Virus record (IMG/VR): IMGVR_UViG_3300037587_000413
Coordinates: 1-41,268 of that record
DNA length: 41,268 nucleotides
Reading direction: 5' to 3' (one strand)
Source of the DNA: a virus
Numbering within the stretch: position 1 is the stretch's first letter; every line of letters begins with the position of its first letter. The notes under the pieces were generated by a model that was not told where the DNA came from, did not search any database, and saw nothing but the letters and a program-made list of their open reading frames with translations. A program made the position numbers and the translations under genes. Below, in pieces: positions 1-41,268 of this stretch.

Positions 1-122
1 AAAATACACCCAAAGGATTGGCTAGCAAGATATCAAAAGCTAAAACAACATCCAAAACACCAACTAAGAAGACCCAAGCGAGCAAGAAAAAAGCCGTGTC
101 ATCAAGGAAGAAACATAAATAA
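1..122 (+). CDS. 3' end of the lysine-rich HTH gene (duplicate copy at contig start)
   Basis: This is the last 40 codons of the protein encoded whole at 40967-41263, repeated because the contig is circular. It carries the end of the HTH region and the Lys/Ser/Thr-rich basic tail, with a stop at 120-122. It is not a separate gene. See the full entry at 40967. Confidence 0.9.
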   Translation, partial: NTPKGLASKISKAKTTSKTPTKKTQASKKKAVSSRKKHK

Positions 123-127
123 TCACA
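1..127. repeat. Terminal direct repeat, left copy (assembly overlap)
   Basis: Bases 1-127 are identical to 41142-41268. A perfect 127-base overlap is what a de Bruijn assembler with k=127 leaves on a circular contig, so this most likely marks circularity or circular permutation. A true 127-bp terminal redundancy is the alternative. The repeat lies inside the lysine-rich HTH gene and runs just past its stop codon. Confidence 0.95.
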
Positions 128-137
128 CCTAGATAAC

Positions 138-164
138 AGCCGCTTCAATAGCGGCTTTCTTTTA
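138..164 (+). terminator. Rho-independent terminator after the HTH gene
   Basis: A perfect 6-bp stem AGCCGC / GCGGCT (138-143 with 151-156) with a 7-base loop is followed by TTCTTTTAT. It begins 15 bases after the stop of the HTH gene. It should end the operon that carries the PAPS-reductase-like and HTH genes, so the next gene needs its own promoter, which is found at 177-217. Confidence 0.8.
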
Positions 165-176
165 TGTGCGATAAAC

Positions 177-217
177 TTGATCTAGGTCAATGTTATATTT
201 ATTGATGGTGCTAGTAT
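177..217 (+). promoter_or_regulatory. Promoter with FNR-type box (copy 1)
   Basis: TTGATCTAGGTCAA (177-190) matches the FNR consensus TTGAT-N4-ATCAA with one mismatch. An extended -10 element, TGC then TAGTAT (212-217), begins 35 bases after the start of the box. With a start site about 7 bases after the -10, the box centre lies near -41, the class II activator position. No good -35 hexamer is present, as expected for an activator-dependent promoter. The arrangement is identical in register to 39520-39560. Confidence 0.65.
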
Positions 218-248
218 TAGCTTTGTAGATAATTAAATGAGAGAAGAA

Positions 249-449
249 ATGACCGAGCCGACTAAAAAAGAATTTACAGTTGAAATAGCGATATACGATC
301 CTGGTTGTGGATTTGAATTAACCTCTAAAATGACGGTAAAGGCTTTTGATCTAAAGGACGCTCAAGCATATTTAGAAACTAAGTGTGAGTCTATGTTTGG
401 CGCTAACTTTAAGCATAGATACTTTAAAAAGAGAGTAACACTTAAATAG
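249..449 (+). CDS. Small conserved phage protein, paralogue of the 2350-2535 product
   Basis: A 66-aa protein if started at ATG 249, which has GAGAAG just upstream; an in-frame ATG at 237 would add four residues. It is not assigned to a family. It matches the product of 2350-2535 in pattern: EFT near the start, a TV.A core, a DA pair, then FG.NF and a final aromatic-F.K. Both look like one compact alpha/beta fold. It is the first gene after the FNR-type promoter at 177-217 and lies 104 bases before the next gene. Confidence 0.7.
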   Translation: MTEPTKKEFTVEIAIYDPGCGFELTSKMTVKAFDLKDAQAYLETKCESMFGANFKHRYFKKRVTLK

Positions 450-479
450 TTAGGCTTAAATGTAACGAATAGAACGGTA

Positions 480-517
480 TTAAATAGAGTTATAAGCGGT
501 GATTTACCTCTATTTAA
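480..517 (+). other. Inverted repeat in intergenic leader
   Basis: TTAAATAGAG (480-489) and CTCTATTTAA (508-517) form a perfect 10-bp stem with an 18-base loop. It lies between the stop at 449 and the ribosome site at 544. There is no T-tract after it, so it is not an obvious terminator. It may be an mRNA hairpin or an operator. Confidence 0.5.
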
Positions 518-553
518 TCGAAAGTAAACTTTTATATAAATTTGGAGAATAAA

Positions 554-934
554 ATGAATAGAGAGCAAGCAACGAAAGAGTTGGTAGAAGATTTGATGTT
601 TCACGGATGTCAAAAGTTAACTTGTGATTTAGCTTTAGAATTGGCTGAAAGTATTTTAGACAACAAAGTGCCATTCATATCAGTTAGAACCAGTGATGAT
701 TTCAAAGAAAATGTAGCAATTCAAGCCGCAAAAAATAAAGAGGTTATGATAGAAGTGATGTCAAACTTCTTACCAAAAGATATAAGTGCTGATGAGGCAC
801 TGAACCAAGATATGAACTACTGGAAAAATATTTTTATTTCATCTTGTTTATGTGCTGGCAAGTCTGTTGAAGATTCTATTGAACACGCTAATCGTGCTGT
901 TACTGAAATATATAAACAAGTTACGAATAAGTAG
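554..934 (+). CDS. Hypothetical protein, mostly helical
   Basis: A 126-aa protein started at ATG 554 with GGAG at 544-547 eight bases upstream; the in-frame TTG at 542 lies within the ribosome site. The sequence is helix-rich and slightly acidic, with three scattered cysteines and no membrane segment or recognised motif. The leader AAATTTGGAGAAT is nearly the same as that in front of 1175, suggesting the two genes were joined by the same kind of junction. Function unknown. Confidence 0.75.
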   Translation: MNREQATKELVEDLMFHGCQKLTCDLALELAESILDNKVPFISVRTSDDFKENVAIQAAKNKEVMIEVMSNFLPKDISADEALNQDMNYWKNIFISSCLCAGKSVEDSIEHANRAVTEIYKQVTNK

Positions 935-944
935 GATTTGAATT

Positions 945-1127
945 ATGTGGCATTACTTCCATGATAAAAGTTTTAAGCATAAATCAACTAAGTGGTGGCA
1001 AGTATTTAACATTGTCACTTGTTTTGATTTTACAGGCGGTTTGAGTGGTGGCGGCACGCTGTATAAGGTTTACTCGTTACGATTTTACAGTATCGAGTTA
1101 AGCCGTATTGCGATTACACAAGAGTAG
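945..1127 (+). CDS. Small hypothetical protein, aromatic-rich
   Basis: A 60-aa open frame beginning with ATG 945, ten bases after the previous stop. It is rich in aromatic and basic residues at the N-terminus (MWHYFHDK) and has a Gly-Gly-Leu-Ser-Gly-Gly-Gly stretch in the middle. The ribosome site is weak. Position and strand fit the operon, but nothing in the sequence assigns a function. A chance frame cannot be excluded. Confidence 0.5.
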   Translation: MWHYFHDKSFKHKSTKWWQVFNIVTCFDFTGGLSGGGTLYKVYSLRFYSIELSRIAITQE

Positions 1128-1174
1128 GATTTAGCCTACTAATTAAACGCAAATAGAAATTTGGAGAATTAAAA

Positions 1175-1594
1175 ATGTTAAATAAATATGGCTTTGATAA
1201 AAAAGAAACATTAACAAACTTAATAAACAAGAACGGATTAGTGAAAACCAAAACCGGACTAGAGAAAAATGGTCGAGTTGTTTTTGTTTTTCCGAAAGGA
1301 GGACTTAGCTCTAGATTAAAGGCTACTTGGGAATTTTTCAAGGGGGCTGACAGTGTTGAAACCCTTGCTGAATATGCAAGCAGAATAGGGGCGGAGCTTA
1401 AACCAACGTGTTTAGCGGATATGCCAGTAGTTAAAAAAACCGATGTTGACGGTAATAGCTTTTTCGCGGGTCTTGGATGGGTAACTACCTGGCTACAGGT
1501 TAAAGACCCAGACGGTGGACTTAATAAGTCGGGCATGTGGCCGGCATCAGTTCAGATGCTTGGCGATGGCTCGTTAGTTGTAGCAACAAGCTAG
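1175..1594 (+). CDS. Hypothetical protein
   Basis: A 139-aa protein with ATG 1175 and GGAG at 1162-1165. The N-terminal 45 residues are basic and helical; the rest is mixed with many glycines and a Trp-rich patch (GWVTTWL). No signal peptide or membrane segment is seen. It sits in the small-gene operon, followed after 35 bases by the repeated leader. Not recognised. Confidence 0.7.
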   Translation: MLNKYGFDKKETLTNLINKNGLVKTKTGLEKNGRVVFVFPKGGLSSRLKATWEFFKGADSVETLAEYASRIGAELKPTCLADMPVVKKTDVDGNSFFAGLGWVTTWLQVKDPDGGLNKSGMWPASVQMLGDGSLVVATS

Positions 1595-1603
1595 ATATTT
1601 ATA

Positions 1604-1632
1604 ATTTTAAAGTAGACGGAGAAATAACGATG
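1604..1632 (+). repeat. Recurrent gene leader (copy 1)
   Basis: An AT-rich run then AAAGTAGACGGAGAAATAA in front of ATG 1630. Near-identical leaders occur at 1844, 2090, 5009 (minus) and 26064 (minus). The GGAG inside acts as ribosome site. Confidence 0.7.
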
Positions 1633-1851
1633 AAAAGAATTGAGCTATTAAACGCAATTGACGAGATAAAAGATGCTGATGATGTGGCGCACGCAATAGA
1701 CACATTGAAAGATTTAGCGGTTAACTTTTGTGATAATTACGAAACAGAATTTAACTACATTCGAGATGCTCTGGAAGGTTTAGCGCCTCACATAGATAAA
1801 GTGAATGAAGCTCACAGGGTCGCTGAAAAATGCGGCAGTGACTTATATTAA
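1630..1851 (+). CDS. Hypothetical small acidic helical protein
   Basis: A 73-aa protein with ATG 1630 directly after the repeated leader. It is acidic and helical, with two Cys residues and heptad-like spacing of hydrophobics, so it may be a small coiled-coil protein. A longer frame from 1537 overlaps the previous gene and translates the leader, so the internal ATG is preferred. Function unknown. Confidence 0.7.
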   Translation: MKRIELLNAIDEIKDADDVAHAIDTLKDLAVNFCDNYETEFNYIRDALEGLAPHIDKVNEAHRVAEKCGSDLY

Positions 1852-1873
1852 GGTAGACGGGGAAATAAGCATG
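1844..1873 (+). repeat. Recurrent gene leader (copy 2)
   Basis: TATATTAAGGTAGACGGGGA followed by AATAAGC and ATG 1871. It overlaps the last codons of the upstream gene, so that gene's C-terminus may be set by the junction. Confidence 0.7.
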
Positions 1874-2083
1874 ATAGGTTTAATTTACATTGTCGGACTA
1901 GTTTTATCACTCCTATTATTAAGGTGGCACGGGGTAAGGTGTAAAAAGACAGGGCAAAACCCTGAGTTTGATTTTTTATCTGCGGCATGTTTGTTTTGGC
2001 CTATATCGTTAATACTATTATTTATAGCTCCATTTATTTTATTTTTTCGCTATTTGATTGGCAAAGTTACTGGGGAGTTTTAA
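1871..2083 (+). CDS. Small membrane protein with two TM segments
   Basis: A 70-aa protein with a hydrophobic segment at about residues 3-18 and a second at about 41-62, separated by a short basic loop (RWHGVRCKK). This predicts two membrane spans in the inner membrane. Size and topology would fit a holin, antiholin or exclusion protein, but it sits in the early-type operon, away from the late lysis-type genes. Start ATG 1871 follows the repeated leader. Confidence 0.7.
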   Translation: MIGLIYIVGLVLSLLLLRWHGVRCKKTGQNPEFDFLSAACLFWPISLILLFIAPFILFFRYLIGKVTGEF

Positions 2084-2089
2084 TTGGAA

Positions 2090-2119
2090 TTAATTTACAT
2101 CAAAGTAGAGGTGAGTATG
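2090..2119 (+). repeat. Recurrent gene leader (copy 3)
   Basis: TTACATCAAAGTAGAGGTGA followed by GT and ATG 2117. The sequence from CAAAGTAGAGG to ATGAGTGA is almost the same as the leader of the minus-strand gene at 26063. Confidence 0.7.
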
Positions 2120-2332
2120 AGTGAATCAACACAGACATTAACTTTCTTAGCTGCCAGTTTAGCTAAAGGGAGATATATAGGGCGAATATCCGCACTATGC
2201 GAAAATCAAAAAACGGTAAGCACAAAAAAGCTTCAGCGAATTATTGAAGATATAGAAGATGTGCAAAGGCTTGACGCTATAAATCTAAAAAAAGTAATTG
2301 ATCAATTACGCAAACCAGTTACACAAAAGTAG
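2117..2332 (+). CDS. Hypothetical small helical protein
   Basis: A 71-aa protein with ATG 2117 eight bases after GAGGTG. It is helical and moderately basic, with no membrane segment. Its C-terminal codons run into a 10-bp tandem repeat (2323-2342). Not recognised. Confidence 0.7.
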   Translation: MSESTQTLTFLAASLAKGRYIGRISALCENQKTVSTKKLQRIIEDIEDVQRLDAINLKKVIDQLRKPVTQK

Positions 2333-2347
2333 ACAAAAGTAGACAAG
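2323..2347 (+). repeat. Tandem repeat of ACAAAAGTAG
   Basis: Two full copies (2323-2332, 2333-2342) plus ACAAG. It contains the stop codon of the upstream gene and leads to ATG 2350. It looks like a duplicated fragment of the recurrent leader core (AAAGTAGAC). Confidence 0.75.
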
Positions 2348-2349
2348 CA

Positions 2350-2535
2350 ATGAATAAACCAACAAACATACCAGAGTTCACAATTAAACTAGTCATCGAT
2401 CAGCAAGGTTTAAAATTAAACGCTGAGATAACGGTTAACGCGCATTGTCGTGAAGATGCTGAGTTAGCGGCTGAAATGGTATTGCAATCTAAGTTTGGTG
2501 TTAATTTTGATTATGGGTGGTTTGTTAAGGATTGA
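2350..2535 (+). CDS. Small conserved phage protein, paralogue of the 249-449 product
   Basis: A 61-aa protein similar in length and pattern to the product of 249-449: EFTI, a TVNAH core, DAE, then KFGVNF and a terminal WF.KD. The pair suggests an old duplication inside one operon. There is no strong ribosome site beyond the AAGTAGACAAG repeat. Function unknown. Confidence 0.7.
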   Translation: MNKPTNIPEFTIKLVIDQQGLKLNAEITVNAHCREDAELAAEMVLQSKFGVNFDYGWFVKD

Positions 2536-2537
2536 AT

Positions 2538-2660
2538 ATGAATCAACTAAACGAGGCTTACGAACAATCAATCGATACAGTGTGTGACGCAATGTTTTGG
2601 TCAACGCTCGGCATTAATTTTATGATAATTTTATTTTTGGCAGTTCCGAAAGGATATTAA
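2538..2660 (+). CDS. Tiny single-TM protein
   Basis: A 40-aa frame from ATG 2538, two bases after the previous stop. The N-terminal half is polar and acidic; residues about 20-36 are hydrophobic and could span the membrane. Tight spacing supports translation by coupling. Function unknown. Confidence 0.5.
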   Translation: MNQLNEAYEQSIDTVCDAMFWSTLGINFMIILFLAVPKGY

Positions 2661-2709
2661 TAAGGGTTGCGCATCAGCAGCCGACTGCCGCCATTTTATG
2701 AGGTAATTT

Positions 2710-2838
2710 ATGCGTAAATATAAAAATCCAGCAGGCACGATAATAGCAGTGTTTATTATCGCCTATTTTGTTGTGGTGGGCGCTTGGTTTATTGCTGACC
2801 TTGTGTTCAGTGGTATATTTAATCTTGTTGAGTTTTGA
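2710..2838 (+). CDS. Tiny single-TM protein upstream of ninG
   Basis: A 42-aa frame with GAGG six to nine bases before ATG 2710. It has a basic N-terminus (MRKYKNP) and then a hydrophobic stretch at about residues 9-35. The stop TGA overlaps the ATG of ninG by one base (TGATG), a translational coupling signal. Probably an inner-membrane protein of unknown role. Confidence 0.6.
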   Translation: MRKYKNPAGTIIAVFIIAYFVVVGAWFIADLVFSGIFNLVEF

Positions 2839-3440
2839 TGCAAGAAATCAAAATAGTAATAGTTAACAGTTTGGAGCATTTAAAAGTGGCTAATAAAAAA
2901 CGTAGATGCTCACAATGCAAAACATACAAGATCGCAACTGATGGAATAGTCATCAGAAATATATTTTACTGTGATTTTGATTGTGCTACTGCTAAAGCTT
3001 TTAATGGTATATCTAAAGGTGCTGATATTGTTCACAAGGCAAAGAAGAAGGTATACAACGAGAATAAGCTATCGACACGCAAGAGAGCGACCAAAGAAGC
3101 TTGTCACGAATACATTCGCCTTAGAGATAAAGATAAGCTCTGTATTTGCTGCGGAGAGCCTCTTGGTGATGATTTCGAAGCTGGTCACTTTTGGGAATCT
3201 GGCAACTTCTCATTTATTAGATATCATGAAGATAATATCCACGGGCAAAGAAAACATTGTAATCGGTTCAAAGGTGGTGACTCTGGCTTTTATCGGGAAA
3301 ACTTAGTTAATAAAATAGGTCCTGAACGCGTGCAATGGCTAGATAATAATCGCAGTAATAAAACTAAAATGACGGCTGATGATTACCGCGAAATAGAGGC
3401 GTATTACAAAGCTAAAATAAATAAACTAAACCAATACTAA
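2838..3440 (+). CDS. ninG: NinG/Rap-type recombination endonuclease
   Basis: A 200-aa protein matching lambda NinG (Rap), a Holliday-junction and branched-DNA endonuclease that acts with phage annealing recombination. Visible signs are an N-terminal CSQC pair, a second pair in CICCGEP, the following AGHFW motif, and the HGQRKHCNRF segment typical of the family's zinc-binding HNH-like core. A basic helical linker lies between the two parts, as in lambda. The preferred start is ATG 2838, coupled to the upstream stop. The gene ends inside the convergent barrel gene (29-bp overlap). Confidence 0.88.
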   Translation: MQEIKIVIVNSLEHLKVANKKRRCSQCKTYKIATDGIVIRNIFYCDFDCATAKAFNGISKGADIVHKAKKKVYNENKLSTRKRATKEACHEYIRLRDKDKLCICCGEPLGDDFEAGHFWESGNFSFIRYHEDNIHGQRKHCNRFKGGDSGFYRENLVNKIGPERVQWLDNNRSNKTKMTADDYREIEAYYKAKINKLNQY

Positions 3441-3954
3441 TGGCGTCCGTGGTTTCTGGCCCATAACCTTTTTTATACTTCTCGTACATATCGCAATAAG
3501 ACCCTTTTATTTTAAAGTTTCTTTCTATGCGGTATTGGCCGATAATGCACCAGCTTGGTTTGTAGCTATCTGAACCTTCTGACCATGCAGGCTTTTTACC
3601 ATCAACCCACCACACGCTTTTATATTCAGTGATACCTGCTGATACAATTAATGATAGTTTATCGAAATCGTACTTATAAGCTAAATGACCTTGCCATAAC
3701 GATGGTATTTTATTCGTGTACTTTTTAGCTAAAATAAAGCTGTTGGCGGTTTCTGTCGATCGTGCAACGTCTATTTTAATACCAAATCCTGAATCGTGCC
3801 AGTAGCTATAACCGATATTCAACGCGTCCATTTTGAAATTAATCGGCTGTTTAAACTCTAGGTTTTGGTTTATTCGCATGTAAGAGATGCTGACTTCTTG
3901 AGATGCGAATACCGCTGTTGATAGTAGTGTTAAGATTAAGGTTATGTATTTCAT
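3412..3954 (-). CDS. Lom/Ail-like outer-membrane beta-barrel protein
   Basis: A 180-aa protein with a clear signal peptide: M-K-Y, a hydrophobic core, and probable cleavage after VFA at about residue 17. The mature part has alternating polar/hydrophobic strands rich in Tyr and Trp and ends in VYLF, the C-terminal aromatic signal for outer-membrane insertion. At about 160 mature residues it fits an eight-stranded barrel such as Lom, Ail or OmpX. Lambda Lom is a virulence/lysogenic-conversion protein; here the gene is the last of the late operon, after the tail fibre genes. It may alter the host surface or block superinfection. This is inference from topology, without a family match. Confidence 0.6.
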   Translation of the reverse strand: MKYITLILTLLSTAVFASQEVSISYMRINQNLEFKQPINFKMDALNIGYSYWHDSGFGIKIDVARSTETANSFILAKKYTNKIPSLWQGHLAYKYDFDKLSLIVSAGITEYKSVWWVDGKKPAWSEGSDSYKPSWCIIGQYRIERNFKIKGSYCDMYEKYKKGYGPETTDAISIGLVYLF

Positions 3955-3963
3955 TATGCTGCC

Positions 3964-4416
3964 CTACGTATCATATTGTAAAAACGATAGTATTGTTCCG
4001 TTTGTACCATCACCAGATATTTCTATCACTAATGTTTTATAAGGAATTTCTTCTCTAGAAAGTATTCTGCCACCCGTTCCTGATGAATAAGTTCCTATCG
4101 CACATCGTATTGAATCCTGATCTGATAATGTACCTGTTGAGTTAAGCACCTCAACCCCGTCAAGCACTATTCTAAATTTAGCATTTGTCACCGCTGTTCC
4201 AGTTGCAGTATGGATGGCAGCCAAACTAATTACACCATTGGTTTTATTAAGTACCTCGGTAAGTGATGCTGATGTGATTGATGCGGATTGCTGGCAACCT
4301 GTATCTGGAACAATTACAGTCCGTGGCGATGAACCACCAGCAAATAACTGTAATGTATCATCTAATAATATTGGTGGTTTAGCACCACCCAATAAATCAC
4401 TCGATTCAATAGCCAT
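3964..4416 (-). CDS. Putative virion/tail accessory protein, beta-rich
   Basis: A 150-aa protein rich in Thr, Ser, Gly and beta-branched residues with no signal peptide. It contains a segment (TNAKFRIVLDG) like those in the small virion proteins at 11525 and 12613. It lies one base downstream of the coiled-coil fibre gene, in the tail-fibre group. Probably a structural decoration or fibre-tip protein. No enzyme motif seen. Confidence 0.65.
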   Translation of the reverse strand: MAIESSDLLGGAKPPILLDDTLQLFAGGSSPRTVIVPDTGCQQSASITSASLTEVLNKTNGVISLAAIHTATGTAVTNAKFRIVLDGVEVLNSTGTLSDQDSIRCAIGTYSSGTGGRILSREEIPYKTLVIEISGDGTNGTILSFLQYDT

Positions 4417-4417
4417 G

Positions 4418-5008
4418 TTAAACCTCCCAATGTCCAGTTACAGCGTTAAATATAAACTCAAAGTTAACGCCTGTATTAGTTAAATTAAAGACGGTATGTG
4501 AACCGCCAGTGCTAGTTTTTATTAATTCTGATTGTGTACCGTCAACAGTTAATGTGCTTGATACTGCTGCGATTGACGCAACAACCTTGAATCGTTCACC
4601 ACCTGTGAAACCTGTTACATCTGGCATTGTTATTGTTGAGTTTGCTGTTAGGAAATATTCAACGCCGATTAAAAAGGTTGCCGTTCCTGTTGCTGTGGTT
4701 CGTTTTTTTAATACTGCTATTGCTGCTGTATTTGTTGCTATGTTGGTTACATTCGTTGCTATATTACTAGTGTTAGTAGATATCGCCGAAGTATTAGTAT
4801 CTGTTTGTGGTGATTCAACAGGGTTAGCGTAAAGCAAATTAGTTAATTGAACGCCTGAACCAGCATCAGCAGCATCGATATCATACCATTGAATCGTTGA
4901 GCCTGTTTGAACAGCTACCGTTGCCCCCGCTCTTAGCTTAGATGCAACCATTCGTGCTTGGGATGCAAATAGCCCGTTTATCTCTGTTAAGCCTGATGTT
5001 AAAGCCAT
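4418..5008 (-). CDS. Putative tail fibre protein with trimeric coiled coil
   Basis: A 196-aa protein. Residues about 70-98 form a run of T-N-x-x-x-I repeats (TNTSNIATN and relatives), the pattern of parallel trimeric coiled coils in tail fibres and YadA-type stalks. The N-terminal 65 residues probably dock to the spike or tail; the C-terminal 100 residues form a glycine- and threonine-rich beta domain ending in GHWEV. The start overlaps the stop of the spike gene (TAATG), so the two are coupled and may form one adhesion device. Confidence 0.75.
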   Translation of the reverse strand: MALTSGLTEINGLFASQARMVASKLRAGATVAVQTGSTIQWYDIDAADAGSGVQLTNLLYANPVESPQTDTNTSAISTNTSNIATNVTNIATNTAAIAVLKKRTTATGTATFLIGVEYFLTANSTITMPDVTGFTGGERFKVVASIAAVSSTLTVDGTQSELIKTSTGGSHTVFNLTNTGVNFEFIFNAVTGHWEV

Positions 5009-7482
5009 TACATTTCCACCTTAATATATATCCGATGCTCACTTGTTATCGTGTTTAAATTAACTACTGTGCCTGTTGTCATATTACGAGCCGATAATCT
5101 TAAATTACCTGTAGTAAAAAGTGTGTCAGCCTCAAAATAAAGAGGTAGCGTTGCTTGTCCGTCACTTGATGCTGTTATATTACAGAAAGGGGCAAAAGTA
5201 CCAGCCGCGCTAAGGAGTTGAGTTTCATTTTGTGGCCGTATGTCAATATCATTACCGCTCGCTAGGATTGTATCAATATTAACCTGTTGGCTGTCTGTTT
5301 TTAATACATGAGTACCAGCAACACCTCCCGAAGCTATAACCAAATAACCTTGCATAATTACACGATTAGAACCGTAAAGACTATTAGAGCTTTTAATTAG
5401 TGGACGGTAAAACTTTGCGCCTGAATCCTCGGTAGATGTCGAGCCTAAAACAAACGCACCTTCATAAGCTGCAAACGTTTCTTTAAAATCACCTTGACAA
5501 GAAATGACATATTCAATGTAATCTGTACCGATAATATTCAAGGTGTCAAATCTTTGACCAAATGGTAAATCTATATCTATCTGTGCATTATCTGCGTGGC
5601 TCACAGTATTACAAGCAAAAACTTGTATCTGATACATTTCACCAGCTGTCACATTAAACGGCAATCTTACCCTTGCATCATCACCAATACCTGCATCACA
5701 AGTAACTATCTCACCAACTGACTGTGCGTTTTCAGGATTGGCAGTATATACAACCGATCCGCTTCCTGTTTTGATTTCTGACCATTGACCTAGGTTGAAC
5801 CTTCTTGGACTTGATATTGAGGTCATGTCTGAAACAGGGAATAGGTTTTTATCTGTATTGAATTTATGCAAGCCTAATTGAGACATATCATAAACAAGCT
5901 CAGCTCTGTCTGGCGTGTATGATGCAGTATCCCAACCGTAAGAATGAAACACATCAATATCTGTAGGGTTAGCGACCCATTGATTAAATGATTGCCACAC
6001 GCTACCGTGCCCACCTAGAGCAGCCATTCTATCTAAATCAGACTGTGTATAAGGTGTTAGTGGGGTAGCCCATGCCCAACTAGATTGAGAATTAAACTCT
6101 CTTAGCTTCTCAAAGTCGCTAATCTTAAAGGAAGTAAATGTTGTCATGTTCTCATAACGATACTTACGGATAACATCATTTATTATTTCAATGTCTACAT
6201 CAGTTCGGTAAGCTTTTATTTCAGGATAAACTTTAACGCCGACATAAACAGCGTAAGCCATAAACTCATCTAGAGTCGGTATTGTTACATTATCTTCAAA
6301 AGCTGTTCCTATTGTGCGCGTAAACTTTAATACCTTTAACTGCGCCAACGATAAATTCGTTACAACACCCGTTCCATTAGTTAGACTATCAACACTCAAA
6401 TCATGGAAGCAAACAGGTATGCCGTCAGAGCTAATCTGGATGTCAAGCTCAAACGCTATGTTTTGACCGTGGCAACGATTGTAAGCCATAGACCACGCTA
6501 TCATTGTGTTTTGCGGTGCTACGTCTTGCATTCCTCTATGTATAATCACCTCCTTTTGATTGTTCAGTGTAAATTTTTGCCCGTTAAATGTTGTTAATGT
6601 ATATCTATCAGAAACATCAACATTAAAACCGTTGCCGCGTAATGAAATGATATTTGTTAAGACCGTTGCTGCTGCCGTGGAGTAAGCTATACCTAAAGAC
6701 TCCAAGCGGATAACATCACCAACCTGCTTAAACTGCTTGCCATTAACATCGTAAACACTAGCTGTTGATATCTCGACCGTTCCAGCCTTACCAGCATTTA
6801 CAAAACTAGTGTTGGCCCATACCGCGCCAAAATTATCACCTAAACTAACACCGTCTAATGTAACAAATTCTTCAGCATCCGTTAAGTCTGCCGCTGCTGC
6901 CGTTATAGCATCAGCAAAAGAACCCGACGCACCTTGTGCAGAGCCTGATGGTGCAGCTATTGATGAGGCCCATATTTCTAATACCTCATCACCTGACAGC
7001 CCTTCAGATAAGGTTAAGGTCAACGCGCCAATATTAACAGTGTAAGCGTTATCAGTTTCGTGCATCATTCGACCTGAAACAAATACAGCAGCAACCGCGA
7101 GGACATCAGCCGGTAATGCGTAAACTGTTTGATCAACAACTACGGTTAATTTACGCTTATCCGAAACTATAGCTTGTGAATCACCCACCGCATTAGCGGC
7201 TAATTGAAGCGCGTTAATGGTATCGTTAGCGTCTGCCTCTGCCGCTGTGGGGAATAGCCATAAATCATACGTGCCGTTAATGTATGGTATAAATATTTGA
7301 CTACTGACCGTGTTAATGAACCCGTTAATATCCAGTTGAGCTTTAGCAAGTTGAGTATCACCCGTTGAATCTGTAGCTATTACTTTAGGCGTGGTCGTTC
7401 CGGGACTATAAGCTTTTAGCCAATAGCCGTTTAATTCATCATAGTTTGGTGCGACTAGCGCTATTGGGGCGAATGCTGCCAT
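5008..7482 (-). CDS. Tailspike with glycerophosphodiester phosphodiesterase (GDPD) domain
   Basis: An 824-aa protein. Residues 1-95 match the particle-binding N-terminus common to podovirus spikes (WLKAYSPGTTTPK, ATDSTG, IPYINGTYDLWLFPT). A linker domain follows to about 310. Residues 312 to about 560 are a GDPD fold: HRG at 315-317, APQNT at 322-326, ELD at 345-347, HD at 360-361 and YPEIK at 419-423. These supply the two catalytic histidines (315, 360) and the metal-binding E345, D347 and E421 of the family. About 260 further residues look beta-rich and may bind receptor or trimerise. The likely role is hydrolysis of phosphodiester-linked glycerol on capsule, O-antigen or teichoic-like polymer during adsorption. 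The gene is coupled to the fibre gene downstream. Confidence 0.85.
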   Translation of the reverse strand: MAAFAPIALVAPNYDELNGYWLKAYSPGTTTPKVIATDSTGDTQLAKAQLDINGFINTVSSQIFIPYINGTYDLWLFPTAAEADANDTINALQLAANAVGDSQAIVSDKRKLTVVVDQTVYALPADVLAVAAVFVSGRMMHETDNAYTVNIGALTLTLSEGLSGDEVLEIWASSIAAPSGSAQGASGSFADAITAAAADLTDAEEFVTLDGVSLGDNFGAVWANTSFVNAGKAGTVEISTASVYDVNGKQFKQVGDVIRLESLGIAYSTAAATVLTNIISLRGNGFNVDVSDRYTLTTFNGQKFTLNNQKEVIIHRGMQDVAPQNTMIAWSMAYNRCHGQNIAFELDIQISSDGIPVCFHDLSVDSLTNGTGVVTNLSLAQLKVLKFTRTIGTAFEDNVTIPTLDEFMAYAVYVGVKVYPEIKAYRTDVDIEIINDVIRKYRYENMTTFTSFKISDFEKLREFNSQSSWAWATPLTPYTQSDLDRMAALGGHGSVWQSFNQWVANPTDIDVFHSYGWDTASYTPDRAELVYDMSQLGLHKFNTDKNLFPVSDMTSISSPRRFNLGQWSEIKTGSGSVVYTANPENAQSVGEIVTCDAGIGDDARVRLPFNVTAGEMYQIQVFACNTVSHADNAQIDIDLPFGQRFDTLNIIGTDYIEYVISCQGDFKETFAAYEGAFVLGSTSTEDSGAKFYRPLIKSSNSLYGSNRVIMQGYLVIASGGVAGTHVLKTDSQQVNIDTILASGNDIDIRPQNETQLLSAAGTFAPFCNITASSDGQATLPLYFEADTLFTTGNLRLSARNMTTGTVVNLNTITSEHRIYIKVEM
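5009..5031 (-). repeat. Recurrent gene leader (copy 4, minus strand)
   Basis: On the minus strand, TATATTAAGGTGGAAATG precedes ATG 5008. It matches the leaders at 1844 and 2090. It encodes the last residues of the spike (YIKVEM), so this leader is translated. Confidence 0.65.
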
Positions 7483-9483
7483 TTATTGTTGCTCCTGTGC
7501 TGTAATTGCCGGTATTAATGCCGGCGTCGCTTGTGTTAACCTTGAAGGTGCTAATCTATTTAATGTTGGCTGCCTTAGTGCCGTCCTGCCACCAAGATCA
7601 GTTGTTATAAGTTCTGCTGCCCCACCAAATACAGAGTTGATTAAAGGTATTCTATTAACCGCGTTAGTTACATTCTTAATTGCTTGGGCGCTCGGGCCTT
7701 TACCTAAAGCCGTACCTCTTACTGGTTCGCGTAGCTTAGATGTTTTTAGCATATCTTGTAAAAATTTACGCTCTTCTTTAGAGAATAAAACTCTTAGCTT
7801 ATCGCGACCAAATTGATCAAGCGCCTTTTCTAATCCCGCTCTTGATAACGCTGGCTCTCCTGCAACCTCTTTTATTGCTGTACTTCTTATATGCTCCATA
7901 GCTTCGGCTCTCAAATCATTCCAAGCTGCCGAGCCTGCTTCATCACCATCAAGTGATAAGTATCTTTTTAATTGCTCTAAATCAGTGCTTCTTACCGTCT
8001 TACTTAATACTGCATCATTTAAAAACCTATCAGGATTGACTTTATTTTCTAATATATCTCTAACTAGGTTTTTCTTTCTTGAATCGAATTTGTTTATTTT
8101 TGCTCTTGATAAGTCTTTTTCAAACTTTGCCTTTGCTGCTCTTGGTGCGGCAAATATATCTTGCCCTATGGCTTTTTCAACATCTAAATCTAGTGAGTTT
8201 TTAAGGCCCGCTAGTTTCTTTTTGCCAAACGGTGTTAATGAATCAAATAACCCGTTCATATCAATTCTAATTTCTTCTGCTGTTTTTGCATCGACCTTGC
8301 CTATGGATTTAAGTCCCTTCCCTTGAGCTAATACACCTTTGGATCTTAAAATATCTCTTGTTGCACTAGCTAACCCGCCTGTTGCATTATCTGAACCGGC
8401 TATACCTCTAATTGACTCGGTTAGTCTAGTCGGTTTAATGACCTTCTCGGTTGGTGCTAATTCTCTCGCCTGCTTGTAAGCTGCTGAGATTTGTGAATCT
8501 AAGTCAATAGATCTATCAGCAACAAAATCAATAACTGAGCTATTAGATGCATTGGCACTACCGCCCGTTGAGGTAACGGCATTTTCAAATCTATTTGATA
8601 GCGCGACCTCTTGTCCTTCTATTGCCCTGCGAACTCTGCCGGATGTCTTGGCTAGTTCTTGCTGCGCCTGAAACTCTGTCGCGTCACCAGTAACTTGAGC
8701 GCGGGTAGGTATGATGCCCTGAGACTCTAAAAAGTCTTTTCTTGCTAAAGATACAGCGTCATCAATGTTGCCGGTATCTATCAGTTTATTAGCTTCTGCG
8801 GTTACGTCATCAAATGATAAACCAGCTTTATCTAATGCCTGAATAAATTCCTGTGATGGTTGTCCTTGTTTATTAAATAATGGTGTAGTTGGTGCTTTTC
8901 CTGTTACATTCCTGATAATTTTACCGCCAAAGCGACCAATGACAGGCAAAGCCAATTCAAGAGAACCCGCGACAGCGCCGCCGATACTTGAGCTTTTAAG
9001 GATATCTTCATCTTTACCACCTTTACCTTTAGTTATTAAACCCGCCTCTGCTGCGCCTAACGCACCAGTGGCAGCTATTCGCCCCGGTATTGTTACAGCT
9101 TTCGCCACTAAACCACCGGGCAATAAGAATGGGGCCGCTTCTCCTGCTACTTCACCGACTGTTGTTGATATCGGCCTTAATTTCTCTAACTCTTGAAATG
9201 CCTGCTTCGTTAGCTCATCTTCTGGATCAGCTAAACCTAAAGCTCTAGCAATAGTTGTAAGCCCTCTACCTGCGCCAATCAATGCGGCGTCAACCGGTCC
9301 TTGTTCTGCTGCTAAATCCTGTAATAACCCTTGTTGTTCAGTTATGCTTGGATCTACTTCCGGGACAACGTCAACTTGAAACTGTGCAAATAACTGTGTC
9401 AACTCTTCCTGACTAGGTGGGGAATCACCAGTTACATTCAGTGTTCGACCTGAGTTTGGGTCTGTTATTTTAAAAGTAGGCAT
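7483..9483 (-). CDS. Ejection / internal virion protein (P22 gp16-position)
   Basis: A 666-aa protein. The N-terminus (PTFKITDPNSGR, then GDSPPSQEEL) is a short domain seen at the start of many podovirus internal proteins. Residues about 90-175 are Gly/Ala-rich and hydrophobic, able to enter a membrane; the rest is long and helical with many charged residues. The protein is last of three consecutive ejection-type genes, just before the spike, as gp7-gp20-gp16 are grouped in P22. It is probably injected with the DNA to form a conduit across the envelope. It abuts the spike gene by one base. Confidence 0.7.
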   Translation of the reverse strand: MPTFKITDPNSGRTLNVTGDSPPSQEELTQLFAQFQVDVVPEVDPSITEQQGLLQDLAAEQGPVDAALIGAGRGLTTIARALGLADPEDELTKQAFQELEKLRPISTTVGEVAGEAAPFLLPGGLVAKAVTIPGRIAATGALGAAEAGLITKGKGGKDEDILKSSSIGGAVAGSLELALPVIGRFGGKIIRNVTGKAPTTPLFNKQGQPSQEFIQALDKAGLSFDDVTAEANKLIDTGNIDDAVSLARKDFLESQGIIPTRAQVTGDATEFQAQQELAKTSGRVRRAIEGQEVALSNRFENAVTSTGGSANASNSSVIDFVADRSIDLDSQISAAYKQARELAPTEKVIKPTRLTESIRGIAGSDNATGGLASATRDILRSKGVLAQGKGLKSIGKVDAKTAEEIRIDMNGLFDSLTPFGKKKLAGLKNSLDLDVEKAIGQDIFAAPRAAKAKFEKDLSRAKINKFDSRKKNLVRDILENKVNPDRFLNDAVLSKTVRSTDLEQLKRYLSLDGDEAGSAAWNDLRAEAMEHIRSTAIKEVAGEPALSRAGLEKALDQFGRDKLRVLFSKEERKFLQDMLKTSKLREPVRGTALGKGPSAQAIKNVTNAVNRIPLINSVFGGAAELITTDLGGRTALRQPTLNRLAPSRLTQATPALIPAITAQEQQ

Positions 9484-10661
9484 TAATTAACCACCTCTAC
9501 AGTGAATCGCCCTATCTGTTGAGTTTGTGCTGGTGTAGATTGATCAGGCGTCGCTTGTTGGTTTTGTTTATTAGCAAAGTTTAATTGTCTTGCCTTATCA
9601 AATTCTATCCAATCCGTTAACGTGTGTGTACCAGTTGATAAGAAGCTTGCTGCCTCTTCAACTCGCTCTTTAACTTTCTTTTGAGCGTCACGTTTAGCGA
9701 TTAACCATTCTTTTAGCTCTGCCGGCTGCAATCCCGTAGGAATCGCAGCTGCTAAAGCGAATTTTAATTCACTTTCTGATAATGCGCCAAAGGTTGTGTT
9801 ACCAACAACATCTAAGCCCAAGCGTTTAACTACATTATCTAGCTCAATTGATGCTTGTCTAAAGCTTGGTAATAACGAATCAATTACACCAGTTTCAGCG
9901 CCGGAATCAATCGCGGCTATCGCTTCGTCGTAATTACTAATTGCAGTACTTAATGTTTGTATCTTATCAAATGCTTTAGCGCCTTTTCCTACCGCCGCTT
10001 TAATTGCTGATGATTTACCGGATAATGAAGCTTTTAATTGCTCTGTAGATGCGCGACCTTCAATGTCTGCCTTTCTTTTTTGCTCGGTTGTTTCACCAAC
10101 TCCCTCAACAGGAACTAATTGTGCTTCGCCCGTTTTGCTTATAGTTGCAAAGCCTTTACCGGGTATAAATTGAGTAGATTGAATTCCTACCGGTTTACCC
10201 TGTGTTAAAAAGTTATCAGTAATTTGCTTTAACTGCTGAATACCTTCTGATGTTTGGGCCAACTGTATAGCTTGATCAATCTCCGCAATATCATCTACAA
10301 GGTTAAATTTAACAGCGTTTGCTTTCTGTTCGTTTAGTTTAGCAATAACCGCTTGAGGATTACCGCTTGCCAATATTGGGCTTAATGATTTGGCTGATGA
10401 TAAATCAAGTTCATTAATTTGCTGCTGATTTAATAGTGCTTGAGTTTGCCCGCTTGATGCGCGCTCTGCCTCCTGCAATAGTGCCGGTTGCTGTGCAATA
10501 CCTAGATCGTTAGCACGTTGAGCTTGCTCTAATTGTAAAGGCGCAATATCTCTACGCTGATTTAATAAATCAACTTGCTGTAAATTCTGAATGTTTTGGC
10601 CGAACCTTTGACCTATATTTAAAGGTTTTTGCTCTAGTGATATGCGTGAATCGATCGCCAT
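9483..10661 (-). CDS. Ejection protein, Gln/Ala-rich helical (P22 gp20-position)
   Basis: A 392-aa protein dominated by Gln, Ala and Leu in long helices, with coiled-coil-like stretches at about 25-130 and 310-345. It ends in a Gln/Thr/Pro-rich linker and a short hydrophobic tail. No enzyme motif is seen. Size, composition and place between two other ejection-type proteins support a DNA-injection role. It overlaps the next gene by one base (stop and start share 9483). Confidence 0.65.
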   Translation of the reverse strand: MAIDSRISLEQKPLNIGQRFGQNIQNLQQVDLLNQRRDIAPLQLEQAQRANDLGIAQQPALLQEAERASSGQTQALLNQQQINELDLSSAKSLSPILASGNPQAVIAKLNEQKANAVKFNLVDDIAEIDQAIQLAQTSEGIQQLKQITDNFLTQGKPVGIQSTQFIPGKGFATISKTGEAQLVPVEGVGETTEQKRKADIEGRASTEQLKASLSGKSSAIKAAVGKGAKAFDKIQTLSTAISNYDEAIAAIDSGAETGVIDSLLPSFRQASIELDNVVKRLGLDVVGNTTFGALSESELKFALAAAIPTGLQPAELKEWLIAKRDAQKKVKERVEEAASFLSTGTHTLTDWIEFDKARQLNFANKQNQQATPDQSTPAQTQQIGRFTVEVVN

Positions 10662-10670
10662 ACTATTTCC

Positions 10671-11423
10671 TTAAAATACCGGGCCAATAGGCGCGTTGTT
10701 AAAGTTACCTGGAGGTGGAGTAGGATTAAATAAGTTGCCAACAAAATCTTGAACACCTTGGTTACCGGCTAACTGCGTGCCTATATCAAATATATTGCCT
10801 CGCCTAGCTGTTTCGGCGTTTTGCCCTGCAATCGTTCCAGCCGCTTGAGTTGCACCGCCGCCCGTTATTAGGTCAGCTAAGTTTCTTGATGTACCTTGCT
10901 CGATACCTACTTGCTGCCCTGCTACATTACCGCCTAAGTTTAATAAGCTAAGAATATCTTGTCGTTGACGGTCAATTAGTGGTTGAGAAGTTGTTAAAGC
11001 GTTTTGCTGTAACCTTTGAAGAGTATCACCGGCAGATAAACGACCACCAGCGGCAGCACCCTGAAGTGTATTTTGATTAGCGTTTTGTAACGATAATTGA
11101 AAAAGAGGATTGTTTTGTAAAAAGTCAGCTTGTTGATTTGGGTCACCTAGAAAGCCCGATAGGTCTACACCTCTTTGGCCAACGTCAGCTAAAGGAGCTA
11201 GAAATTGCTGAGAAGTTACTGCGCCTTGGCTGACTCTGTCTTGTGCTTCTTTAATTGCAGTTAATTGCTCTTCGGTTGCTTGTCCTGCTGCTTGAACTCC
11301 ACCTGAGCCACCACCAGCAATAGCGCCACCAATGGCTGAGCCAATAGCGCCACCAGCCGGACCACCTAAAGCGGTTCCTACTATTGGTGCGGCTATGCCA
11401 ATTAAACTCTTTAAAAAACCCAT
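10671..11423 (-). CDS. Ejection protein with glycine-zipper N-terminus (P22 gp7-position)
   Basis: A 250-aa protein. Residues 3-45 are hydrophobic with repeated G-x-x-x-G spacing (GGPAGGAIGSAIGGAIAGG), a glycine zipper that can insert in and oligomerise within membranes. The rest is Gln/Asn/Leu-rich and helical, and the C-terminus is Pro/Asn-rich. It is the first gene of the ejection trio and has its own candidate extended -10 promoter upstream at 11478-11486. Confidence 0.65.
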   Translation of the reverse strand: MGFLKSLIGIAAPIVGTALGGPAGGAIGSAIGGAIAGGGSGGVQAAGQATEEQLTAIKEAQDRVSQGAVTSQQFLAPLADVGQRGVDLSGFLGDPNQQADFLQNNPLFQLSLQNANQNTLQGAAAGGRLSAGDTLQRLQQNALTTSQPLIDRQRQDILSLLNLGGNVAGQQVGIEQGTSRNLADLITGGGATQAAGTIAGQNAETARRGNIFDIGTQLAGNQGVQDFVGNLFNPTPPPGNFNNAPIGPVF

Positions 11424-11477
11424 ACCTTACCTCGTTATTGTGCTTGCATGAGTCCGGCGTGGTTATTCAGCAAGGTA

Positions 11478-11486
11478 ATTATATCA
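11478..11486 (-). promoter_or_regulatory. Extended -10 promoter before the ejection genes
   Basis: On the minus strand the 100-bp gap between 11525 and 11423 contains TGATATAAT, an extended -10 with a perfect TATAAT. No convincing -35 hexamer is seen. This is the only sizeable gap in the tail block and would allow separate expression of the ejection and spike genes. Confidence 0.45.
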
Positions 11487-11524
11487 TATTGTTGTTAATA
11501 CTGTTTGAAACTTAAATCATCAAT

Positions 11525-11851
11525 CTAAAACTGTTGGCCACTTGCCCTAATGGTAATGGTCGACGCTGTGGATATTTGAACGAATATACTACTACCAGCG
11601 GGGATTAAATGATTTATTAATTCTAAAGGAGAGTCTTGACTCGGCCCCTTTATCCCTGTCTCTTGTATGATTTCATTAGCTGCAATGGCTGAAGTCCCTA
11701 TAAACACTCTATAGCTTTCCGTTCCAGTATCTAAGCTAGCAGTAAAGGCACTTATTCTTGTTCCTTTGCCTCTATCTGGTGATGTATATAACTTTTCAGC
11801 TATAGTTGACGAGTTTTGAACTCCGTCTATTAACGATACGTTTATTGACAT
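11525..11851 (-). CDS. Small beta-rich virion protein
   Basis: A 108-aa protein predicted to be a beta sandwich, with LYTSPDRGKG near residue 21 and a final ASGQQF. It shares layout with the product of 12613-12948: LY(T/S) then a fibre-type beta core and a short C-terminal G-x-x. The two are likely paralogues. Location between the neck and ejection genes suggests a structural decoration or tail-tube accessory protein. Confidence 0.6.
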   Translation of the reverse strand: MSINVSLIDGVQNSSTIAEKLYTSPDRGKGTRISAFTASLDTGTESYRVFIGTSAIAANEIIQETGIKGPSQDSPLELINHLIPAGSSIFVQISTASTITIRASGQQF

Positions 11852-11854
11852 GAT

Positions 11855-12616
11855 TTAATTATCCACTAGTAAAATTTGAAATGAACCGCCACCATTACCG
11901 CCGGCAGCTTTAGATATACCTGATATTTTAATACACCCCAAAGGGGGTATTTCTAACCAAGGCAAATCAATAAAACCACTAGGCGCATCTATTAATTTCG
12001 CTGTATCTTGAAATAAAAATACACCGGGTATTAGCGCTCTATCTTCCCTCTCAGCAGTTGCCCTGATCCTAAAATCAACCTGCCTAACTATTGCAGAGGA
12101 TCGCCATCCGAATAAATATCCTTTTTTATCAGACGGAACAGTGTATCGCGCTGATAATGATTGATTACCACCAGCTGCTATATATTCGTAAACAGTGCCA
12201 GCACCAACTCCCTGCAAGCTTATATTTCCTGCGGAAGTATCTAATGATCCTTTAGTTTTAACATGTAACCATTGAACGTTTTCAATATCTGTAGCCGATG
12301 TTGCAACTGCTGCTGCACCGTTCATTATTATGATTTCACTTTGTTCTAATCCTGAGCCATCAAGATAGTGTAGCTCAACCGTTCTTGCGCCCGTTCCTGT
12401 TGATGTATCATTACCGCTGTTTGAAACAACTTCAAGCTGTATCCCTCCAGGTATCGGGGCTACAGTTGTCCCGGGTATCTGTGTTAAGTCATCAAGTACA
12501 GAGCTACTTATACCATCTTTACTCCCTGCAATAACATAAGTTTTCATGCCCGGCACCTGTCCGCGTGCGACCCTCAGCAGAAATGGCATTTCAAAATCAT
12601 TGATTTTTGATATCAT
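11855..12616 (-). CDS. Virion structural protein, beta-rich
   Basis: A 253-aa protein. The motif GTGARTVELHYLDGSG followed by a MNGAAAVAT segment and later YTVPSDKKGYLFGW are typical of a virion protein found in many podoviruses and marine phages. There is no signal peptide or enzyme site. It overlaps the start of the next upstream gene by four bases. Likely a tail or head-decoration component; the exact place is not determinable. Confidence 0.65.
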   Translation of the reverse strand: MISKINDFEMPFLLRVARGQVPGMKTYVIAGSKDGISSSVLDDLTQIPGTTVAPIPGGIQLEVVSNSGNDTSTGTGARTVELHYLDGSGLEQSEIIIMNGAAAVATSATDIENVQWLHVKTKGSLDTSAGNISLQGVGAGTVYEYIAAGGNQSLSARYTVPSDKKGYLFGWRSSAIVRQVDFRIRATAEREDRALIPGVFLFQDTAKLIDAPSGFIDLPWLEIPPLGCIKISGISKAAGGNGGGSFQILLVDN

Positions 12617-12948
12617 ACGACCTCCGCACCAAATAATGTAAAGGTTAGCGCGTTAGCTATACTCGTCCTAACTGCAATATTACCCGCAGCGTTATCAATA
12701 GGCGTAAACATATCTATTTGTATTGTCTGGTTGCCTAATATAGTGACATCATAAAATAATGCGGTTGTTTGATCGTAAGTCGAGCCATCATCATCAACAA
12801 ATATTCTAAACTTAGCCGTTGCTGTGGTTGTGTTGCATATCACAAGGTTTTTAGCTATCCCTGTTGTGTTTGCATCAGGACTATACAAAGACGCCGCTGT
12901 CGTGTTTGCTGGCCTTACTTGCCCTAGTTGTTTCTCTTGTAAGTTCAT
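12613..12948 (-). CDS. Small beta-rich virion protein
   Basis: A 111-aa protein with SLYSPDANTTG, a central VICNTTTATAKFRIFVDDDG core and a short C-terminal hydrophobic strand. It appears paralogous to the product of 11525-11851. Its stop overlaps the start of 11855-12616 (ATGA) and its start overlaps the stop of 12948-13250, so translation is tightly coupled. Confidence 0.6.
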   Translation of the reverse strand: MNLQEKQLGQVRPANTTAASLYSPDANTTGIAKNLVICNTTTATAKFRIFVDDDGSTYDQTTALFYDVTILGNQTIQIDMFTPIDNAAGNIAVRTSIANALTFTLFGAEVV

Positions 12949-13250
12949 TAGCTCACCAATAGCGCATAGCGCCGATCGAATATTGATTTAATAGCCGCGT
13001 TAGCCGTAGCGACTCCCAAGCTATCATTCACGTTCTCTAAATCTGCTATTCTTTTTGATAGCTGTGATGATATAGCAATCCCCGCATCTGTATTGTTTAT
13101 GTCATCAAGGAGATCGTCTCCACCACCCAGTCTTTTCCATATTTGAAATAGAATAAAATCTCTGTCATCAAAAGCCTTTTTTAAATTAACGTCTTGCCTA
13201 ACCTTATCAGGAAGAACTAATTGCTTTGGTGGATTTATTCTATTGGTCAT
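12948..13250 (-). CDS. Conserved small structural-module protein
   Basis: A 100-aa mostly helical protein. It carries FILFQIWKRLGGGDDLL, a motif common in a short protein encoded next to the stabilisation protein in epsilon15/BPP-1-type podoviruses. The last 40 residues look like a short coiled coil. It overlaps gp10-like and 12613 genes by a few bases. Probably part of the virion neck or a fibre adaptor. Confidence 0.65.
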   Translation of the reverse strand: MTNRINPPKQLVLPDKVRQDVNLKKAFDDRDFILFQIWKRLGGGDDLLDDINNTDAGIAISSQLSKRIADLENVNDSLGVATANAAIKSIFDRRYALLVS

Positions 13251-14662
13251 ACTCCATCAGCCTCTATATCTATAGTGGCACTGTAAATACTCAAAGGTAC
13301 GGGGTCAGACATAGTTATCCTAAAGATAAAATCTGTTGCTGATAGCGTTTGGAATAATTCAACTCTTAATTTGTTATCACCTAAACGACCTATCTCAACC
13401 CATGCTGAATCATCATAAGAGCGACCGCCATCAGTTGAGGTTTCAATCATTATTCTAGGGTTTTCACCTTGACCAGTAATTAAACCAACGCCAGCTTCCA
13501 TGATTAACTCTAAACGTGACATTATTATTCTTTGCCCTTTAATGCCAAGCAAGTCACCGTTAGCGCTTGTTGTTATGCGCTCGCGGATCATGGTGTCAGT
13601 GTCTTGCGTGAACTCGTCAAGTGATAATTCTAATAACTGACCATTTTTACCGATGATGTTTTTACCGTAAACCTCGACTAATGAAGTGCCTGAATAAGAT
13701 GAATCTTGTGTGCCTGAAGATAATTCAAACCAGCCTTGCTTGCCTAGTGACTCATTAATTACAAAGGTTCTTGACTCGTTAGGAAATGTTATTAAATAAA
13801 AGTCCTGTCCTTGTAAAGTAAAGGCATAACCAAACGCATCGTCAAGCGTTGTCATCTTCTCTAATGAGTTTGATATACCATCATCACTAATGCGCTCGTT
13901 AATGCCGCCAGATACTCTATAAATAGCCTTATCATCACCTAACCAGTAGATTGCTCTGTCAGTATTAGCGACTGAGTGTATCGCACCTAGTCCAACGCTA
14001 AACTCTTGCCCTTCAATTCGGTCAATAGGAGGACTACCAACGCCAGAATTATACCAAGGCTCTGTTGTTCTTGTGCCAAATCTATAAATAGTCTGATTAA
14101 ATACATAGTCACGCACCATTTTATCAGGGCTTGACTCGGCAGCTACAGCATCTAAACCAGATACATCAAAAGGATCGTTAGGCTGAGACATGAAAGATAA
14201 ATCAGGTGTGGTATAAATAAACTGACTATTAATTACTGTTACCGATATAACACCAACCAAATTAACATTGGTATTTTCACTAAATACACCAGTAAATGAA
14301 TTATAAACATAGACTTTTAATTCAGTGACTATAACTAAATTTGTGCCATCATCTGCAAAAATACAACGGTCAGTGCCGGGGATAATGCCTTTTTGCGCCC
14401 TAACTCCTGCGCTATTAACTTCGTAAAACCTATTATCAACAACTCTATATTGAACCTCTGACATTCTGTGCTGGTCTCGGTCGATCGTGCCTGACTCGTT
14501 ACTAATTAGTTTTTGACCAGGGAATGACTGCAGGCTAGTTTTATCTTTGGCGCTTTGGTTAACCTGTAAATACATGTTAACAGTTCGTTGAGATGATAAA
14601 GGGCGCGACCTATTTTCATAAGTCCCACCAACAACATTAAAAGGTACGGTTTGAAATGCCAT
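13247..14662 (-). CDS. P22 gp10-like packaged-DNA stabilisation (tail hub) protein
   Basis: A 471-aa protein, the same length class as P22 gp10 (472 aa). Family signs include the opening VPFNVVGGTYENRSRPLSSQ, a PG segment near 55-60, SPDKMVRDYVFNQTIYRFG and GSPPIDRIEGQEFSVG. It closes the portal after packaging and forms part of the tail machine. The start chosen is ATG 14662, which overlaps the adaptor stop (TAATG); a GTG start four codons upstream is possible but less likely. Confidence 0.85.
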   Translation of the reverse strand: MAFQTVPFNVVGGTYENRSRPLSSQRTVNMYLQVNQSAKDKTSLQSFPGQKLISNESGTIDRDQHRMSEVQYRVVDNRFYEVNSAGVRAQKGIIPGTDRCIFADDGTNLVIVTELKVYVYNSFTGVFSENTNVNLVGVISVTVINSQFIYTTPDLSFMSQPNDPFDVSGLDAVAAESSPDKMVRDYVFNQTIYRFGTRTTEPWYNSGVGSPPIDRIEGQEFSVGLGAIHSVANTDRAIYWLGDDKAIYRVSGGINERISDDGISNSLEKMTTLDDAFGYAFTLQGQDFYLITFPNESRTFVINESLGKQGWFELSSGTQDSSYSGTSLVEVYGKNIIGKNGQLLELSLDEFTQDTDTMIRERITTSANGDLLGIKGQRIIMSRLELIMEAGVGLITGQGENPRIMIETSTDGGRSYDDSAWVEIGRLGDNKLRVELFQTLSATDFIFRITMSDPVPLSIYSATIDIEADGV

Positions 14663-15288
14663 TATGGTGCCCACGCAACGGTTTCTTGAGGCTGATTAGA
14701 GTATTTAATATCATGCTCTGCCATGTTTGCTGAAGCAATAGCCTCATCAAATAGACCGTCATATATAATTGATTGCTCGGTGTTTCTTGTATGAATAAAT
14801 GCTTGTTTCAAACACCCGTAAAGGTAAACTGTAGGGTATTTAGTTAAGATATTGTTTGTTTGGTTTGCTGGTGATAGTGCCGTTAAATCTGATTGATATG
14901 TGATCGTTGTTACGTAGGCAATATCTGGGACTATATCGAATTCAATCTTATTATTTCGTACAGTAAAAAAACAAGGTGTACCGGTACCATCACGAATAAA
15001 TAACTGATCGGGAGTCCTAAACTTTAAACCTCTGATGCTATCATCTATTGTTATTGTAAATTTTCTTGATGATTGAAAACCAGCTGGCAATGCTAAAAAT
15101 CTGGTGCTAATGTCCGCTGCCGCCGTGGATATTTTTTCATTGAGATTAAGTTTTAATGCGCCCTCTGAATTAGAGCGGATCTCGACTTCTGTAATATCTA
15201 AGAAGTCATCAAATTTTTCGTTTAAGTCTTTACGGTGAGTCTGCCCCAATACCGCTATCTTTAAGTTATCGTAAGTATCGTAAGCCAT
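14662..15288 (-). CDS. Head-tail adaptor (gp4/gp6-like connector) protein
   Basis: A 208-aa protein with the profile of podovirus head-completion adaptors: an N-terminal YDNLK...W-type helix, EVEIRSN, a central beta region (GTPCFFTVRNNKIEF) and a helical end with YLYGCLKQAFIHTRN. It should bind the portal and recruit the gp10-like protein encoded next. It lies downstream of the capsid terminator, so it may be made at a lower level than capsid. Confidence 0.75.
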   Translation of the reverse strand: MAYDTYDNLKIAVLGQTHRKDLNEKFDDFLDITEVEIRSNSEGALKLNLNEKISTAAADISTRFLALPAGFQSSRKFTITIDDSIRGLKFRTPDQLFIRDGTGTPCFFTVRNNKIEFDIVPDIAYVTTITYQSDLTALSPANQTNNILTKYPTVYLYGCLKQAFIHTRNTEQSIIYDGLFDEAIASANMAEHDIKYSNQPQETVAWAP

Positions 15289-15300
15289 GATTGAACCTTA

Positions 15301-15326
15301 TAGTAAAAGGGAGGTGTTACCCTCCC
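15301..15326 (-). terminator. Rho-independent terminator/attenuator after capsid genes
   Basis: On the minus strand GGGAGG (15321-15326), loop GTAACA, CCTCCC (15309-15314) are followed by TTTTACTA. The stem is GC-rich and perfect. It lies between the capsid cluster (15333-16994) and the adaptor gene whose ATG is at 15288, so it probably reduces read-through into the low-copy neck genes. Confidence 0.75.
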
Positions 15327-15332
15327 TGTGTT

Positions 15333-15485
15333 CTAGTCTTTCTTAACTACCTTTTTAACAGTAGCTTTTTTGGTCTTCACTTCAGTCATCCATGAGCCAA
15401 GAGCTTTTCTATCTTTGATATCAAACTCTTCGCCGGGCTTCCGTAGCTTTCCATAAAAACCAAGTTTGGTTGCTATAACTTTCAT
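15333..15485 (-). CDS. Small conserved protein of the capsid cluster
   Basis: A 50-aa protein (starts MKVIATKLGFYGKLRKPGEE) with a small SH3-like N-terminal half and a Lys-rich tail (TKKATVKKVVKK). Short proteins with MKVIA..GFYG and a FDI/W core are frequent beside capsid genes in podoviruses and siphoviruses. It begins seven bases after the cement gene and ends just before the terminator. Exact role unknown. Confidence 0.75.
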   Translation of the reverse strand: MKVIATKLGFYGKLRKPGEEFDIKDRKALGSWMTEVKTKKATVKKVVKKD

Positions 15486-15492
15486 AACTCAC

Positions 15493-15966
15493 CTACACGA
15501 TTACATAGTTGTTAACGTAATCATTAGTTTGATCAATATCGCTCATTGGCATAAGAGCCGCTGAACATGTGATGATCGGCGTTACACCTGATGTCACATA
15601 ACGAATACCAATAAACTGCTCGGACTCTGATAGCTTAGTAGGTGGGATTGGAATAATAACTACAAACCCTGGAACTAATAAATCAGCATCTTGAGCCGGT
15701 GCGGTTGGTGTGCCAGCTTCAAAAACACGACTACCAATTAATTGTCGACCCGTTGATTGTGCGGCATTACTAGCGTATTCAACCTGAAAGGTATAACTTT
15801 CATCGCCTGCGCCTTGATCGGCTGCAACTTCAACAAAGAAGGCTACTGCCATTGCTTCACCATTACCGATAGATCGATCTTGTGATAAGTCGATTACGTT
15901 TGTTCCTACAGCCGTTGTTGTTACTGCTTGGCTTGAGGAGAATTCACTTTGTGCGTCGATAAACAT
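15493..15966 (-). CDS. Bbp16-like capsid cement protein
   Basis: A 157-aa beta-rich protein. The opening MFIDAQSEFSSSQAVTTTAVG, the DLSQDRSIGNGE segment and the C-terminal NDYVNNYVIV match the Bbp16 family, the cement protein that decorates and stabilises the BPP-1-type capsid. It directly follows the capsid gene, as in that lineage. Confidence 0.85.
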   Translation of the reverse strand: MFIDAQSEFSSSQAVTTTAVGTNVIDLSQDRSIGNGEAMAVAFFVEVAADQGAGDESYTFQVEYASNAAQSTGRQLIGSRVFEAGTPTAPAQDADLLVPGFVVIIPIPPTKLSESEQFIGIRYVTSGVTPIITCSAALMPMSDIDQTNDYVNNYVIV

Positions 15967-15977
15967 AATATTTCCCC

Positions 15978-16994
15978 TTAAGAAACGACTGCTTCAGTGT
16001 TTAAGATAACATCCATAATTTTTACTGGAATATCCATAAATACCAACTGATGAATAGTATCACCGAACTGGTTGCGAGCTTCTTTGAATCCAACGAAAGA
16101 AGAGTTTTTATCCATTGCCATCTCCATCAAGTGGCTCGCTACTGTACGATTAACATAGAAGATAGGAGTTACTGAACGGATAGCTGGTAAACGAGCGATA
16201 GAACGAGACATTAGTTTAGTAATGTTTGTTGCTGCTGCTTCCGCTTGTGTGGTGGCTTTAGCTACCAAATCAGCAATTGAGATGTTAGGGATTCGCACAA
16301 CATAGCGCCAATCTTTAACGACTAAGCCATTATCCCAAGTGTAAATATCACCGTAAGCACGAAAGCGATCATCGTTTGAGTCGAAGGCATCAATAACGCC
16401 TAAGTCCTCGTGTTCCATACCAGCTTTAGAGCCTTTAGGATATACACCGAAAACAGTTTCAGCGCCCCAGCCAACCAAGAAGATTGATGAGTTATCTGAA
16501 CTAGCACCGCCAGCAGATAGAATATTCTCAGCGTTAACCGCGCCTAAATCACTATAGCGTGCAGCTAAACCAACATACTCTTCAGGGTTTGCGTTAGTGC
16601 CATAAATCAATGTGGTCGCTTGTTGTTGGCCCATAGCCATAACAAAAGCTTTTGATTCTGATAAGCGGAATGTACTTGTGTTACCCATACGATTAGCGAC
16701 TTTAACGTCAACTTCAGAACGACCAACTAATTCAGCGGCATTTTCTGTAACTTGCGCTGTAGTTGATTTGCTTTTCGGTACACCCATGTTCATTTTACGA
16801 TAGAAAACATCTGGTAAACCGGTTCGGATAGTCGTTTCGTGACCTGTTGCTGTGTTGCCTTCCATAAATGGCATATCGTCGAGTGCCGCGTTTTCCTGTG
16901 AAAGCATCTCTACAATCATAGGAGTTTTACCATCGGGATCAATACGCTTTGCGTGATCCGATAGTGTTAATACTGTATTACCAATAGTAGCCAT
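15978..16994 (-). CDS. Major capsid protein (epsilon15/BPP-1 type, HK97 fold)
   Basis: A 338-aa protein, close to the 335-aa capsid protein of epsilon15. Family signs are MATIGNTVLTLSDHAKRIDPDG, an EGNTATGHETTIRTGLP segment, VPKSKSTTAQV and RLSESKAF. There is no cleavable delta domain evident, consistent with this group using a separate scaffold, encoded just upstream at 17007-17897. It forms the icosahedral shell. Confidence 0.92.
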   Translation of the reverse strand: MATIGNTVLTLSDHAKRIDPDGKTPMIVEMLSQENAALDDMPFMEGNTATGHETTIRTGLPDVFYRKMNMGVPKSKSTTAQVTENAAELVGRSEVDVKVANRMGNTSTFRLSESKAFVMAMGQQQATTLIYGTNANPEEYVGLAARYSDLGAVNAENILSAGGASSDNSSIFLVGWGAETVFGVYPKGSKAGMEHEDLGVIDAFDSNDDRFRAYGDIYTWDNGLVVKDWRYVVRIPNISIADLVAKATTQAEAAATNITKLMSRSIARLPAIRSVTPIFYVNRTVASHLMEMAMDKNSSFVGFKEARNQFGDTIHQLVFMDIPVKIMDVILNTEAVVS

Positions 16995-17006
16995 GATAGC
17001 CTCTCA

Positions 17007-17897
17007 TTAAGTACCGTAGAATATTTCTTCTGCGGTTCTGGTTTGTGTTTTATCCTTCGCCTTTCCAGACTTAGGACTTGCAATAATCTTTTTCTTAGCT
17101 GAAGTCTTTTTCTTTTCTACCTTATCGGATGCCGCCTTAGTTCTAACATTACCTAAAACTAACTCAAATATTTTAGCATTAGAATTGACAATATTAACTT
17201 GGTCTTGAGTCCATTCACCAGCATCATAAAAGGCATTAAGCCCATCCATATCATTTTTATAAGCTACTGATTGCTTTCCGTCTTCAACCCATTCGCTATG
17301 CGCTTCAACTATCTTGACTCTCTCAGCTTCAACATCTACTTGAGGGCTTGCTGTGGTTTGGTTATTCGCTTTAACCTCTTTCAGTTTCGACTTGCGACTG
17401 TCGGCACGCTCTTTCAGCTTAATGTATTCGTCTGGATCATCTTCTTTCAACTCAGCCCAATTGATTTCGGTATCTTCAGCAACTAATACTTCTAATTGCG
17501 CGGATAAATCATTTGTCTTGGTGATGGCATCATTCAAAATTGTAACGTTGCCATCTAGCGTTTCGCGGTCTTTTGCTAATGCCTGAGTCTTTTTCGTGTA
17601 GTCAGCTTGCATTAAATTACCGGACTCTAAAAGTTTAATGTCCTTTGCGGTGTATTCCTTATCGTTTATTTCATAAACTAGAATATCGCTAGACTCTTCC
17701 TCTTCGTCCTGCTCTTCGCTTGCTTCCTCTTCAGCATCATCATCGGAATCATCGTTAGAATTATCCTCTTCTTCTGCTGGATCATCGTCCTTTTCCGCTT
17801 CTTCAGTTGGCGCTTTTTTGAGAGGCTCTGCGTCTGCGTCTGGATAAAATGCGTTTACTACTTCTTCAATTGTTTGAACTTTATTTTCTTCGCTCAT
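17007..17897 (-). CDS. Capsid scaffolding protein
   Basis: A 296-aa, very polar protein with no cysteine. Residues about 28-70 are almost all Asp/Glu/Ser, then a mixed helical core follows (YTAKDIKLLESGNLMQADYT). The C-terminal 50 residues are strongly basic (KKKTSAKKK), as in scaffolds that bind capsid by charge. It lies between portal and capsid genes, the usual place. The start overlaps the preceding gene by 17 bases. The long acidic stretch is more extreme than in most scaffolds. Confidence 0.8.
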   Translation of the reverse strand: MSEENKVQTIEEVVNAFYPDADAEPLKKAPTEEAEKDDDPAEEEDNSNDDSDDDAEEEASEEQDEEEESSDILVYEINDKEYTAKDIKLLESGNLMQADYTKKTQALAKDRETLDGNVTILNDAITKTNDLSAQLEVLVAEDTEINWAELKEDDPDEYIKLKERADSRKSKLKEVKANNQTTASPQVDVEAERVKIVEAHSEWVEDGKQSVAYKNDMDGLNAFYDAGEWTQDQVNIVNSNAKIFELVLGNVRTKAASDKVEKKKTSAKKKIIASPKSGKAKDKTQTRTAEEIFYGT

Positions 17898-18180
17898 TTT
17901 CTATATCCTGTTTAAAGGTTTGGATTTCTTCTAAGGTTCTAAATGCAACCTCACCGTTTTCGATGATAGTAACCAGATTAATTTCAAACTCTTCTATGAT
18001 ATTTAATCTTAAATTACACTCTTGCATTTCTTGAACTTCGCTAAACCCCAGGTTCTCAAACCTTTCAACAGTAACCTCTCTTAATGTAGCCAGAGAAGCA
18101 ATAAATAATGGGTGATTCACTATTGTTTCCGCTTGTCTCGCGGCATCAATAGACTTTGCTAATTCTGTTTCGTCTGTCAT
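17881..18180 (-). CDS. Conserved helical head-module protein
   Basis: A 99-aa helical protein with the pattern ETIVNHPLFIASLATLRE near the N-terminus and ENGEVAFRTLEEI near the C-terminus. Proteins of this type (short, with a NPLF-like motif) occur between portal and scaffold genes in many Gram-negative podoviruses and siphoviruses. Function is unknown, perhaps head assembly. It is the first minus-strand gene after the plus-strand cassette, so it must be read through that cassette from upstream or from a local promoter. Confidence 0.7.
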   Translation of the reverse strand: MTDETELAKSIDAARQAETIVNHPLFIASLATLREVTVERFENLGFSEVQEMQECNLRLNIIEEFEINLVTIIENGEVAFRTLEEIQTFKQDIENERRK

Positions 18181-18250
18181 TTGAGTCCTAAAGGTTATTC
18201 AAACTGTTCTTGCTTATTTTATCATTATTTAACGTCAATTCATAATGTGC

Positions 18251-18279
18251 TTTACTATGATGTCAAACAGTATTAGTAT
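18251..18279 (+). promoter_or_regulatory. Sigma70-like promoter of the plus-strand cassette
   Basis: TTTACT (18251-18256), a 17-base spacer and TAGTAT (18274-18279) lie 33 bases before ATG 18312. It opens the five-gene insert that runs against the late genes. Confidence 0.55.
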
Positions 18280-18311
18280 AGTGCCAGATAATATCAAATA
18301 CAGGGGTTTAT

Positions 18312-18476
18312 ATGAATACAACGACAAACCAAATAAAGAAGAAAGGCTATACATTACCTGAAGGATTAAAGGAGATAGGCATTAGTCTTAGTACGTATCG
18401 CAGGTGGGAAAAGCCAAGCAATAAATTTAATAGCGTTCTCATTGATTGGATTGATAAACTGGAGTGCAAGCGATGA
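18312..18476 (+). CDS. Small HTH-like protein
   Basis: A 54-aa basic protein with AGGGG ahead of ATG 18312. The segment LPEGLKEIGISLSTYRRWEKP resembles a helix-turn-helix of the MerR/XRE style, with RRWE in the recognition-helix position. It is first in the cassette, so it may regulate it. It overlaps the next gene by four bases (ATGA). Confidence 0.6.
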   Translation: MNTTTNQIKKKGYTLPEGLKEIGISLSTYRRWEKPSNKFNSVLIDWIDKLECKR

Positions 18477-18838
18477 ATAACACAGAAAAACTATTAAGAG
18501 CCTTTATTGAGGCTAGTGGGTATGATGTTAGAGAGGTATTCACAAGAGAAAGACTTGGCTCTCCTGTTACTCTTGATGATCACCCAATACAATTAGCTGA
18601 CGGTTGTGTTTGGGAGTTTATTGGTGATGGTGAATATCAAATACATATAGAGTCTTATGAGTACAAAGTAACTAAGAAGCCTTTTGATATTATTTCAGAG
18701 GATTATACTGATGAAATGTCACGGTTACATATGGTTATTAGGGGGTCTAACGAATACAACAAAAGATTGTATTTATCTAACTGTGAACTAAAGAAGGAAT
18801 TATCCACATTAAAAACAGGAAAAGCATTCAATGAATAA
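18473..18838 (+). CDS. Hypothetical protein
   Basis: A 121-aa protein with ATG 18473 overlapping the previous stop and GGAG upstream. The N-terminal half is mixed alpha/beta (VWEFIGDGEYQIHIESYEY); the C-terminal 35 residues are helical and charged, like a short coiled coil. It overlaps the next gene by eight bases. Not recognised. Confidence 0.7.
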   Translation: MNNTEKLLRAFIEASGYDVREVFTRERLGSPVTLDDHPIQLADGCVWEFIGDGEYQIHIESYEYKVTKKPFDIISEDYTDEMSRLHMVIRGSNEYNKRLYLSNCELKKELSTLKTGKAFNE

Positions 18839-19088
18839 ATTTACACTAATGATACATAACAAAGGCTGGACTGTTACCGCTGCTTGTGAGCATTGGGGTA
18901 TTCATTATGATACTTATAACGCACGTTGTAATAATCCTAAGATGTTTAATCAGTTGGAGGATATGTGTAAAGGGTTAGAGAATAAAAACGGTCCACCTAA
19001 ACTTGATGTAACAGTAACGGTTGATGGAAAACCTATTGATGCTGGTAAATCTGTAGAGCTTACAGTTATTAGTGGTTGTTGGGAGTAA
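18831..19088 (+). CDS. Small HTH-like protein
   Basis: An 85-aa protein. GWTVTAACEHWGIHYDTYNAR looks like a helix-turn-helix, with a DNA-facing helix around HYDTYNARC. The C-terminal 30 residues form beta strands (DVTVTVDGKPIDAG). It may be a DNA-binding regulator, but no named family is clear. Confidence 0.65.
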   Translation: MNKFTLMIHNKGWTVTAACEHWGIHYDTYNARCNNPKMFNQLEDMCKGLENKNGPPKLDVTVTVDGKPIDAGKSVELTVISGCWE

Positions 19089-19098
19089 GGTGGATTAA

Positions 19099-19278
19099 AT
19101 GAAAACAAATAAACTAGCTGAGTTAACTATCGCATTTAGAAATCATTTAGCTAATGAATTTGGCATTGCTGATTATTGGGATGATAAATTAACAAAAGAA
19201 CTTGATGAGCTCGGTATAAAATATAAATTTACCGGTGATGATAATGAAGAGATGCATATAGTTGAAGGGGTGGATTAA
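19099..19278 (+). CDS. Small acidic hypothetical protein
   Basis: A 59-aa acidic protein from ATG 19099. The same GGTGGATTAA sequence precedes this ATG and the ATG of the next gene, so the junction is repeated. The last residue codons overlap that element. Function unknown. Confidence 0.65.
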   Translation: MKTNKLAELTIAFRNHLANEFGIADYWDDKLTKELDELGIKYKFTGDDNEEMHIVEGVD

Positions 19279-19440
19279 ATGAATATGAATATAGATAAAT
19301 TGATTGCAGAATTACAGTCGTTACAAAAAGAGTATGGCGATATTGAAGTTATGGTTTGGGAAGATGACATATCACAATTTAGGTGGATATATGGCATTCA
19401 CTATGATGGGAGTGAAAACGCCATAATCCTTGATGCTTAA
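19279..19440 (+). CDS. Small phage protein, MVWEDD type
   Basis: A 53-aa protein. The layout DKLIAELQSLQKEYGDIEVMVWEDD then a beta end is a known small phage protein type that pairs a helix with a beta hairpin. It starts immediately after the previous stop (TAAATG) and ends four bases inside the convergent portal gene. No function known. Confidence 0.7.
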   Translation: MNMNIDKLIAELQSLQKEYGDIEVMVWEDDISQFRWIYGIHYDGSENAIILDA

Positions 19441-21494
19441 ACCTGACTATCAGCAACCTTAGTATCTTCTTTAACCTCTAACTCGGTTATATCAAATGCT
19501 AGGTTGTCGTTGTGCTGCTTGTCGCCTTGAGTGGTTGATACGTTAAACTCTCTTGCTTTCTCTTGAAGCTGCGCAATACCAAGTGCAGCTTTCTTATCAT
19601 CTGCCTGCCCTTTAGCCTGTGCTTTAATAACTTCAACTTCAGATAGTGCGCTCAACTGCCTAACCTGCTCGTTCAACTGTTTAATCATTTGTTGTTGCTG
19701 TAATGCAATACCGTTTAGCTTCTCATTATCAGCGCGTAATTGCTCGCTAGGTTCTTCGGGGTCGTTAATGATTTGGCTAACGTCTTTGATATCCATTGAC
19801 TTATACATTTTGGATAGAATGTTATAGCCTTTCTTCTGGTCGGTTAGTGGTGATTGTTGCGCCACTAGTTGTTGGTGAATCTGCCAAGCACCAGACATAT
19901 TCTGAACTATCTTATCGTTATCGCCAGCGCCTAAACCTATTTCAGTTTCAAGGTTATTATCAAACTTCCAATTTTTAGGTGTGGCTTTTAATGCCTTACC
20001 TAATACGCTAAACTCTGTTTCATCTACTTGATGATGAGCAACCAGCCAAGCAACACCTTCATATAGTTTGCGATAGAATACTTCTGCAATGTTACGCGCT
20101 AATTTCTCAGTGCGCGCACCGTCTGCCTTTTCTACGCCTGTAAATCTGGTTGCTGTCTCTTTGGATAGCCTATCACCGTCTAAGCCTTGAGAGGTTAATT
20201 GGTTGCCGACTCGATTAGCTTTCATTTGATCAATGTGCTGCTTAACTAATAGAGCTTTGTCACCAATAAATTCAGTTGTTAATGGCATTATCATATCAGT
20301 TAGAGGTCTATCACCCTTGACTTGAACAACTCCACCTAATTTACTTGATAGTGCTTCGTCTAAGTTAACGCCATTCTTGCCAACTCTAACCGCTTTCTTA
20401 GTGTTATTAACCGCGTAAACATTATCTAATACACCGCGAGTAATGGCTGTGTTGACTTTTGCAATGTCAGTGACCTGTTCACCCCAGCCCTCACCAATAA
20501 CTGAATGTGGAGTGATTAAGGCTGAACCTACAGCGTAAGGAACATGATCGAATGGTTCGTTGACCAAGATAATATCATTAACCTTCTGGATATTTCGACG
20601 CTCTGCAATGCCGTCTTCGTTGTAATCAACCTTGACGTATAAATCAGATACTAGGATTAATTGACTAGCCCACTCTCCAAAGTCTGCGCGTGGTATGTTA
20701 CCGTCAATATCGACATCGATGAATCTTGATTGTTGCCCGTTGATTGCTGATGATGGTAGTTTATTAACTAATTCTCTACTATGACCTTCAGCTAATAACT
20801 CACCGCGAGTTTTAAAGAACTCATCACCGATTAATTCAGCTTCGTCTTTAGTTTTAGCGCCGGATGAGATAAGGAACGAGCCGCTTGGCACACCTTCAAT
20901 ATTGACATTTTTACGCGTGACCTTTGCTCTAATTACTATGTTAAACGTATCATCATCATTCAAGTCATGAGAAACCAATTTAACTTCTTTATTATTCTTG
21001 TTCTCAACGAGTGCGGCTAATTGTTCTTCAACCTCAATACCTGTTATGTTTTCCCACTCATGATCTTCAGTTGACTCGACCTCTTCATAAGTATATTTAA
21101 CAACACCGGCTTTAAGTTTAAGTATCTCAGTTAATGCGCCGCTTTGTGTAAAGTATGAGTCAGCTTGACCGCGTATTAACCAATCAATGAACTGTGTTTT
21201 TTCTTGTGCTTCGGTAACTTGTTTGGGATCGTCTGGGTTTGCCGGGCTAAACTTAATGATAGAGCCAGCACCTAAGAACATTCTAACGAGTGAAGTATGC
21301 GCTGATTCAACGGTGTCCTTAACATCATTAGAGACGAAACGAGAGCGGCCTGGTACTTCAGTGCCATACAACTCAGCATTATATCTATCCTCTAAAAATC
21401 TATTAAGTCGGATCAACCTGCTTCTATTCGTTGTCGCGTCAACTTGTTTAGCGTTTACTATGTGAAGTAAAGCTGCATCAGATAAGTTTGCCAT
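19437..21494 (-). CDS. Portal protein
   Basis: A 685-aa protein with the features of podovirus portals: an N-terminal helical segment (SRLIRLNRFLEDRYNAELYGTEVPGRSRFVS), central EGWGEQVTDIAKVNTAITRGVLDN, and QTMKANRVGNQ-like text at LVKQHIDQMKANRVGNQLTS. The last 100 residues are Gln-rich coiled coil (QQQQMIKQLNEQVRQL), as in P22-like portal barrels. It forms the dodecameric DNA channel at one vertex and docks terminase, then the adaptor. It overlaps the terminase stop by one base. Confidence 0.85.
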   Translation of the reverse strand: MANLSDAALLHIVNAKQVDATTNRSRLIRLNRFLEDRYNAELYGTEVPGRSRFVSNDVKDTVESAHTSLVRMFLGAGSIIKFSPANPDDPKQVTEAQEKTQFIDWLIRGQADSYFTQSGALTEILKLKAGVVKYTYEEVESTEDHEWENITGIEVEEQLAALVENKNNKEVKLVSHDLNDDDTFNIVIRAKVTRKNVNIEGVPSGSFLISSGAKTKDEAELIGDEFFKTRGELLAEGHSRELVNKLPSSAINGQQSRFIDVDIDGNIPRADFGEWASQLILVSDLYVKVDYNEDGIAERRNIQKVNDIILVNEPFDHVPYAVGSALITPHSVIGEGWGEQVTDIAKVNTAITRGVLDNVYAVNNTKKAVRVGKNGVNLDEALSSKLGGVVQVKGDRPLTDMIMPLTTEFIGDKALLVKQHIDQMKANRVGNQLTSQGLDGDRLSKETATRFTGVEKADGARTEKLARNIAEVFYRKLYEGVAWLVAHHQVDETEFSVLGKALKATPKNWKFDNNLETEIGLGAGDNDKIVQNMSGAWQIHQQLVAQQSPLTDQKKGYNILSKMYKSMDIKDVSQIINDPEEPSEQLRADNEKLNGIALQQQQMIKQLNEQVRQLSALSEVEVIKAQAKGQADDKKAALGIAQLQEKAREFNVSTTQGDKQHNDNLAFDITELEVKEDTKVADSQV

Positions 21495-23062
21495 TAAACT
21501 ATTCCTACTGGTTCGTAATTGCTCGTGTCAGCCCACTCACTTTCTAATTCAGGCATATATAAGCACATCATAACACTATCAGCCTCGTTGGGCGAATCTA
21601 TACCCTCTCGCTTCATATCGGCTTTACTCATTATTTGCTGTAAACCTGTGCTTCCTTTCTTACGAGGAATACGACAAAGTTGAGAGCGTAAAGCTAACAT
21701 GTCAGGTATGCCATCACTATCTAGACTTATCATTTCATCAGGATCGATATACTCACCTTTCACAACGCATTTATAAGTGTTGTAAAACTTATTAGCTAGC
21801 ATTATGTAATATTGAGCGCGGTTGTTTTTAAATGTCTCGGCGTAGGTTTTTGGCTTTTCGTCCTTAACATCCCTTACATCTTGATAGACATCATCTGCAT
21901 TATCTTGGCCTGAACCAGATAATGATCCTTTGAACATATGGTAATTTATATGCGAGCCTTTGAAGTTATCAGAGATTTGACGCTTCAACCCTGTACCCAT
22001 TCCGTCACCGTCCCACACAAAGTAATCGGCATTATATTCTTTTGCTAAATCTGTGGCCCAATCACAGCACTCGTCTATCTCACCGTGATGCTTACACTGA
22101 ACAGTCTTGATGATTGAATCATGCCTAACAGCGAATCCAGCGGCATCCCCACCATCATCAAACGGATCATGTGATGCCACTACTATTCCGTGAGGTTCAA
22201 ATACTTTCTTGAGCCTATCAAGTTTATGTGCGTCAATGGCGGCATCAAACCATTCGGGTTTAATAATTGAGTTCTCTACTTCGTCCATATAATCACCTAA
22301 CCATTTATGATCGTAGGCTGCTTGGGATAACTGTTCTTTATCGTCTAGCCTTTCTTGTTCAAGCCCTGAAGCGATAAACCATGACTGAGGCATATCAGTG
22401 TAGTTCATTTGAACTATCATTACTGTATCGTCCTCGTAATACCCCTTTCGACTTAATGCGTCTTCCGCTCTTGATAGCCACTTTCTCGCTACTGCTCCAG
22501 TTCTTGCACCCCTATTCATGGTGATAATAATCTCTGGCATCTTAATGTCACTTTGCAGCAGTATTTCATCCAACTGCGCTTGTGATGTTAGCTTTCTACC
22601 ACTTAATAATAGTTCTGTATCTTTTGCGTTCAGTCTGACTGATGCAGTTAGCACTCTTAATGTATTTGCTGATATATCTTCACCCTCTTCAATCCATAGT
22701 CCGTCGATACCTGATAACGTAGACTTTAAAGAGGTTATGTTTCTGGCTAGCCCCCGGTAGAATGTGCGACCTCCACTCTGTTCGTGAGTGATTGAGGTTT
22801 TTGTGTCCTCAAACCCTGCTATGTCTAATCTAGATATTTCATCAAGTATAGTTCTATGCACTGACTCTTCAATTGAGTTTTGATTCTCCCTTGCGCAACA
22901 CCATAGCTCGCCATTAGATACTTTAGCTGCAACGTAATCAGCAATACCTGTAGATTTGGTTGAACCACGCCCCCCGACTATGATTTTTATTCTTTTTGGT
23001 TTGGTAAATATTGGATGGAGGTTTTTGACATACTCTATATCTATACTAGGCATTAGATCCAA
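21494..23062 (-). CDS. terL: Terminase large subunit (ATPase-nuclease)
   Basis: A 522-aa packaging motor. Walker A is GGRGSTKS at residues 30-37, Walker B is LWIEE at 122-126, and a coupling region follows (MNRGARTGAVARKWL). The C-terminal RNase H-like nuclease shows an Asp in ASHDPFDDGGDA and another in FVWDGDGMGTG. The profile is the PBSX/Terminase_3-like class, which fits headful packaging and a circularly permuted genome. The start may be Met4. It overlaps the small subunit gene by 17 bases. Confidence 0.9.
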   Translation of the reverse strand: MDLMPSIDIEYVKNLHPIFTKPKRIKIIVGGRGSTKSTGIADYVAAKVSNGELWCCARENQNSIEESVHRTILDEISRLDIAGFEDTKTSITHEQSGGRTFYRGLARNITSLKSTLSGIDGLWIEEGEDISANTLRVLTASVRLNAKDTELLLSGRKLTSQAQLDEILLQSDIKMPEIIITMNRGARTGAVARKWLSRAEDALSRKGYYEDDTVMIVQMNYTDMPQSWFIASGLEQERLDDKEQLSQAAYDHKWLGDYMDEVENSIIKPEWFDAAIDAHKLDRLKKVFEPHGIVVASHDPFDDGGDAAGFAVRHDSIIKTVQCKHHGEIDECCDWATDLAKEYNADYFVWDGDGMGTGLKRQISDNFKGSHINYHMFKGSLSGSGQDNADDVYQDVRDVKDEKPKTYAETFKNNRAQYYIMLANKFYNTYKCVVKGEYIDPDEMISLDSDGIPDMLALRSQLCRIPRKKGSTGLQQIMSKADMKREGIDSPNEADSVMMCLYMPELESEWADTSNYEPVGIV

Positions 23063-23531
23063 CAGGTATAAAGTTAAACACGTTAGATGTTTTTATAGGC
23101 CCACCGTCTGCGCCTGTTAATTCTTTCTTATCTGTCAGCCCTAAATCTCTTGCTATGATATTAGGATTTAATAGGCCAGCACTTGCACCTTCAAACTTCT
23201 GAGTCTCAATAATTTCCTTGATTGTCATTATGACTTCGGAAAAAGCTTTATCTTCTTTCTTGGTTTCATCTAATGAATCAACAAAATCATTTAAGTATTT
23301 AGAGTTTACGCCCCAATATATACAAAGCCCTTTTATAGTCATGGCGCGCATTAGAGATTCCTTACCTGTTACCGCGCCTTGGAATACAATAGCTTTTTGT
23401 AACGGGTTTTTCTCTGCCCATTTAAAATAATCAAAAGCAGCATCTAACATTATATCAGCCGTGGCAAATATCTTATCCCTGCCGTGCTTGCTTCTTGCTT
23501 TCCAGAATTGATTACCTTTTGTTGCTGCCAT
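23046..23531 (-). CDS. terS: Terminase small subunit (P22 gp3-like)
   Basis: A 161-aa protein with GNQFWKARSKHGRDKIF at the start and AAFDYFKWAEKNPL at about residues 32-45. It continues with TIKGLCIYWGVNSKYL, the DNA-recognition helix-turn-helix region, and ends in a flexible NVFNFIPVGSN tail that should contact the large subunit. It selects viral DNA for packaging. ATG 23531 is preceded by AAGGA. Confidence 0.85.
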   Translation of the reverse strand: MAATKGNQFWKARSKHGRDKIFATADIMLDAAFDYFKWAEKNPLQKAIVFQGAVTGKESLMRAMTIKGLCIYWGVNSKYLNDFVDSLDETKKEDKAFSEVIMTIKEIIETQKFEGASAGLLNPNIIARDLGLTDKKELTGADGGPIKTSNVFNFIPVGSNA

Positions 23532-23566
23532 GATTGCGAGTCCTTATAGGTTATTCGCTAGTGTAT

Positions 23567-23632
23567 TTACTTTCTAGTGCGCTTCTTTGGTGTTCTGCGT
23601 TTAGCTTTTTCTTTTGGGGTATGTCCTGGCAT
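23567..23632 (-). CDS. Tiny basic protein
   Basis: A 21-aa frame, almost half Lys/Arg (MPGHTPKEKAKRRTPKKRTR). It sits just upstream of terS in the late operon; AAGGAT precedes its ATG. Tiny basic peptides in this position are common in podovirus genomes, but translation is unproven. Confidence 0.4.
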   Translation of the reverse strand: MPGHTPKEKAKRRTPKKRTRK

Positions 23633-23641
23633 AATTAATCC

Positions 23642-23725
23642 TTAAACTAACGTGAATGTGCTTGTAGCATCCGATACATTCGGATTAGTTACGTCTAATT
23701 CGCTAGGGACTATTAATTCAGCCAT
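23642..23725 (-). CDS. Tiny hypothetical protein
   Basis: A 27-aa frame beginning one base after the stop of the next upstream mini-frame. It is acidic, without motif. Included because it completes a chain of close-packed start and stop codons, with weak support otherwise. Confidence 0.3.
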   Translation of the reverse strand: MAELIVPSELDVTNPNVSDATSTFTLV

Positions 23726-23726
23726 G

Positions 23727-23780
23727 TTACCGATCGCCCTTTCTTTCGTTGATTGCCGCTACTGATTCACGTTTAATCAT
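23727..23780 (-). CDS. Tiny hypothetical protein
   Basis: A 17-aa frame whose ATG overlaps the stop of the 23777-24073 gene (ATGA). It contains AAINERKGDR. Only the overlap arrangement supports it. Confidence 0.25.
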   Translation of the reverse strand: MIKRESVAAINERKGDR

Positions 23781-24073
23781 GATAACCAATCTATACCAAA
23801 ATAAGCGGCTGCTGATAAAATAACGGCGGCTATAAGTAGTGGTATTTTGCTCACTATCCCACCAACAGTTTTATCGATGTGTGATTGCCATCGCCTAACT
23901 CGATTTAATGGCTCACGATTCAATTTAATAAAATCAATAAACTCTTGGTTTTTTATCTCTTGTGTTTTTTCTCTTTCTACTCGTCCAGACTCAATAGCGA
24001 CTAATTGATTGACCGCGCTTGTTAGCGCGTCCTGACCTTTGATTAGTTGCTCTAATAATACGGTATCACTCAT
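23777..24073 (-). CDS. Membrane-anchored coiled-coil protein, lysis-region candidate
   Basis: A 98-aa protein. Residues 1-55 are charged and helical, and residues about 75-95 form one hydrophobic segment (IPLLIAAVILSAAAYFG). This gives a tail-anchored inner-membrane protein with a cytoplasmic coiled coil. It lies among other membrane proteins upstream of terS. It may be an antiholin or lysis regulator. A spanin is less likely because the membrane segment is C-terminal. Confidence 0.65.
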   Translation of the reverse strand: MSDTVLLEQLIKGQDALTSAVNQLVAIESGRVEREKTQEIKNQEFIDFIKLNREPLNRVRRWQSHIDKTVGGIVSKIPLLIAAVILSAAAYFGIDWLS

Positions 24074-24299
24074 CTTTTTGCCTGCGTTTATCGAGTTGCT
24101 TTAAAGGAATTATAACAAATAAATGAATGATTGTAATTAATACCAGACCAACGGCATACAATGTCAACACTTGCGCCCAAATATTTTCGTAATGACTGCC
24201 ATCTAATAAGTGAGCTAATGATATAAATATGAATAACCATTTCAAAGTAGATGTAATAGTTATAAGTAAACGTCTCAGTTTCTCCATAAAAATAAGCAT
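24066..24299 (-). CDS. Small two-TM membrane protein (overlapping frame)
   Basis: A 77-aa protein from ATG 24299, or 73 aa from ATG 24287. Two hydrophobic segments (about 10-30 and 40-65) are followed by a charged tail (KRRQKDE), a topology common in class II holins. It overlaps the 168-aa membrane protein in a different frame for 212 bases, and its end overlaps the next gene by eight bases. Spacing favours real translation of both frames. Confidence 0.55.
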   Translation of the reverse strand: MLIFMEKLRRLLITITSTLKWLFIFISLAHLLDGSHYENIWAQVLTLYAVGLVLITIIHLFVIIPLKQLDKRRQKDE

Positions 24300-24594
24300 C
24301 TGCTGACATCCATAGGTAAAAAGTTAGCGCGAAGCCAACTGATAGTATTGTTTTTAGTTTTAATCTGTCAATTATACACCAATATAGCGCGCAATATATA
24401 ATCGAGTACCCGAGGTAAAAAGCTGGCTGTGTTAGGTGATCGAATATTGCTATGCTCCCATACAGCTCAGAAATGAAAAAAGCCACTAGAAAGCGGCTAT
24501 CTTTGATTGTTAGAATTAAGTAACAGATGAATATAAAGTTACTTACGTTTTCATTGGTAATAACTAAGTTTGAAGCATTAAAGAAAATATTCAT
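24088..24594 (-). CDS. Polytopic membrane protein
   Basis: A 168-aa protein with about five hydrophobic segments between residues 15 and 140, rich in Tyr, Phe and Ile. Similar multi-span proteins occur in the lysis/packaging region of marine gammaproteobacterial phages, but no function is known. The last 25-30 residues look less natural and coincide with the overlapping small membrane gene. ATG 24594 lies six bases after the tiny basic frame region at 24600-24645. Confidence 0.65.
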   Translation of the reverse strand: MNIFFNASNLVITNENVSNFIFICYLILTIKDSRFLVAFFISELYGSIAIFDHLTQPAFYLGYSIIYCALYWCIIDRLKLKTILSVGFALTFYLWMSADAYFYGETETFTYNYYIYFEMVIHIYIISSLIRWQSLRKYLGASVDIVCRWSGINYNHSFICYNSFKATR

Positions 24595-24683
24595 TGCTAT
24601 TTCTTTTTAGTGCCGCCGTTTCTACGCCTTTTTGAAGTTGCCATTGTGATAGTATCTCCGTCATTAGATTAGCCTTTATTCTA

Positions 24684-25049
24684 TCACTTCTTCATGCCAA
24701 TTAGGAAGTAAAACGCCATTAGCCCGTTAATGAGTAGGTTGATATCACTTTGCATAAAAGTTGATACGTCACCCGCAAGCAGTATGCAAGACTCGAAATC
24801 TAATACCCTACCGCATATAGTCGATATAAGCCAAGTGTTAGCTAATAAAAACCACTCTATTGTGATTAGTATTGCCATCATACGTCTTGTTGGGCTTTGG
24901 TGCTTGGTCGCTACTGCATGGTCAAGTATGAATTTTGCTTGCTCTTTTGGCGTCCAATCAGTACCCGCGATCTTATCAACTATTTTTAAAGCTGTGTTAG
25001 CTACGCCGTCAAAACCAAATAAAGCTTTTATTCCTGCAAATATACCCAT
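24684..25049 (-). CDS. Holin-like protein (3-TM, GTA_holin type)
   Basis: A 121-aa protein. The N-terminal amphipathic part (GIFAGIKALFGFDGVA) is followed by SPTRRMMAILITIEWFLL, the conserved RR-M-A-first-TM signature of three-TM phage and gene-transfer-agent holins. Later hydrophobic segments lie at about 75-92 and 103-118. GAGAGG-type ribosome site precedes ATG 25049. It likely forms the inner-membrane lesion that releases the lysis enzyme. Confidence 0.7.
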   Translation of the reverse strand: MGIFAGIKALFGFDGVANTALKIVDKIAGTDWTPKEQAKFILDHAVATKHQSPTRRMMAILITIEWFLLANTWLISTICGRVLDFESCILLAGDVSTFMQSDINLLINGLMAFYFLIGMKK

Positions 25050-25287
25050 AACGACCTCTCTATTTAATTATCTATTATAACATAACCCTTACCGGCACAG
25101 TGGGTCAATCTGCATAAAGGAATTTCACCCGCCGTACTCATTCATTGTGATCAACAGTCCAAGCAATCAAGGAGTGTGATAGAAATAGTTGCATATTAAT
25201 ATCACATTGCTCTTAAGGTACTGTTGCAACCTGTGCTTACTTTATTACTTCAGCACTCGCATGAGAATACACGGAGGAGAATTCATC
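25050..25287. other. Intergenic gap of 238 bp with an inverted repeat
   Basis: No convincing gene is seen on either strand. It holds the holin promoter (below) and TGTGATA (25175-25181) paired with TATCACA (25200-25206), a 7-bp inverted repeat with an 18-base loop. The rest shows no structure that can be named. Confidence 0.5.
25074..25082 (-). promoter_or_regulatory. Extended -10 promoter before the holin and late block
   Basis: On the minus strand TGTTATAAT, an extended -10 with perfect TATAAT, stands 25 bases upstream of ATG 25049. No clear -35 hexamer. It resembles the one at 11478 (TGATATAAT), so both may belong to a late promoter class helped by an activator. Confidence 0.5.
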
Positions 25288-25446
25288 TTAACTCACCCCT
25301 ACTTTTTGTGCAGCTTCCTCAGTTAAAAAATAAATTGCATACTCTTCTTTTAAGAAGAAAGTATTTGGTTGGTCTACTAAAAACCATCTGTCAGTAGATT
25401 TGCCATCAACAACTAAGGGGTTATTTATAACTTTATCTTCAAACAT
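25288..25446 (-). CDS. Small hypothetical protein
   Basis: A 52-aa protein with GAGGTG just before ATG 25446. It is mixed in charge, with a run DRWFLVDQPNTFFLKEEYAIYFLTEEAA that looks like a compact alpha/beta unit. The leader (AATAGAGGTGAGT) is again related to the recurrent leader. Not recognised. Confidence 0.6.
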   Translation of the reverse strand: MFEDKVINNPLVVDGKSTDRWFLVDQPNTFFLKEEYAIYFLTEEAAQKVGVS

Positions 25447-25457
25447 ACTCACCTCTA

Positions 25458-25607
25458 TTATTTACTCGAAATATTAATTATTTCCTGCCAATCTTTATGG
25501 TTTTTATCGCAATGCTTAGTCGCTAAAACTAAAAGCCTATCGCGCTGAGCTTCTAATTCTATAGCCTTGGCAAAACATGCTTTTATGTTATTAATTAATT
25601 CAGACAT
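25458..25607 (-). CDS. Small helical hypothetical protein
   Basis: A 49-aa helical protein (ELINNIKACFAKAIELEAQ). Its start overlaps the stop of the upstream mini-gene by eight bases, with GAGGTGATCA as ribosome site. Function unknown. Confidence 0.6.
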   Translation of the reverse strand: MSELINNIKACFAKAIELEAQRDRLLVLATKHCDKNHKDWQEIINISSK

Positions 25608-25749
25608 TGATCACCTCACCCAATAATTTTAAATAATGATAATAGCTAATACCACCAATGATCGCATAAGCCGCGTATTTCAAACAGAATAGGCGGAAAG
25701 TTGCTAGTGGTACTTGTCTTATTACTTCACCGTTGCTGTTGAATTTCAT
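25600..25749 (-). CDS. Small single-TM protein
   Basis: A 49-aa protein: polar start, RLFCLKYAAYAIIGGISYYHYL hydrophobic segment at about residues 19-41, then a short tail. GGAG precedes ATG 25749. Inner-membrane location predicted. It overlaps the next gene. Function unknown. Confidence 0.55.
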   Translation of the reverse strand: MKFNSNGEVIRQVPLATFRLFCLKYAAYAIIGGISYYHYLKLLGEVINV

Positions 25750-25781
25750 GATGACTCCTGTTTATCTTTAAAGTCCTACTT

Positions 25782-25934
25782 TTAAACAATTGGTTTAATC
25801 CAAACAAATTCGCCTTTAGCACATCGGTAATAATGTCTAGGCGCTTTGCTCGTAGATAGTCTTTCTCGCCAATAAGAATGAGTTTGGAAAGCTCTACTAA
25901 TTTTGTGCTTGTTTCTGGCAATTAACTTTTTCAT
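25782..25934 (-). CDS. Small basic protein
   Basis: A 50-aa basic, aromatic-rich protein (HSYWRERLSTSKAPRHYYR) with ATG 25934 after AAAGTAGGCTGAT, a variant of the recurrent leader. A longer alternative frame from TTG 25921 in another phase is considered a shadow because it lacks a ribosome site. Function unknown. Confidence 0.5.
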   Translation of the reverse strand: MKKLIARNKHKISRAFQTHSYWRERLSTSKAPRHYYRCAKGEFVWIKPIV

Positions 25935-25940
25935 ATCAGC

Positions 25941-26063
25941 CTACTTTAAAATACGTTTTATTTTATTTGTGAATTCAATTATCTCATCAGTAAATAAAAT
26001 AGCTAAACAACCAAATCCACCAATCAAGACAAAACCAAGTTTTATTAATTCGTAATCACTCAT
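25941..26063 (-). CDS. Tiny single-TM protein
   Basis: A 40-aa protein: SDYELIKLG, then a hydrophobic FVLIGGFGCLAILF segment, then a basic tail. ATG 26063 follows GAGGTGAGT in a copy of the recurrent leader and lies eight bases after the methyltransferase stop. Function unknown. Confidence 0.55.
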   Translation of the reverse strand: MSDYELIKLGFVLIGGFGCLAILFTDEIIEFTNKIKRILK

Positions 26064-26089
26064 ACTCACCTCTACTTTAATATAATTGA
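26064..26089 (-). repeat. Recurrent gene leader (copy 5, minus strand)
   Basis: Minus strand TATATTAAAGTAGAGGTGAG then T and ATG 26063. Differs by only a few bases from the plus-strand leader at 2090. It covers the last codons of the methyltransferase gene. Confidence 0.7.
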
Positions 26090-27250
26090 TTTAAAGATAT
26101 GGGCGATCACTTCCATCGTCCAACCATTGCCACACATTTTGTATAACTGCGTGTTGCTAATACCAGCACTTAACAATGTATCTATATGATGCTCTGGCAC
26201 TGTTTGAAGCCTAAAGCATTCGCGGGGTGTTAGTTTTCTGTAATATAACCCATCAGACAAATGGTTGTTATCTTGCCATGAGTTTGCACTCATACACGGG
26301 GTTTTTCCGTCCAAGGCCCGATCACCTCCAGGGTTATTACCTCGAGGTTTTTGTTTGATTAATACTTTTGGTGCATGTGAGCATGTAACAGTATCGGTTT
26401 TTTCGGCGCCTTCTTTTAATATCCTGCCGATTTCGCTCAATCCAGTTTTCCGATCGTCGCCACGATGCGGACTAAATCCTCTGTCATTTTCTGTCACGCC
26501 GGCGACACGGTTATTGTCAGCTAGATTGAATATTTCTTGCTCGCCGGAAGAGTTGCATTTGATGTAATCTCCCTGTCTACCGTTTTTTACATATTCATTA
26601 GCACATAAATTTACGGCTTTATCCTTCGGCTCATCAACTAAGCATTTACGCCCTTTTTGCCTGGATGAAAACTTATCGCTCATTACTGTTGCATCACAGG
26701 TGCCGTATTCAACAATATCAGCAAGTACTATGCCTTTATCTTCTGGTTGCTCAACCTTAAAGTTGGTCCAGTAATAACGTTTTCGATTCTGTGCAGATAC
26801 CAAGGCGCTATCGATTAAAATTTTGTGTACGTGACCCAGTGCGTTTTCAGTATGAGTAGTGATATATTGCTCAAACTCTTTTTTCATTTTCACATTTTCA
26901 ATTAAGAAATTAACCTTAGGGTTGTAGTGCTTGATGTGTTTAATAATATCGAGTAGGAACCAGAACAGCATTCCTCGCTCGTCTTTATCGGCAAGCTGAT
27001 TACCAGCCGGTGACCACGGTTGACAAGGAAAACCACCAGTAACCAAATCAATACTAGCCCAATCGATATCCCACTCGCGCCAATTGGTGATATCACCTAA
27101 TTGAATCGTACCAGGGAAAAGCGCCTGTGTTGCCTGGTTAGCGTATTTATCAATTTCACTTGAATAACGCTTGCCTACCTCAACACCTAATGACTCTAAC
27201 GCCATTGCGCCAAAACTCATTCCGTTGAATAGACTTAATTTATTTATCAT
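26072..27250 (-). CDS. DNA cytosine-5 methyltransferase
   Basis: A 392-aa protein with the ordered C5-MTase motifs: I LFNGMSFGAMALESLG (7-22), IV GFPCQPWS (73-80, catalytic Cys76), VI ENV (118-120), VIII QNRKR (154-158), IX RKLTPRECFRLQ and X GNGWTMEVIAHIF near the C-terminus. It transfers a methyl group from S-adenosylmethionine to C5 of cytosine. The 'NGMS' form of motif I and the ECFRLQTVPEHH variant resemble phage-encoded orphan enzymes. No restriction partner is encoded nearby, so it most likely protects phage DNA. The target-recognition region (about 185-330) is long, Lys/Asn-rich. Confidence 0.92.
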   Translation of the reverse strand: MINKLSLFNGMSFGAMALESLGVEVGKRYSSEIDKYANQATQALFPGTIQLGDITNWREWDIDWASIDLVTGGFPCQPWSPAGNQLADKDERGMLFWFLLDIIKHIKHYNPKVNFLIENVKMKKEFEQYITTHTENALGHVHKILIDSALVSAQNRKRYYWTNFKVEQPEDKGIVLADIVEYGTCDATVMSDKFSSRQKGRKCLVDEPKDKAVNLCANEYVKNGRQGDYIKCNSSGEQEIFNLADNNRVAGVTENDRGFSPHRGDDRKTGLSEIGRILKEGAEKTDTVTCSHAPKVLIKQKPRGNNPGGDRALDGKTPCMSANSWQDNNHLSDGLYYRKLTPRECFRLQTVPEHHIDTLLSAGISNTQLYKMCGNGWTMEVIAHIFKSIILK

Positions 27251-27338
27251 TATTCATCCTTTTTCTATTTAAGTTTACTTTCACATTAATAGACATAAAT
27301 ATAACTAACTATGCCCGTTAACCCTCGTTTTGTTCGTA

Positions 27339-27369
27339 ATTATAAAGTCTATATTCAAATATAGATCAA
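27339..27369 (-). promoter_or_regulatory. Methyltransferase promoter with operator-like dyad
   Basis: On the minus strand TATAAT (27339-27344) stands 89 bases upstream of the gene's ATG, with TTGATC as the only -35-like hexamer at a 19-base spacing. Between them lies CTATATT-TG-AATATAG (27349-27364), a perfect 7-bp dyad that could bind a repressor. The downstream leader is AT-rich without other signal. Confidence 0.5.
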
Positions 27370-27371
27370 GC

Positions 27372-27782
27372 TTACCTCATGGTTATAGCTGACATGCTAA
27401 CAGGATTAAAATGTGTGATAGTTAGCGTGAATGGATTATCACCGACATATTCAACGAGCTTATCACACGCGATTTTAGACGATAATAAATTTAAATAAGT
27501 ATCTATTCCCATACCTAAGCCAGTACAGCCTAATAAGTCTAAAACCGTTGTTGCTGGGTGTATTTCAATAAACGTTCTATTGACCACAGCTTGAATAGCA
27601 AAATATTGATGTCTGCCGGTTTTATCTCGATGAACCATATAAGTTCCTTCAGGTATACAGCTTTCATTAATCTTATTGTGAAGCCACGGCAATTCCAACG
27701 TGTGAACCTTAAAATCATCGTGAACTAATACGCCTATTGTTTTTGTAGGTAAGTAGCTTCTTACCTGTGTGAAGTGTTTCAT
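27372..27782 (-). CDS. DUF5675 family protein, possible cell-wall/lysis enzyme
   Basis: A 136-aa protein. The order HTLELPW...ESCIPEGTYMVHR...FIEIHPATTVLDLLGCTGLG matches the DUF5675 family, which keeps N..SCIP.G.Y and IHP...D..GC..LG. The H...GC pair recalls the catalytic pair of L,D-transpeptidases, so an activity on peptidoglycan is conceivable. No standard endolysin is seen elsewhere in the genome, which makes this the best candidate, although it lies apart from the holin. It overlaps the upstream HTH gene by four bases. Confidence 0.7.
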   Translation of the reverse strand: MKHFTQVRSYLPTKTIGVLVHDDFKVHTLELPWLHNKINESCIPEGTYMVHRDKTGRHQYFAIQAVVNRTFIEIHPATTVLDLLGCTGLGMGIDTYLNLLSSKIACDKLVEYVGDNPFTLTITHFNPVSMSAITMR

Positions 27783-28018
27783 AAATCCTCCGTTGCTTCT
27801 TCAAGTTTAATTCTACGCCTCTGCCTAAGAAGCGTGTTAGTGGTTAATCCAAATTTACGCTCATATCCGCGTGATGTCATGCCAGATTTAAACCAGTGAT
27901 TAATTAATTCTTTCGCCTGGTCGAGTGTAAATAAAGATTTGCCGTTGCGATTATATTTGATGTCAAAACCTTTTTTAGACCTCGCGATGTTTTGTGGGTT
28001 TAAATCTGATGAGTTCAT
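27779..28018 (-). CDS. HTH DNA-binding protein
   Basis: A 79-aa basic protein. FTLDQAKELINHWFKSGMTSRGYERKFGLTTNTLLRQRRRIK has the length and pattern of a helix-turn-helix (transposase-like/Myb-like type), ending in a strongly basic helix. CGGAG precedes ATG 28018. It could regulate the adjacent DUF5675 and methyltransferase genes. Confidence 0.65.
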   Translation of the reverse strand: MNSSDLNPQNIARSKKGFDIKYNRNGKSLFTLDQAKELINHWFKSGMTSRGYERKFGLTTNTLLRQRRRIKLEEATEDL

Positions 28019-28050
28019 ATAATTACTCCGGTTAATTTGTTTATATCCTG

Positions 28051-28161
28051 TTAGTAGTTAAATAAGGCTATCATTGTTACCGTATACCAAATGACCAATA
28101 TGCCAATTTGAATATAAAAATTTCTTTTGAGTCTCTTTTGAATATCATCGAAAACCTTCAT
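28051..28161 (-). CDS. Tiny single-TM protein
   Basis: A 36-aa frame: a basic start (MKVFDDIQKRLKRNF), then a hydrophobic YIQIGILVIWYTVTMIALF segment. AAGGAT precedes ATG 28161. Follows the recombination genes by a few bases. Function unknown. Confidence 0.5.
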   Translation of the reverse strand: MKVFDDIQKRLKRNFYIQIGILVIWYTVTMIALFNY

Positions 28162-28172
28162 TTTATCTATCC

Positions 28173-29198
28173 TTAATAGTTAATTGAGCAATGATCAATA
28201 TCACCATGAGATAGTGCCTGAACAATTTCAACGGCCTTTTCTGCATCTATGCCAAGCGCCATCAATGACTTTTTAGCTGCTCCTTTAATTTTACTAACAT
28301 GACGGTTATTACTCGCTCGTTTATCATCCTTGGCTTTTTGTTCGTCAATAGCTTTTTGTTGTCTTGCTTGCTCGGCTAGTCTCGCTTGCTCTGCTGCCGC
28401 TTCTGATTGTTGTTTGGCGTATTCTTCACGCTCAATAGCTTGTTGCTTTTCAGTTTCAATGCGCTGCGCTTCATCTATGAGTCTTTGCTTTTCATCTGCT
28501 GCTTGTGCCTTGGTTGCTGCTTCGTTGGCTACACGGTCAATCTCGACTTGCTGTGCGTCCATTTTCTCTTGCTGTAGTCGCATAGCTTCTTGCTGTTCGT
28601 CTATTTGAATTTGACGTAAACGGTTTTCTTCTGCTAGCTCGGCTTGGCGTTGCTCTTCAGCTTCACGGTTTACTGCTACCATGAGCGCTTCATTTAAAAA
28701 ATCTAACGCGTCTTGTCTTGCTTTGCACGCATCAGCACCGCGATGATAAAAACCTTCTTGCGTGTCGGTTTCTCCGCATTCATCAATAAGTAAAGTTATT
28801 TCATCAGATGACAAACCAACCGCTCGTTGTGGGTAACCATGAAACACATCAATTTTAATTTGTAAATCTGCGTCAAACTTTAACTTCTTATCCTTTTTTT
28901 CTTGATCGACTTTTTTATATGCTGTTTGGTGTGGTTCTTGAATTTCAACTAATAACGCTAACAACTCATTTTTTTTAGTATCTACATTATCACCGCCTTT
29001 TTTCCAATATGCCTTGGCTTCTTTGTGCGCCGCTGTTAGCTCTGTTCTTGCTGGCGTTGTCTCATCAAGCACAAATCGCTTGCTGGCTTCATATCCTTCC
29101 TTTGTTGACATGTCAGGCAAGAAATTACCTAAGTCTTGAATAATGGCAACATTGGCTAATACTTTGTCGAATTTTGCTAAACTGGTTTCTGTACTCAT
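28173..29198 (-). CDS. Coiled-coil protein of the recombination module
   Basis: A 341-aa protein. Residues 1-170 form an alpha-rich domain with ...MSTKEGYEASKRFV and TPARTELTAAHKEAKAYW. Residues about 180-300 are an almost continuous coiled coil rich in Gln, Glu, Ala, and Arg. The basic C-terminal 45 residues (IKGAAKKSLMALGIDAEKAVEIVQAL) may bind DNA or partner protein. Similar proteins accompany single-strand annealing proteins in phages (the DUF1351-like setting), where they may feed nuclease or annealing steps. It overlaps the preceding gene by four bases. Confidence 0.6.
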   Translation of the reverse strand: MSTETSLAKFDKVLANVAIIQDLGNFLPDMSTKEGYEASKRFVLDETTPARTELTAAHKEAKAYWKKGGDNVDTKKNELLALLVEIQEPHQTAYKKVDQEKKDKKLKFDADLQIKIDVFHGYPQRAVGLSSDEITLLIDECGETDTQEGFYHRGADACKARQDALDFLNEALMVAVNREAEEQRQAELAEENRLRQIQIDEQQEAMRLQQEKMDAQQVEIDRVANEAATKAQAADEKQRLIDEAQRIETEKQQAIEREEYAKQQSEAAAEQARLAEQARQQKAIDEQKAKDDKRASNNRHVSKIKGAAKKSLMALGIDAEKAVEIVQALSHGDIDHCSINY

Positions 29199-29962
29199 TT
29201 TTTAATTTCCTTTTTTGGGTTGGCTTTTTCTTCTTTTGCTTTTTGAGCGGCTTTAATTACGGCTAGTTGCTTTTCATAAGCTGCGTTGAATTGTTTTAAG
29301 TATGCGTTTTCGTCTAACTCTAAAAGCCTGCATCGACCTTGTAATTTTGCTTTGTGCTGAACAAAAACAAGATCAAGAGTCCTTTTACTTTTAAGTGCGG
29401 TATAGGTTGATATTTCAGCGCGACACCATTCGTTTAACTCTTCAGTTTTATTCTTAACTTCAACCTGTCTATCTTCAGCTTTGTCAAGAGATTGTGAATA
29501 GCCTATGTGTTCAACATAATTAGGATCATCAAACATACCTAAGAAGATATCCGCATTAAACCCTAGCTCAGAAAGCCCTTTTGTCTTGGCGTTGGTTACT
29601 ACTTTTTTCCGTACTTCTTCATCGATTTTAAAATAACCTTCTTTACCTTGATAACCTTGAGTTTGATACCCTAGCTTTTCGGTTGCGTGAATTGGTATCT
29701 CTCCGCGTTGACCTTCGTAGATGAAAAATAATATTGCATCGTAATCAAGTAAGATGCTTGTGCCTACGGTCTTCTCATTGAAGACTTCAGAGCCTATCAC
29801 TACACCCCAACCAATACCTTGAATACCAAACTGTTCAGTCGCTTTTTTAAACTGCGACATTGGCGTTATGGAGGTGAATTTATATTTGCCTTTTTCTGCT
29901 GGCTTCGTGTATTGTAAATCCGTCTCTGAAACTTCATTCCAAAGTTTTAAATTATCACTCAT
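29195..29962 (-). CDS. Putative single-strand annealing protein (Sak/Rad52-like)
   Basis: A 255-aa protein. The start LWNEVSETDLQYTKPAEKGKY, then KATEQFGIQGIGWGV and, further on, TKGLSELGFNADIFLGMFDD form the pattern of phage proteins that align with annealing recombinases: LW..V..TDP..TK, AT..FG..G.GWG and L...GF.ADIFLG. The C-terminal third is charged and helical. The neighbouring coiled-coil gene and distant ninB and ninG fit a lambda-type annealing pathway. Homology to Rad52 itself cannot be shown here, so the call is provisional. Confidence 0.5.
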   Translation of the reverse strand: MSDNLKLWNEVSETDLQYTKPAEKGKYKFTSITPMSQFKKATEQFGIQGIGWGVVIGSEVFNEKTVGTSILLDYDAILFFIYEGQRGEIPIHATEKLGYQTQGYQGKEGYFKIDEEVRKKVVTNAKTKGLSELGFNADIFLGMFDDPNYVEHIGYSQSLDKAEDRQVEVKNKTEELNEWCRAEISTYTALKSKRTLDLVFVQHKAKLQGRCRLLELDENAYLKQFNAAYEKQLAVIKAAQKAKEEKANPKKEIKK

Positions 29963-30225
29963 AATTTCTCAGCCTCTTCCTCTTCGCTAATTATTTGATC
30001 GATTATTGCCGCTGAATTGCTTGGCTCAGTTGTTGACCATAAATCAAATTGCTCGGTATGTAGCCAATCGATAACTTCTTGCTCGTTAAATCTGTCAGAA
30101 GTATAGATTTTCAATTCTGTTTTATCGAAACCCTTACACGCTTTAATCATTGACTCGCTGCGAGTTACTATGATTAATTTATCAAGTGGCGGAGGGTTAA
30201 TGTTTACCGTTAAATATTCAATCAC
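29959..30225 (-). CDS. Hypothetical small acidic protein
   Basis: An 88-aa acidic protein beginning at ATG 30225 with GGAG upstream. It looks alpha/beta (KLIIVTRSES, DRFNEQEVIDWLHTEQFDLW) and ends in an acidic run (SEEEEAEKL). It overlaps the annealing-protein gene by four bases, so the two are co-translated. Possibly a partner protein. Not recognised. Confidence 0.65.
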   Translation of the reverse strand: MIEYLTVNINPPPLDKLIIVTRSESMIKACKGFDKTELKIYTSDRFNEQEVIDWLHTEQFDLWSTTEPSNSAAIIDQIISEEEEAEKL

Positions 30226-30311
30226 TTTAATCTCCTAATTTGAACGGTTAACTCTGTCTAATTTCTATAGCGCGTAGATAGCAACCGAAAAAAGATATGC
30301 GCTGATACCCT

Positions 30312-30335
30312 TAAAGCCCATCTAGTGACGGGCTT
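30312..30335 (-). terminator. Weak terminator-like hairpin
   Basis: AAGCCC (30314-30319) pairs with GGGCTT (30330-30335) over a 10-base loop. On the minus strand the hairpin lies just after the 30345 stop and is followed by only three Ts. Terminator strength is doubtful. Confidence 0.4.
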
Positions 30336-30344
30336 GGGTGGTGG

Positions 30345-30590
30345 TTAAAATTGCTTGTTTTTCTTTTTGCGACTCTTGGTTAACTCATTGCGACGATTTT
30401 GCTTAAACTTTTGTTTGGTCACTGGTGTTAGGTAGCGCTTAAATCTGTTTGATGGCGTTAGTCGTGTTGATGCTCCTTTTGTGTTTTTCTGGTTTTGAAT
30501 AATTTGCTTTTGGCTTGGCGTTCTAACATCAGGTAAAATTACTGGTTGCCCTGCCGCTAAAAATACAGCTAATAATGCTGATAAACTCAT
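30345..30590 (-). CDS. Small basic protein with hydrophobic N-terminus
   Basis: An 81-aa protein. Residues 2-20 are hydrophobic (LSALLAVFLAAGQPVIL), possibly a signal peptide or anchor, and the rest is very basic, ending KSRKKKNKQ. AAGGAA precedes ATG 30590. Such a layout could be an exported or membrane-tethered nucleic-acid or envelope binder. Not recognised. Confidence 0.55.
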   Translation of the reverse strand: MSLSALLAVFLAAGQPVILPDVRTPSQKQIIQNQKNTKGASTRLTPSNRFKRYLTPVTKQKFKQNRRNELTKSRKKKNKQF

Positions 30591-30632
30591 AATACTTTCC
30601 TTCTTTGTTATCGTTAGTTTGTGTTGATGTGA

Positions 30633-31085
30633 TTAAAGATTAAGCGCTTTCAATCGATCTGCTAGCTTAGTTGTCTTCTTGGCTAACTTGCGCATTTTTG
30701 ATTCGATTTGTTTAGCTTCTAACTGCTCAGGGGTTTCGGCTGGTTTTACGCGATATTCTACATCATCACTCCACGCTGGCTTGTTAGGATTGAAACATTC
30801 GCCCCATGGACCACCATCACGGCACTCAATATCAGCACCTTCTGCGTGGGCAATTCTTTCTTTAACATGGCTGCGTGGTGGATTAGGGTACGTATTTACT
30901 AACTTAAATCTATCGGCATAACACCCTTGGTTAGTATCATGACCTTTAGCCTTAACATCTACCATATTACCGCTAGCAGCCGTCACTTGAAACTTAGTTT
31001 CTGATGTTCTAAGGTGCAGAGAATGCACGCTGTCAGTAAATGGTCTAATCAAAAAAACCTTATCACCCACTTTTAAATTACTCAT
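30633..31085 (-). CDS. Hypothetical protein with KOW/SH3-like N-terminus
   Basis: A 150-aa protein from ATG 31085, chosen because GGAG stands nine bases upstream; the longer frame crosses the promoter. Residues 1-65 look like a beta-barrel of SH3/KOW type (VGDKVFLIRPF...FQVTAASGNMVDVKAKG). The middle has RIAHAEGADIECRDGGPWGEC and W-S-D-D-V-E-Y-R, a pattern seen in phage proteins of unknown role. The last 35 residues are a basic helix. It is the first gene of its operon. Confidence 0.7.
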   Translation of the reverse strand: MSNLKVGDKVFLIRPFTDSVHSLHLRTSETKFQVTAASGNMVDVKAKGHDTNQGCYADRFKLVNTYPNPPRSHVKERIAHAEGADIECRDGGPWGECFNPNKPAWSDDVEYRVKPAETPEQLEAKQIESKMRKLAKKTTKLADRLKALNL

Positions 31086-31125
31086 CTTTCTAATCTCCAG
31101 TTCATTAAACGTTGTTGATGTATTT

Positions 31126-31153
31126 AATTTAGCACATCTACGAATAGAGTCAA
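31126..31153 (-). promoter_or_regulatory. Promoter of the leftward 31.1-25.3 kb operon
   Basis: On the minus strand TTGACT (31148-31153), 16-base spacer, TAAATT (31126-31131) with TGTGC ahead of the -10. It stands 41 bases before ATG 31085. It is back to back with the plus-strand promoter at 31161. Confidence 0.65.
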
Positions 31154-31160
31154 CTTTAAT

Positions 31161-31188
31161 TTGACATTTATTTAAAATATAGTAAACT
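31161..31188 (+). promoter_or_regulatory. Promoter of the rightward mini-gene operon
   Basis: TTGACA (31161-31166), a perfect -35, then a 16-base spacer and TAAACT (31183-31188), 31 bases before ATG 31219. The divergent promoters are seven bases apart, a layout that would allow joint control by one regulator, for example the RHH protein encoded next. Confidence 0.65.
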
Positions 31189-31218
31189 TGGGGTATCAAC
31201 AATAAAGAAGGTTTAAAT

Positions 31219-31383
31219 ATGGACAAAGTGAAACTTAAGCAAGTAAAGATGACCGAGATTACTAACTCAATGGTTTTGGAAATAGTTGCTAATAGACTGT
31301 TTGAAAATAATCCTGTAACAAGTAAGCAGGGTGTTGTTCATGAGGCTATAGCGCTACTTTATAAAAAAGAGATTAAAAAATGA
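31219..31383 (+). CDS. Small RHH-like protein
   Basis: A 54-aa protein: a basic beta-strand start (VKLKQVKMTEI), then helices with TSKQGVVHEAIALLYKK. This fits a ribbon-helix-helix (CopG/Arc type) DNA-binding fold. AAGAAGG precedes ATG 31219. First in its operon, next to divergent promoters, so a local regulator is likely. Its stop overlaps the next start (ATGA). Confidence 0.6.
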   Translation: MDKVKLKQVKMTEITNSMVLEIVANRLFENNPVTSKQGVVHEAIALLYKKEIKK

Positions 31384-31487
31384 AAGACTCGACTAAAAGC
31401 AAATTATGTATATTGGCGATAGTTATTCTATTTGCTATTGGAAGTAATTTAGATGCTATTTTTAATTATTTTGGAGGTGCGTTATGA
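31380..31487 (+). CDS. Tiny single-TM protein
   Basis: A 35-aa frame with start overlapping the RHH stop. Residues about 9-25 are hydrophobic (LCILAIVILFAIG). Coupled by ATGA-type overlap at both ends, with GGAGG inside its last codons acting for the next gene. Confidence 0.5.
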   Translation: MKDSTKSKLCILAIVILFAIGSNLDAIFNYFGGAL

Positions 31488-31600
31488 ATCTATTTCAATT
31501 TATGAGTGATTCGCCAGTATTAACTTTTTTCATACTGCTAATCATAGTTGGTGGTATTGTCGATGTAATTAAAGCGGCAAAAAATAAAGGTGGTAAATAA
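31484..31600 (+). CDS. Tiny single-TM protein
   Basis: A 38-aa frame with a hydrophobic LTFFILLIIVGGIVDVI segment and basic tail (KAAKNKGGK). GGAGG lies seven bases before ATG 31484. Start and stop overlap neighbours. Probably an inner-membrane peptide of unknown role. Confidence 0.5.
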   Translation: MNLFQFMSDSPVLTFFILLIIVGGIVDVIKAAKNKGGK

Positions 31601-31686
31601 TGTACTCACGCATACTAGCAATAATAAACCGTATTTTAAGATGTGAGACTAACGAGCAAATGGAGAGTAATCATGAACGAAGCTAA
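31600..31686 (+). CDS. Tiny hypothetical peptide
   Basis: A 28-aa frame from ATG 31600, overlapping the stop of the previous gene (TAATG) and the start of the next. Its main role may be to carry ribosomes to the downstream gene. Weak support. Confidence 0.3.
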   Translation: MYSRILAIINRILRCETNEQMESNHERS

Positions 31687-31927
31687 ATTTACTAGAGGTG
31701 AGTGGGAGGTTTACACTCGGGGCCTAGGTGAATTCAAGGAGATAGATATATTAGTCCCTAAAGGTGGGTTTAGTATCACACACATGCCTGATGCAGAGGC
31801 CAACGCTCACTTAATAGCTGCCGCACCCTATATGTATCACATGCTTGAGCAATTAAAAAATGGCGAAGGGTTAAGTCCTGGAGATACTATTGAAAGGTTA
31901 CTGGCAAAGGCGCGGGGTGAATCATGA
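31673..31927 (+). CDS. Conserved phage protein (HLIAAAP motif)
   Basis: An 84-aa protein from ATG 31673 with GGAG eight bases upstream. It contains FTRGEWEVYTRG and, later, EANAHLIAAAPYMYHMLEQL, a motif shared by many small proteins in the early regions of tailed phages. Function of that family is unknown. It overlaps the next frame by four bases. Confidence 0.75.
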   Translation: MNEAKFTRGEWEVYTRGLGEFKEIDILVPKGGFSITHMPDAEANAHLIAAAPYMYHMLEQLKNGEGLSPGDTIERLLAKARGES

Positions 31928-32028
31928 AAACATCAATCAATTTAAACGCAATTAAAGATTTACACGCTCGACAGTTGTTTATCGCTGCTTGGGTTAGGCT
32001 TGATAATTTGCCAGTGGGGGCGTCATGA
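31924..32028 (+). CDS. Tiny hypothetical protein
   Basis: A 34-aa frame coupled by ATGA at both ends. It has a helical, slightly basic sequence without motif. Support is from overlap arrangement and from GGGG near the end serving the next gene. Confidence 0.4.
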   Translation: MKTSINLNAIKDLHARQLFIAAWVRLDNLPVGAS

Positions 32029-32269
32029 GCATCAACAGTGGTCATGAGGCTTTAAAGCACTCAGCAAATAAATATCGTCGCAATAATAGCTATTACAATA
32101 AATTTATCGATACACCTGAACGCGAGGAAAAAGAGGGTCCAATATCAACAGTTGGCATTCAGGCTAAAAATTGCGAGATTATCTGTCAGACCAAGAAGTT
32201 ATTGCCGCTCAAAGTGTTACTGCTGAAAGTGAGTTGAGTGATGCTATTGATGAATTAGAAAGTGAATAG
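32025..32269 (+). pseudogene. Small gene split by a -1 shift at an A5 run
   Basis: The frame from ATG 32025 reads MSINSGHEALKHSANKY... and after the AAAAA run near 32165-32169 continues into low-quality sequence to a stop at 32237. The frame one base back reads LRDYLSDQEVIAAQ and then an acidic SELSDAIDELESE tail, ending at 32269, which overlaps the next gene's GTG as expected for a real C-terminus. One extra A would join the halves into an 81-aa protein. It is a mutation, slippage or, less likely, an assembly error. Confidence 0.55.
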
Positions 32270-32462
32270 GCAACAGCGCTATTTCTGGCTCCTAGCAATG
32301 ACCAAGGAGGATCTTATCGATATTGATATGGGATTCATTCCTTGGAAATTTGGAGTTCTGAGAATAGCACCTGATTACTATTTTAGCATACCCGATAATT
32401 TTGTTTACTTATTATCCGCTAAGTTTATAGCTGATGCGGCAATTGAATTAATGATGACATAA
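32262..32462 (+). CDS. Small hypothetical protein
   Basis: A 66-aa protein from GTG 32262, which overlaps the natural stop of the split gene (GTGAATAG); an ATG at 32298 is the alternative start. It has aromatic-rich text (GFIPWKFGVLRIAPDYYF). No motif identified. Confidence 0.6.
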   Translation: MNRQQRYFWLLAMTKEDLIDIDMGFIPWKFGVLRIAPDYYFSIPDNFVYLLSAKFIADAAIELMMT

Positions 32463-32475
32463 TTAGGAGAACATA

Positions 32476-32841
32476 ATGATACTAATACCTGGAGCTAATT
32501 TTATTCACAAAGGGCGTCAATATAAGTTCGGGGTGAGCGATCGGCTATTTGTCGAGGATGGCGTTGGCGGCTGGAAACTAGCAAGAGATCCTGAAGTTGT
32601 CATTGAAGAACTTAAACTTGCTAATATTAGATCGCAATACCAATCATCATCAAGGGAGTATGGCGCTTTACGTAAAGAGCGCGTCGAAGTAATAGCTGAT
32701 CTAGTAAAATCTAACCAAGTCATGACGGCTTTAGAAATTTCCGATGAGATGGGAATTAATATACAAACGGTTAGAGAGTGCTTAAAGGTATTAAAAGGTA
32801 GAAATATTATTGCGCCAAATTACTACAAGTTTATAGGTTAA
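32476..32841 (+). CDS. Winged-helix DNA-binding protein
   Basis: A 121-aa protein with AGGAG before ATG 32476. Residues 1-45 form a small beta domain (ANFIHKGRQYKFGVSDRLF). Residues 60-121 are a winged helix: RVEVIADLVKSNQVMTALEISDEMGINIQTVRECLKVLKGRNII, with the wing in NIIAPNYYKFI. It is likely a transcription regulator. It ends convergently, overlapping the 32838 gene by four bases. Confidence 0.75.
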   Translation: MILIPGANFIHKGRQYKFGVSDRLFVEDGVGGWKLARDPEVVIEELKLANIRSQYQSSSREYGALRKERVEVIADLVKSNQVMTALEISDEMGINIQTVRECLKVLKGRNIIAPNYYKFIG

Positions 32842-33041
32842 GCACTTTCACGCTCTTTTGTTTCCAGGCAAGAGAGCGACAACATCTTCCTATCAGGCTC
32901 CTCTTTATATTTTCTAAGTATATCCGGTATTAAAATATTTTGGCAGAATTCCATTGATTCGACAGGCGATACTACTCGCGTTTCGTGGACTGACATATTG
33001 CCAGGTAATGATGTGATGAAGATTACAATTAACTCAATCAT
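32838..33041 (-). CDS. Small exported or anchored protein
   Basis: A 67-aa protein. Residues 2-14 are hydrophobic (IELIVIFITSLPG), followed by SPVESMEFCQNIL, a pattern shared with short phage proteins having a signal segment and a conserved E-x-C motif. The C-terminus is charged. Function unknown. Confidence 0.55.
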   Translation of the reverse strand: MIELIVIFITSLPGNMSVHETRVVSPVESMEFCQNILIPDILRKYKEEPDRKMLSLSCLETKERESA

Positions 33042-33079
33042 ATTGATGCTCGGTTATAGATTGAGTCTTATTGTAACAT

Positions 33080-33322
33080 TTATACGGGGGTAAAAATATT
33101 TCTTGAGCCAACACGACTAGATGATATTAGTTCTCGCATTGTAAGTGCCGCTAAATCATTCCTAACAGTCTTGTATGTGCCATTACTGAATTGAATGGCC
33201 TTATCTATTGTTATCGTACCATCTCGTTTGATTTTATCAAATAAAGCCTGTTGACGCTCGTTTAGGGTTATTGGTTGTGCTGGGTATATTTTTCTTATAC
33301 CTTCCATTATGGTGATAGTCAT
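33080..33322 (-). CDS. Winged-helix regulator
   Basis: An 80-aa protein (or 75 from the internal Met6). LNERQQALFDKIKRDGTITIDKAIQFSNGTYKTVRNDLAALTMRELI is a winged helix of the DeoR/MarR-like small type, with TYKTVRNDL as recognition helix and the wing ending RNIFTPV. The first gene after the phosphatase on this strand. Likely a phage regulator. Confidence 0.7.
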   Translation of the reverse strand: MTITIMEGIRKIYPAQPITLNERQQALFDKIKRDGTITIDKAIQFSNGTYKTVRNDLAALTMRELISSSRVGSRNIFTPV

Positions 33323-33337
33323 TATTTACTCCGTTTA

Positions 33338-34003
33338 TCACTTAATTTTATCAAATGAAACTAATGTTAATTCATTACCGAATACCGCGCCAGTATCAAT
33401 ATACAGTTGATTTTTTACGCTTAACGGCTCTTTAAGAGGTGTGTGACCAAAGATAAATAGATCAGCGCCTTTTATCTCACTAGCTTCACCGTGCCTCATT
33501 CTTTGAATTCTTTCCCTACTCCAAATTAGATGCTGTTCAATTTTACTTGCTTTTCTGTCGTACTCATCAAGTGGATAATCAGCATGGCAAATTATTATCT
33601 TTTTATCTTTGTGTTCAATTTCTAATACTAACGGTAAATTGCCCGCTTGTTTTATTAACTCTTCCGCTACTTTCTTATCTTCATCAGAAAGCATTAAAAA
33701 CCAATCACCGCCATTCATAGCCCAGTGAGTTAATGTTTCTTCTGTTTTTTGCGTAATAGCATCAAAAGCCATTTTTTCATGATTACCCATTGAACACTTA
33801 AACCAAGGCTCGTTTATTAATTTAAGGCACTCTAGGCTGTCTTCGCCGCGATCAATCAAGTCGCCTACTGATAATAATAAATCTTTACTTTTATCAAACC
33901 CAACTTCGTGCAGTGCTTCATTTAATTTTGATATTTCACCATGAAGATCACCTATTGCGTAAACAAACCTATATTTCGAGGTGTTGAATATTTCTGTTTT
34001 CAT
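33338..34003 (-). CDS. Lambda-type serine/threonine protein phosphatase (NinI-like)
   Basis: A 221-aa metallophosphoesterase, the same length as lambda protein phosphatase (221 aa). Motifs: GDLHG at 18-22, GDLIDRG at 47-53, GNHE at 73-76, H140 in ICHADYP, and GHT at 186-188. These supply the two-metal site (Mn-type) that hydrolyses phospho-Ser/Thr/His. In lambda this gene lies in the nin region near ninB and ninG; here it is on the opposite strand in a distant group. Possible role: countering host kinases. Confidence 0.9.
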   Translation of the reverse strand: MKTEIFNTSKYRFVYAIGDLHGEISKLNEALHEVGFDKSKDLLLSVGDLIDRGEDSLECLKLINEPWFKCSMGNHEKMAFDAITQKTEETLTHWAMNGGDWFLMLSDEDKKVAEELIKQAGNLPLVLEIEHKDKKIIICHADYPLDEYDRKASKIEQHLIWSRERIQRMRHGEASEIKGADLFIFGHTPLKEPLSVKNQLYIDTGAVFGNELTLVSFDKIK

Positions 34004-34005
34004 TT

Positions 34006-34071
34006 TTACTTACTCCGCTTTTTGTTAATGATTTTATCGAACTCTTTTTGTAGTGGCTCTGGTAGGTTCAT
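34006..34071 (-). CDS. Tiny peptide upstream of the phosphatase
   Basis: A 21-aa frame (NLPEPLQKEFDKIINKKRSK) with AAGG before ATG 34071 and a stop three bases before the phosphatase ATG. May be a translational coupler. Weak support. Confidence 0.35.
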   Translation of the reverse strand: MNLPEPLQKEFDKIINKKRSK

Positions 34072-34089
34072 TTGTTTGCCTTGTAGTTA

Positions 34090-34245
34090 TTAATCGTTAG
34101 TATCAATATTACAACTGCCAGAGCTTATTTCTGCATCACCAAACCAAAGTTTAACCTCAACTATCTCAACAGGGCCAAATTCAGTCTTTCTATCTACAGT
34201 AATATTTAATTCTTCTATTAGCGCTATTACATCTTGGTTGTTCAT
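34090..34245 (-). CDS. Small acidic hypothetical protein
   Basis: A 51-aa protein from ATG 34245, preferred over the longer frame because CGGAG stands upstream. It is acidic with a beta pattern (EIVEVKLWFGDAEI). Function unknown. Confidence 0.6.
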   Translation of the reverse strand: MNNQDVIALIEELNITVDRKTEFGPVEIVEVKLWFGDAEISSGSCNIDTND

Positions 34246-34261
34246 CTCTCTCACTCCGTAG

Positions 34262-34474
34262 TTAAATCCGATTAAAAGCCAATACGTGCATGTTTTCAGC
34301 ATCTAAACCTTTGTCGGTATATGTTTGCCTTGCGCTGTCAGTCATTGCCTTATATACCTTTTTTGTATCAGGCAGAAATGATGTATAGTCACCTTGAGCG
34401 TATGTAAATGAATGACTCATAGAGCCATCTCCGTAATAACATATTGTTGATATAAAATATTCTCGCTTAATCAT
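34262..34474 (-). CDS. Small hypothetical protein
   Basis: A 70-aa protein from ATG 34474 (MIKREYFISTICYYGDG). It has YFISTICYYGDGSMSHSFTYAQGDYTSF, a likely beta sheet, then a helix (KKVYKAMTDSARQTY). AGGT precedes the ATG. Not recognised. Confidence 0.6.
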   Translation of the reverse strand: MIKREYFISTICYYGDGSMSHSFTYAQGDYTSFLPDTKKVYKAMTDSARQTYTDKGLDAENMHVLAFNRI

Positions 34475-34502
34475 TTGTTTATTACCTATAGTTATTAAAT
34501 AG

Positions 34503-34675
34503 TTAAATCGGCATCTTACTAATATTATCAAGCTTTAAAATCTGCTCTATAACTTCACTGGCAGCATCCAATTGTTCTTTGTTAAACTTTGCAGACCCGT
34601 CTTTACTTCTTTTTGATGTGTAAACATGTTATCTAAAGCTATTAGTTTTTGTACTCTTTCGTTTTTCTTGCTCAT
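34503..34675 (-). pseudogene. Small gene split by a -1 shift at an A5 run
   Basis: From ATG 34675, with GGAG upstream, the frame reads MSKKNERVQKLIALDNMFTHQK, then loses sense and stops near 34545. The frame one base back reads KRSKDGSAKFNKEQLDAASE and on to DNISKMPI with a stop at 34503-34505, a natural-looking helical C-terminus. The switch point is a run of five A (minus strand CAAAAAG, about 34606-34612). One extra A would restore a protein of about 57 aa. Confidence 0.55.
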
Positions 34676-34718
34676 GTTATTTCTCCATTAATTTTGCTAT
34701 AGGGGTCTTATGACCGTT

Positions 34719-34845
34719 ACTTTCAAGGATGTATACAGTTAGTATGCCAGCCCTTACGATAATCTCTAATTCAATAATACATAACAGTAATCAGTTAAGC
34801 TTTTCACATCCTTGTTGGTAGTCCACACCACATTACCTTGAAAGT
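34719..34845. repeat. Alternative-pairing inverted repeat set
   Basis: The 14-base ACTTTCAAGGATGT (34719-34732) is complementary in its right part to ACATCCTTG (34806-34814) and in its left part to CCTTGAAAGT (34836-34845). The two pairings share the AAGG core, so only one can form at a time, as in an RNA switch. Confidence 0.65.
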
Positions 34846-34995
34846 TTTACACTGTTTATCGCGGTCTAACGTCATCATGTATTAAGATTTACAATATTTG
34901 CTTGTTTTTAAACTTAGCTAGTTATGCGGTATATTTTGTACGTTGATTACCGAGAACATCGGCAGTGTGAACTATTCGGGATTACCGAAAGGTTG

Positions 34996-35136
34996 ATAGT
35001 CTGTATAGTGAAATGAGCTAAACGGGTATTGAAGCCGTATCTGGCGGGTTTCACCAAGATAAAATCAGGGAATCGAACCCTCTACCTACCTGCTTTACCG
35101 ATTAAGCTACTAACTCACTTCACTTATACAGACTAT
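34996..35136. repeat. Long imperfect inverted repeat around the tRNA-like element
   Basis: ATAGTCTGTATAGTGAAATGAG (split as left arm 34996-35017) pairs with 35114-35136, differing by one base change and one insertion. The 96 bases between hold the tRNA-like sequence on the minus strand. The arms could form a long stem closing that element. Confidence 0.8.
35062..35115 (-). tRNA. Degenerate tRNA-like element lacking the anticodon arm
   Basis: On the minus strand a D-arm GCTT-AATCGGTA-AAGC (35092-35107) carries the conserved GG, and a T-arm AGGG-TTCGATT-CCCT (35067-35081) has the canonical TTCGA loop. Only ten bases separate them, too few for an anticodon arm plus variable loop, and no seven-base acceptor pairing is seen beyond the surrounding long inverted repeat. 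It cannot be a normal tRNA. It may be a remnant, an attachment-site mimic or a tRNA-like RNA. Confidence 0.5.
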
Positions 35137-35167
35137 GGAGATGCTTAAAGAAAGGGTTTATGCATTT

Positions 35168-35193
35168 CAGCTACAATCAAACGCTTGTAGCTG
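35168..35193. other. Perfect 9-bp hairpin
   Basis: CAGCTACAA (35168-35176) and TTGTAGCTG (35185-35193) pair perfectly over an eight-base loop. There is no T-run on either side, so it is not a simple terminator. It lies 31 bases after the long inverted repeat. Confidence 0.75.
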
Positions 35194-35250
35194 CCGGACT
35201 GGTATTTTAGTTAAACCGTATACCGGATTTGGCGCATAAAAAAAGGCTAG

Positions 35251-35372
35251 TTGTATAAAGCCCTAAACATTTCAGGATGGAATTAAACGTGTGAGAGTTA
35301 ACCCTACGCGCTCAAGACCTTATACAAATAACCTTTAATGTTTAATTCCAATTTCAATAACAGCTCTCACAC
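35251..35372. repeat. Three interleaved inverted repeats
   Basis: TTGTATAA (35251-35258) pairs with 35320-35327, GGAATTAAAC (35279-35288) with 35340-35349, and GTGTGAGAG (35289-35297) with 35364-35372. The order is A-B-C then A'-B'-C', so the pairings cross. This is a pseudoknot-like arrangement rather than nested stems. Confidence 0.75.
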
Positions 35373-35393
35373 TGCATTACTAATTATACGCTT

Positions 35394-35567
35394 TTAAGCT
35401 CCTTTATCAAGTTTATTCATTTTAATTCTTTTACTTATAAACTGGCATATCAACGCTACATTACCAATAAATAACCCTACCACCATGACGATAACGATCA
35501 TAATCCCAACCGCATCCCATATTTCATGAATTAAGCCTTGAACTAATTCTGGTGAAAGCTGCTTCAT
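35394..35567 (-). CDS. Small single-TM protein
   Basis: A 57-aa protein: an N-terminal helix (LSPELVQGLIHEIWDAVG), a hydrophobic IMIVIVMVVGLFIGNVALI segment, then a basic tail. AGGAG stands nine bases before ATG 35567, so translation is well supported. It is a probable inner-membrane protein of unknown function. Confidence 0.65.
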   Translation of the reverse strand: MKQLSPELVQGLIHEIWDAVGIMIVIVMVVGLFIGNVALICQFISKRIKMNKLDKGA

Positions 35568-35570
35568 TAA

Positions 35571-35786
35571 TTACTCCTTAATTGGCTTTATTATCAAATT
35601 AACATGTGGAACTGTGCTTTCATCTAAACACCACTCAACTTTATGTACAAATAAATCCCCTTCAATTTCATAATCATCATTGAAATATATAGCGTCACCT
35701 TTCCTTGGTACGCAATCTAGGTTCATCTCTATAGAAGCTTGCGGCATGTGATCGTCATCCTTATAAATTATAGCTATAACTTTCAT
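35571..35786 (-). CDS. Small hypothetical protein
   Basis: A 71-aa acidic beta-rich protein (MKVIAIIYKDDDHMPQASIE) from ATG 35786 after AAGGGG; the longer frame overlaps the upstream gene and is less likely. PRKGDAIYFNDDYEIEGDLFVHKVEW resembles a small beta barrel seen in phage accessory proteins. Function unknown. Confidence 0.65.
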   Translation of the reverse strand: MKVIAIIYKDDDHMPQASIEMNLDCVPRKGDAIYFNDDYEIEGDLFVHKVEWCLDESTVPHVNLIIKPIKE

Positions 35787-35787
35787 T

Positions 35788-36009
35788 TTAAACCCCTTTT
35801 TCAAGCTTTTTTACAAGACTAGATATTTTACATAAATTGTCATCCATCAAATGGCTAGCCCCTTCCAAGGTGAACACCATCTCAGATAATGATGATGAGT
35901 CAGCCCACTCAGGATCCCACTCCTTAATTTTTTTAGCCGTGCGTGGCATATGGCTGACTAATTCTCTAAGTGTATTTATTGTGTTAATTATTTCTTTTAA
36001 GTCACTCAT
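35788..36009 (-). CDS. Small helical protein
   Basis: A 73-aa helical protein (DLKEIINTINTLRELVSHMPRTAKKIKEW, then DDNLCKISSLVKKLEKG). Likely a helical hairpin or coiled-coil dimer. It precedes the next gene by one base. Not recognised. Confidence 0.65.
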   Translation of the reverse strand: MSDLKEIINTINTLRELVSHMPRTAKKIKEWDPEWADSSSLSEMVFTLEGASHLMDDNLCKISSLVKKLEKGV

Positions 36010-36029
36010 CTTCTTACCCTCGGTTGTTA

Positions 36030-36455
36030 TTAATTATTTTTAACTATCGTAATACCGTTTAAATGGTCAATTTCATGCTGTACACAAAAAGCAGTTAGCG
36101 CACGACATTTCTTTTTGATCGGATTCCAATTGCGATCAAAGCCTTCTACTACTATTTGACTATCACGTTTAACTTTTACCTGCTTACCTGGAAACGATAA
36201 ACAGCCCTCACTACTTAGTTTTGTGCGACCTGAACGCTTGGTAATTACAGGGTTAATGATTTCCGTACTTAAGCCATTAACATTGATAACAATTACTCTT
36301 AATAAGTAACCCACTTGATTAGCTGCTAAACCAATTCCTTTTGATGCAATTAATGTTTTCCACATATCATCAATAAAACTATTAAGCTCTAAGCCTCGCT
36401 CTACACTATGAGCAACCAAAGATAAACACTCACTTCCTTTTTTCTCGATATACAT
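36030..36455 (-). CDS. def: Peptide deformylase
   Basis: A 141-aa enzyme that removes the formyl group from N-formyl-methionine of new proteins. Motif I is GIGLAANQ (40-47), motif II EGCLS (83-87, metal ligand Cys85), and motif III QHEIDH (126-131, ligands His127 and His131, catalytic Glu128). It is shorter than most bacterial forms (about 165-170 aa), lacking the C-terminal helix, as is usual for phage versions. Its presence may keep deformylation up during heavy late translation or replace the host enzyme. First minus gene of its group, divergent from 36572. Confidence 0.93.
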   Translation of the reverse strand: MYIEKKGSECLSLVAHSVERGLELNSFIDDMWKTLIASKGIGLAANQVGYLLRVIVINVNGLSTEIINPVITKRSGRTKLSSEGCLSFPGKQVKVKRDSQIVVEGFDRNWNPIKKKCRALTAFCVQHEIDHLNGITIVKNN

Positions 36456-36505
36456 TTATTTAATCTCGCCTTGCTTGTTGATGTATTAACCATAGCAAAT
36501 ACTAT

Positions 36506-36534
36506 TTGACTTGTCTATTATTTCGTATTATTAT
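36506..36534 (+). promoter_or_regulatory. Promoter of the rightward early operon
   Basis: TTGACT (36506-36511), 17-base spacer, TATTAT (36529-36534), 37 bases before ATG 36572. A good sigma70-type match. It lies in the 116-bp divergent gap next to the deformylase gene and probably drives genes up to at least 39517. Confidence 0.7.
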
Positions 36535-36571
36535 TTATAGAGAATATATTAACGCAAAGGAAAACAAACAA

Positions 36572-37132
36572 ATGACACGTAAAACAAAAATAAGTTGTGA
36601 CGTTACAAGAGAGGCAGATAACCTATTAAAGGCTTTCTGCTTGAAGCACGAGCGCTCTAAAGGCTTCTTAATTGAGAAGATGATAAGAACGTATTGCGTT
36701 GAACCTGAAGTAGTAGCAAAGCCGTCTAAAGCGCCAGTAGCAAAAGTAAATAAAGAACCTGTTAAGCGGTTTGTGAAACCTGAAATATCAGACGTAATGA
36801 GTCACTTTGTCGAAAAAGGCTCTGTGATTGAAGAGGCTGAAAAATTCTTTGATTTCTACGAGTCGAAGGGTTGGGTAGTTGGTAAGTCTCCAATGAAAAA
36901 CTGGCAAGCTGCTGTCGGTAACTGGTTAAGGGGTCAAGATAGCTCTAATGTACCAGCAGGGGATAACTCTTTAAAGACTGTTGCTGATGTTTTAGCGCGA
37001 CTAGAGAAGCATCAACTAACGAGTATTAAGCAAATACCAACTAATATTAAAAAGTTTATGGATACTCAATACCGTTTAAAGAATTATCCTTCGCAAACTA
37101 TGGTGCAGTTAAAGAATATTGGTTTTGAATAA
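36572..37132 (+). CDS. RHH protein with DnaT-like C-terminal region, replication candidate
   Basis: A 186-aa protein from ATG 36572; AAAGGA precedes it. Residues 1-42 look like a ribbon-helix-helix (TRKTKISCDVTREADNLL, then SKGFLIEKMIRTY). A proline/lysine linker follows. Residues about 85-125 contain EAEKFFDFYESKGWVVGKSP and KNWQAAVGNWLR, the short module found at the end of many phage replication initiators and helicase-loading proteins. It opens the early operon. No polymerase or helicase gene is present, so this may recruit host replication enzymes. The RHH fusion is unusual. Confidence 0.6.
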   Translation: MTRKTKISCDVTREADNLLKAFCLKHERSKGFLIEKMIRTYCVEPEVVAKPSKAPVAKVNKEPVKRFVKPEISDVMSHFVEKGSVIEEAEKFFDFYESKGWVVGKSPMKNWQAAVGNWLRGQDSSNVPAGDNSLKTVADVLARLEKHQLTSIKQIPTNIKKFMDTQYRLKNYPSQTMVQLKNIGFE

Positions 37133-37155
37133 TAACTAACAGAGAGATAAATAAA

Positions 37156-37491
37156 ATGAAAGATTTAAGATTTGCAATAACAACAGACGCTCATAATTTT
37201 ATTATTAATGAATTAAGGGTACATGGTGAAAAATCAAATAATGAAGGAGAGACTTATTACAAGCCTATTGGATATTACACCACACTAGAACAGGCGCTTA
37301 CTGGCTTAGTGAGAAAAGGGCTTTTATTAGATGTTGGTGAAAATCCTATTGAAATATTAAAAGCTATCACCGCGCAACAAGAAGAAATTAAATTGGTCGT
37401 TAAAGAATTTGGCGCGTATCGTAAAGAGCAAGTTCGATTAGAAATAGAGGCTTATGAAGCTAGAAAGGCTAAAGCTGAATCAGTTAATTAA
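37156..37491 (+). CDS. Conserved phage protein
   Basis: A 111-aa protein with AGAGAG before ATG 37156. Residues 1-60 (FAITTDAHNFIINELRVHG...ETYYKPIGYYTTLEQALTGLV) match a common small phage protein that has an I/V-beta strand, a K-x-IGYY motif and an A-L helix (DUF5405-like in layout). The C-terminal third is a charged helix. Function unknown. Confidence 0.7.
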   Translation: MKDLRFAITTDAHNFIINELRVHGEKSNNEGETYYKPIGYYTTLEQALTGLVRKGLLLDVGENPIEILKAITAQQEEIKLVVKEFGAYRKEQVRLEIEAYEARKAKAESVN

Positions 37492-37507
37492 CTAAGAGGA
37501 CAGCAAT

Positions 37508-37792
37508 GTGGCACAAGCAAAAGTAAAAACAAAGTTAGAGTTTGAAGCAAAAATAACATTGGAGCTATCAGAAACAGAAGCTAAAGCTTTAAATGAAATG
37601 ACAAAATACGGCATTGATCCATTTATTAAAGGGTATAAAAAGTTCCTTGGGTCATATTATATCCAACCCCACGAAGCCGGTTTAAAGTCTTTATTTGAAA
37701 CTATTGATGATCATTTGCCTATTGAGCTTTCTAAACTGGAAAAATATAAAAAGGCAATTTGTGATGCAGATCTTGAGTTTAAATCTAGTTAA
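37508..37792 (+). CDS. Conserved phage protein
   Basis: A 94-aa protein from GTG 37508 after AGAGGA. The order LSETEAKALNEMTKYGIDPFIKGYKKFLGSYYIQPHEAGLKSLFETI is a known conserved layout in phage early regions (YG-D-F, lG..Y..PH..Gl..LF). No function known. It lies between two operon genes with short gaps. Confidence 0.7.
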   Translation: MAQAKVKTKLEFEAKITLELSETEAKALNEMTKYGIDPFIKGYKKFLGSYYIQPHEAGLKSLFETIDDHLPIELSKLEKYKKAICDADLEFKSS

Positions 37793-37806
37793 CTAAAGGA
37801 AAGAAG

Positions 37807-38043
37807 ATGACTTGTGATTTTTGTGATAATAAAGCGAAATATGCATTTATGGACGGTGAAAGAACCTGTAGCTCTTGCCTCCAAGTGTACCCAACCAACA
37901 CTAGAGATTTAAAATTAATAATTGTTGCGCTGAAAAATAAACTAAAACCATTCGAGTTAGCGGCATCAAAAATGAAAGACTTTAATCACGATAAGCCGCC
38001 GATAGTTCATGAGAAACATTGGGTTAATTTAACATCGGTATAG
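37807..38043 (+). CDS. Small zinc-ribbon-like protein
   Basis: A 78-aa protein with AAAGGAAAGAAG before ATG 37807. CDFC and CSSC are 18 residues apart and could bind one zinc. The rest is helical with a short C-terminal strand. Possibly a nucleic-acid or protein-binding accessory factor. Confidence 0.7.
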   Translation: MTCDFCDNKAKYAFMDGERTCSSCLQVYPTNTRDLKLIIVALKNKLKPFELAASKMKDFNHDKPPIVHEKHWVNLTSV

Positions 38044-38066
38044 CAGTTTAAACAATAAGGAATAAC

Positions 38067-38255
38067 ATGAAAAACTCAGAATTTAAAATTGGAAACTATG
38101 TCGTTAACGATAAAACCGGCGAAAAAGGCGAGGTTGTGATCAGTACTAAATATGTTGTTCATGTGTTAATTGACTTCGGAAGCGGTCGTGGTCGGGATTA
38201 CTTACCTAACGAAAGCGACTTATCACTAGTTAAATGGGATGGTAAAGCTAAGTAA
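38067..38255 (+). CDS. Small SH3/KOW-like protein
   Basis: A 62-aa protein from ATG 38067 with AAGGAAT upstream. KIGNYVVNDKTGEKGEVV and VHVLIDFGSGRGRDYLP look like a small beta barrel of the type that binds nucleic acid or polymerase. Not assigned further. Confidence 0.65.
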   Translation: MKNSEFKIGNYVVNDKTGEKGEVVISTKYVVHVLIDFGSGRGRDYLPNESDLSLVKWDGKAK

Positions 38256-38281
38256 TTTAATCAATAGATAAGGGGAATAGA

Positions 38282-38458
38282 ATGAAAGACCTTGCGATGT
38301 GCAAAAACGAATTTTGCCCGATGTCTGATAATTGCTGGCGGTTTAATGCTCCGTATGAGCTAGATAATCAAGAGTATTCAGATTTCAAATACGACCCTGA
38401 CACGTTTCAATGTGAGTTTTATGTCGCTATGGATGAGTTAGATTTTAAATCAGTTTAG
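38282..38458 (+). CDS. Small cysteine-rich conserved phage protein
   Basis: A 58-aa protein from ATG 38282 after AAGGGGAAT. It has four cysteines in the order C-x4-C-x6-C then a late C (CKNEFCPMSDNCWRFNAP ... QCEFYV). This layout, C..CP.S..C.R..AP plus F.C.F, is common in phage proteins and may hold a metal. Function unknown. Confidence 0.7.
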   Translation: MKDLAMCKNEFCPMSDNCWRFNAPYELDNQEYSDFKYDPDTFQCEFYVAMDELDFKSV

Positions 38459-38473
38459 ATAAGGATAGATAAG

Positions 38474-38662
38474 ATGAGACTACCAAAATTAGATTTATCA
38501 ATATTGGCCAAGATTAGCAAACAGGGTGATCTTGGTTTAGAGAAATGGTACGAAGTCGTTTGCTATCACGATAATAAATGGCATTCCTTCGCTGGTAGCG
38601 AGACATTTAACCACGGTGAGCAAGTTGTCGAATGGGCTTATTGTATAGATTTATTTAATTAG
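38474..38662 (+). CDS. Small conserved hypothetical protein
   Basis: A 62-aa protein: LDLSILAKISKQGDLGLEKWYEVVCYHDNKWHSFAGSETF then VVEWAYCIDLF. The second part is a beta hairpin with Trp. ATG 38474 follows TAGATAAGGATAGATAAG, a repeated junction. Function unknown. Confidence 0.65.
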   Translation: MRLPKLDLSILAKISKQGDLGLEKWYEVVCYHDNKWHSFAGSETFNHGEQVVEWAYCIDLFN

Positions 38663-38676
38663 ATAAGGCGATAACA

Positions 38677-38874
38677 ATGATTCAAGATAGCTTTGAATTC
38701 CCATTGACTATCTTCGAGCAAGCAACATTAGAACAGTTGATATCTTATCGTTGCAGGGATGAAGCGGATATCGAAAGGCTGACGAGTAACCCTAAAAACA
38801 TTTTAGATGCTTGGTTATCAGTTGAGAGATGGAATAAAGCGAGAATTAAACTAAATTTAAAACCTTGGAGTTAA
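38677..38874 (+). CDS. Small helical hypothetical protein
   Basis: A 65-aa protein, helical (LEQLISYRCRDEADIERLTSN, then DAWLSVERWNKARIKLNLK). ATG 38677 follows TAGATAAGG, the third copy of the junction. Function unknown. Confidence 0.65.
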   Translation: MIQDSFEFPLTIFEQATLEQLISYRCRDEADIERLTSNPKNILDAWLSVERWNKARIKLNLKPWS

Positions 38875-38910
38875 CAATGAATAATCCACTAAAGCAACAT
38901 CAAGCAAAGC

Positions 38911-39120
38911 GTGAGTAACCAAGGCCCAACAAAAGCCGAAACTCTAAATCTCATCAAGCACCATAAAATTAATTTAAACGATGGCAGCGATGAGTTAAGG
39001 CGCATTAACGATGAGTTAACCAAAGAGGTTGTGGCATTAAATAAAAGACTAGCGCTTGTTGAGGCTAGGGCTAGGTTGCATTTGGAGAGGTTGAGAGAGT
39101 ATGAGCATAAAGGACTTTAA
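38911..39120 (+). CDS. Small coiled-coil protein upstream of ninB
   Basis: A 69-aa protein from GTG 38911. A 13-codon mini-frame (38878-38919) ends in GTGAGTAA, overlapping this GTG, so translation may be coupled. Residues 22-65 are a coiled coil (DELRRINDELTKEVVALNKRLALVEARARLHLERLREY). It overlaps the ninB start by 20 bases. Confidence 0.6.
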   Translation: MSNQGPTKAETLNLIKHHKINLNDGSDELRRINDELTKEVVALNKRLALVEARARLHLERLREYEHKGL

Positions 39121-39517
39121 ACTAACGGCTAACTCAATCGGTTTGCTTATTCAGTCGATATGGAAGCTTGATTTAAACTTTGCTTACCGGGTTAATATTG
39201 TTGGCTGGCGTGAAAAGCGATCGAATGACCAAAATTCTCTTTACTGGAAATGGTTAGGAGAGATTGCACAACAGGCCCTGCATATTAGTAATGACTCTGA
39301 AATATGGCATGAGATATTTAAAAAGTTTTATTGTCCTGAAAAGGTGGTAGGTCCTGAATCAAACCCTATTATAATTAAGTCGACTAAAAAATTAGATGTC
39401 GGTGAAATGTGCTTTTACCTTAATCGTATTGAAAACTACTGTATTGATAGAGGGTATTTAATAACGATACCGCTTGAATCAGAGTACCGTGAATTAACGG
39501 ATAGACAAGTGCAATAA
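39101..39517 (+). CDS. ninB: NinB (Orf-type recombination mediator)
   Basis: A 138-aa protein matching lambda NinB/Orf. The signature YRVNIVGWREKRSNDQNSLYWKWLGEI spans residues 29-55, with the family's W-R..RS.DQN...W core. In lambda the dimer binds single-stranded DNA and helps exchange SSB for the annealing protein. It pairs functionally with ninG across the circular join and with the annealing candidate at 29195. The start overlaps the upstream gene. Confidence 0.9.
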   Translation: MSIKDFKLTANSIGLLIQSIWKLDLNFAYRVNIVGWREKRSNDQNSLYWKWLGEIAQQALHISNDSEIWHEIFKKFYCPEKVVGPESNPIIIKSTKKLDVGEMCFYLNRIENYCIDRGYLITIPLESEYRELTDRQVQ

Positions 39518-39519
39518 AC

Positions 39520-39560
39520 TTGATCTAGATCAATATGTGTTTTTCTAGTGCTGCTAATAT
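39520..39560 (+). promoter_or_regulatory. Promoter with perfect FNR-type box (copy 2)
   Basis: TTGATCTAGATCAA (39520-39533) is a perfect 14-base palindrome and a perfect match to TTGAT-N4-ATCAA. The extended -10 is TGC with TAATAT (39555-39560), again 35 bases after the box start. Box centre lies near -41 from the inferred start. The box begins three bases after the ninB stop and controls the PAPS-reductase group. Confidence 0.75.
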
Positions 39561-39592
39561 TACTACATCAGCAACGGAACGAGATAATCAAA

Positions 39593-39691
39593 ATGAAAGA
39601 TTTTCCTAAAAACCCATCAGCAGGTGTTACTTATTATATTAATGGCACTGGTTATCAATGGAATTCTATTTCAGGATGGTGGTTGGCATGA
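39593..39691 (+). CDS. Tiny Trp/Tyr-rich protein
   Basis: A 32-aa frame: FPKNPSAGVTYYINGTGYQWN then GWWL. ATG 39593 follows AACGAGATAATCAAA. PxxPxxGxTYxxNGxxYxWN-type text is found in phage fibre-like beta repeats. It overlaps the next ATG by four bases. First gene after FNR-type promoter 2. Confidence 0.5.
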   Translation: MKDFPKNPSAGVTYYINGTGYQWNSISGWWLA

Positions 39692-39924
39692 AAGCAAAAC
39701 ACATAAGTAAATTAATGCCTTGTAAGTATAATAATGATGAACTTGCATGGGTTATGCAGTTGATTGCTAGGGCTGCATTAAATGATGATTCAGAAATAAC
39801 TTTAGAATTTTCATGGGATAGGTACGACAAGCTACCTAGGTTAGATTTAATAGAGTTAGGTTATGAGATATATCTTGATCACCCGTTAAGGCCTGAAATT
39901 ATAACCATATCCGGATGGGATTAA
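39688..39924 (+). CDS. Small acidic hypothetical protein
   Basis: A 78-aa protein from ATG 39688, which overlaps the preceding stop (ATGA); a longer frame from 39658 would run into that gene. It is acidic with helix-then-strand pattern (DELAWVMQLIARAALNDDSEITLEF). It ends one base before the PAPS-reductase-like gene. Function unknown. Confidence 0.6.
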   Translation: MKAKHISKLMPCKYNNDELAWVMQLIARAALNDDSEITLEFSWDRYDKLPRLDLIELGYEIYLDHPLRPEIITISGWD

Positions 39925-39925
39925 T

Positions 39926-40906
39926 ATGGGTAATAAGCACGACTTTAAAGAAAGGCCAATTTTCTCTCAAGAGCTTTGGGATTCATTTTATTACAAAGTT
40001 TTAATGGGTGGCATGGGTGATGATACTTGTGAGTTAATAGCTGAATTATATGTCAGAGGCTTTGAGCCAGATGAAATTATATTCTGTGATACGGGTTCGG
40101 AGTTCCCACACACGTATGAATTTATAAAATACCTGCAAAATTGGTGTGAAGAAAAAAAATGGTCAAAGGTTGTTATCCTTAAAAAGTTAGATAAGTTTAA
40201 AGAGCCACTATCAGTTATCAGTATGATCAAATCACAAAATACATTGCCCGCCGCTGCATTTGGCAGCAAGTCATGCTCTTTAAGATTTAAAACTGAAACA
40301 GCAGATATGTATTTTAATAATAATCCTGATTGCTGGAAAGCATGGGGAATTGATAAGCCAAGACCTATAGTTAGAGTGTATGAAAATTCACTTGGGATTA
40401 TTGGGTGGAAAACTCAAGTAGGAAAAGGAACACCATTAAAGCAGCACACAGGCAAAATACTTAGGCTTGTTGGTATTAACTTCGATGAGCCAGAAAGAAT
40501 CAAAGGCTGGAAAAATCAACCAAAATGGACTCAAGCATTTCCTTTGTATGATTGGGAAATTGGAGAAGCAGAATCAACAGCGGTTGAAAGAGTTGGTTTA
40601 TATTATCCTGGTAAATCTAGCTGTTATGTTTGCCCGTACTTAACACATGGAGAGATAGCTATGCTGTATGATGACTATATTGAGCTTTATGATGAAACCA
40701 TAGGAATTGAGGATAACTATAGGAAGCATAATTTAATTGAATCGGCACAAGATGATCTATTTGGTGATGATAGCTTTGACAATACCGTTTTAGGGCTTGG
40801 CGGTAGAAATGGAAAAACAAGAGGTCAAATGTTAAAAGAGTACCAAGCAAACCCACAACACTATAAGCATTCAACAAACAAAAAACCTTGTGAGTGTGGC
40901 CATTAG
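39926..40906 (+). CDS. PAPS-reductase / DndC-like protein with altered PP-loop
   Basis: A 326-aa protein of the adenine-nucleotide alpha-hydrolase group. CDTGSEFPHTYEF (54-66), KSCSLRFK (115-122), GINFDEPERI (183-192), FPLYDWEIGEAE (205-216) and the zinc or Fe-S-type CYVCP (233-237) follow the order in phage PAPS-reductase-like proteins. The expected SGGxDS loop is replaced by MGGMGDDT (27-34), so ATP pyrophosphatase activity may be lost or changed. Roles in the group include sulfate reduction and DNA phosphorothioation; no dnd partner genes are seen. Confidence 0.75.
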   Translation: MGNKHDFKERPIFSQELWDSFYYKVLMGGMGDDTCELIAELYVRGFEPDEIIFCDTGSEFPHTYEFIKYLQNWCEEKKWSKVVILKKLDKFKEPLSVISMIKSQNTLPAAAFGSKSCSLRFKTETADMYFNNNPDCWKAWGIDKPRPIVRVYENSLGIIGWKTQVGKGTPLKQHTGKILRLVGINFDEPERIKGWKNQPKWTQAFPLYDWEIGEAESTAVERVGLYYPGKSSCYVCPYLTHGEIAMLYDDYIELYDETIGIEDNYRKHNLIESAQDDLFGDDSFDNTVLGLGGRNGKTRGQMLKEYQANPQHYKHSTNKKPCECGH

Positions 40907-40925
40907 CTTTCCGAACCTAAAGGAG

Positions 40926-40950
40926 TATAATAAAAGTTGATACTAATCAA
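40926..40950 (+). promoter_or_regulatory. Promoter with FNR-type box over the start site (copy 3)
   Basis: TATAAT (40926-40931) precedes TTGATACTAATCAA (40937-40950), a perfect TTGAT-N4-ATCAA palindrome. Here the box lies on the inferred start site rather than at -41, a position that would block transcription. GTAATAAATC leads to ATG 40967. The upstream -35 is poor (TTAGCT). Confidence 0.6.
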
Positions 40951-40966
40951 CCATAGGTAATAAATC

Positions 40967-41263
40967 ATGGTAGCAGCAAAGAAAACAAGCAGTAAGAAAG
41001 GTGCAAGCGTTAAGGGTGAAGGAGCAAAGGCTCGCAAGGCAATATCCAAGGCTAGAAAATCAGGAGCCACAACAAAGAATATTGCAGCAGCGGCAAATAG
41101 GGACGATAGTACGATTGCATTAATAGAGAATGGAACTATTAAAAATACACCCAAAGGATTGGCTAGCAAGATATCAAAAGCTAAAACAACATCCAAAACA
41201 CCAACTAAGAAGACCCAAGCGAGCAAGAAAAAAGCCGTGTCATCAAGGAAGAAACATAAATAA
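40967..41263 (+). CDS. Lysine-rich HTH DNA-binding protein
   Basis: A 98-aa protein, about one third Lys/Arg. Residues 1-20 are basic (VAAKKTSSKKGASVKGEG). Residues 22-66 contain KARKSGATTKNIAAAANRDDSTIALIENG, an XRE/Cro-like helix-turn-helix. Residues 68-98 are a histone-like Lys/Ser/Thr/Ala tail (KTTSKTPTKKTQASKKK). It may act as a regulator with nonspecific DNA grip, or as a nucleoid-type protein. It has an FNR-type box over its own start, so it could also be an autoregulator of that site. The gene crosses the circular join. Confidence 0.7.
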   Translation: MVAAKKTSSKKGASVKGEGAKARKAISKARKSGATTKNIAAAANRDDSTIALIENGTIKNTPKGLASKISKAKTTSKTPTKKTQASKKKAVSSRKKHK

Positions 41264-41268
41264 TCACA
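41142..41268. repeat. Terminal direct repeat, right copy (assembly overlap)
   Basis: Identical to bases 1-127. See left copy. After removal the genome is 41,141 bp and the HTH gene is followed directly by the terminator at 138-164. Confidence 0.95.

Follow-up and report, generated by a model that had tools for sequence, protein, structure and literature searches.

Most of the promoters that FNR activates in E. coli carry an FNR site centered near -41.5 (PMC3688515), and for two of them, narG and nirB, E. coli genomes confirmed the sequences, in which 21 bases separate the box from the -10. Regulators of this kind are also linked to phages, since the cAMP-CRP of the host acts on phage T1 promoters (PMC6737242) and FNR activates CRISPR-Cas in Citrobacter rodentium in anoxia (PMC12669028). 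Here we describe a locus in a viral DNA of 41,268 nucleotides (the window; IMG/VR record IMGVR_UViG_3300037587_000413). It resembles narG and nirB, as well as ccoN, hemN and adhE of Alteromonadales, in combining TTGAT-N4-ATCAA, 21 bases to the -10, a center at about -41 and the lack of a -35. Unlike the bacterial FNR class II promoters, these predicted elements lie before phage genes, and a related phage (G003) has nine of them arrayed within 31 kb. As in T1, a CRP/FNR-superfamily regulator of the host that reports metabolic state is predicted to act at phage promoters; in T1, however, CRP represses, whereas here the position is that predicted for an activator, the -35 is missing and the likely signal is oxygen. 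The Citrobacter rodentium system likewise ties phage-host conflict to anoxia through FNR, but there FNR drives host defense, whereas here it would drive phage genes.

In the usual view, phages rely first on strong constitutive host promoters and later on factors of their own. Phage activators acting at class II positions or at the -35 include lambda CI at PRM, lambda CII, Mu Mor and T4 MotA, and the present locus would share with them the replacement of the -35 by an activator across a set of phage promoters. Those activators, however, are phage proteins, whereas the phages examined showed no CRP/FNR gene of their own: a search for the CRP/FNR helix-turn-helix (HTH) domain (PF13545) gave no match in G000, G003, G099, G085, G069 or G066, some of these records being fragments. 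By their anatomy the elements would be ordinary FNR class II promoters, and what appears to be new is their location in phages and their number in G003. FNR-driven phage promoters were not found described in the open-licence papers searched.

The two predicted promoters of the window and the features around them are collected in Table 1. Both ends of the window carry the same repeat of 127 bases, so that it probably represents a circular genome of 41,141 bases, in which the first predicted transcription unit would run across the junction. The original prediction, that the 39520 box is an exact FNR consensus and a perfect palindrome, was confirmed. This box begins 2 bases past the stop codon of a ninB-like gene (39101-39517), and its extended -10 consists of the hexamer TAATAT (39555-39560) and the preceding TGC (39552-39554). 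Because 21 bases lie between the box and TAATAT, the box is centered at -40.5 when the hexamer is counted as -12 to -7, and at -41.5 if transcription starts one base further on; the start is predicted near 39567. The class II position near -41 that had been proposed therefore holds, with the same 21 bases as in narG and nirB. The best -35 match of promoter 1 was 1/6, and a -35 hexamer was looked for in promoter 2 and none was found; transcription from promoter 2 is predicted to begin near 224.

Table 1. Features of the two predicted transcription units and of the third palindrome (window coordinates)
Feature	Position	Strand	Remarks
FNR-type box TTGATCTAGATCAA, predicted promoter 1	39520..39533	+	perfect palindrome; center about -41
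Extended -10 TGCTAATAT = TGC-TAATAT, predicted promoter 1	39552..39560	+	21 bases 3' of box
First small ORF after promoter 1, 32 aa	39593..39691	+	reading frame only
Gene of promoter 1 unit, 88 aa	39658..39924	+	ORF; as listed from TTG, may start later
PAPS-reductase-like gene	39926..40906	+	phrog_424, E 6e-19
Perfect palindrome TTGATACTAATCAA	40937..40950		intergenic; no -10 at 21 bases
Small HTH gene, last in unit 1	40967..41263	+	weak phrog_6223 match
Intrinsic terminator, end of unit 1, 3' of HTH gene	138..164	+	7-pair stem, T-rich tail
FNR-type box TTGATCTAGGTCAA, predicted promoter 2	177..190	+	near-perfect, one mismatch
Extended -10 TGCTAGTAT = TGC-TAGTAT, predicted promoter 2	209..217	+	21 bases 3' of box
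First gene after promoter 2, 70 aa	237..449	+	ORF

Family searches gave no match for the products of the genes at 39658 and 237, and the Pfam PAPS_reduct match of the PAPS-reductase-like gene was weak, falling under the curated cut-off. By eye, the products of the ORFs at 237-449 and 2350-2535 (plus strand), FTVEIAIYDPG... and FTIKLVIDQQG..., look like diverged paralogues.

Within the window, perfect TTGAT-N4-ATCAA boxes were found twice, against 0.14 expected from 300 dinucleotide shuffles, which agrees with the figure of about 0.1 in 41 kb given originally. Boxes with up to one mismatch and a -10 at 21 bases also numbered two, against 0.18 expected, with a shuffle maximum of 3. These counts by themselves are only suggestive, and two sites per 41 kb would be marginal if counts alone were considered; the two boxes might then be chance palindromes with no role in transcription. 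Matches to the box in viral contigs do arise in this way. An IMG/VR-wide scan returned at least 120 matches with the -10 at 21 bases as compared with 39 at 17, but 69 of 91 distinct matches were coding coincidences (TTGATCTAGATCAA can be translated as VDLDQ), often with one gene recurring across several contigs. Because most matches are such coding repeats, little weight was given to this enrichment, although 10 intergenic, promoter-like matches were left at 21 bases and 1 at 17. A separate pair of IMG/VR scans gave 21 versus 10, G003 supplying part of the 21. Against a chance origin, both window boxes are intergenic and share the 21-base spacing and an extended -10, a matrix derived from a related phage gives them the two highest scores in the window, and the box at 177 is conserved in position, all of which makes chance very hard to credit.

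Conservation in related phages, which had been proposed as a check of the element, was found in one relative. The terminase has 68 relatives in IMG/VR, and 31 of these records, together with one PAPS-reductase relative, were searched whole. Only one of these 32 other records contained an array of boxes, and the remaining relatives scanned gave nothing. This record, IMGVR_UViG_3300009788_000236 (G003; 31.4 kb), encodes a terminase 74% identical to that of the window. It carries six perfect boxes, each of which, read in one orientation, has TAnnnT exactly 21 bases 3', and three further boxes with one mismatch and TAnnnT likewise at 21, giving nine predicted promoters; shuffled G003 sequence contained a mean of 0.13 such combinations (up to one mismatch). 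In a blind scan over palindromes, spacers and distances, TTGAT-N4-ATCAA at 21 bases was the top motif of G003. When a matrix built from the nine G003 sites alone was applied to the window, 177 came first (26.4) and 39520 second (15.6), the maxima of 300 shuffles having a mean of 4.2 and a highest value of 18.3. Moreover, the 14-mer TTGATCTAGGTCAA is identical in G003 at 1151 on the minus strand, which is the orthologous place: both phages have, in the same order, the HTH gene, a terminator-like hairpin, TTGATCTAGGTCAA, 21 bases, a -10 and a new gene, and in both a PAPS-reductase-family gene (phrog_424) lies 5' of the HTH gene. The flanks of the box have diverged between the two, and so have the genes that follow it. 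It is because of this conservation, nine copies with the same spacing and one at the orthologous place, that the element is taken as firm. At the end of the G003 contig (L082 1-90), tandem GGTATCCGACAACGGCA repeats were observed within the gene that follows the box at 289.

The three copies originally reported, two perfect (39520 and 40937) and one near-perfect (177), are all present, but the palindrome at 40937 has no class II promoter. This candidate was rejected on the missing -10 and on its absence among the top matrix matches, and the matching place in G003 holds a half site only; we read the palindrome as a chance occurrence or an operator rather than a class II promoter. The site ranked third by the matrix (28839) was also rejected, as its box is imperfect, its -10 is CAAACT and it lies within a gene on the opposite strand.

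The two promoters of the window and the nine of G003 were aligned. Most of the 11 boxes are preceded by AAAC and have CTAR at their center, and a C is found at -13 in 11 of 11. A -35 hexamer never scored above 3/6 with spacers of 16-18, and the box occupies the place of a -35 plus its upstream contact. As judged from these sequences, the geometry is that of a sigma-contacting activator and not of a repressor operator placed over a complete promoter.

Such a geometry could also be served by an activator of the phage itself. The HTH protein (40967-41263) might bind the boxes as its operators and activate its own operons from the class II position independently of oxygen, in the way that lambda CI acts at PRM. 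Of the early genes, its own is the one best conserved between the window and G003 (57% identical); it lies directly 5' of a box in both, and in searches of IMG/VR and Alteromonadales with narrow queries its homologues were found in these two phages only. However, only coincidence would have given the HTH protein both the consensus and the spacing of FNR, hosts place the same composite before oxygen-regulated genes, and two other phages have such boxes without an HTH homologue (both contigs being fragments), so that we consider this explanation unlikely and favor a host factor. The HTH proteins of the window and of G003 (L082 1215-1454, minus strand) are small and have lysine-rich ends, in early regions that are otherwise mostly unrelated. 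None of the cultured phages searched encodes the HTH protein, and nothing similar was found in them around the box, only matches to the PAPS reductase.

The two other phages, G099 (L436-L438) and G085 (L439-L440), are T4-like contigs unrelated to the window and fragments of larger genomes. G099 has five perfect boxes before genes (5154, 6495, 14999, 41092 and 43318), four at 21 bases from the -10 and one at 22, and G085 has three (26132, 27791 and 29801), two of them at 21. In the start region of the G099 promoters, a common CATTGA/ATTGA motif was noticed 3' of the -10.

On the host side, relatives of the terminase were found in a Colwellia MAG and in an Aestuariibacter isolate, which makes a host of the order Alteromonadales likely. 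Each of the two candidate host genomes has an FNR gene whose product retains the cysteines and the ETxSR recognition helix. The composite TTGATCTARATCAA-N20-S-TAnnnT, scanned for in 395 Alteromonadales genomes, occurred 18 times at 21 bases (17 genomes) compared with 5 times at 17. It is followed by ccoN, hemN, adhE or hmp in 11 of the 17 genomes that carry it at 21 bases. Of these 11 proteins, four are near-identical ccoN and the other seven have NCBIfam matches, that of the adhE fragment scoring below the cut-off for the full length. With a looser pattern, the counts for the family Alteromonadaceae differed little between the two spacings (72 at 21 bases and 63 at 17). Among the Alteromonadales genomes (L483-L500), seven have the composite before ccoN, whose start codon there lies 117-176 bases past the -10, that is, behind a long leader.

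Dnr- and NnrR-like proteins, which sense nitric oxide, have the TTGAT-N4-ATCAA box in common with FNR. The activator could accordingly be another CRP/FNR-superfamily protein of the host, with nitric oxide or something else as the cue; the Aestuariibacter genome encodes several CRP/FNR proteins, and one host target of the composite, hmp, is a nitric oxide gene. Most host genes behind the composite, however, are typical FNR targets (ccoN, hemN and adhE), and we regard such a sensor as quite improbable.

Taken together, the boxes at 39520 and 177 would, with high probability, each serve host FNR as the activator site of a sigma-70 class II promoter; that FNR binds and activates there, that it does so at low oxygen, and where transcription starts are what we infer. 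At low oxygen, a dimer of host FNR with its iron-sulfur cluster would bind TTGATCTARRTCAA about 41 bases 5' of the start and contact the sigma and alpha subunits of RNA polymerase, standing in for the missing -35, and the polymerase would next melt the extended -10 (TGC-TAnnnT). Promoter 1 would then express the small ORF, the 39658 gene, the PAPS-reductase-like gene and the HTH gene, ending at the terminator (138-164), and promoter 2 the next early unit, from 237. The FNR-shaped promoters, two in the window and nine in its relative, are the reason for proposing that both viruses use host FNR. In this marine bacterial virus and its relative, host FNR probably drives part of the gene program. 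Possible, although we lean slightly against it, is a wider reading in which unrelated phages have repeatedly placed sets of operons under host FNR, so that infection is gated by anoxia, and FNR drives most of the early and accessory units of G003.

If host FNR does act at these promoters, some phages would sense the cell's oxygen state, and their gene expression would fall mainly in hosts low in oxygen, a state in which FNR also turns on CRISPR immunity in some bacteria (PMC12669028). This could help to account for differing phage activity in oxygen-minimum waters, sediments and biofilms.

Three further features of the window were observed on its minus strand. The phage encodes a peptide deformylase (36030-36455; PF01327, E 3e-39) and, at 5008-7482, an 824-aa protein of the tail region that contains a glycerophosphodiester phosphodiesterase domain (PF03009, E 2e-21), possibly an activity that cleaves a receptor or a teichoic-acid-like polymer. 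The third, at 35014-35116 (flanks to 35136), matches the Rfam tRNA model at 34 bits, was not called by ARAGORN, and sits within a long inverted repeat, agtctgtatagtgaaatgag / ctcacttcacttatacagact. A similar element with 30 identical bases lies between the same agtctgtatagtgaaatgag / ctcacttcacttatacagact arms in L119, near 11850-11965, and both copies appear to be a tRNA-like element whose stem is extended, the two phages being otherwise different.
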